Virus record (IMG/VR): IMGVR_UViG_3300020057_000128
Coordinates: 1-27,992 of that record
Source of the DNA: a virus
Length of the DNA: 27,992 bases
Strand: one strand, 5' to 3'
The notes under the pieces were generated by a model. That model searched no databases. It saw nothing but the letters and a program-made list of their open reading frames with translations, and had not been told where the DNA came from. Positions 1 through 27,992 of the stretch are shown here, in pieces (the stretch's first letter is position 1; each line of letters starts with the position of its first letter). Made by a program: the position numbers and the translations under genes.

Positions 1-561
1 CAGCTTGGCCACGTCGGCGGCGGCGGAGACGGACACCTTGCCCTGCTCGACAGCCTCGATGAGCGACGGCGCGCCTTCGGTCTTGACGACGCGAGCGGCA
101 CGGACGCTGCGTTCGCTGACGTTCAGCATCCCGGCGGCGGAAGCCTGGGTGACGGATGGGGCTTCCGTCGATGCCAAGAGCGGCAAATTTGCCGCTCTGG
201 AGCCTGCCCGCTCCCCCCATTCAAGGTTTGCGATGCGGGCCGCGACCATCGCGCGCTGGCTTTCGTCCAGGTGCCGGCGGTGGAGGTTGAGGCTGACGAC
301 ATACGAGACCAGCTCGGCGTCATCGCCCTGCCATTCGCGAAACGTGGGGTCGGCGCCGGACAGGGCGCAGGCGCGATAGCGGTTGCGGCCGTCGATGATG
401 CGGCCGTCAGCGTGGAGCACGATAGGCTCCCGCAGTCCGTTGGCCGCAATGTCATCCGCCAGCGCGCGCAGATCGCCAGCGCCGAGCAAGGGGAAGATTT
501 TTGCTACAGGGTGAAAGTCCCGCGGCGCGTCGTATTTGGCGAGCGCGGTCACGCGGGCCAT
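1..561 (-). CDS. ParB-like nuclease-domain protein (partial, C-terminus off the left edge)
   Basis: The reading frame is open for 187 codons from ATG at 561 to the window edge, with no stop, so it is partial. Residues about 15-115 look like a ParB/sulfiredoxin-type N-terminal domain. The best marker is IIDGRNRYRAC (residues 55-65), the conserved GxxRxxA(C) nucleotide-binding motif of that family, preceded by NGLREPIV. Residues about 137-160 (VTQASAAGMLNVSERSVRAA) look like a helix-turn-helix. Phage ParB-like proteins of this kind are DNA-binding regulators or accessory proteins; a partition role cannot be shown because no parA is in view. The ATG shares one base with the TGA of the YdaS-like gene upstream (TGATG), so the two are probably translationally coupled and under the same autoregulated promoter. 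Family assignment is firm; the exact role is not. Confidence 0.85.
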   Translation of the reverse strand, partial: MARVTALAKYDAPRDFHPVAKIFPLLGAGDLRALADDIAANGLREPIVLHADGRIIDGRNRYRACALSGADPTFREWQGDDAELVSYVVSLNLHRRHLDESQRAMVAARIANLEWGERAGSRAANLPLLASTEAPSVTQASAAGMLNVSERSVRAARVVKTEGAPSLIEAVEQGKVSVSAAADVAKL

Positions 562-764
562 CAGGCGGCCTCGCGCTCAATCGGATACAGGTCCGGGCGC
601 AGTTCGGATCGCGGAATGCCGGTGATCTGCTCGACGGCGTGCACGTACTCAGCGGGTACCTTGTCCCACTGCCAAACGGCGCTGGAGGTCTTGCCAATCG
701 CCCGCGCAATCTCGCTGCGGATGCCACGCGGACAATCGGTCAAACGGGTCTGCAAATCGGTCAT
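561..764 (-). CDS. YdaS/Cro-like helix-turn-helix repressor
   Basis: This 67-residue protein starts MTDLQTRLTDCPRGIRSEIA. It matches the YdaS/Cro-like pattern: a short HTH followed by VPAEYVHAVEQITGIPRSEL and a C-terminal RPDLYP. In this family the protein binds the phage early-control region and often acts as a Cro-like repressor or antitoxin-like regulator. An in-frame TTG at 800 would extend it by 12 residues, but that extension runs through the palindromic operator and the promoter, so the ATG at 764 is preferred. No Shine-Dalgarno is visible before this ATG. The predicted -10 hexamer ends only 8 bases upstream, which suggests a leaderless transcript. It is coupled to the ParB-like gene downstream. 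The likely target is the pair of identical operators at 772-790 and 863-877. Confidence 0.85.
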   Translation of the reverse strand: MTDLQTRLTDCPRGIRSEIARAIGKTSSAVWQWDKVPAEYVHAVEQITGIPRSELRPDLYPIEREAA

Positions 765-771
765 GGCTTGA

Positions 772-790
772 GTGTAAGCACGACTTACAC
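772..790. promoter_or_regulatory. Operator O1, palindrome GTGTAAG-N5-CTTACAC
   Basis: This is a perfect inverted repeat with 7-bp arms and a 5-bp spacer (GTGTAAG CACGA CTTACAC). The central 15 bp are identical, on the opposite strand, to the core of the second site at 863-877. It covers the predicted -10 and spacer of the leftward promoter directly upstream of the YdaS-like gene, so a repressor bound here would block that promoter. The YdaS-like protein is the obvious candidate for autoregulation. Confidence 0.75.
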
Positions 791-800
791 GGGGGCGCAA
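772..800 (-). promoter_or_regulatory. Predicted leftward promoter of the ydaS-like/parB-like unit
   Basis: On the minus strand TTGCGC (795-800) is followed by a 17-bp spacer and TTACAC (772-777). The rightward promoter at 851-879 has the same layout (TTGCGG, 17 bp, TTACAT), and this repetition is the main support for both. Transcription would start near 765, at or next to the ATG at 764, giving a leaderless mRNA. The -10 match to consensus is weak. Confidence 0.5.
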
Positions 801-828
801 GCCTGATTCGACGTTCGCCGAAAATAAT

Positions 829-833
829 GTAAG
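829..833. promoter_or_regulatory. Possible operator half-site GTAAG
   Basis: A lone TGTAAG half-site lies roughly midway between the two full operators, within TGTAAGCTAC. It could be a third, weaker binding site that allows co-operative looping or binding between O1 and O2. It is too short to be convincing by itself. Confidence 0.3.
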
Positions 834-850
834 CTACCCTAACTTTCCGC

Positions 851-879
851 TTGCGGCTTCGCGTAAGTCGTGCTTACAT
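851..879 (+). promoter_or_regulatory. Predicted rightward early promoter
   Basis: TTGCGG (851-856), a 17-bp spacer and TTACAT (874-879) precede the early operon. The arrangement copies the leftward promoter at 772-800, including the position of the GTAAG-N5-CTTAC operator in the spacer and -10. Transcription would start near 886, leaving a leader of about 27 bases with a GAGGGCG Shine-Dalgarno-like stretch before the ATG at 913. Confidence 0.5.
863..877. promoter_or_regulatory. Operator O2, palindrome GTAAG-N5-CTTAC
   Basis: The 15-bp core GTAAGTCGTGCTTAC is the exact reverse complement of the core of O1 (775-787), including the unsymmetrical 5-bp centre. Relative to the promoter it controls, each operator therefore reads the same way. 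It overlaps the predicted rightward -10, so binding should shut off the early recombination operon. Confidence 0.75.
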
Positions 880-912
880 TCCCATCCAGACGCACAACGC
901 AGCGAGGGCGCG

Positions 913-1131
913 ATGAACCGGACGACGAAGGCGGACATTGAAGCGGCGGGCGGCCGCCCCTCCGATGAACAGCGGGCCGATGTTTTGCCCGCGCTGGACG
1001 CCGTCTCGCGCCATCTGTACCGGGCGCTGCGCGATCTGGTCGAAGCCGCTGAGGCCGACGGCTGGGACGTTACGCCCAATGAGGCGATCCTGAACGCCAG
1101 TCGCGCCGCCCTCGCCCGTGTGTCGCCATGA
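913..1131 (+). CDS. Unknown small early protein, first gene of the rightward operon
   Basis: This 72-residue protein starts at ATG 913 (MNRTTKADIEAAGGRPSDEQ) and I recognise no family. It is mostly helical in appearance, with a charged N-terminus and an acidic central helix (RALRDLVEAAEADG). It is the first gene behind the operator-controlled promoter and its TGA overlaps the next ATG (ATGA at 1128-1131). Its position suits a small early regulator or accessory protein, but the sequence alone gives no function. Coding status is supported by the overlap pattern that runs through the whole operon. Confidence 0.7.
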   Translation: MNRTTKADIEAAGGRPSDEQRADVLPALDAVSRHLYRALRDLVEAAEADGWDVTPNEAILNASRAALARVSP

Positions 1132-1892
1132 CCGCGCTGATCGCCTACCACAACGACCCGGCCATCAAGACCAAAATTATCGCCCAGCTTGAGGCTCATC
1201 GGGCCGCCGACCAGCTGGTCAAGGGCCAGTACTGGGAAGGTGGCAAAGGGTGCGCCGTCGGCTGCACCCTTAATGGCCAAGACCATGCGGAATATGAGGT
1301 CCGGTTTGGCGTTCCCGAGATGTTGGCAAGACTGGAGGATGCGATCTTTGAGGGCCTGCCGAACGGGGACGCCATGGAGTGGCCGGTGCGGTTCATGTCA
1401 TCGATCCGTCCGGGGGCCGATCTCAGTCGCGTCGGGTGGCAGTTCCTCCACTATCTTCTGACTGACGATGCGGTGAATCCCGGCATCAATCACCCGCTTG
1501 TTCGTGACGCGATCCGTCAATGCGCCGACGTGGTTGCCGCGCCCGCCAAGGGAATTCCCATTGATAGGATCGCGGCGTGGAGCTCGTGGCGCGCGGCGGT
1601 GGGCGCGGCGGTGGGCGCGGCGGATAGCGCGGCGGATAGCGCGGCGTGGAGCTCGTGGCGCGCGGCGATGAGCGCGGCGGAAAGCGCGATGAGCGCGGCG
1701 GATAGCGCGAGGAGCGCGCGGAGCGCGGGGTGGAGCGCGGCGGTGGGCGCGGCGACCTTCGCGGTGAGCGCGGCGGGCTTCGCGGCGGAGAGCACGTGGA
1801 GCGCGGGGTGGAGCGCGACGAGGAGCGCGGCGAGGAGCGCGGCGTGGCAGCTGATGGCCGAAAAGCTCACCCGTCTGCTGGAGGCCGCATGA
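1128..1892 (+). CDS. Unknown protein with Ser-Ala-Ala-X repeat tail (duplicated gene, intact copy)
   Basis: This 254-residue protein has two parts. Residues 1-150 look globular (begins MTALIAYHNDPAIKTK, contains GKGCAVGCTLNGQDHAEYE and a PVRFMSSIRPGADLSR stretch). Residues about 150-240 are low complexity, built of short units such as DSAA, WSAA, MSAA, VGAA and RSA, followed by a normal helical end (MAEKLTRLLEAA). I do not recognise the globular part; alanine-rich repeats with regular Trp/Asp/Arg are seen in other phage proteins of unknown role. The gene overlaps its upstream neighbour by ATGA and its own stop overlaps the start of a frameshifted second copy (1889). The ends of the gene, GGAGGCC and ATGACCGCGCT, recur at each junction, so the unit looks as if it duplicated in tandem. 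Confidence 0.75.
   Translation: MTALIAYHNDPAIKTKIIAQLEAHRAADQLVKGQYWEGGKGCAVGCTLNGQDHAEYEVRFGVPEMLARLEDAIFEGLPNGDAMEWPVRFMSSIRPGADLSRVGWQFLHYLLTDDAVNPGINHPLVRDAIRQCADVVAAPAKGIPIDRIAAWSSWRAAVGAAVGAADSAADSAAWSSWRAAMSAAESAMSAADSARSARSAGWSAAVGAATFAVSAAGFAAESTWSAGWSATRSAARSAAWQLMAEKLTRLLEAA
1570..1850 (+). repeat. Low-complexity repeat, units of about 12 bp (copy 1)
   Basis: Short direct repeats of the kind GCGGATAGCGCG and GCGTGGAGCGCG encode Ser-Ala-Ala-X units in the frame of the 1128-1892 gene. The array is irregular here, with 9-, 12- and 15-bp units. The absence of stops opens long false reading frames on both strands. Confidence 0.8.
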
Positions 1893-2610
1893 CCGCGCTG
1901 ATCGCCTACCACAACGACCCGGTCATCAGACCAAAATTATCGCCCAGCTTGAGGCTCATCGCGCTGCCGACCAGCTGGTCAAGGGCCAGTACTGGGAAGG
2001 TGGCAAAGGCTGCGCCGTCGGCTGCACCCTTCATGGCCAAGACCATGCCGAATACGAGGTCCGGTTTGGCATTCCCGAGATGTTGGCAAGACTGGAGGAT
2101 GCGATCTTTGAGGGCCTGCCGAACGGGGACGCCATGGAGTGGCCGGTACGGTTCATGTCGGCGATCCGTCCGGGGGCCGATCTCAGTCGCGTCTGGTGGC
2201 AGTTCCTCCACTGGTTGCTGACTGACGCTGTGGTGAATCCCGGCATCAATCACCCACTTGTTCGTGACGCGATCCGTCAATGCGCCGACGTGGTTGCCGC
2301 GCCCGCCAAGGGAATTCCCATTGATAGGATCGCGGCGGATAGCGCGTGGCGCGCGGCGGATAGCGCGGCGGATAGCGCGGCGGATAGCGCGGCGTGGAGC
2401 GCGTCGTGGAGCGCGTCGTGGAGCGTGGCGTGGAGCGCGTCGTGGAGCGCGTCGTGGATCGCGGCGGGGAGCGCGGCGAGGAGCGCGGCGGAGAGCGCGG
2501 CGGAGAGCGCGGCGTGGAGCGCGGCGTGGGGCGCGGCGAGGAGCGCGGCGAGGAGCGCGGCGTGGCAGATGATGGCCGAAAAACTCACCCGTCTGCTGGA
2601 GGCCACATGA
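1889..2610 (+). pseudogene. Second copy of the SAAX-repeat gene, disrupted by a 1-bp deletion
   Basis: This copy follows the first head to tail. Over the first 440 bp or so the two differ at only about twenty positions. The first 13 codons keep the frame (MTALIAYHNDPVI), then one A is missing near 1928 (ATCAGACC against ATCAAGACC), and a ribosome starting at 1889 would stop at 2221. Beyond the deletion the original frame stays open to the TGA at 2608-2610, so a shorter product could start at ATG 2080 (176 residues, MLARLEDAIFEGL). Many of the differences between copies are synonymous in the original frame (for example GAATAT/GAATAC and GGGTGC/GGCTGC), so the frame was kept for most of the time since duplication. 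Either a recent mutation, a sequencing error, or a frameshifted expression signal could explain it. Confidence 0.8.
2336..2572 (+). repeat. Regular 12-bp repeat coding X-Ser-Ala-Ala (copy 2)
   Basis: Around nineteen consecutive 12-bp units encode tetrapeptides such as DSAA, WSAS, GSAA, RSAA and ESAA in the frame of the disrupted second gene copy. The units are far more regular than in the first copy, which points to expansion or homogenisation by replication slippage or recombination after the duplication. Confidence 0.8.
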
Positions 2611-2975
2611 CCGCGCTCATCTTTGCCTTCACCCACCACGACACGCTGGACGCGGGCGGCCGGACCTTCACCCTGGCCGACTACGAGTGCGAGGGCGAGT
2701 TCGACGTGACCACGGACGGCCCCGACGGCGAGGACTGGACGCTGAGCGGCCTCTGGGTGAGCGGCGTGCGCCTGACAGGTCAGGGGAAAGTGATGACCGC
2801 CCAGCTCGTTCTGACGCCAGCGCATCCGCTCTACGAGGCGATCAAGGCGACCGCCGAGGCCAAGGTGCTCGACGAGGTGGGCGCCGCCATCGCGCGCGGC
2901 GACATTGGCCCGGCGGCGGATCGCGATACGGCGGACGAGGCGCGGTACGAGCGCGAGCGGGAGGGCGTGGAATGA
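2607..2975 (+). CDS. Unknown early protein
   Basis: This 122-residue protein starts at ATG 2607, overlapping the stop of the duplicated gene (ATGA). The start is chosen for this overlap; the open frame extends upstream only through the stop-free repeat. Residues 15-75 (ADYECEGEFDVTT, WTLSGLWVSGVRLTGQGK) look like a small beta-rich domain, and the C-terminal third is a charged helix ending EARYEREREGVE. Its first five residues (MTALI) and the preceding GGAGGCC are the same as in the two duplicated genes, although the rest is unrelated. I recognise no family. Its place before the recombination genes suggests an accessory early role. Confidence 0.7.
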   Translation: MTALIFAFTHHDTLDAGGRTFTLADYECEGEFDVTTDGPDGEDWTLSGLWVSGVRLTGQGKVMTAQLVLTPAHPLYEAIKATAEAKVLDEVGAAIARGDIGPAADRDTADEARYEREREGVE

Positions 2976-3139
2976 ACGCCGAAACACCCCGCCCGCTGAC
3001 GCCCGCCGATGCTGTGGCCCTCGCATTCGACGAATGCACCGTCGAGATCGACGCGGCACAGGCCCGGCTCATGGACGCCTATCTCGACGCCTCGAACCGG
3101 GCGCTGGCGAGCGCGCTGAAACTGGAGGAGAAGCTGTGA
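2972..3139 (+). CDS. Unknown small helical early protein
   Basis: This 55-residue protein starts at ATG 2972 (MNAETPRPLTPADAVALAFD) and is probably one or two helices: an acidic stretch CTVEIDAAQARLMDAYLD and a basic end ALKLEEKL. It overlaps the previous gene by ATGA and the next by GTGA. No family is recognised. The coding call rests mainly on the unbroken chain of start/stop overlaps. Confidence 0.6.
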   Translation: MNAETPRPLTPADAVALAFDECTVEIDAAQARLMDAYLDASNRALASALKLEEKL

Positions 3140-3357
3140 GCGAGATCAAGGTTGAGCGAAACCTCCCCCTGGCGGATCAAATGATCAACGCCCCGACCCC
3201 CCCGACCAGCCCCGCCGAGTGCGAGGGCGCGTGGCGCGTCCGAATGGACGTGGCCGACGAATGCCACGCGAAGGGCGACTACGCCGCTGCCGCGCACCAC
3301 TGGCGCAAGGCGGACGAGATCGCCACCCGGCGCGATGAATTGGTGGGCGCGGGATGA
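3136..3357 (+). CDS. Unknown small protein with a TPR-like helical pair
   Basis: This 73-residue protein begins with GTG at 3136 (SEIKVERNLPLADQM), inside the stop of the previous gene. The second half (DECHAKGDYAAAAHHWRKAD) has the spacing of a single tetratricopeptide-like helical hairpin, with a small residue and aromatic/hydrophobic positions in the expected places. One such unit is not enough to call a TPR protein. Its stop overlaps the ATG of the YqaJ-type exonuclease (ATGA), so it is probably made together with it. Confidence 0.6.
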   Translation: MSEIKVERNLPLADQMINAPTPPTSPAECEGAWRVRMDVADECHAKGDYAAAAHHWRKADEIATRRDELVGAG

Positions 3358-4274
3358 CCGAGCGCATCCCCGCCACCGACCGCGCGGCCTGGCTCGCGCT
3401 CCGAAAGCGCGACATCACCGCATCCGACATCGCTGCCCTGTTCGGCCAGCATCCCTATCGGACGCGCTTTCAGGTCTACGCCGAGAAGACCGGCGCCAGC
3501 GACGGCATCGGAGACAACCCGGCCATGCGCCGGGGCCGCATCCTGGAGCCGGCCGTCGCCGAGGCGTGGTTCGAAGAACGCGGCGAGCGGCTGACGAAGT
3601 GCGCCGACTACGTGCGCGATCCGGCGCACCGCCTTGGCGCGACGCCCGACTACACCCGCCCGAACGGCGAGCCGGTCGAATGCAAGACCGTCGCGCCTGA
3701 AAAGTGGGAAGAATGGCGGGAGGCCGCGCCCTTGGCGTACCAGCTTCAGGCGCTTGTGCAGGCGATGTTGCTGGACGCGCCCCGCGCGTGGCTGGCCGTC
3801 CTGGTTGACAACCGGGCGAAGGATTTCCGCGTCTTTGAGGTGCCGCGCCATCCGAGCGCCGAGGCCAGGGTCATCGCCGCCGCTGCCGATTTCTGGCGCG
3901 CCGTCGCCGCCGGCGAGGTGCCCGCCGCCGACTACACGCGCGACGGGGACGCCATCGCAGCGATGTTTCCTCGCGACAGCGGCGAAGTTCTGGACCTCAG
4001 CGCCGACAACCGCCTGCACGAATTGCTCGCGAGGCGCGCCGACATCAAGGCCAGCCTCACCACCGCCGAGAAAGAAGCCGACGCGATTGACGCCGAGATC
4101 AAGGCGAAGATCGGCGAGGCTAGCGAGGCGACACTGCCGGGCTGGCGCGTCACCTACAAGGCGCAGACGAGGCCCGAACGGCTCATGGCCGCCTCGACGT
4201 TCAGAGTCCTCCGCGTCACCGACACAAGCAAACCAAAAAGCCGGAAGGCCGCACAGAAGGAAGAAGCAGCATGA
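3354..4274 (+). CDS. YqaJ-type viral recombinase exonuclease
   Basis: This 306-residue protein belongs to the YqaJ/lambda-exonuclease family, which degrades one strand of double-stranded DNA to expose single strands for annealing. Visible family motifs are ITASDIAALFG (residues 21-31), an acidic Glu in GRILEP (Glu65), GATPDY with Asp99, ECKT with Glu109 and Lys111 (the D...ExK nuclease core), and AYQLQ (residues 128-132). After residue about 215 it continues as a charged coiled-coil-like segment and a basic tail. It is followed with ATGA overlap by a RecT-like annealing protein, the normal partner in phage two-component recombination systems. Together they probably serve replication, repair or circularisation of the phage genome. 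Confidence 0.93.
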   Translation: MTERIPATDRAAWLALRKRDITASDIAALFGQHPYRTRFQVYAEKTGASDGIGDNPAMRRGRILEPAVAEAWFEERGERLTKCADYVRDPAHRLGATPDYTRPNGEPVECKTVAPEKWEEWREAAPLAYQLQALVQAMLLDAPRAWLAVLVDNRAKDFRVFEVPRHPSAEARVIAAAADFWRAVAAGEVPAADYTRDGDAIAAMFPRDSGEVLDLSADNRLHELLARRADIKASLTTAEKEADAIDAEIKAKIGEASEATLPGWRVTYKAQTRPERLMAASTFRVLRVTDTSKPKSRKAAQKEEAA

Positions 4275-5197
4275 CCGCCATCGCGCTACGCCCCGTCAAC
4301 GTCAACGACACCGCCACGCTCACCGCATCGGGCGGCGACATGATGAGCGACACCGCGCTGTTCGAACTCGCGCAGCGCTGGGCGACCGCATTCTCCAAGT
4401 CGCAACTCGTTCCCGCGCATCTTCGCGACAAGCCCGCCGACTGCCTTATCGGCATTCTCATGGCGCGACAGCTTCGCGTGAACCCGCTGCTAGTCTTGCA
4501 GAACATCTACATCGTCAGCGGCAAGGCCGGATGGGCGGCGAACTTCATGATCGCTTGCGCCAATTCCAGTGGGGTTCTGAAAGGCCGGATCACATGGGAG
4601 ACGCGCGGCTCCGGGCGCGACATGGAAGTGATGGCGAAAGCGACGACCGCCGACACCGGCGACCTCATCACCGCGACCGTTTCCATGCAGATGGCGCACG
4701 CGGAAGGCTGGACGAACAACAAGAAGTACCAAACGATGCCCGAGCACATGCTGCGCTGGCGCTCGGCGACGATGCTCATTCGCCTCTACTGCCCCGAGGT
4801 GTTGATGGGGATGCAGACGGCGGACGAGATCGAGGACACGCCGCGCGCCGAGACGAAGCAGATCATCCATTCGCTCGACGCCTTCGCCGGGGAAGATGCA
4901 GCAACCGAGGTCGAGACGGGCGCGGCCGCCGACGTCACCGAAGACGCCGCCGATTCCCAGGACGTGCCCGCGATCCCGCCCTCGCAGATGGCCTACGTCG
5001 AAGAAGTGGCGCGCCGGTTCGAGTCCTGCGGCGACGACGGCGCGCTCGACGATCTGCTGGCGACGGCGATGGAGAACGCGAAGGGAGACGGTGCGACCGA
5101 CGAGGTTGTCGCCGCGATTGTCGAACTGGCGAAAACCCAGCGCCTCCGCATCCAGCAGGCTGCGGCGAAGGCCGCGAAGCCGACGCGGAAGCAGTAG
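4271..5197 (+). CDS. recT: RecT-family single-strand annealing protein
   Basis: This 308-residue protein follows the exonuclease with a 4-bp overlap. The core up to about residue 190 shows the RecT pattern: an N-terminal helical part, CLIGILMARQLRVNPLLVLQ, the YIVSGKAGWAANFMIA strand region, and further on MLRWRSATMLIRLYCPEVLM with the ADEIED ending. RecT proteins bind the single strands made by the partner exonuclease and anneal them to complementary DNA. Residues about 200-230 form an acidic, Ala-rich linker, and the last 70 residues make a helical, finally basic tail (AAKAAKPTRKQ) that may help recruit host single-strand binding protein or DNA. It is the last protein gene of the rightward operon. 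Confidence 0.92.
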   Translation: MTAIALRPVNVNDTATLTASGGDMMSDTALFELAQRWATAFSKSQLVPAHLRDKPADCLIGILMARQLRVNPLLVLQNIYIVSGKAGWAANFMIACANSSGVLKGRITWETRGSGRDMEVMAKATTADTGDLITATVSMQMAHAEGWTNNKKYQTMPEHMLRWRSATMLIRLYCPEVLMGMQTADEIEDTPRAETKQIIHSLDAFAGEDAATEVETGAAADVTEDAADSQDVPAIPPSQMAYVEEVARRFESCGDDGALDDLLATAMENAKGDGATDEVVAAIVELAKTQRLRIQQAAAKAAKPTRKQ

Positions 5198-5222
5198 CCG
5201 TGCCGGACAACGCCGCCACCGC

Positions 5223-5236
5223 CTACCCGCGGGTAG
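5223..5236. repeat. Perfect 14-bp palindrome CTACCCG/CGGGTAG at the tRNA 5' end
   Basis: The palindrome CTACCCGCGGGTAG covers the 5' acceptor bases of the tRNA and the four bases before it. It replaces the bases needed to pair with the tRNA 3' end. It could be a protein-binding or recombination site, or simply the result of the change that broke the acceptor stem. Confidence 0.6.
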
Positions 5237-5301
5237 CTCAGGGGTAGAGCGCGGCGTTCACATCGCCGATGTCGGGGGTTCGATACCCTCCCCGCCCACC
5301 A
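5227..5301 (+). tRNA. tRNA-Val (anticodon CAC), with mismatched acceptor end
   Basis: A complete cloverleaf can be drawn: D stem GCTC/GAGC (5236-5250), anticodon stem CGGCG/CGCCG with loop TTCACAT (5252-5268, anticodon CAC at 5259-5261), five-base variable loop, T stem GGGGG/CCCTC with loop TTCGATA (5274-5290), discriminator A and encoded CCA (5298-5301). The acceptor stem is unusual: the 3' side is CCCGCCC (5291-5297), which calls for GGGCGGG at the 5' side, but the sequence reads CCGCGGG. Positions 1 and 2 would therefore be C-C mismatches. The altered 5' end is part of a 14-bp palindrome. It could be a functional phage tRNA, a decayed one, or an attachment-site copy of a host tRNA gene. 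Confidence 0.8.
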
Positions 5302-5324
5302 TTTTGTTGATCCGGCGAGGCGCG

Positions 5325-5720
5325 TCACGGCGAGGGCGTCGGCTCCACTGTCACCGCGCGGGGCAGCTCGGCGTTTCCGGCGAGTACGTCCGCGACCTCC
5401 AAACGGGCAAGCACCTTGTCAGCCAGCGTCGCGCCCACCGCCTTCGCCGTGTCAGGCGCCCCGGCTTCCAGAATGCGCCCGGCCTCGGCGACGACCTCGC
5501 CCACCCGGCCCGGCGGGACCGGCACGCCCGGCGCGGTGCCGATCACCTTGTTGAGCGCGGCCTGCACGACGCGGTTAAGGATCGCATCTACCTTGGTCGC
5601 CGTCTCGGCCCCGGCCCTGGCAATGAGCCACGTCCGCACATAGGGCAGGATGATGAGCGCGACGGCGGCGAGTACGACTTCGAGAAACTGGGCCTTGGCG
5701 AAGGCGAGAACGTCATCCAT
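5325..5720 (-). CDS. Holin-like protein with one N-terminal membrane segment
   Basis: This 131-residue protein starts at ATG 5720 after a good GGAG site. Residues about 13-33 (FLEVVLAAVALIILPYVRTW) form one hydrophobic segment. The rest is soluble and Ala/Val-rich (ATKVDAILNRVVQAALNKV), ending in a Pro-rich tail. This plan fits the LL-H-type phage holin family. A holin would accumulate in the inner membrane and open it at the time set for lysis. It is the last gene of the leftward late operon, close to two more small membrane proteins and an amidase, which supports a lysis role. The family call is from layout rather than from a diagnostic motif. Confidence 0.6.
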   Translation of the reverse strand: MDDVLAFAKAQFLEVVLAAVALIILPYVRTWLIARAGAETATKVDAILNRVVQAALNKVIGTAPGVPVPPGRVGEVVAEAGRILEAGAPDTAKAVGATLADKVLARLEVADVLAGNAELPRAVTVEPTPSP

Positions 5721-5730
5721 TGGAAGGCTC

Positions 5731-6102
5731 CTATTTTGTGTCCAGCGGCCAGTTGTTGATGAGATAGCTGCCGACGAGCGCGACGAGCGCGAGGACGACG
5801 CCCCAAAGCCATCGGATGCCCGTCACGATCCCGGATCGGGAGGCGTCGGTGACGGCCAGGGCCACACGCGACGCCTCAAGCGCGACCACCCTTCGGTCAA
5901 GGTCCGCGACCTTCTCCGTAAAATTATCCAACTTGGTCTCCAGAACCGCCATCGTCCGCGATTGATAGGAGAGCGAGCTTTCGATCCGCTGGAGGTGCCC
6001 CAGCACATGCGGGGCCCATGCGCCGAAATTGAGAGCCGATCCCCCTTCCGGCGGTGCAGCGTCCAGCGGTTGATGACCGGGCTGATAAGGCGTCATTACC
6101 AT
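5731..6102 (-). CDS. XhlA-like coiled-coil membrane protein (putative lysis protein)
   Basis: This 123-residue protein has a Pro-rich N-terminus, a coiled coil at about residues 40-80 (TMAVLETKLDNFTEKVADLD) and one C-terminal membrane segment at about 91-112 (WLWGVVLALVALVGSYLI) with a short tail. This resembles hemolysin XhlA-type phage proteins, which act with holin and amidase in lysis. The next gene in transcription is the holin-like protein 10 bp further on. An alternative start at ATG 6096 (two residues shorter) cannot be excluded. A spanin is a less likely alternative because no signal peptide or lipobox is seen. Confidence 0.6.
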   Translation of the reverse strand: MVMTPYQPGHQPLDAAPPEGGSALNFGAWAPHVLGHLQRIESSLSYQSRTMAVLETKLDNFTEKVADLDRRVVALEASRVALAVTDASRSGIVTGIRWLWGVVLALVALVGSYLINNWPLDTK

Positions 6103-6534
6103 TCAGGCGTCCTCAGCGGTCGCCGGGCCGATCAGCGTCTTCACCGGGACGGGTTTGTCACTCGGCTGGTCAATCTCAACCTTCAAGGTTTCGGCACCGA
6201 CTGCGGCCTCAGCCGCCCGCCGCACCGACTCGCGCTCGTTCTGCAACGCCGCGATGACCGCCGCCTCGATCTCGGCGTGCTTCTGGCGCGTAACCTCGAC
6301 GCCCTCGGCGCGGGATATTTTCTTTTCGGACGTGACCAGTTCCGACTTGAGGCCGTCGATGGACCTGGCCTGGATGACCTGTGCCGCCGCGACGGCGTTG
6401 ACCTCGCCTTTGACCTCGGCCACTTCCGCGCGCGTCCTGTTCAGCGCGTTGATGATGAGGACCGCCTGCCCGCCAATCGTCGCAATCAGGGTTGCCAGCC
6501 CGGCGATGATCGCAATGATGGTGCCGGCGTCCAT
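6103..6534 (-). CDS. Small membrane-anchored coiled-coil protein, lysis cassette
   Basis: This 143-residue protein starts at ATG 6534 with a membrane segment at about residues 5-30 (IIAIIAGLATLIATIGGQAV). It is followed by a long coiled coil (residues 32-115) rich in Glu, Lys and Ala. The anchor is N-terminal, opposite to the neighbouring XhlA-like protein. It lies 3 bp downstream of the endolysin and directly upstream of the XhlA-like gene, so a role in lysis is likely, perhaps as a spanin-like or holin-modulating protein. The function is inferred from position only. Confidence 0.6.
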   Translation of the reverse strand: MDAGTIIAIIAGLATLIATIGGQAVLIINALNRTRAEVAEVKGEVNAVAAAQVIQARSIDGLKSELVTSEKKISRAEGVEVTRQKHAEIEAAVIAALQNERESVRRAAEAAVGAETLKVEIDQPSDKPVPVKTLIGPATAEDA

Positions 6535-6537
6535 GGT

Positions 6538-7068
6538 CTAGCCCTCGTTCGTTGAGATTGCGCCGTTCGCCGCCAGCCTGACGACACGGACGTTCGCAGG
6601 CTGTGCGATGCGCCAAGCGGGACGGCGCGCTGCTTTGAGGCGAGTCTTCAGGACACGGATGATATTCACGCTGTCGGCCTGGTTGCCGCCGAGGACGTGG
6701 TAGGTGCTCGCGTCCTCGCCCACGTACAGCGCGACGTGCCCGCCGCCGGGGCGCGTAAATGTCAGTACGTCGCCGAGCATCGGCTGCGGCGACTTTTTGC
6801 CCCACTTGCCCCAGTTCAGCGCCCACAGCGGGGCCTCTGGAATCGGCCATGCGGCGCGCTTTGCGGCGACGGCGATCAGAAGACCGCACCAGGGCACGCT
6901 ATCGTGCGTGTAGCCGCTCACCCCGGTCTCGTCTACCCAGCGCATAATGATCGGGTTGTTCTTCGTGCCGGGCGTTTCGAGCGTGCCGTAAAGCGCGAGC
7001 GCCTCCTTGAGCATGCGCGGGCCGGGCTCGTTGTTCAGCCAGGCATAGGCGGCGGGGATCGCAGCCAT
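6538..7068 (-). CDS. Endolysin-like amidase (NlpC/P60 or CHAP-type, TIGR02594-like)
   Basis: This 176-residue protein fits the TIGR02594-like cysteine amidase/peptidase group. The likely catalytic cysteine is Cys61 in SVPWCGLLIA, the histidine His111 in GGGHVALYVG, and the third residue Asn129 in VLGGNQAD. The N-terminal helix-rich part (residues 1-50) carries NNPIIMRWVDETG, common in the group. Such enzymes cut peptide cross-links or stems of peptidoglycan at the end of infection. No signal peptide is seen, so export would need the holin-type neighbours downstream. Its ATG overlaps the stop of the gene upstream (TAATG). Residue roles are from family knowledge. Confidence 0.82.
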   Translation of the reverse strand: MAAIPAAYAWLNNEPGPRMLKEALALYGTLETPGTKNNPIIMRWVDETGVSGYTHDSVPWCGLLIAVAAKRAAWPIPEAPLWALNWGKWGKKSPQPMLGDVLTFTRPGGGHVALYVGEDASTYHVLGGNQADSVNIIRVLKTRLKAARRPAWRIAQPANVRVVRLAANGAISTNEG

Positions 7069-7622
7069 TACTCGACCTCCCCGTCGCTCGTCACCGGGCC
7101 TGCATCTGCAAGCGGCGGCGCGTCGTCCGTTGGAACGCCGCTCGCCAGCGGCTCCAGATCGGAGATGGGCGTCGGCTCGAATGTCGCGAGGGGTTCGCCG
7201 AGGCCATCCTCGTTTGCGATGATCGGAAGATCTGCCTCCGGCTCGGGCGGGACTTCGGCGATCACCTCGCCCTCGCCCTGGAAACGCGGCCAGCCATCAC
7301 GGTCCGCGACGAGCGTCGCGCCCGCCTCGATCACTGCAAGAAGCGCCTCGCGGCTCAGCGGTTCGACCGTCACCAGCCGCACGACAGGCACGCTCGGCGT
7401 CACGACGACGTTGCCGCGATGCTGGAGCGCCGCGCCGGTCGGCGCCATCGCAAACATCGCCCAGTGCTGGTTGGATTCCGTCATCAGAACGCCGTCCGGT
7501 TCGCCATCCATATTGTCAATGAGGCGGACGGGATCGCCGTCGGGGTTGGGGATTTCCAGCGTCGATAGCGCGGCGAAGAGGGCGGGCTTGGACTCGGCGG
7601 ACAGCAAATAGGTGGCTTTCAT
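7068..7622 (-). CDS. Unknown protein between tail fibre and endolysin
   Basis: This 184-residue protein starts at ATG 7622 (MKATYLLSAESKPALFAALS), 7 bases behind an AAAGGA ribosome site. Longer in-frame starts would run back into the fibre gene and are not used. Residues 1-110 look like an ordered alpha/beta domain. The remainder is acidic and Pro-rich (EVPPEPEADLPIIANEDG), probably disordered. I recognise no family. It follows the fibre-like gene by 28 bp and overlaps the endolysin start, so a tail-fibre accessory or assembly role is possible. Confidence 0.65.
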   Translation of the reverse strand: MKATYLLSAESKPALFAALSTLEIPNPDGDPVRLIDNMDGEPDGVLMTESNQHWAMFAMAPTGAALQHRGNVVVTPSVPVVRLVTVEPLSREALLAVIEAGATLVADRDGWPRFQGEGEVIAEVPPEPEADLPIIANEDGLGEPLATFEPTPISDLEPLASGVPTDDAPPLADAGPVTSDGEVE

Positions 7623-7650
7623 GGCGAATAGTCCTTTCAGGGTGGAGGGG

Positions 7651-8967
7651 TCAGGAAGATTGAACGAGGCGGAACAGGTCGTTGTCGGATAGGCCACGGT
7701 TGAACCAGGCGATCCGGCGGACAGGGCAGCGCGCGCCGTTGCCGCCCTGAACGTTGCCGACATTGAGGAAGCCGGGCAGATCGGCGCTCGGGTAGGTGGG
7801 CCTCGTCGTGAGGTCGACCGGCGTTTCGCTGCGGTTCGTCAGCAGCCGGCGGCGGCCGTGGCTGTAGCGGTACGCCATCTTCGTGATCTCGGCCTGGTGG
7901 TTGGCGGAGATAACCTGAGAGACCGGATCGTTTGTCACGAGGTCGGACCTGAGCGAATTGCCCGACAGCGACGACGCCGTGACAACGTGGTTCGCGCTGA
8001 TGTGGTGCACGCCCAGCGGCGTCGTGTTTTCGATAGCCGCGATGTTCGAGCTGCGCATCGCGGGGCGAAATTCTGCAAACAGTGTCCCCCCCGACCCGAG
8101 AAACCCCAGCGTAGACATGATGGCCGTCGACACCTTGATCGAGTCCGAGGCCCGCGCCACGGTCGATCCAGCCGTTTCGATCCACGACGACACCCCGCCC
8201 GTGCCAATTTCGATCTGGCCGTATCCTGCGAAAAACGAGGCCGTCGTCGAGCCCAGGTAGGATGCGACGCCTGCCTCATCGCGAGACTGCAATTCAGTCG
8301 TGCACGTCGTCGCGCCGCCCGCTGTCGCCATCGCGACGGACAGGCGATAGATTTGATCGCCGATCTGGGTTGCGATGTAGCCGGAGAAGTCGCCGGTCGC
8401 CGTCGTCGCGCCGGTCTCCATATCCAGTTCGACGGTGGTCGTCTTGGCTGTCGAGTCGATGAGCTTGATCGCGCAATGCCGGCGCTCGCTGCGACGCACG
8501 AAGAACGAGGACGTCACCTCGTTTCCGCCTGTCACGTCGACATCGAACGTCGCCTTATGTTCGGCGGTGCTGGCGGTCTCCAGCATTCGATTCATGCTGG
8601 TGACGCCATCCGGGCCGACATGCTGCAACGCGCCGCGCGACAGGTTTGCGAACGTCATCGTCGAGAGGTCGCGCGATTGCGTGAGCAGGTTCGTCGCGCT
8701 GCCCTCGGGGCGGATGCCTTGCAGCTGACCCTGATTGTCATAGACCCACGGCAGGGCGTTCGCCGTGGTTAGAGCGAAGCGGCCGTTTGCGCCCTGAATG
8801 AATTTGGCCGCAGTCGTGATCGTCAGTTCCGTTTCCAAATTGAACGGCACATCGTCCGTTCCGCCTGTCAGAAGCTTGTGCGACCGCGATGGGTTCACGA
8901 AGTCGAGCCAGATGCCGCCGAGGTTCGATTCCCCCAGCCGGTCGGAGACGTATTCGCGCAGTGCCAT
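7651..8967 (-). CDS. Tail-fibre/spike-like protein, probable receptor-binding or carbohydrate-binding
   Basis: This 438-residue protein has the Thr/Ser/Gly-rich beta composition of phage fibres. Residues about 85-100 (IRPEGSATNLLTQSRDLS) are typical of the phage head-spike/fibre carbohydrate-binding domain. The following 150 residues are beta strands with SSFFVRRSERRHCAIKL. The C-terminal part resembles a concanavalin/laminin-G-like fold ending RRIAWFNRGLSDNDLFRLV. It would sit on the virion surface and bind host glycans. A rho-independent terminator (8983-9007) separates it from the tail-tip genes upstream, so it must be served by its own promoter or by read-through. Evidence for the exact receptor is absent. 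Confidence 0.7.
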   Translation of the reverse strand: MALREYVSDRLGESNLGGIWLDFVNPSRSHKLLTGGTDDVPFNLETELTITTAAKFIQGANGRFALTTANALPWVYDNQGQLQGIRPEGSATNLLTQSRDLSTMTFANLSRGALQHVGPDGVTSMNRMLETASTAEHKATFDVDVTGGNEVTSSFFVRRSERRHCAIKLIDSTAKTTTVELDMETGATTATGDFSGYIATQIGDQIYRLSVAMATAGGATTCTTELQSRDEAGVASYLGSTTASFFAGYGQIEIGTGGVSSWIETAGSTVARASDSIKVSTAIMSTLGFLGSGGTLFAEFRPAMRSSNIAAIENTTPLGVHHISANHVVTASSLSGNSLRSDLVTNDPVSQVISANHQAEITKMAYRYSHGRRRLLTNRSETPVDLTTRPTYPSADLPGFLNVGNVQGGNGARCPVRRIAWFNRGLSDNDLFRLVQSS

Positions 8968-8982
8968 GTCGTTTTCTCCAAC

Positions 8983-9007
8983 GAAAAAGCCCGCCGTCGT
9001 GGCGGGT
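8983..9007 (-). terminator. Rho-independent terminator between tail-tip and fibre genes
   Basis: On the minus strand the 6-bp stem CCCGCC/GGCGGG with a 5-base loop (8990-9006) is followed by TTTTTCG. It lies about 27 bp past the stop of the Cys-rich protein gene and before the fibre gene. It should reduce or end late transcription here and leave the fibre and lysis genes under separate control. Confidence 0.8.
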
Positions 9008-9033
9008 TGAGGTTGTCTTGTATTTAGTTTGTC

Positions 9034-9435
9034 TCAGCCGATGATCGCGTCTGGACCCTCGTCGGCCTTCCGGCCCTTGCCGCGCTCCAGCGCCTTGCCC
9101 TGGCGGGTCCGCGCGAACAGCGCTCGTGCGTTCGCCACCTTCTCTGGCGGCGCTCCGATTGCCGAAAGCACGACGGACGGGTCCTGCCCGCCGCGCATCA
9201 AGCCGGAGCGGCACCCGTCGCAGAGCATCTTGCGCTGGCCAATAGCGTCGAGTCCCAGGCACACCGCGCAGGTCGGACGCCACGCCTCGCACGCCTCGCA
9301 CTGCGCCAGGTCGGGCGGCTCTTCGTTCGCCATCTGCCGCGTCGGGCTGGAATGCCGCACCTTCAGGCGCTTGGCTTCATCCGCGCGAGAAAGGCCGCCC
9401 AGATGATCGGCCATGCTCGGGGCCTGCCACGTCAT
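9034..9435 (-). CDS. Small Cys-rich protein with three CxxC pairs (zinc-ribbon-like)
   Basis: This 133-residue protein starts at ATG 9435, overlapping the stop of the tail-hub gene (ATGA). Cysteines occur as CEAC (46, 49), CAVC (56, 59) and CDGC (72, 75), spaced CxxC-x6-CxxC-x12-CxxC. That would bind one zinc ion tightly and perhaps a second site partly. The ends are charged and the C-terminus is basic (ARTRQGKALERGKGRKADEG). It is unusual to find such a protein directly after the tail-tip gene and before a terminator. It might be a late regulator or a fibre/tail assembly factor. No family is recognised. Confidence 0.65.
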   Translation of the reverse strand: MTWQAPSMADHLGGLSRADEAKRLKVRHSSPTRQMANEEPPDLAQCEACEAWRPTCAVCLGLDAIGQRKMLCDGCRSGLMRGGQDPSVVLSAIGAPPEKVANARALFARTRQGKALERGKGRKADEGPDAIIG

Positions 9436-12400
9436 GCCATTAACCCCAATTGCGCGCGCCACTTGACCTTCTGATCCGCCGTCGTCCGCGCAACCCAAGT
9501 CGGCGCGGTGGCGGTGTAGTATTTGACGGTGTGCGCGCCGGTGAAGCTGCCCGTGCTGGCGAGGCCGGAGACGGTCTGGATCGTCACCTGAAACTCGTTG
9601 CCGCCGTGAGTTCCCAGCGCGCCGGGGTTGATCTCGATGGAATAGGCTTTCGTCGCGGTCGTGTTCGATGCGTGGTTGTAAACCAGCCGCTGCCGCCCGC
9701 GTTCGATGAAGCCGCCGCCCGTCGCGTCGCTCCAGCAAACGACGTCGACCTGTCCAGAATAGGGCTCGCCGGTGCCGCCGGTCTCGCCAGTGATGATGAC
9801 GCTGCCGTCGTAGACGTATTTACCGTTCCAAGCGTCGGCCGCCGCAGCCTTGTTGCCGACGCGAGTGGTCGATCCGGCCCCGAACGTCATGGTGACCAGC
9901 GTCGTCGCGCCGACCGTGTTTTTCAGTTTTAGAGACGGCGTGAAACCCGTCGTCGAGACCGCCAGCGCCAGGTCTTCCTGCACGAACGGCGAGGTGACGC
10001 CTGTGTCGGAAAGCTTGCCGCCGCCAAGGAAGATCACCCGTGGCGCGACCGGATAGGCCGTCGCGAAGGTCACCGCCACGTCGTCTTCGCACTCGCCCTC
10101 CTGCACCCCCGTGGCCAGCGGCATGGAGTCGCCGGTCGCCTGCGTCTGCACCGCGCCGATGGCGATCTTCAGGGGCTCGCCCGCCGCGTTCAGGTTGAGG
10201 CTGGTCTTGAGTTCCTCAACCGTCGGCAGGCGCGGACGTACCATGCCCCAGCGGATGCGCTTGGTCGCATATGCGCCGCCGGTCGCGGCAATGTAGTTGC
10301 CCATGACATAGCAGCGGATCGCCGTTGGAGCGCCTGCGGGTGTGCCGGAGGTCGTGCTGACAGGGCGGATCAACGTGCCCTGATAGCGTTGGCCCACCAC
10401 GCCGTTCCCGTGCGCCGTCCAGAACGAGAAAATATAGTCGTAGAAGTCCGCCCCATAGAGCACCCGGATCAGCACCCCCGAACGGCGGAAGTCGCCGCTC
10501 ACAAGTTCAATGTCGTAGTCCATCGCCATGCGCAACGGCGAGACGAGGCCGGGCACGCGGAAGTCGGCCGCCGTCGAGTTCAGGTGCCAGTCGCTGCCCG
10601 TCGCCGTGGTGTAGTTGCAGTCGAACCACCACGATCCGTAAGCCGGGGCCGTCGTCGTCTTGGCGACCGTCACCGTGCCGGTCTGCACCCAGTTCGTCGG
10701 CAGAGCCGCCGCCGGCGCCCACTTCTGGAAGTACGGATCGCGCAGCAGGCTGGCGCCCTGGTTGTCCATCGCGGGCAACGGCATAAGCGGAATGCCGCTC
10801 GTCACCGCCGTCCAGGCCGTCCAGGTCCCGTCGCGTGAGGCGTCCTGTCGCGGATCGAAGCGCGCGCGGACTTCCATTGCCTGCTCGGGTGGAATGCCCT
10901 GCGTGATGATCTCGACGCCGCCTGAAGGATCGCCCACGACCACCGTGGATGCGTCCGTCCCGCCGCTCTTGCGCACCTGGATCAACAGCCGGATCGTCGT
11001 CGGATCGGCCGGCGCGGTCCATGAGACCTTGATCGCCGGGACCGTGCCGTTGGCCGATGTCACCGTCGCCGCCGCGACCGTGAAGCCCGTTACCGCCAGA
11101 GCGCCCGGCGCGGTGGTCGCCAGATAGTCGCCGGTGCCGGGCGTCAGCTCATCGCTCGCCGCCGTCCAGGTGTAAACCGCCGTCTCGATCTCGCGCAGCC
11201 GCACCCGCTTGCGGAAGTCGCCCTGATCCTCCTCAGCCTCGACGAGGAATTTCACCGTGTCGCCGCCGAGATAGCGGCTTGATGTCCAGTCGATCCAGTC
11301 GCCCGCCTCGACGTTCGCGAACCGCGCCGGCAGCGTCAGCGACGCCGTGCGCTCCAGCCGCGCCTTGCGGCGCTCGATCTCGGCGATGCGCTGCGCCCGT
11401 TGATGCGTCTGAACGAACGGGAGTTCGATGGTCTCCTCGTAGGGCCGCCCGTCCGTGGTTACGTCGGCATAGTCGCGGCGCATCGGGGCGCTCGTCACTT
11501 CCCAGAACTGATAGGGTTCGACGTATCGGCCGATCACCGTGTTGACGCGGTTGTTCTTGTCGAGAAACCCCGAGAAGATGATCGGCGTGCCCTCGACGAT
11601 ATCGGCGTCCGTGATGCTCGCGACGACGCTCTGCCCGAAACCCGGCTGGATCAGCACGCCGCCACGGGTCGGCACGATCATGCCGCCCATGCACTGCGCG
11701 AAGTTCTCAAGCACGTCGATGAACGGCTCGTCCGAGCGGATCATCGCCCCGCCGTGATAGGCGAGCTGCGTTCCGCCCGCTTTCAGCGGAATAGCCGTGT
11801 CGCATGCGTTGATCGCCGCGATCCAGTCCTCGCCCGGCGCTTCGTCCGCGCTCAGGCCCGGCCCCACCATCAATTCGTCGCCGTTGTAGACGCCGCGCAG
11901 GAAGTTGTACGACATCAGCGCGAGGTTGGTGCTGTAGCTCCATGTCGTCGGGTCCGCGAAGCGATGCAGCCCCGATCCGCCCGGCACCGTCGAGTCGATG
12001 CGTGGATCGTAGAGTTTCATGCCCTCCAGTTGGAACTTGAAGTTCGGCCGGCCGCCGCTCCACACTTTGTCGTTGGCCTTGTACTCGACGATAATGACGG
12101 CGCACCCGCTGGCGATATCGGCGGCCGTCCACTTGCCAGCGGAGGCCGTCACGATGCTGGCGGGAATGGTCTGCGACGCCGTGCCCGGCAGGAACCAGAC
12201 GTTTAGATGCGCCGTGCCCGAGATCGTGAAACTCGCCTGCGCGCCGTCCGCCGAATAGCCGTAGAACAGATCGCCGACATAGAACCCGGCGAAGGTCGTC
12301 ACCTGCGTGTCGCTGACCTTGATGATCTGGACTTCGTAGTCGTTATTCGTGCCGTGGGTGAAGGCGTAGAGCAGATGCCCCGCCGTCAGCAGCGGCCCCA

Positions 12401-12599
12401 TCGCGACGAAGCGCGGACCTTCGCCCAGCGTCAGCGTCAGCACATCGGCCTGACGGTCCTGGGCCGCGTTCTTCCGCCGCGACGCCTTGAGCCACGAAGC
12501 GACCTCCAGCGCCCCGCCGATGATCGTCGAGACGATAATCGCGGTTGTGATCGCCGCCCCTTCGACGATGGCGATAGCGAGCGGAATGAGGAACGCCAT
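9432..12599 (-). CDS. Tail-tip hub/host-specificity protein (J-like)
   Basis: This 1,055-residue protein sits where the central tail-tip attachment protein sits in lambda-like and GTA-like phages, directly after the NlpC-like tail gene. Residues 1-35 are hydrophobic (MAFLIPLAIAIVEGAAITTA), then comes a beta-rich hub part: GLHRFADPTTWSYSTNLALM, LAYHGGAMIRSDEPFIDVLE and a QRAQRIAEIERRKARLER helix are typical of such hubs. From about residue 495 to 600 the sequence looks like a fibronectin type III domain (IKVSWTAPADPTTIRLLIQV). The last 350 residues are a beta-rich receptor-facing region. It should close the tail tube and contact the host surface. The gene product is large for this class but within its range. 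Confidence 0.8.
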   Translation of the reverse strand: MAFLIPLAIAIVEGAAITTAIIVSTIIGGALEVASWLKASRRKNAAQDRQADVLTLTLGEGPRFVAMGPLLTAGHLLYAFTHGTNNDYEVQIIKVSDTQVTTFAGFYVGDLFYGYSADGAQASFTISGTAHLNVWFLPGTASQTIPASIVTASAGKWTAADIASGCAVIIVEYKANDKVWSGGRPNFKFQLEGMKLYDPRIDSTVPGGSGLHRFADPTTWSYSTNLALMSYNFLRGVYNGDELMVGPGLSADEAPGEDWIAAINACDTAIPLKAGGTQLAYHGGAMIRSDEPFIDVLENFAQCMGGMIVPTRGGVLIQPGFGQSVVASITDADIVEGTPIIFSGFLDKNNRVNTVIGRYVEPYQFWEVTSAPMRRDYADVTTDGRPYEETIELPFVQTHQRAQRIAEIERRKARLERTASLTLPARFANVEAGDWIDWTSSRYLGGDTVKFLVEAEEDQGDFRKRVRLREIETAVYTWTAASDELTPGTGDYLATTAPGALAVTGFTVAAATVTSANGTVPAIKVSWTAPADPTTIRLLIQVRKSGGTDASTVVVGDPSGGVEIITQGIPPEQAMEVRARFDPRQDASRDGTWTAWTAVTSGIPLMPLPAMDNQGASLLRDPYFQKWAPAAALPTNWVQTGTVTVAKTTTAPAYGSWWFDCNYTTATGSDWHLNSTAADFRVPGLVSPLRMAMDYDIELVSGDFRRSGVLIRVLYGADFYDYIFSFWTAHGNGVVGQRYQGTLIRPVSTTSGTPAGAPTAIRCYVMGNYIAATGGAYATKRIRWGMVRPRLPTVEELKTSLNLNAAGEPLKIAIGAVQTQATGDSMPLATGVQEGECEDDVAVTFATAYPVAPRVIFLGGGKLSDTGVTSPFVQEDLALAVSTTGFTPSLKLKNTVGATTLVTMTFGAGSTTRVGNKAAAADAWNGKYVYDGSVIITGETGGTGEPYSGQVDVVCWSDATGGGFIERGRQRLVYNHASNTTATKAYSIEINPGALGTHGGNEFQVTIQTVSGLASTGSFTGAHTVKYYTATAPTWVARTTADQKVKWRAQLGLMA

Positions 12600-13003
12600 C
12601 AGCCCGCCCCGAACCTGAATGCGTGCGTCACGGCGCTCCTGTGCGCCCGCACGATGCCCTCAGGCGCGATCCCCACCATCTCGCGGCCGTCGAATACTCC
12701 CAGCCCGCCGCCGAAGGCCGTGCCGTTCGGAACGAAGCCCACATCCCCCGCCGCCATGAAGCCCAGCTGCAGCGCCTCAAGCCGGGCCTGCGCCAGGTCG
12801 AGCAGCGTGCCGTAGCCGGCGCGCTTGAGGCTGCCCAGCGCGCCGCGCAGCGACTTGTAGCCGCGCATGCCCTTCAGCAGATCGGCCGCCCCAAGGCTCA
12901 GTCCATAGTCGGCCACATAGACCGCGCAGTCGTTCACGCCCCAGCGGAACGGCGAGCGCGCCCGTGCGTCGATGAAGGCAACCGCCTCCTCCGCCCGGTT
13001 CAC
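12599..13003 (-). CDS. NlpC/P60-like tail assembly protein (DUF6950-like)
   Basis: The start is GTG at 13003, overlapping the stop of the previous gene (GTGA), giving 134 residues; an upstream open extension is ignored. The start of the protein (MNRAEEAVAFIDARARSPFR) is followed by WGVNDCAVYVADYG. WGxxDC is the cysteine nucleophile motif of phage-tail NlpC/P60 proteins (Cys26 here). In GTA-like phages the gene between the minor tail proteins and the hub often codes for such a peptidoglycan hydrolase or its inactive relative. A clear catalytic histidine is hard to place; HRSAVTHAF near residue 124 is a candidate. It may have a structural role at the tail tip. Confidence 0.75.
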   Translation of the reverse strand: MNRAEEAVAFIDARARSPFRWGVNDCAVYVADYGLSLGAADLLKGMRGYKSLRGALGSLKRAGYGTLLDLAQARLEALQLGFMAAGDVGFVPNGTAFGGGLGVFDGREMVGIAPEGIVRAHRSAVTHAFRFGAG

Positions 13004-13644
13004 GACTTCTGCACGCCGTAGCGCCCCCCGCCGGACCAGCTGCGCGCCGAGCCGCCGCCGAGCGCCGCCGCCGCTCGTTTCGGACCACGGCCGCCCCAAT
13101 AGAGAACCAGCTCGCCCGCTGACGACACGTAGCGATGTGAGCCGTCGGTTGTGGAGATAGTCCGCTGATCCTGGTCGGCCGTCAGACGCCCGCTATTGCG
13201 GCCCAGCCCGCGCGCGACGCCCTCAAGCCGGAAGGCGATAGTCGAAGCGCCCCCTATCGTGTCCTCGATGCCGATGCTGTCGACCGCGCCGCGAAACCAC
13301 GGCACGGAGCCCAACAGCGTCGTGCCGTGCTGGTCGTAGATCAGCCGGTGCTGAACCACCGCCTTGCCGCGCATGTCCTGCTCAAGGACCGTCGGCACCA
13401 GCGCCGAATGCAGGCCCGACAGGCGAACCTCTATGCCGATCTCCGACGCGCCGATCTCGAAAGCCGCTGGCGTCGCAAGGCCCGGTTCTGACAGCGGCGA
13501 GTAGGTGTAACCGTCCAGCGTCAGGTCGTGATAGCCGCCCCAGATGCACGACGGGATCGCCGTCATCACCCTCAGCGCACCGGACAGCAAAGCGGTGCCC
13601 GCCGCCATCGCAGCGATGGCCGCAGCGTCAATTGTCCGGGCCAT
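13000..13644 (-). CDS. Minor tail protein (DUF2163-like)
   Basis: This 214-residue protein starts at ATG 13644 (MARTIDAAAIAAMAAGTALL). Its middle contains IGIEVRLSGL and a beta-rich region with WFRGAVDSIGIED. DUF2163-type tail proteins occupy this place before the NlpC-like gene in GTA-related phages, where they form part of the baseplate/tail-tip stack. The last 30 residues are Gly/Ala/Arg-rich (PKRAAAALGGGSARSWSGG) and likely flexible. The stop overlaps the next gene. The family call rests on position plus sequence character, not on a decisive motif. Confidence 0.6.
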   Translation of the reverse strand: MARTIDAAAIAAMAAGTALLSGALRVMTAIPSCIWGGYHDLTLDGYTYSPLSEPGLATPAAFEIGASEIGIEVRLSGLHSALVPTVLEQDMRGKAVVQHRLIYDQHGTTLLGSVPWFRGAVDSIGIEDTIGGASTIAFRLEGVARGLGRNSGRLTADQDQRTISTTDGSHRYVSSAGELVLYWGGRGPKRAAAALGGGSARSWSGGGRYGVQKS

Positions 13645-14340
13645 TTAGGCGACCAGGACCTGGCGGGCGGTGAAGCGCTCGCGCCATTGCTCGTCGGTGT
13701 CGCTAGGCGCCGGATCGCGGCTCGTCATCTTCATCAGGCAACCCGGCTGCTTCAGCGTCGCCACGCCCGTCGCGTGCGCCGGGACCGTTGCCCAGACCGC
13801 CGGGTTGACCGTCACCGCCGCGACGCCCGCCGCCGCCGTGATCGTTTCCAGCGCGCGGACGAGGTGGAATTTCGTGCTGCTCGTCCAGCGGAAGCCAACA
13901 GGGTCGCCCGCCGTGATGACGAACGTCGAAGGGAGGCCGGTCAGCGTCAGTACCGTCCGCGTGCCGTCGAGACTCCAGGTCGATGCGTCGCCAGTCGCGA
14001 ACGATCCAGCCGCCCCGCCGTGCCGCGCCAGTGTCGTGAACGGATCGGCCGCCCCGACCGTCGATGGCTTGATCGATGCCGGACACGGCATGCGAATGTC
14101 GCGCCCGATAAACTGGTTTGCCGAGCCCGCCAGACTGTCGAGCCACGCCTCCCACAGCGCCTGTTCCTTGTCGTTCATCGCGACGGCTTCGGCCTCCATT
14201 TCCCAATAAGGAAAGCCGAATTGAATAGCGTCTGTCTTCAGCGAGCCGTCCGGCGATGACAGGTCATTGCCGCGGCGAAGGCTGAACCGGAATGAGCCGA
14301 AGCGGTATGCGGGCAGGGCACGCGGGTACGTGATCGCCAC
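13645..14340 (-). CDS. Minor tail protein, unknown family
   Basis: This 231-residue protein starts with GTG at 14340, overlapping the tape-measure stop (TAGTG). It is beta-rich with RFGSFRFSLRRGN near the start and a middle portion rich in Thr/Val (TVLTLTGLPSTFVITAGDPV). Being directly after the tape measure, it should be a distal tail or tail-tip component that caps the tube. I recognise no particular family. Residues 60-80 (ALWEAWLDSLAGSANQFIGR) form a helix before the beta part. Coding is well supported by the overlaps on both sides. Confidence 0.7.
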   Translation of the reverse strand: MAITYPRALPAYRFGSFRFSLRRGNDLSSPDGSLKTDAIQFGFPYWEMEAEAVAMNDKEQALWEAWLDSLAGSANQFIGRDIRMPCPASIKPSTVGAADPFTTLARHGGAAGSFATGDASTWSLDGTRTVLTLTGLPSTFVITAGDPVGFRWTSSTKFHLVRALETITAAAGVAAVTVNPAVWATVPAHATGVATLKQPGCLMKMTSRDPAPSDTDEQWRERFTARQVLVA

Positions 14341-17300
14341 TACTGCCCCCTGCCCTTGCGGATCGTGCGCCGCTGATTGCCGTCATTGACGATTCCGGTG
14401 ACGCGCGCCCGCTCGGTCTGATCGCGCACCCTCAGCTTGGCGTCGAAGCGCGCCTCGGCGACTTCAAGTTCGCGCCGGATCGCCCGCACCTCGTTAGGTC
14501 CCGCGCCCCCCTGGATATTGATGACCGGCGCGAACACGGCGGATACCGATGTCGTCATCGAGGCCGGGCGCGCGGTTGGAATGCGCGGGATGCTGGGCAT
14601 CGCCGGAATGCCGACCGGCCCGCCCATCGCGTAGCCGGGCAGCGCCCCGCGCCGCATCCGTTCAAGGTTGTCGACCCCGATACGGGCGGTCGCTGCCTTG
14701 TCGAAAACATACTCGCCGCGATGAACCACCCCGGCCGGTTCGTGTTTCGCGCCCGGTCCGGTGTAGCCGCCGTCGGAGTAGGCGTCCTGACGCCGCTCGA
14801 ACGACGCGATCTCACGTTGCCGTGCTTCGGCCAGCGGCTGTTCCGCCGCGTCGCTGTACGGCGAGGCTATAGCCGCCTGTGCGCCGCGCTCGGGATCGGC
14901 CCGCATCGCCTCAGCCGAGCGCACGCCGCCAGCCTCGCGAACGTCGGCCTTGCTCCAGACGACCTCGCCCTTGTGGACAATGCCGGCCGGTTCGTTCGTG
15001 GGGCCGGGACCGGTGTAGCCGCCGTCGGAGAAGCCAAGCCCACTGATCCCAGCCGAAACGCCACTGGAAATGCCCGGCGATCCACTGCCGCCGCTGAACA
15101 GACTGCCGAGAATGTCGCCGATGCCACCACCGCCGCTGCCGCCGACGCTGGCCAGCGCGAGAGCCGCCGCGTTCGCCGCCGCTGTCAGGCCCGCCAGCGA
15201 TGCTGTCGCGGTGATCTGCTCGACCGTCAACGCCGCCGTCTTGGCGGTCTGCTCGGCGACGGCCGTTGCCGACTTGGCTGCCGCATTGCTCCAGTCCGCG
15301 CCGGCCGCATCAAGCCCGCCGGTGATCTCGCCGAACCCACTATTCCACATCTGATCGAAGACCTGACTCAGCCAGTTCTCGATGGGCCGGAACATCGCCT
15401 CTGCGACGATATCCTGAAGGCCAGTCTTGAGCGAAGTGAGGAAGCCCTCGAAGTCACCTTCGCTCAGCGCGTTGATGCCGTCGCGCGCCGCCGACATGAA
15501 GGCGGCGCGGCTGCGCAGATAGAGATCGTTTTCCCGCTGTTCCCCCGCGCCCTTGGGGTCGATGCGCGTCACCTCGCTTCCGGCCGCCGCCTGCCGGATG
15601 CGCATGGCCGCCGCGATCTGCGACTCGGCCCAGGCTTGAGCGTCGGCCCCTGACGGCGGCCGCATCGAATAAAGCAGCGCCAGGGCTTCCGCCGCCGTGC
15701 CGCTCGCGCCCGCCATGCGCAACAGCGCATCGATCTGGGCGTCCATCGCCGCCTGCGCGCCGCCCGCATCGGCATCGAATGCGCCACGTGAAACGAGCCG
15801 CGCCAGTTTCTCGAACTCGCCTCGCGCCTCGGCCGTCTTGTCGCCGAAGCGCTCGATCACCTCCCCCGCGACCGCCGCATTCGCGTCGAAGTTCTCCAGC
15901 GCCGCAGCGCCGCGTTCAAAGGCAGCGGCGTTCGCCGGGTCGCCGGCAGCGGCCGCCCGCAGGCCCTGCACCGCCAGCGTGATCGAACCCACCTGCTCGG
16001 CATAGGCTACGGCCGCGGCGATCTCGGCGTCACCCGAGACGGCGGACCCATCGATCCCCTGCGCTGCGGCAGCGGCGCGGACCTCGGCGATCTCCCGCAG
16101 TTCCAGCTTCAGCGCCTCGGCGGCCAGACGCGCGCGCTCGAAGTCGGCGTCGTCAAATGGCTTGCCGCGCTCGAAGTCGGAAACCGCGAGTTCGGTGAGC
16201 GCATCCCGCCGCTCCAGAAGCGCGCCGGTCGACTCCTTCAGCATCCGGTCGAGATCGCCCTGCGCCGCCGCCTGGTCCTTGATCGAGTCCTTCGATGCCT
16301 TCGCCGCGTCTTTCGCAGCCTTTGAACCCGCTTTGCCCTCGCGGTCGCCAATAGTGGCAAGTGTGTCGTTGTATTCCTCAAGCGCGCCCTGCCTCAGCGC
16401 TGCAAAGTCCAGCGCCTCGCCCGTCGCGGACTTGATGCCCTTCTCTTTGGCCGCCGCGATCTCTTCGAGCGTGACGCGGTACTTTTCGGCCGCCTGAGCC
16501 CGCTGGCCCTGAAGCTCAAGCGCGCGCTTCTGGAATGTCTCGGCCTTGACGCCCGTTCCCGTTCCGCCGGCACCTTCGCCGCCATCCGGCAGGGGGGTGA
16601 TCTTGCCGGACTCGGCATCGGCAATCGCGTTCCAAAGCCGCTTCGCCGAGTCCTCGTCGAGTTTGACCTGCGCTTCCAACAACGGCGTGCGCTGGATAAT
16701 GGAGTCGACCTCGGCCCGGCCGCGCTCGATCTCGACACGCTCCATCGTGCCGATCCCCTCGCGGTTGGGGTCCTGCCAAAGCGCGGGCAACAGTTCGCCG
16801 TGGCGCTTTCGCATCGCCGCGAGTTCCTGCTTGCCCGCCTCGGCCCGCAGGAATGCCTCGGCCTGGGCGGCGCGCCATGCGGCGATAGCCTGTTCACGAA
16901 GAAACGTGGTGCGCAGCTTGGTCGACTCGTTGGCCGCATCGGTCGCCGTGTCGACCCCCATCAGCGCTCCGATCAGGTCGCGGTTCGCTCGATTTGCGCG
17001 CTCTGTTTCCGTCGCGGCGGCGCTATAAGCCTCTTCGGCCATCGCGAGCGCGTCATTTATCCTTTCCGTCCCGGCTGCAACATCCGCGGCGGAAACCGCC
17101 GCATCATCCGCCGTTGTCGCGAAGTAGGCGAGGCCCACCCCGACTGCCGTTATGAGCGCGCCGACAGGCCCGCCGAAGGCCCGCAACAGCCCCGAGCCAA
17201 GGCCGGCCATAACCGCGCCGGTCGCGCTCGCCCGCGTGCCCAGCGCAACGGACCACGCCGCTGCGACGCGCATCTGGCCCGTGAAAGCGACCAGGCCCGT

Positions 17301-18284
17301 TATTGCCGCCCCGATGGCCCGCGCCGCGAACCGCCCGATCAGGATGGTGGACAGCGTTATGATCGCGCCCGCCAGCAGGTCCGCGTTCCGGGCTACCGCA
17401 TCCAGGATGGCGACGATGGCCTTGGACGCCCCCACCGCATCATCGACCGACGCGATATAAGCGCCCATCGAATTCGCGAACACGACGCCCGCCTGGGCGA
17501 CCGTCATCTGCGTCGATGCAAAGCTGGCGTCGATGTCCGTGCTGGCCCTCAGGATCGCCTTCGCCACGCGATCCGAGACCAGCGCGCCTTCCTCGCCGAG
17601 CTGCTTCAGCTTGCCGACAGTCGTCCCGAACTCGGCCGCGATGGCCATGGCAAGGCGCGGCGCATTCTCACGCAGCGACATTAACTCCTGTCCTTGCAGA
17701 ACGCCCGCGCCCATCGCCTGCGATAGCTGCAAAGCCGCCGATGCCGCTTCGTTCGTCGTGGCTCCTGAGACCGTGAACGCCTTCTGCGCCGTCTCGGTGA
17801 TCCGGGCGACTTCCTTCTGCGAAAGCCCCAGTTCCTGCGATGCCAAGGTCAGGCGCGAATACAGCCGGACAGTCTCGCCGATGGCCGAGCGGCTGCGGTT
17901 CGCGACGGCCAGCAGCTCGTCCATTCTCCCGGCGACGTCGCCCTGCGACACGCCCACCGCTTTCAGCCTGTTCTCGGCCGACGTCCAGGCATCGGCCATG
18001 CCGAGGATTTCGCGAACGCCAAGCCCCGCGAGGGCCGTCCGCGCGATCCGCCCGACCGACTGGAAGTTCGCCCGCATCGACGCCGCGACTCGCGCGTTCT
18101 GCCTTTCCATCGCGTCGTGCGAGCGCCGCCACGCCGCCTCCGCCTGACGCGCCGCTCTCGCGTTCGTTCGCTCGACCTGGCTGATCCGCCGCTCGGCCAC
18201 CGCCGCAAACCGCGCCATGTCCTTTTCGGCACGGTTCGAGCGCGCCTCGATGATCGCGATCAGCTTTTGAACGTCGTCACGCAT
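14340..18284 (-). CDS. Tape measure protein
   Basis: This 1,314-residue protein sets tail length. At about 1.5 Angstrom per residue it predicts a tail near 200 nm. It has a coiled-coil start (residues 1-75), a typical tape-measure N-terminal domain (about 75-260, with SAIGETVRLYSRL and QGQELMSLRENAPRLA), hydrophobic segments at about 300-400 (AIITLSTILIGRFAARAIGA), and a long Ala/Glu-rich helical body. Near the end are two copies of a tape-measure motif, SDGGYTGPG (residues about 1085 and 1168), each followed by a stretch ending in VVHKGE or VVHRGE-like residues. It is the longest gene here. It comes after the chaperone, as in other siphoviruses. Confidence 0.93.
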   Translation of the reverse strand: MRDDVQKLIAIIEARSNRAEKDMARFAAVAERRISQVERTNARAARQAEAAWRRSHDAMERQNARVAASMRANFQSVGRIARTALAGLGVREILGMADAWTSAENRLKAVGVSQGDVAGRMDELLAVANRSRSAIGETVRLYSRLTLASQELGLSQKEVARITETAQKAFTVSGATTNEAASAALQLSQAMGAGVLQGQELMSLRENAPRLAMAIAAEFGTTVGKLKQLGEEGALVSDRVAKAILRASTDIDASFASTQMTVAQAGVVFANSMGAYIASVDDAVGASKAIVAILDAVARNADLLAGAIITLSTILIGRFAARAIGAAITGLVAFTGQMRVAAAWSVALGTRASATGAVMAGLGSGLLRAFGGPVGALITAVGVGLAYFATTADDAAVSAADVAAGTERINDALAMAEEAYSAAATETERANRANRDLIGALMGVDTATDAANESTKLRTTFLREQAIAAWRAAQAEAFLRAEAGKQELAAMRKRHGELLPALWQDPNREGIGTMERVEIERGRAEVDSIIQRTPLLEAQVKLDEDSAKRLWNAIADAESGKITPLPDGGEGAGGTGTGVKAETFQKRALELQGQRAQAAEKYRVTLEEIAAAKEKGIKSATGEALDFAALRQGALEEYNDTLATIGDREGKAGSKAAKDAAKASKDSIKDQAAAQGDLDRMLKESTGALLERRDALTELAVSDFERGKPFDDADFERARLAAEALKLELREIAEVRAAAAAQGIDGSAVSGDAEIAAAVAYAEQVGSITLAVQGLRAAAAGDPANAAAFERGAAALENFDANAAVAGEVIERFGDKTAEARGEFEKLARLVSRGAFDADAGGAQAAMDAQIDALLRMAGASGTAAEALALLYSMRPPSGADAQAWAESQIAAAMRIRQAAAGSEVTRIDPKGAGEQRENDLYLRSRAAFMSAARDGINALSEGDFEGFLTSLKTGLQDIVAEAMFRPIENWLSQVFDQMWNSGFGEITGGLDAAGADWSNAAAKSATAVAEQTAKTAALTVEQITATASLAGLTAAANAAALALASVGGSGGGGIGDILGSLFSGGSGSPGISSGVSAGISGLGFSDGGYTGPGPTNEPAGIVHKGEVVWSKADVREAGGVRSAEAMRADPERGAQAAIASPYSDAAEQPLAEARQREIASFERRQDAYSDGGYTGPGAKHEPAGVVHRGEYVFDKAATARIGVDNLERMRRGALPGYAMGGPVGIPAMPSIPRIPTARPASMTTSVSAVFAPVINIQGGAGPNEVRAIRRELEVAEARFDAKLRVRDQTERARVTGIVNDGNQRRTIRKGRGQ

Positions 18285-18537
18285 CGCCGGCCTCCCGCTG
18301 CGCCATCAAGGCCGCCATCTGTGCTTCTGTGGGCGCCGCCGCCGGGCCGCCCCTGCCCTTCTTGCCCTTGGCCGGCGCGTTCGCGTCGTTCCAGCCGTCA
18401 ACCGCCGCGACGAACTCGAACAACATCATGTCGCCCGCCACCGCGATCAGGCCGGGGATCACAGCCGCCGTTCCCCAGAACTCACCGGGGTCTAGTCTTG
18501 TGTCTCGGCTGTCGCGCTTCCGGCCGCCGCCGGCTCT
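18277..18537 (-). CDS. Tail assembly chaperone -1 frameshift extension (GT-type)
   Basis: This frame is the second part of the tail assembly chaperone. It has no credible start of its own near the conserved region, which contains LDPGEFWGTAA followed by IPGLIAVAGDMM. Similar DPxEFW motifs occur in GTA-type chaperones. It is open back to the A7 slippery run (18537-18543), so a -1 shift there gives a fusion of 118 + 86 = 204 residues. The C-terminal tail is basic and Ala-rich and its TGA overlaps the tape-measure start. In other tailed phages the longer form is made at a low percentage and both forms bind the tape measure during tail assembly. Confidence 0.8.
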   Translation of the reverse strand, partial: RAGGGRKRDSRDTRLDPGEFWGTAAVIPGLIAVAGDMMLFEFVAAVDGWNDANAPAKGKKGRGGPAAAPTEAQMAALMAQREAGDA

Positions 18538-18890
18538 TTTTTTACGCCGAGACTTTCGGGCACGTACAGCGCGTCCGAAACCACCTGCATCGCCACGATC
18601 AGCGAAGGCTCATCCGGCTTGTCGCCCGTGCCGATGTACAGATCGCACACCCGCACCGCGTCCGCCGCCGTAGCCCCGCCGCCGATCAACGCCAGCCGGA
18701 GCACCTGATAGATATCGACGATGGACGGAGTGCCCGACATGAGCCGCCGGCTGATCGCGCCGAGACCGCCCTGAAACTCGCCGGGCATGATCGCGGCGAA
18801 ATGCAGCCCGACAATGCGCTCCAACTCGATCCGCATCTTCATGGGCAGGCGGAACGCATAGGTCCCGTCCGCCCATTCCAGCGTCAGCAC
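18492..18890 (-). CDS. Tail assembly chaperone, GTA-gp10-like (short form)
   Basis: The start is GTG at 18890, overlapping the TAG of the tail tube gene, for 132 residues beginning MLTLEWADGTYAFRLPMKM. Central motifs are IVGLHFAAIMPGEFQGGLGA and LRLALIGGGATAADAVRVCD, as in the GTA-gp10-like chaperone family. Its last zero-frame codons read GTA AAA AAA GAG, a classic A AAA AAA slippery heptamer, followed 3 bases later by a 5-bp GC stem (CCGGC/GCCGG). A fraction of ribosomes should shift to make the 204-residue form. Tail chaperones keep the tape measure soluble and load the tail tube onto it. They are absent from virions. Confidence 0.85.
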   Translation of the reverse strand: MLTLEWADGTYAFRLPMKMRIELERIVGLHFAAIMPGEFQGGLGAISRRLMSGTPSIVDIYQVLRLALIGGGATAADAVRVCDLYIGTGDKPDEPSLIVAMQVVSDALYVPESLGVKKEPAAAGSATAETQD

Positions 18891-19330
18891 TAGGACTGCG
18901 CGCCGTGCGTGATCGCGCCTTCCGCCAGCGCCAGTTCGATGCTCATGGAGCCAAACGCCTCCGTCAGCGCGTCCTGGTTCTGCAGCGTCATCTCGCGGAT
19001 GATGCACGCCGCCGAAATGCGCGAACCGCCGGAGATATCGACGCGCCACGTCCGCACCGTGCCCGCCGCGCGCAAGGTGTTTAGCGCGGTGAAGAAGGTG
19101 TAGTCGTAGTGCCCGCTGCCCGAGATAACGAGGTCCTCGGCCGTCTTGCGGCGATAGCGGCCGGGGATGCCGAACGGCGTGGCGTTGTCGCGTACCTTAA
19201 CCTCGGCGATGTCGTTGGTGAGGTTGGCTTCGATCTCGTTGATCGCGCCGATGAACGACCACGATCCCGAGCCGTTCGAGTCGTAGTAGAGGGCGAACTT
19301 ATAGGCTTCTAGGATAGCAGGAATGGCCAT
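18890..19330 (-). CDS. Major tail tube protein
   Basis: This 146-residue protein starts at ATG 19330, with GGAG seven bases upstream. The sequence is beta-rich (FALYYDSNGSGSWSFIGAIN, AEVKVRDNATPFGIPGRYRR) and ends in a LQNQDALTEAFGSMSIELAL strand-helix region. The size, fold character and position before the chaperone fit the phage/GTA tail tube family. It polymerises as stacked hexameric rings around the tape measure. The long leader between it and the terminator-type gene upstream has two tetraloop hairpins that may affect its mRNA. Confidence 0.85.
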   Translation of the reverse strand: MAIPAILEAYKFALYYDSNGSGSWSFIGAINEIEANLTNDIAEVKVRDNATPFGIPGRYRRKTAEDLVISGSGHYDYTFFTALNTLRAAGTVRTWRVDISGGSRISAACIIREMTLQNQDALTEAFGSMSIELALAEGAITHGAQS

Positions 19331-19437
19331 AAGAGGGCTCCATTGAGTAGGAAGGGCGACGCCTCGCGGCGTTGCTGGTCGCGGTTGCCCATTCCGCGGT
19401 TAGGGCAGCCGGCCGAAGCCGGTTTCTCGTAATGTCG
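19331..19437 (-). other. Intergenic leader of the tail tube gene with two hairpins
   Basis: The 107-bp gap holds a 7-bp stem with a GCGA (GNRA-type) loop at 19357-19374 and a 5-bp stem with a TTCG loop at 19409-19422, both reading on the minus strand, plus a GGAG ribosome site. No convincing promoter is visible. It may be an mRNA-stabilising or processing leader, or an attenuator, since no U-run follows the stems. Confidence 0.5.
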
Positions 19438-19860
19438 TCAGGCGAGGCCGAGGACGGCCTTTACATCCACCATCGCGTGGGTGGTGCGCCCATCGGGATC
19501 GGGCATAACCCGGCCGCCCCGCGCGCGTAGTTGCTTCAGCAGCCAGCCCGTAACGGTGGGCGTCGCGAGATCGAGCGCGTCGATCACCGCGGCCTGCATC
19601 TTCTTGGCTTCGACACGGCCCGGCGCGCGCGACCAGCAGTCGATCTGCACATGCACCTCGCAGGCTTCATTGTCGGGCCGTCCGAACTGAAGCACCTGTT
19701 CCGGCCCCAGCGATACGAACGGAAACTCGGTCGCCGGCACCACGGCATTGATCTGCGGCGCGCGGTCGTAGGATCGCGCGGCTACAAGCGCCACGACGCC
19801 TGCGTTCGCGCGCAGGATGGCGATCAACGCGGCCTGTAGAGGCAGGCTCCCGTCCTTCAT
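19438..19860 (-). CDS. Tail terminator/tail completion protein (DUF3168)
   Basis: This 140-residue protein starts at ATG 19860 (MKDGSLPLQAALIAILRANA). It has the DUF3168 layout: N-terminal helix, a beta strand group with PFVSLGPEQVLQF and HVQIDCWSRAPG, and a C-terminal LLKQLRARGGRVMPDP strand-turn segment. In GTA-type and HK97-type phages this protein closes the tail tube at the head end and joins the neck. It overlaps the previous gene by ATGA. The call is supported by neighbours on both sides. Confidence 0.85.
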   Translation of the reverse strand: MKDGSLPLQAALIAILRANAGVVALVAARSYDRAPQINAVVPATEFPFVSLGPEQVLQFGRPDNEACEVHVQIDCWSRAPGRVEAKKMQAAVIDALDLATPTVTGWLLKQLRARGGRVMPDPDGRTTHAMVDVKAVLGLA

Positions 19861-20249
19861 GGCGCAGGCGCTCCGTAATTCTTAAACAGTTTGCGAAACG
19901 CCGCGGCGAAGCGACGTTTGAACTCGGGCTTATTCGCGCGCCACGTCGGCCAGAAGAACGGCTGTGCCGGTGTTTTGAAGGTGCCAAACTCAACCCATCC
20001 TGCCCAATAGACGCGATCATCGCCCGCGCTCACCGTCGCCTTCAGCGCCTGCGTATCGACGACATTGACGATGCTGTCGCGCAGGTCGCCCGTGTCCACC
20101 GGAACGAGGCGCTTCTGCATGTCGACCAGCTCATCGCCGGAGGTGCTGACGACCTCGCGCATGTGGCGCCTGATCCGCCCGTCGAGGCCGTCAACCCACG
20201 CACGCCGCATCGCCTTGACGCTGGCGCGACCTTCACGGCTGAGGGCCAT
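19857..20249 (-). CDS. HK97 gp10-like neck/tail-joining protein
   Basis: The start is ATG 20249, giving 130 residues; a longer frame exists upstream but overlaps the adaptor gene wholly. Signature features are VPVDTGDLRDSIV (residues about 55-67), the invariant V(D/K)TGxLRxSI turn of HK97-gp10 family proteins, and WVEFGTFKTPAQPFFWP near residue 95-110, typical of the same family. It is thought to act in head-tail joining. The ATG shares a base with the TGA of the preceding adaptor gene (TGATG). The C-terminus is basic and helical (FKRRFAAAFRKLFKNYG). Confidence 0.88.
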   Translation of the reverse strand: MALSREGRASVKAMRRAWVDGLDGRIRRHMREVVSTSGDELVDMQKRLVPVDTGDLRDSIVNVVDTQALKATVSAGDDRVYWAGWVEFGTFKTPAQPFFWPTWRANKPEFKRRFAAAFRKLFKNYGAPAP

Positions 20250-20605
20250 CACGCTGCGCTTCCGGCCTCGATCACGAACTCTATCCACATCATGTCGGGC
20301 GTCGGCACGATGCTGCGCACGTTGCCGACTACACCGGCGTAGGGCGCGGTGTCGAAAACAACCCGATCCGCTTCCGTGATCGTCTTTGTCACCGACGACC
20401 GGCGCACCGTCAGCGTGCCGCGCAGCGTCGCCTCCAGTCGTCCGGCCTCCAACTGTTCGCGCCCAAACTCGGGACGGAACGACGCCGACAAGCGCAGCGC
20501 ATTTATAACCGTCGCCCATCCGCTCGTCGTCGCGTTGCCGTAGCCGTCGTCGCCCGCCACCGTCCGCTGAAACGTGACGCGGTGGCGCAAACGGCCGGCC
20601 TCCAT
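20249..20605 (-). CDS. Head-tail adaptor/head closure protein (SPP1 gp16-like)
   Basis: This 118-residue protein starts at ATG 20605 (MEAGRLRHRVTFQRTV). The beginning GRLRHRVTFQ plus a beta barrel with GYGNATTSGWATV and VTKTITEADRVVFDT and a final WIEFVIEAG is the usual signature of the phage head-tail adaptor family (SPP1 gp16/HK97-type). It forms the ring that closes the connector. The start is 2 bp after the stop of the gp6-like gene. Earlier in-frame starts would overlap that gene and have no motif support. Confidence 0.88.
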   Translation of the reverse strand: MEAGRLRHRVTFQRTVAGDDGYGNATTSGWATVINALRLSASFRPEFGREQLEAGRLEATLRGTLTVRRSSVTKTITEADRVVFDTAPYAGVVGNVRSIVPTPDMMWIEFVIEAGSAA

Positions 20606-20607
20606 TG

Positions 20608-21165
20608 TCAGAGGCTCCAGACCCGGAACGGCGCGAGGAGGCGCTGAACCGTGACGGACATATTCACCGCCGTCGGCGAACCGACAGCCGCGCTCTCGCG
20701 ATGCGCGTAGAGGTCGGCCGTCATGATCTTGATGGCCGCCAGGATGGCCGCAGGAATTGTCGCATAGCCCGCCACATACGACACGCGGACGCTTTCCGGC
20801 TGCGACGAACGGGACGGCCACGACTGGTTCGCCGCCAGCACGACGCGATCCCCTTGAACTTCATAGACCGAAGTGGCGAGCGTCTGCTGGGCTTCGGCGG
20901 TGTCAAGATAGGTGACGGCGGAAACCGAGATGACCGGCGGAAACGGCAAGGGCATCGTGTCGTCGAATTCGTCCAGGCGTACTTGGAGAGTCTGCTGTCC
21001 AATCGCCCGCCCCAGCCATCCGGCCGGGCCGTCGATGTGCGAGGTCGCCGCGCTAATACAGGCGGCGATGAACGTGTCGTCGTCGGAGTGCTCCACGCGG
21101 AGGTGCGCCTTCTGATCGACAGTGCTAACGACGGCCGCAGGAGGCGTAACGACGACGACGCGCAT
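20608..21165 (-). CDS. Head-tail connector protein (gp6-like)
   Basis: This 185-residue protein starts at ATG 21165. It has the gp6-like connector features: DQKAHLRVEHSDDDTFIAA (residues 17-35), then ATSHIDGPAGWLGRAIGQQT and further the PPVISVSAVTYLDT segment, ending in a helix LLAPFRVWSL. These proteins attach as a ring beneath the portal vertex. The gene lies 4 bp downstream of the Ig-like protein stop and 2 bp upstream of the adaptor. The match over the first 60 residues is typical and the call is firm. Confidence 0.9.
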   Translation of the reverse strand: MRVVVVTPPAAVVSTVDQKAHLRVEHSDDDTFIAACISAATSHIDGPAGWLGRAIGQQTLQVRLDEFDDTMPLPFPPVISVSAVTYLDTAEAQQTLATSVYEVQGDRVVLAANQSWPSRSSQPESVRVSYVAGYATIPAAILAAIKIMTADLYAHRESAAVGSPTAVNMSVTVQRLLAPFRVWSL

Positions 21166-21169
21166 CTGG

Positions 21170-21508
21170 CTAGGCCGCTACGGCGGCTGTCGCGGCGGAG
21201 GTCGCCACCGCAGAGACGCCAAGGTTCGTCGCCGTGACGGTGCATTTGATCGCTGCGTCCGCGTCCGGTGCGGCCAGAAGCCGCGTCGATGCCGTGGCGC
21301 CCGTGATCGGGCTGCTGCCCCGGTGCCACTGATAGGCGTAAACGTCGGGCGTGTTGCTCCACGTCCCGGTCGAACATGTCAGCGTCTGGCCTACGGTCGT
21401 CGTGCCGGTGATAGCGGGCAGAACCGAATTGACCGGCAGCTTGAGCGCAGCATCTGCGCCGCGGCTGGCGGCGCGCCGGCCGCTGTAGGTGGTTCGCGGA
21501 CCGCGCAT
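21170..21508 (-). CDS. Small Ig-like-domain protein in the head module
   Basis: This 112-residue protein starts at ATG 21508. After a basic leader (residues 1-25) there is one Ig-like beta sandwich: VGQTLTCSTGTWSNTP and YAYQWHRGSSPITGAT, then KCTVTATN. The two Cys (in LTCST and IKCTV) and the central Trp of YQWHR are in classic Ig positions. Ig-like domains on phage heads and tails usually decorate the surface and may bind host carbohydrates weakly. Here it is placed between the capsid genes and the gp6-like connector, suggesting a virion decoration protein. Confidence 0.75.
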   Translation of the reverse strand: MRGPRTTYSGRRAASRGADAALKLPVNSVLPAITGTTTVGQTLTCSTGTWSNTPDVYAYQWHRGSSPITGATASTRLLAAPDADAAIKCTVTATNLGVSAVATSAATAAVAA

Positions 21509-21736
21509 CTATTTGTCCTTCGCCGAAATGATCGCCTTGTTCAGCAACGCAGGCTCTTTCTTGTTCGCCGGGGGCGCGTCGGCCTTGGCCGCCGCCTTGC
21601 CCTTAACTTCAACCGCCAGCCCCTTTTCGATGAGCTTCTGGCCGGTGTCGTCGGACACCTCGAATTCCTCGCCGGGCGCGATGTTGTCCGCCTTCACAGC
21701 CGAGACGTGGAGGGTGTCGGTCGCCTTGAGTCGCAT
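21509..21736 (-). CDS. Unknown small head-region protein
   Basis: This 75-residue protein starts at ATG 21736 after GGAG eight bases upstream (MRLKATDTLHVSAVKADNIA). Residues 20-45 (PGEEFEVSDDTGQKLIEKGL) look like a small beta/alpha domain found in short proteins near phage capsid genes. A Lys/Ala-rich linker and the end KAIISAKDK follow. It is adjacent to the Ig-like gene (no gap). A role at the head-tail junction or on the capsid is likely, but no family motif is certain. Confidence 0.65.
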   Translation of the reverse strand: MRLKATDTLHVSAVKADNIAPGEEFEVSDDTGQKLIEKGLAVEVKGKAAAKADAPPANKKEPALLNKAIISAKDK

Positions 21737-21765
21737 GGTTGTGTCTCCGTCAATTCCGAAAGGTA

Positions 21766-21793
21766 CGAGGGGCCAGCGGATGCCAGCCCCTCG
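21766..21793 (-). terminator. Strong hairpin after the major capsid gene (attenuator or mRNA stabiliser)
   Basis: A 12-bp stem (two G-T pairs) with a 4-base loop lies 7 bp after the capsid stop codon. The run after it is only CCTTTC, so it is a weak terminator at best. Such a hairpin could raise capsid mRNA stability or lower read-through into the neck genes. Confidence 0.55.
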
Positions 21794-21800
21794 CCAGTGC

Positions 21801-23021
21801 TTACGAGGTCAGGTCTGTGACCTGATCGCTAAAGTCGCCCTTGGTGAACGCGAGCGTGTTGTACACGGCGAGGGCCAGTCTCTCCTCGGCCAGAATGGTG
21901 ACGAGGTTCTTCCGGAAGTTCTGATCGTCCTCGGTGCTGATTTCGACGCGCGCATCCATGCGGTCGAAGATCTGCGCCGCGTCGCGGAACGCGCCGACCA
22001 GGAACTTGTCCACGGTCATCGCGGGGGTCTCGACCACGGGCAGGCCCCACAGCCGCGGCTGGCTGATCTCCCTTGGGTTGCCGATGATATAGGCCCCCGC
22101 CGTGTCCTTCGTCGTCTCGATCCCGAACCAGTCGGTCGGGTTGAGAACGATGCCGGACGGCGGGATGTTGGCGAGGCTCGCCTGCAACATCGCTGCGCGA
22201 ATGACGTCCAGTTTCGTCGGAGCCGTCACGACCGCAAGGTTGGCCGTGGAGGCCGTCGCCTGCGTGTAGATGCCGTTCAGGTCTGTGCCGGTGCCGCCGC
22301 CATTGAGCAGCTGGTTGTCCTCGACATACCGCAGGCCATAGATCAGGCGCCCGTTGATGTAGGACTGCAGCATCGGCACGTCGTCCAGAATCTGGCGTGT
22401 CGCCTGGACCCAGTGCGCGATGGTCGTCACGGCTCCATTCACGACCTCGAACTTGATCTCGGACTGAGGCTTCGCGGTGCCGGCGGTTTCAGTGTGGGTC
22501 GCCGCCGAGTTCGTATAACCACTCTCTTTGACGTACTGGATCGCGGACGAATTCGTCCGGCCGGGCGCAATCAGATCGCGAACGGTCATCTTGCGGAGAT
22601 ACGGCGAGACGATGCCGGGGATGCGGTCGGGCACCAAGAGGTCGCCGGCCGATCCGTCCGCGTCGGTCGCCAAGGACGAGATGATCGCCTTGGTCTCGAC
22701 GCTGATACGCCCGCGCGGATTGCCGAGCCACGCCTTGACGCCATCGTTTTCGGTGACGAACTCGCCGAGCGACTTGACGCGCCCCTTTTCGTTGGGGCGA
22801 TCACGGACCATCTTCTGCTCGATGTCGTCGAGCCGGGCCTTGGCGGCGTTTACCGCGACCAATGCTTCGTCCGCCGCCTGCTTCGCGCCGGCCGTGATCG
22901 GCTCACCCTTCTCGGCCTTGCCGAGAGCGTCCGTCGCGATAGCCTTGATCGCGTCGAACTTCTTGTCGAAGTCCGCGCGGAATTCCGCAGCCATCTCGGC
23001 CGCGCTCTTGGTCTCTGACAT
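21801..23021 (-). CDS. HK97-family major capsid protein
   Basis: This 406-residue protein starts at ATG 23021 after AAAGGG. An upstream in-frame extension is not supported. Residues 1-75 (MSETKSAAEMAAEFRADFDK) are the helical delta domain, removed by the protease in this family. The HK97 fold follows: LLVPDRIPGIVSPYLRKMTV, WVQATRQILDDVPMLQSYIN and LLNGGGTGTDLNGIYT, and the end part VTILAEERLALAVYNTLAF. It assembles hexamers and pentamers into the icosahedral shell. A stable hairpin follows the gene directly. The gene order protease, capsid is standard. Confidence 0.95.
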   Translation of the reverse strand: MSETKSAAEMAAEFRADFDKKFDAIKAIATDALGKAEKGEPITAGAKQAADEALVAVNAAKARLDDIEQKMVRDRPNEKGRVKSLGEFVTENDGVKAWLGNPRGRISVETKAIISSLATDADGSAGDLLVPDRIPGIVSPYLRKMTVRDLIAPGRTNSSAIQYVKESGYTNSAATHTETAGTAKPQSEIKFEVVNGAVTTIAHWVQATRQILDDVPMLQSYINGRLIYGLRYVEDNQLLNGGGTGTDLNGIYTQATASTANLAVVTAPTKLDVIRAAMLQASLANIPPSGIVLNPTDWFGIETTKDTAGAYIIGNPREISQPRLWGLPVVETPAMTVDKFLVGAFRDAAQIFDRMDARVEISTEDDQNFRKNLVTILAEERLALAVYNTLAFTKGDFSDQVTDLTS

Positions 23022-23046
23022 TTTCGTGCCCTTTCGAGCTTGAGGG

Positions 23047-23706
23047 TTAGGCGCGGAGCCCCTTGAGGAACTCGTACGCATCGTTCGCCTTGCCCTCAGA
23101 TTCGCTCCGAATGGCCTTTCCATAACCAACGGAGGCGATCCGCATGGCCATGGCCTTCGGGACTCCTGCATCACGCAGAACGTCCTCGAATTCCTTTATT
23201 GATGGAGGCTCGCCGTCACGCAGACGGCGCGCGAAGTCGGTCAGAGCCTCGGACTTGACCGCACTCACGCGGGCGCGATGGTTTGCCGGAAAAGACACAA
23301 GCGAAGCCTCCAGCAGGTCCAGTTCGATCAGCTTGCGCATCGCCCCGTCCGGCTCCGTCTTGACTTCGCGATAGCCGATGCTGAGGCCACGGATCGCCCC
23401 GCCCTTCAGCAGGATGTGAGCTTCGTCGGCGCGGCGGACTCCCTTCAGCAACCGCCCCTGGCCCCACAAGCCCTTGCCGTCCTCGGCCAGGTCATCCCAG
23501 ACGCCGATAGGCTCATCTGGATTGTGCTGCCAAAGCAAGAGCGGCTTCGTGCCCTCCCGACGATGCTTGGCGAGGCTTTTGCCGAACGCCCCGGGCACCA
23601 CGATCTCGCCATAGCTGTCCACGTTGCCGGCGACGCTGACATGACCTTCAAACGTGCCCTCTTCCGACAGGTCTTTGACCTGCAGGGCGAAGTCCTTGGT
23701 TTTCAT
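23047..23706 (-). CDS. HK97-family prohead protease
   Basis: This 219-residue protein starts at ATG 23706, with AGGAAGG upstream. It is a U35-type serine protease. LLLWQHNPDEPIG (residues 56-68) holds the catalytic His61, the serine is Ser109 in IRGLSIGYR, and the third acidic residue is probably Glu133 in LLEASLVSFPAN. It also contains the family mark GHVSVAGNVDSYGEIVVPGA at the start. It digests the scaffold-like delta domains of capsid during maturation. It lies 11 bp after the portal gene and 25 bp before the capsid gene. Confidence 0.93.
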   Translation of the reverse strand: MKTKDFALQVKDLSEEGTFEGHVSVAGNVDSYGEIVVPGAFGKSLAKHRREGTKPLLLWQHNPDEPIGVWDDLAEDGKGLWGQGRLLKGVRRADEAHILLKGGAIRGLSIGYREVKTEPDGAMRKLIELDLLEASLVSFPANHRARVSAVKSEALTDFARRLRDGEPPSIKEFEDVLRDAGVPKAMAMRIASVGYGKAIRSESEGKANDAYEFLKGLRA

Positions 23707-23717
23707 CTCTGGCCTTC

Positions 23718-24995
23718 CTAGGCGTTAGCCGCCGCCGGCAACCTGCTCGGCGGCTCGTAAGTGCCGAGCGGCACGTTCTGCGACTGGACAGTCAGGTCGT
23801 CACCGCCGCGCATCGGCGGGCGGTTCTCAAGAGCGCGGCATTCATTCCGTGTATACAAGCCATTTTGAACCATGGTGGCGTAGAATGCCGCGCGCGCCGC
23901 GCTGTCCGCCCTCAATAGGCCCTCGGCGTTGAACTCGGCCTTCAGGACGCTGCGCTGCGTCGAGCCGATAAGGCTGCGGCTGATCGCCTGCTCGATCCGC
24001 GAGAGATACGGGCGCAGCGAAAACGCCAGGAAACCCAGCGTCTGTTGCTCGATGCCCGTGCCCCAGTTCGACGAGCCGTTGGAATGCCCCACCATCGTCG
24101 GCGGCACGCGAAACCAACGACAAAGCTCTTCGACGTGAAACGCCCGCGTCTGCAAGAACTGCGCGTCGTCCATATTCATCGTCACCGGCTGCCATTTCAT
24201 GCCGGCCTCAAGCACCATCACGCCGCCGGCATTCTCGCTGCCGACAAACGGCTCGACGATGTTCTCGCGCAGCGCCTTGCGCTGCTCCGGCTTCAGGACC
24301 TGATCGACCGTCAGCAGGCCCGATGGCCTCGCGCCGTTGGCGAACATCGTGCCGGCAAATTCATCCGTCGCTAGCGCGGCGCCCATCGACTGACGGGCAA
24401 AGCTGATCGGCGAAAGGCCCTGATCGCCCGCGCCGCCAAAGCCGCGTACGTGGAAGATCTGGTCCTCGCGGTAGACCTTCCGGCCCTTGGAGTCCGTGTA
24501 GATATATTCCCGTGCGCCTGCCTCGTTGCGCTGAACCTGCATCCGGTCGTAGGACAGCGGCGTCAAAGCAATGAGCCGGTCGCCCAGCATGTCCTTGCGG
24601 GCATAAGCGTTGCCGCCCAGGCACAGGCAGAGCGCGATGCCCTCCCAGAATTCCACCGCCGTCAGGTCCGCGTTTGGGCTGTCGTGGAGCAGCGTGTACA
24701 GCGGGCTGTCGTCCGCCACCGTCCGGGCGCCGCTCGCATCCTTGCGGTAAAGCACAAGCGGCAGGGTCGCGATGGTCTCCGAGATCAGCCGGACGCACGC
24801 CCAGACCGTCGCGAGCTGCAACGCCGAATCGAAGGTCACCGACTTGCCGGAGGTGGTCGAGTACGGCGACAGCGCCCGCGCCAGAGTCGTGTCCGTCAGC
24901 CCAACATTGCGCGAGGCATACCACGTGGCCTTAACGCGCTGCCACAAGCTAGGCGGCGCGGCGGCGGCGGATCGGGTCAGCGAGGAAGTCGTCAA
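23718..24995 (-). CDS. HK97-family portal protein
   Basis: This 425-residue protein has the HK97 portal signature. Early residues include SALQLATVWACVRLISETIA and TLPLVLYR; the middle has FWEGIALCLCLGGNAYAR and GLSPISFARQSMG. The C-terminal wing region has LCRWFRVPPTMVGHS with GTGIEQQTLGF. Portals form the 12-subunit ring for DNA entry. The proposed start is TTG 24995 with GGAG 7 bases upstream, which makes the gene overlap the large-terminase end by 47 bp; an alternative TTG is at 24947, right after the terminase stop. No ATG or GTG is suitably placed. Protein length matches the family. Confidence 0.92.
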   Translation of the reverse strand: MTTSSLTRSAAAAPPSLWQRVKATWYASRNVGLTDTTLARALSPYSTTSGKSVTFDSALQLATVWACVRLISETIATLPLVLYRKDASGARTVADDSPLYTLLHDSPNADLTAVEFWEGIALCLCLGGNAYARKDMLGDRLIALTPLSYDRMQVQRNEAGAREYIYTDSKGRKVYREDQIFHVRGFGGAGDQGLSPISFARQSMGAALATDEFAGTMFANGARPSGLLTVDQVLKPEQRKALRENIVEPFVGSENAGGVMVLEAGMKWQPVTMNMDDAQFLQTRAFHVEELCRWFRVPPTMVGHSNGSSNWGTGIEQQTLGFLAFSLRPYLSRIEQAISRSLIGSTQRSVLKAEFNAEGLLRADSAARAAFYATMVQNGLYTRNECRALENRPPMRGGDDLTVQSQNVPLGTYEPPSRLPAAANA

Positions 24996-26520
24996 TTGAT
25001 GTCTCCGGCTCCGTTGGCAGCATCCGCGCCTTGAAGCCCAGCGCCATGGCCGTTGCGACGGCCCCGTCGATGCGGAATTTCGCCTTGCTCTTGTCGATCT
25101 TGCGGTTGCCTGCCGGGTCGGTCATAGCAACCGCATTCATCATGTTCCAGTTCAGAACCGGATTGCTCGGATGCACCAGCGTCCGCTCCGTCACCGCCAG
25201 CTCCAGCGCGTCAATAGCGGGCGCCATGTCTTTGAACCCCTGCCCCCAAGGCGCCACCGCCAGACCGGAACCGGACTGCCCTTTAGGGTCATCCTCCACT
25301 CGATGAGACGCGATGCCGATGTGGTCCAGTTCGCGCATTATCGAGTCGATGCGCCAGCGGTCGTAGACCAGCGCGACGACATCGTACTTCTCTCGTAACT
25401 CAGCGATGCGGAGCGCCACAGCGCCGGGGTCGATGCTTCGTCCGTTACAGGTCTCGATCCAGCCCTGCTTCGCCCAGAGGCGATAGCGTGTCTCGTCCCC
25501 GTGATCGCGACGGCTATGGTCGTCCAGAGTCTCCTCGGGCTTCCAGAACCATGCCTGAAGCCGGTCGCCATCGTTCAGGCTCAGGGCAACCAGCGCCGTC
25601 AGATCGGTCGTGCCGGACAAGTCCAGCGCCAGGATGACGCGCTCGCCGTCGGCCAGCCCGGCCACACCCGCGCACGCCTGCCACTCCGCGCGCGAGATGA
25701 GCGTCGACTCCGGCGAGACCCGCTGGTTGAGCAGAAGGTTCCTAACTTTCGGCTCCTCGGCGGGCGAGCGAATGGCCTTGGCTACCGCGGTCTCCATGTC
25801 CTTCAGGCTGCGGAAGTCTCCGAGCGCCGGATTGGCTGCCCGCCAAGCCTTGCGATCCTTCAGATCCGCCTCTTCCGGCGCTGCGTACAGGTGACAAACG
25901 ATAGTCGGGTCGTTCGCCGTTAGCCCGTCGTCGATGAGTCGCGAAAGAATGTGCTGCGGGTCGTTCGACTGAGTCGAGATCGTCACCATCAACGGTTCCG
26001 ACATCGCTCCCATAGCAGTGTCCAGAACGTCGTAGAGGTCCGTGTTTTTCGCCTGGGCCAACTCGTCGTAGATCACCAGGTGCGGCGATAGCCCGTGCTT
26101 GGTGCCGCTTTCCGCGGAGATCGCGCGATACTTGCTGCCCGACGGCATGTGCGCAATCGTCTTTGTTGAGTCGATTACCTTGATCTCGCCCTTCGCCTGT
26201 CTGCTCGCCAGAGCCGGGGTCGCACGCACGATCTGCGCCGCAAACTTGAACACGATGGCGGCCTGCTCGCGGTCGTTGGCCGCCGAGTAGATTTCGCCAT
26301 TCGGAATGAACTCAGGCCCGAACAAATGCGCCAACGCGACGGCGGCAAGCGTCGCCGTCTTGCCGTTCTTTCGCGCTACGCTCAGGATTGCGCGGCGGAC
26401 CAGCCGCTTCCCGTCCGGCCCGTGCGGTTCGTAGATGTCCCGAATGAACCGCTTCTGCCAGTCCCGCAACACAAAGCGCCGGCCGGCGCCCTCGCCGCTG
26501 GGAACTATCAGCTGCTCAAT
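24949..26520 (-). CDS. Terminase large subunit
   Basis: The packaging ATPase and nuclease is recognised by the Walker A-like SVARKNGKTAT (about residues 47-57), Walker B LVIYDELAQA, the motor coupling region MVTISTQSNDP, and the RNase H-like nuclease with ILALDLSGTTDLTALV and LVYDRWRID. About 523 residues would be translated from position 26520. The start is uncertain: homology-like sequence (RAERVISFIEQL) begins near 26541, but no ATG, GTG or TTG lies close to it in frame. An ATT at 26520 or CTG at 26511 next to the small-subunit stop could serve. The first ordinary start is GTG 26472, which would lose conserved residues. It overlaps the portal start by 47 bp. It cuts and pumps DNA into the prohead. 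Confidence 0.93.
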   Translation of the reverse strand: MEQLIVPSGEGAGRRFVLRDWQKRFIRDIYEPHGPDGKRLVRRAILSVARKNGKTATLAAVALAHLFGPEFIPNGEIYSAANDREQAAIVFKFAAQIVRATPALASRQAKGEIKVIDSTKTIAHMPSGSKYRAISAESGTKHGLSPHLVIYDELAQAKNTDLYDVLDTAMGAMSEPLMVTISTQSNDPQHILSRLIDDGLTANDPTIVCHLYAAPEEADLKDRKAWRAANPALGDFRSLKDMETAVAKAIRSPAEEPKVRNLLLNQRVSPESTLISRAEWQACAGVAGLADGERVILALDLSGTTDLTALVALSLNDGDRLQAWFWKPEETLDDHSRRDHGDETRYRLWAKQGWIETCNGRSIDPGAVALRIAELREKYDVVALVYDRWRIDSIMRELDHIGIASHRVEDDPKGQSGSGLAVAPWGQGFKDMAPAIDALELAVTERTLVHPSNPVLNWNMMNAVAMTDPAGNRKIDKSKAKFRIDGAVATAMALGFKARMLPTEPETSIDDFLADPIRRRRAA

Positions 26521-26990
26521 GAATGATATGACGCGCTCGGCCCGATCAGGCCGGCGAACGGATCGGCCACTTCCTTCTCGCCCACGTCCAGACGCGTCCG
26601 TGCCGCGGGTGACATCCCCAGCCGGTCCGCCGTCTTCAGAACGACCTCGGCCTGCTTGGCCGCCACCTGCAGCATCGGATGAGCGACGTTCTGGCCGGCC
26701 GCGCCCTTTGCGGTCATGCCCTCGCGAGCTATCTGCGCCAGCGCGTTGCGGTACGTCACCCACGTCAGGCAGTAGATGGCCAGAACCGCCACGTCGGCTT
26801 CCGTGAAGAAGCCCGGCGGCATCGACGCTATGCATCGGTCCCATTCTTCCGCCGCGGCGCCCGTGACGAACTCAGGGCGAACGGCATGACCTCGCGGCTC
26901 CGGCTCGCGCGGGTTAAGCGAACGCTTCCCAGGATTGCCTTCAAGCTCACGCAGCTTTCGCGGCTTCGGTTGCGGCCCTCTGAGCCCCAT
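26508..26990 (-). CDS. Terminase small subunit (P27 family)
   Basis: This 160-residue protein starts at ATG 26990 (MGLRGPQPKPRKLRELEGNP). The GxRGPxPxP...LxGNPGKRxLN start is diagnostic of the P27 small-terminase family. The middle (FFTEADVAVLAIYCLTWVTY) and the final KTADRLGMSPAARTRL also match. It recognises the packaging site and recruits the large subunit. The last residues (SASYHSLSS) look unlike family sequence and overlap the large-subunit frame. The start overlaps the end of the decayed methyltransferase frame upstream. Confidence 0.92.
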   Translation of the reverse strand: MGLRGPQPKPRKLRELEGNPGKRSLNPREPEPRGHAVRPEFVTGAAAEEWDRCIASMPPGFFTEADVAVLAIYCLTWVTYRNALAQIAREGMTAKGAAGQNVAHPMLQVAAKQAEVVLKTADRLGMSPAARTRLDVGEKEVADPFAGLIGPSASYHSLSS

Positions 26991-27256
26991 CGGATGATTC
27001 CACTGTAACGCCGCGCGAAGCGGCAATGTCGACGAACCGCCCGTCGCCGTCTAGCGTTGCCTCCTTGCCGGTGAAGGCCTGCCAGCGCTGGATGGCGACG
27101 TCCACATAGGCGGGGTTCAGCTCTATGGCGTGGCAGGCCCTGCCCTCCATCTCCGCGGCGATGATCGTTGGTGCCGGAGCCCAAGAAGGGTTCGTAGACC
27201 GCCTGCCCCGCCGAGGAGCTGTTGCGCATCGGCCGGGCCATGCCTCGCCGCACCAA
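26947..27256 (-). pseudogene. C-terminal remnant of a beta-class DNA methyltransferase, frameshifted
   Basis: Two minus-strand frames read one conserved DNA methyltransferase end. The first gives MARPMRNSSSAGQAVYEPF then LGSGT, the FxGxGT SAM-binding motif I. The second continues TIIAAEMEGRACHAIELNP with AYVDVAIQRWQAFTGKEA. They are joined if one extra base near 27168 is removed (ACCAACG read instead of ACCACG). The family's catalytic DPP(Y/F) part should lie upstream but is missing: similarity stops near 27256 beside a strong terminator-like hairpin. So the enzyme cannot be active as it stands. Methyltransferase genes commonly lie just upstream of small terminase in such phages. Confidence 0.8.
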
Positions 27257-27265
27257 ATCTCAGAT

Positions 27266-27306
27266 AACAAAACGCCGGGAACGGGATGGAACCCGTACCC
27301 GGCGTT
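27266..27306 (-). terminator. Rho-independent terminator upstream of the methyltransferase remnant
   Basis: On the minus strand AACGCCGGG-t-ACGGG pairs with CCCGT-t-CCCGGCGTT around a 6-base loop. The second arm runs into GTTTTGTTATC. This is a strong stem with a U-rich end, and should stop transcripts coming from the DUF1902 gene. If so, the late terminase genes need a promoter downstream of here. Confidence 0.75.
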
Positions 27307-27376
27307 GCGTTCTCGTCAACCCTATCAAAAGAAGCCGAGAGGTTCGCTTAGAAGATGACGGCCAAACCCTAGAGAG

Positions 27377-27392
27377 GGGGTCTTTCGACCCC
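27377..27392 (-). other. GNRA tetraloop hairpin
   Basis: On the minus strand GGGGTC-GAAA-GACCCC is a perfect 6-bp stem with a stable GAAA loop, which is characteristic of structured RNA rather than of chance in a short gap. Confidence 0.5.
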
Positions 27393-27418
27393 TGATGTCT
27401 ACCAGGAACGAAAGGCAC

Positions 27419-27447
27419 GTCGCGTCGGGGCATGGCCTCGACGCGAC
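27419..27447. other. 13-bp inverted repeat with 3-base loop
   Basis: GTCGCGTCGGGGC and GCCTCGACGCGAC pair over 13 bp with one G-T, around the loop ATG. It could be an RNA hairpin or a protein-binding palindrome. No U-run follows on either strand, so it is not a usual terminator. Confidence 0.5.
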
Positions 27448-27578
27448 ACCCTGTAGCACGATCATACAGAGGTGGCAACCGGGATTTTCCACGCTGTCCC
27501 AAACCCCAGAGACATGAGTCCGGAAATCCGGCAAGCCACCTTCGACGCCCTAAAAAACAATATCCAAGGATGGACTAA

Positions 27579-27839
27579 CTAAGCCGCCGCCAACTGCGCG
27601 CGCATCATGTACGTCCCGCATACGAATGCGGGCGGGGCTTTCTCTTTGCGTTCAACGCTCTCGACGCTCGCGCCCTGCAATTCCAAAAGATCACGCACCA
27701 CCACTGGAACGCGCTCCTGTAGTTCCTCATGGGTCATCGCCTGAACCATCAAGCCCTTTAAATCTTCGCTCACGGCAAACAGGGCGTTCGTGTCCTGATG
27801 GCGCATCACGGTGATGCGAATTTCTCTAACTGTAGACAT
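27579..27839 (-). CDS. DUF1902 family protein (HicB-like antitoxin fold)
   Basis: This 86-residue protein starts at ATG 27839 (MSTVREIRITVMRHQDTN), with GGAGG 7 bases upstream. Residues 5-52 match DUF1902: TVMRHQDTNALFAVSEDLKG, then a helix MTHEELQERVPVVVRDLLE. DUF1902 proteins share the HicB-like half-RNase H fold found in antitoxins. No HicA toxin is visible beside it, and the C-terminal 25 residues (ERKEKAPPAFVCGTYMMR) are not a typical DNA-binding domain. It may be a lone antitoxin-like regulator. It is followed by the structured gap. Confidence 0.72.
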   Translation of the reverse strand: MSTVREIRITVMRHQDTNALFAVSEDLKGLMVQAMTHEELQERVPVVVRDLLELQGASVESVERKEKAPPAFVCGTYMMRAQLAAA

Positions 27840-27873
27840 GTTCGGTCCTCCGCCCCCGGCCAGCGGTTACGCC

Positions 27874-27902
27874 AAAGGTGGCCATTCGCAAGTCAGTGTC
27901 AA
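27874..27902 (-). promoter_or_regulatory. Possible promoter for the DUF1902 gene
   Basis: A perfect -35 TTGACA (27897-27902, minus strand) lies 57 bp before the ATG. The -10 region 17 bp on is only ACCTTT, so the match is half good. A role as promoter is plausible because no gene lies directly upstream within the window. Confidence 0.35.
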
Positions 27903-27992
27903 CCGGAGAGGGTAGCGTCTGTTAATTGGCGGTGCATTTCCGGGCTTTCTGGGGTCAATTGCGAAACTTGCGGGCGCTAACAGGATGGGCCC

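Follow-up and report, generated by a model that had tools for sequence, protein, structure and literature searches.

A predicted Cro-controlled early region with back-to-back promoters in a lambdoid-type phage fragment

Here we describe a promoter-operator region in a viral sequence of 27,992 nt (this whole stretch is hereafter the window) that is best explained, and probably so, as the region controlling early genes in a lambdoid-type phage in which a Cro-type protein would shut PR and PL promoters placed back to back, with cI absent. The leftward unit would act as PR/OR and drive the Cro-type gene, with transcription beginning at the AUG or directly beside it; the Cro mRNA would be read without a leader, and the coupled ParB-like gene would be transcribed next. 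The rightward unit would act as PL/OL and drive an early operon containing RecE-like and RecT-like genes. A Cro dimer would read GTAAG-N5-CTTAC over the -10 region of both promoters and, on accumulating, would silence its own promoter along with the recombination operon; cI, which in related phages lies between PL and PR, would be missing, leaving the promoters within 90 bp. Binding, repression, the transcription starts and the loss of cI from the whole phage are what we infer here, and gene order suggests that a single protein would shut both the ParB-like gene and the recombination operon.

Features of the window that bear on the proposed control region, with the basis of each assignment
Feature	Position	Strand	Basis or remark
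Source record	IMG/VR IMGVR_UViG_3300020057_000128		27,992 bases, linear, perhaps a fragment; ends within the ParB-like gene
ParB-like gene, cut by window edge	1..561	-	ATG overlaps the Cro-gene stop (TGATG)
Cro-type repressor gene, YdaS/P22-Cro family, 67 aa	561..764	-	Pfam, PHROG and PDB profile matches
Leftward unit	772-800	-	TTGCGn-17-TTACAn with GTAAG-TCGTG-CTTAC site
-10-like element TTACAC, leftward promoter	777-772	-	sequence; 7 nt before ATG 764-762
Putative operator O1 (PR/OR type)	774-788	-	ends 9 nt before the ATG
-35-like element TTGCGC, leftward promoter	800-795	-	TTG at exactly this offset in 38/49 relatives including the window
Putative weaker third operator GTAAGCTACCCTAAC (OL2-like)	829-843	+	1 mismatch; 34 nt from the 863-877 site
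Rightward unit	851-879	+	TTGCGn-17-TTACAn with GTAAG-TCGTG-CTTAC site
-35-like element TTGCGG, rightward promoter	851-856	+	sequence
Putative operator (PL/OL1 type)	863-877	+	L018 and L010 carry this 15-mer in a PL-like unit
-10-like element TTACAT, rightward promoter	874-879	+	predicted start near 886; leader of ~27 nt with Shine-Dalgarno
First gene of rightward operon, 72 aa	913..1131	+	no family match in Pfam and phrog searches
YqaJ/RecE-like exonuclease	3354..4274	+	Pfam and phrog matches
RecT-like annealing protein	4271..5197	+	Pfam and phrog matches

Direct reading of the sequence bore out the two matching, outward-facing units reported in the first-pass annotation: GTAAGTCGTGCTTAC is present in both when each is read in its direction of transcription (788-774 on the minus strand, 863-877 on the plus strand), the -35-like and -10-like hexamers are 17 nt apart in both, and the arms 770-802 and 849-881 are 85% complementary over 33 nt. 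Exact GTAAG-N5-CTTAC occurs twice in the window and in none of 200 first-order Markov simulations. The annotation's count of two operators needs extending to three, as it missed the weaker site, one arm of which is broken. Inverted 13-mer seeds 20-150 nt apart, a cruder and weaker test, number four in the window and were also seen in 16 of 100 simulations; we therefore base the argument on the motif and on the relatives. The -10 hexamers are poor in both units, and a one-base shift of the leftward one, to TACACT, may be an alternative. A sigma-70 scan of positions 1-3000 with the E. coli consensus found no promoter-like site. An enterobacterial host is improbable, so this was not counted against the promoters, and the promoter call thus rests on comparison rather than on that consensus.

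The 67-aa protein scored 44.5 bits against Pfam YdaS_toxin (PF15943, cut-off 30), which places it in that family, and 22.1 bits against P22_Cro (PF14549), below the cut-off of 30.2. It also matched phrog_35, a transcriptional repressor, and the PDB profiles of Cro from Xfaso1 (3bd1) and of P22 Cro (1rzs); judged by these matches, the product called YdaS-like in the first-pass annotation is a predicted Cro of the YdaS/P22-Cro/Xfaso1 kind. Its neighbour is not ydaT, which does not lie downstream, but the ParB-like gene, with a weak match to Pfam ParB_N (0.011) and stronger ones to phrog_21315 (4.4e-28) and other ParB-like phrogs. None of seven loci with relatives of the ParB-like gene had a Cro/YdaS homologue, which leaves the window's ParB-Cro pair without a second example, and AAG-N5-CTT was absent beside the ParB-like gene in the seven except for one lone site in L199. 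A search for viral relatives of the 72-aa ORF found none.

Downstream on the plus strand, positions 1128-2610 hold two near-identical adjacent genes whose products have long tails of Ala/Ser/Trp repeats; proteins rich in repeats likewise occur in L198, close to its ParB-like gene, and in L132, within the early operon. A tRNA-Val (cac) gene at 5227-5301 (+) separates the RecT-like gene from the opposing late operon, and the remaining genes are late ones (portal, head, tail tape measure, terminase). When positions 1-5300 were compared as DNA with phage records, only the RecT and tRNA-Val pieces matched. No cI-type gene was found among the 369 ORFs of the window with a profile built from the relatives, and HTH_3 matched none of them. 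The window record, itself incomplete, had no match to the integrase family PF00589, which was found in three of the seven records searched, the window's being one of the seven.

Relatives of the Cro-type protein were fetched by protein sequence alone, and the upstream regions of 157 distinct loci were inspected after removal of duplicates with identical 90 nt upstream and of loci with <200 nt upstream; neither the window nor loci fetched by the operator itself enter these 157-locus site counts. Exact GTAAG-N5-CTTAC stood upstream in 11 of the 157, compared with 0 of 1512 control windows from the same loci, and with ≤1 mismatch allowed the counts were 37/157 and 2/1512. A motif-free test of 64 three-base cores at 11 spacings placed AAG-N5-CTT at the top, with 62 of 157 loci against a mean of 4.1 for spacing 5; the same site occurred in 35 of 1512 control windows and was absent in 95 of the 157 relatives. 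Starting from DNA instead, pattern searches from the window led back to Cro/YdaS genes in L018, L021, L029, L030 and L032, the last four of which share with the window the unit TTG-N9-GTAAG-N5-CTTACA-N8-ATG; many other pattern matches lacked a Cro/YdaS gene and seem to be chance occurrences. Very probably the palindrome is an operator of the YdaS-like protein, a prediction in which the upstream sites of the relatives and the helix covariation described below support the user of the palindrome named in the first-pass annotation. The Pseudomonas phage relatives L209 and L211 carry ACAACC/GGTTGT palindromes in place of AAG-N5-CTT, so the rule does not cover the whole family. In the rhizobial phages PBC5 and RHph_I1_23 (L206, L207), repeated TTGACTGAA-like motifs precede the Cro-type genes, and no palindrome was seen there.

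Site, promoter and start codon are held at fixed distances. Among 117 protein-fetched non-fusion relatives, 45 bear a site, which in 39 of them ends 7-11 nt before an in-frame ATG. Counted likewise without the window and the operator-fetched loci, and with ORFs >250 aa omitted from the phage-like figures, a strong Shine-Dalgarno sequence preceded just 1 of these 39 starts, compared with 53 of 95 first-ATG long ORFs of the site-bearing loci; enzyme fusions with a site at the same 7-11 nt distance had one in five of five. In the window, ATG 764 has no Shine-Dalgarno (duplex energy -1.7), and ATG 913 has one (-7.0). The fixed distance to the ATG, together with the single strong Shine-Dalgarno among 39, makes it likely that the Cro mRNA is leaderless, its start being predicted from the position of the promoter, and the suggestion in the first-pass annotation of a leaderless YdaS-like mRNA without a ribosome site thereby becomes probable. 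In a set of 49 that includes the window and operator-fetched loci, TTG precedes the site by exactly 12 nt in 38, which puts the -35 element, the site and the AUG in a constant register. The 5-bp centre ends in TG in 28 of the 49 and begins with CA in only 2, confirming that the unsymmetrical centre keeps one orientation, as had been noticed for the window. We take this TG to be the TGn of an extended -10 element, which fits its position and would explain the fixed orientation of the operator.

The outer two arm bases vary among the relatives (GT, GA, TA or TC), and the protein column with the highest covariation with them is the one homologous to Ser27/28 of the window protein, at the start of the recognition helix. 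None of 1000 permutations reached this value in a set of 35 representatives of <70% identity, in which phylogeny was dealt with by thinning only and the window and operator-fetched loci were included. Serine occupies the position in most GT-class proteins, the window's among them, alanine, methionine or proline in the TA class, and lysine in one TC-class protein; L172 and the L171 group are exceptions. A cI protein reading these same operators could covary too. A published code reportedly links lambda-type Cro helices with their half-sites.

The arrangement of sites in relatives guided our reading of the two units. In 112 of the 164 loci with at least 600 nt upstream, the Cro gene is faced by a divergent cI-like gene, and the second operator pair of related phages stands beyond cI. 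When 11 related records were searched whole, sites with ≤1 mismatch lay mainly in two clusters, one at the Cro gene and one 0.7-4 kb away, the latter being a pair spaced 34 or 36 nt in eight records (G001, G002, G003, G004, G006, G007, G008 and G011) and a single site in two (G005, G010). None was credited in G009, whose exact site at 59597 falls in the late region and was taken for chance. At the fetched loci, with ORFs >250 aa omitted, the remote pairs were 30-36 nt apart in GT/GA-class phages and mostly 21-25 nt in the TA/TC class. YqaJ occurred in three of the 11 records (G002, G003, G008), always downstream of the remote pair and in the same direction, and RecT in two of these three; in the window, the sites at 829 and 863 are likewise separated by 34 nt and stand ahead of the RecE/RecT-type operon. 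From the spacing of the paired clusters, the order of YqaJ and RecT and the divergent cI of the relatives, we read 772-879 as lambda-like PR/OR and PL/OL regions lying back to back, with the cI interval absent from the window. Two marks of a lambdoid immunity region are present, a cro-type gene with operators over its promoter and a second operator region at an early recombination operon; a divergent cI between OR and OL was not found within the window fragment.

Two exact sites 75-105 nt apart occurred in six other records among all viral contigs; none of the six has a Cro or cI homologue, and some amount to simple repeats. No second viral record with exact sites in the back-to-back layout was therefore found. 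Four site-bearing non-fusion loci have no adjacent cI match, namely the window, L132, L138 and L192; in our reading the first residues of one ORF in L192 may resemble the start of a repressor. In L132, a 62.3-kb record, the Cro gene faces a non-cI early operon with a repeat-rich protein (DUF7666), the 32.3 kb read held no separate cI, the sole and weak match being the Cro ORF, and the record held no integrase; L132 is the only looser parallel to the window layout. The cI-less back-to-back layout was not found in the literature searched and looks new.

Tentatively, 772-879 may be a natural cI-less, Cro-only region in which a leaderless autorepressor sets its own level, with a ParB-like partner, and that of early recombination, in the manner of lambda-dv rather than as a lysis-lysogeny switch. 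It is also conceivable, though again short of an even chance, that this is an ordinary lambdoid switch of the CP-933P kind: the main operator user would be a repressor of CI type whose gene belongs to the part of the genome missing here, and the Cro-type protein would serve as lytic repressor. Since the window is a linear fragment that breaks off at the ParB-like gene, both cI and integrase may be located elsewhere in the genome; the divergent cI-like gene of the 112 related loci agrees with such a switch, as does the sharing of operator regions by the CI and Cro analogues of CP-933P (PMC8630535). However, the cI of relatives directly adjoins OR, a place taken in the window by the 72-aa ORF without a family match, and L132 likewise shows a Cro gene opposite an early operon without cI, with neither a separate cI in the 32.3 kb nor an integrase. 

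The proposal of the first-pass annotation that makes the Cro-type protein the sole repressor for lysogeny or maintenance appears unlikely to us: it is the only regulator found in the window and its gene is coupled to the ParB-like gene, but all annotated phage relatives with enough flanking sequence have it in the cro position beside a CI or other repressor gene, and CP-933P YdaS behaves as a Cro (PMC8630535). What survives of that proposal is a protein with a probable autoregulatory operator, by comparison with relatives; the lysogeny role gives way to the position of a Cro. The Pfam name, Bacterial toxin YdaS, would suggest an autoregulated pair of toxin-antitoxin type, and overexpressed Rac YdaS is described as slowing growth (PMC5700373). 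With a ParB-like neighbour and no YdaT, and with YdaS and YdaT argued in PMC8630535 not to form such a pair, we rejected this very improbable module. Scarcely credible, finally, is an inverted pair arising by chance or as a structural repeat (hairpin, origin or recombination site) without operator function: the seeds do arise in the simulations at the rate given above, but the motif, its offset and its context recur at the Cro genes of many phages, and we rejected both a hairpin and pure chance on that ground.

Comparison with known systems places the favoured reading, a Cro-type protein shutting adjacent PR and PL promoters. In lambda and lambda-dv, Cro shuts both PL (recombination genes) and PR (its own gene); lambda carries rexAB-cI between the two, where the window has 90 bp, and lambda-dv is an autorepressed plasmid. 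If cI is truly absent, the window would be a natural example of a Cro-only circuit, a type that in lambda has been met chiefly as laboratory derivatives. P22 Cro and Xfaso1 Cro are profile relatives of the window protein, but P22-type operators have a 4-bp centre (AAG-N4-CTT), whereas the arms in the window are 5 bp apart, and the window Cro gene is not adjacent to cI. Prophage L018 has the identical 15-mer in a PL-like unit, a second site at 36 nt and a Cro promoter with TTGCG; unlike the window, it has cI between its two operator regions. In CP-933P of E. coli O157:H7, YdaS is analogous to Cro: it occupies the opposite promoter first and, as its level rises, its own (PMC8630535). The ydaS/paaR2 region of CP-933P resembles the layout proposed for the window in having YdaS in the cro position, control of the PL analogue and a leaderless regulator mRNA, and differs in that the leaderless mRNA is that of the cI analogue paaR2, which is present, and that the operators are 18-bp repeats of another sequence (PMC8630535). 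PY54 makes leaderless cI and cro mRNAs, the latter mapped by RACE and of the kind predicted for the window; PY54 Cro, however, recognizes OR3 as its one site and leaves its own promoter unbound, cI is present and the operator is another (PMC4488713). A Cro-like YdaS and a leaderless cro are thus already in print (PMC8630535, PMC4488713).

The AAG-N5-CTT operator rule and its register with the AUG were not found in the literature searched and look new. They offer a readable rule for a very large and poorly studied group of phage repressors: an operator xxAAG-N5-CTTxx that overlies the -10 region at a set distance of 7-11 nt from the AUG, and a recognition-helix residue that varies along with the outer bases. 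With it, immunity regions become readable from sequence and immunity groups predictable, in phages mostly of Alphaproteobacteria.

The Cro/YdaS domain also occurs fused to enzymes. At 26 loci it forms the in-frame N-terminus of pyruvate phosphate dikinase (PPDK), as Pfam confirmed for L061:2962-5853 (+); the other 25 are L041, L048-L051, L053, L058-L060, L062, L067, L069-L071, L074, L076, L078, L080-L082, L092, L098, L099, L106 and L116. At least one xxAAG-N5-CTTxx site lies within 200 nt upstream in 16 of the 26, and none of the 26 has an adjacent cI match, so the site follows the domain outside phages; perhaps the fusion is an enzyme that regulates its own gene. A literature search found no paper joining YdaS with pyruvate phosphate dikinase, nor PPDK with helix-turn-helix and Rhodospirillales. 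Eleven further fusions, in Bosea and other Hyphomicrobiales (L040, L042-L047, L054, L063, L107, L108; Pfam run on L040 only), place a Cro-type domain N-terminal to a nitrate-reductase-delta-like (TorD-type chaperone) domain, with a site in one of the 11. In Roseomonas acroporae (L112:2965-4611, +), a weak YdaS/P22-Cro-like stretch, below both cut-offs, precedes pyruvate kinase.

Follow-up and report, generated by a model that had tools for sequence, protein, structure and literature searches.

A phage tRNA-Val(CAC) gene with two open acceptor pairs, possibly a captured tRNA with a decayed acceptor end

Genomic Context of the tRNA Gene

The stretch of DNA analyzed here (27,992 nt, IMG/VR record IMGVR_UViG_3300020057_000128; hereafter the window) is a 28-kb linear fragment with the genes of an HK97-type siphophage: terminase, portal, protease, capsid and tail genes, along with an endolysin that has a weak CHAP match. 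The presence of a YdaS/Cro-like regulator at 561-800 suggests that the phage is temperate. No phage integrase was found in the 28-kb window, the contig being a fragment, and no Thg1 homolog was found in the window or in five related contigs. On the plus strand, the gene for a RecE/YqaJ-type exonuclease (3354-4274; PHROG 434, E 2e-63; PF09588) overlaps that for a RecT-like ssDNA-annealing protein (4271-5197; PHROG 561, E 2e-62), and directly downstream of the latter lies a full-length tRNA-Val(CAC) gene (5227-5301, plus strand), the subject of this report. A 29-nt spacer (5198-5226, plus strand) separates the tRNA from the stop codon of recT; it is predicted by folding to pair into the 5′ half of the tRNA in the precursor, and recT and the tRNA are probably co-transcribed. 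About 23 nt past the tRNA is the stop of a convergent 131-aa ORF on the lysis side (5325-5720, minus strand), which is weakly holin-like (PF09682, E 0.055, below the cut-off).

Two other features of the window are recorded here in their own right. The regions at 1128-1892 and 2080-2610 are tandem, near-identical ORF regions that end in long low-complexity runs of Ala, Ser, Trp, and Arg, coded by GCGGCGTGGAGC-like repeats; their PHROG matches are weak and are to families of unknown function only. The second feature emerges from the only near-identical contig found, L040, which does not reach the tRNA site. Around window positions 21738-21811 (6186-7094 in L040) the two sequences are 99-100% identical on both sides, and L040 has about 0.84 kb of extra sequence just downstream of the capsid gene. 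This extra sequence holds a 238-aa ORF that by eye resembles an HNH endonuclease (no Pfam match at E 0.001). The two near-identical phages differ in the presence of what appears to be an inserted gene.

Structure of the tRNA

The tRNA-Val(CAC) at 5227-5301 is the sole tRNA reported in the window by ARAGORN, and Rfam cmscan matches it end to end to RF00005 with 49.1 bits (gathering score 29), with just the two outermost pairs of the acceptor stem marked as non-standard. The acceptor strands are CCGCGGG on the 5′ side and CCCGCCC on the 3′ side. Positions 3-70 to 7-66 are paired, while the C residues at positions 1 and 2 (5227-5228, plus strand) are unpaired and face C72 and C71, the last two C residues of CCCGCCC before ACCA. 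Read by hand, the rest of the molecule consists of T8 and A9, the D-arm GCTC-AGGGGTA-GAGC, the anticodon arm CGGCG-TTCACAT-CGCCG, the variable loop ATGTC, and the T-arm GGGGG-TTCGATA-CCCTC, which has one G-T, followed by the 3′ acceptor strand, A73, and CCA. All of the stems other than the acceptor, the anticodon loop, the T-loop, the GG of the D-loop, and the encoded CCA are intact. An earlier note on this DNA had described such a tRNA, with C-C at 1-72 and 2-71, its other arms intact and CCA encoded, and the ARAGORN call, the covariance search, and the sequence all bear this description out; its span of 5223-5301, however, also took in four leader bases (5223-5226) that precede the tRNA. Based on its score above the cut-off, its anticodon CAC, and its A73 and CCA, the gene is of the Val isotype within RF00005. 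It is a tRNA by descent and overall fold, yet not a canonical one, as its acceptor stem has five pairs where the canonical stem has seven.

To what extent such an acceptor stem is unusual can be judged from 242 distinct ARAGORN tRNAs in the phage and plasmid loci gathered here, 179 of which have an encoded CCA. The acceptor stem is fully paired in 208 of the 242 and a lone 1-72 mismatch is present in nine, while there is no tRNA in this small sample in which both 1-72 and 2-71 are unpaired. The double mismatch is unusual, measured against a baseline that is rough because ARAGORN disfavors mismatched stems.

The same note had drawn attention to a palindrome over the 5′ acceptor strand. This palindrome, CTACCCGCGGGTAG at 5223-5236, is exact over 14 nt and comprises the four leader bases and tRNA positions 1-10, but by itself it is no more than chance would produce: the window has four perfect palindromes of at least 14 nt, compared with 5.2 (s.d. 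2.6) expected from 40 first-order Markov simulations. Since it occurs at chance frequency it needs no explanation of its own, and we rejected it as a signal. A template switch is a possible origin, although two point substitutions account for it equally easily, because the tRNA-Val of another phage contig, L081, also has C at position 2. The inverted repeat GCCGGACAAC / GTTGATCCGGC, which flanks the tRNA, shows up in the folded precursor; it was rejected as a processing stem, as 17% of random places in the window equal it. The longest palindrome in the window is a perfect 22-nt AGAGCGGCAAATTTGCCGCTCT at 177-198, inside a ParB-like ORF.

Thermodynamic folding, which ignores base modification and co-transcriptional folding, gave very different predictions for the tRNA with and without its leader. 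Without the leader, a cloverleaf with a five-pair acceptor stem is predicted and pairs 3-70 to 7-66 form with a mean probability of 0.98. With its own 20-nt leader this probability is 9e-7, the lowest value in comparison with 160 CCA-bearing tRNAs treated alike, and the precursor is not predicted to form a cloverleaf. An intact tRNA-Val from phage contig L065 also folds badly with its leader (0.003), as do some other intact tRNAs, and we regard the predicted poor folding of the window tRNA as suggestive of weak function. Open pairs at 1-72 and 2-71 are expected to hamper 3′ trimming and EF-Tu binding. Demand for a CAC tRNA is not striking, given that GTG is used 21 times per 1000 codons in the phage genes and GTC, the most used Val codon, 32 times.

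Comparison with Other tRNA-Val Genes

In comparison with the intact tRNA-Val(CAC) of L065, the window tRNA has pair-preserving double changes at 7-66 and 29-41 (both T-A to G-C), whereas its 1-72 and 2-71 pairs are broken on the 5′ side only. By matching across the stems, these changes tie the two halves of the molecule together, indicating that both derive from one functional gene that was selected as a whole tRNA. Next in similarity, among annotated plasmids, are tRNA-Val genes of Rhodobacterales (81-84% identity); this similarity hints at an alphaproteobacterial source, although it falls short of identifying the host. When 84,980 species genomes were scanned for a host gene with the 3′ half of the tRNA (nine free positions) or with its 5′ half (free anticodon stem), none was found, and since both scans used strict patterns with no positive control this absence is no more than moderate evidence.

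Phages of this type do not carry the tRNA as a conserved gene. Among contigs with related TerL or RecT proteins there was no recognizable tRNA-Val, the sole match being 114 nt of G011 at 33 bits, and none of the 40 contigs that share the endolysin has a tRNA-Val, their only tRNA being a tRNA-Gly. The absence of the gene from all three of these sets indicates that its gain was sporadic. Likewise, the 25-nt 3′ end of the tRNA and its 17-nt 5′ junction were present in no other viral contig searched.

Copies of the 3′ half of tRNA-Val are present in L055, where an integrase lies upstream, and in seven further contigs (L059-L064, L066); in all of them, resemblance to a tRNA is lost upstream of the anticodon loop. 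Full-length tRNA-Val genes abut or neighbor tyrosine integrases in Paracoccus phage Pben1, L065, and L081, which suggests that tRNA-Val is a common att target, and the window tRNA could therefore have originated as a relic or a full-length attP. It is not a phage-borne copy of only the 3′ part of a host tRNA-Val, as the earlier note had considered: the whole tRNA is present, pair-preserving differences link its halves, the window has no integrase, and the 3′ half was in no sampled genome. Nor is it the 3′ half of a host gene fused to random phage DNA. An att copy of the integrase type would be expected to share 30-45 bp with the 3′ half of a host tRNA and to come from an element with its own integrase, usually next to the copy. 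Integration has been reported to give rise to sequences closely resembling a complete tRNA, among them a Thermococcus tRNA-Val(CAC) (PMC9897764). As an observation apart from the window, the full-length tRNA-Val genes by tyrosine integrases in phage sequence (L065 7865-7939, L081 2612-2686, L039 158-232) are unlike the usual 3′-half att copies and are possible candidates for tRNA-dependent lysogeny.

Discussion

We consider that there is about an even chance that the window tRNA is a sporadically captured, complete tRNA-Val(CAC) whose acceptor end has decayed, making it weak or dead. An HK97-type siphophage would have picked up the whole gene, putatively from a host tRNA-Val of alphaproteobacterial type, and possibly through tRNA-Val-directed integration, as this class appears to be often targeted by phage integrases. 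The captured tRNA would now be the last element behind recE-recT and be transcribed with these genes. Its outer two acceptor pairs may have been lost at capture or soon after, either through a junction at about position 3 or, just as possibly, through two point substitutions; the L081 tRNA has C at position 2, with G71, and the L065 tRNA has G at both positions 1 and 2. The RNA could fold with a 5-bp acceptor stem once the leader is removed, but its processing, charging, and EF-Tu binding would probably be poor. The gene would then be carried along with little or no function, perhaps as what is left of an attP. Among the options of the earlier note, which were a tRNA tolerant of or edited for the mismatch, a 3′-part att copy, and a dead tRNA, the last (as a weak or dead tRNA) is the best supported, based on the loss of the first two pairs, a predicted precursor fold that is not a cloverleaf, and the absence of the gene from relatives; editing and the att copy as worded there are not supported, although a relic or full-length attP is possible. 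A gene dead for a long time would not be expected to have kept all of its features other than the outer acceptor pairs, as this one has. The intact arms, loops, and CCA imply that the loss was recent or that function persists.

Persisting function would mean that a tRNA-Val(CAC) can work with its acceptor end open, an explanation we hold to be possible, if rather unlikely. Such a tRNA could supplement GTG decoding, replace a host tRNA cut by a defense nuclease, or cover for a host tRNA-Val broken by integration, i.e., tRNA-dependent lysogeny. Tolerance would account for the intactness of the other arms and the two pair-preserving differences from L065, GTG is in use in the phage genes (21 per 1000 codons), and a lone 1-72 mismatch is not rare among phage tRNAs (9/242). 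There are also precedents, in that tRNA-dependent lysogeny has been documented (PMC10865867), as have defense-evading phage tRNAs (PMC11555353). However, the window has no integrase, and GTC, at 32 per 1000 the most used Val codon, is unreadable by CAC. The two open outer pairs would also be expected to impair 3′-end trimming and EF-Tu binding. It is likewise unlikely that the gene is an attP at full length, still active or abandoned not long ago, whose 3′ half would restore a host tRNA-Val(CAC) when the phage integrates, leaving the 5′ end free to drift. The use of tRNA-Val as an att target by L055 and the seven further contigs is in keeping with an attP, as are the full-length genes by the integrases of Pben1, L065, and L081, and the L065 tRNA, flanked by lysis genes and int, has a position similar to that of the window tRNA. 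Against this, there are 28 kb with no integrase, the neighboring gene is recT, no genome among the 84,980 species had the 3′ half (nine free positions) or the 5′ half in scans with no positive control, and drift would be expected over the whole 5′ half rather than at two positions.

Two further explanations are much less probable. A sequencing or assembly error at the CC of 5227-5228 is highly improbable. The two mismatched bases are inside a GC-rich perfect palindrome and are known from a single contig, as near-identical L040 stops short of the site, but other palindromes of such size are about as frequent in the window as expected, and consensus contigs seldom contain two substitution errors side by side. 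Repair of the 5′ mismatches after transcription by a Thg1-like 3′-5′ polymerase, as in Acanthamoeba mitochondria, is extremely improbable. In some mitochondria, Thg1-like proteins repair mismatches within positions 1-3 by rewriting the 5′ side (PMC4284800), which is exactly where the window mismatches are, and bacterial Thg1-like proteins mend 5′-truncated tRNAs in vitro (PMC6471195). Nevertheless, according to a review, 5′-end mismatch editing has been reported only from eukaryotic organelles, with no known bacterial case, and Thg1 is reported to be missing from several alphaproteobacterial orders (PMC4284800). The window and related contigs have no Thg1 homolog, and a single mismatched tRNA does not make a pattern.

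In its most likely reading, as a captured phage tRNA-Val with an open acceptor end, the gene is mildly unusual and not a new kind of thing. As such it is a cautionary case, as tRNA callers report an ordinary tRNA-Val despite the broken acceptor end, and it adds a further possible connection between phages and the tRNA-Val integration hot spot. We find it very doubtful that this is a bacterial-virus tRNA that is made and works with two acceptor mismatches, whether unrepaired (e.g., resisting peptidyl-tRNA hydrolase or a defense nuclease) or after 5′-end repair. A functional tRNA of this kind would call into question how much of the acceptor stem is required in bacterial elongator tRNAs, or would reveal 5′-end repair in bacteria, which would be the first such editing there.

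There are known counterparts to several aspects of the window tRNA. The mitochondrial tRNAs edited at 5′ positions 1-3 (PMC4284800) also have mismatches confined to the outer acceptor pairs, although the window is from a bacterial virus, with one such tRNA and the editing enzyme absent. The tRNAs of tRNA-dependent lysogeny (PMC10865867) are similarly full-length phage tRNAs, and the window phage is perhaps temperate; in that system, however, there is an integrase, attB is within a host gene for a tRNA of matching isotype that integration does not rebuild, and the phage tRNA must function, whereas the window is known from a 28-kb fragment with no integrase. The 3′-half copies at attP or attR (L055; L059-L064, L066; cases in PMC9897764) are likewise phage-borne tRNA-Val sequences ending in CCA, but they begin at about the anticodon loop, unlike the whole paired tRNA of the window. 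The closest resemblance in form is to the phage tRNA-Val(CAC) genes of L065 (7865-7939) and L081 (2612-2686), which share its isotype, anticodon, length, D-arm, type of variable loop, T-arm, and encoded CCA; these have a fully paired acceptor and adjoin a tyrosine integrase, while the window tRNA has 1-72 and 2-71 open and adjoins recT.
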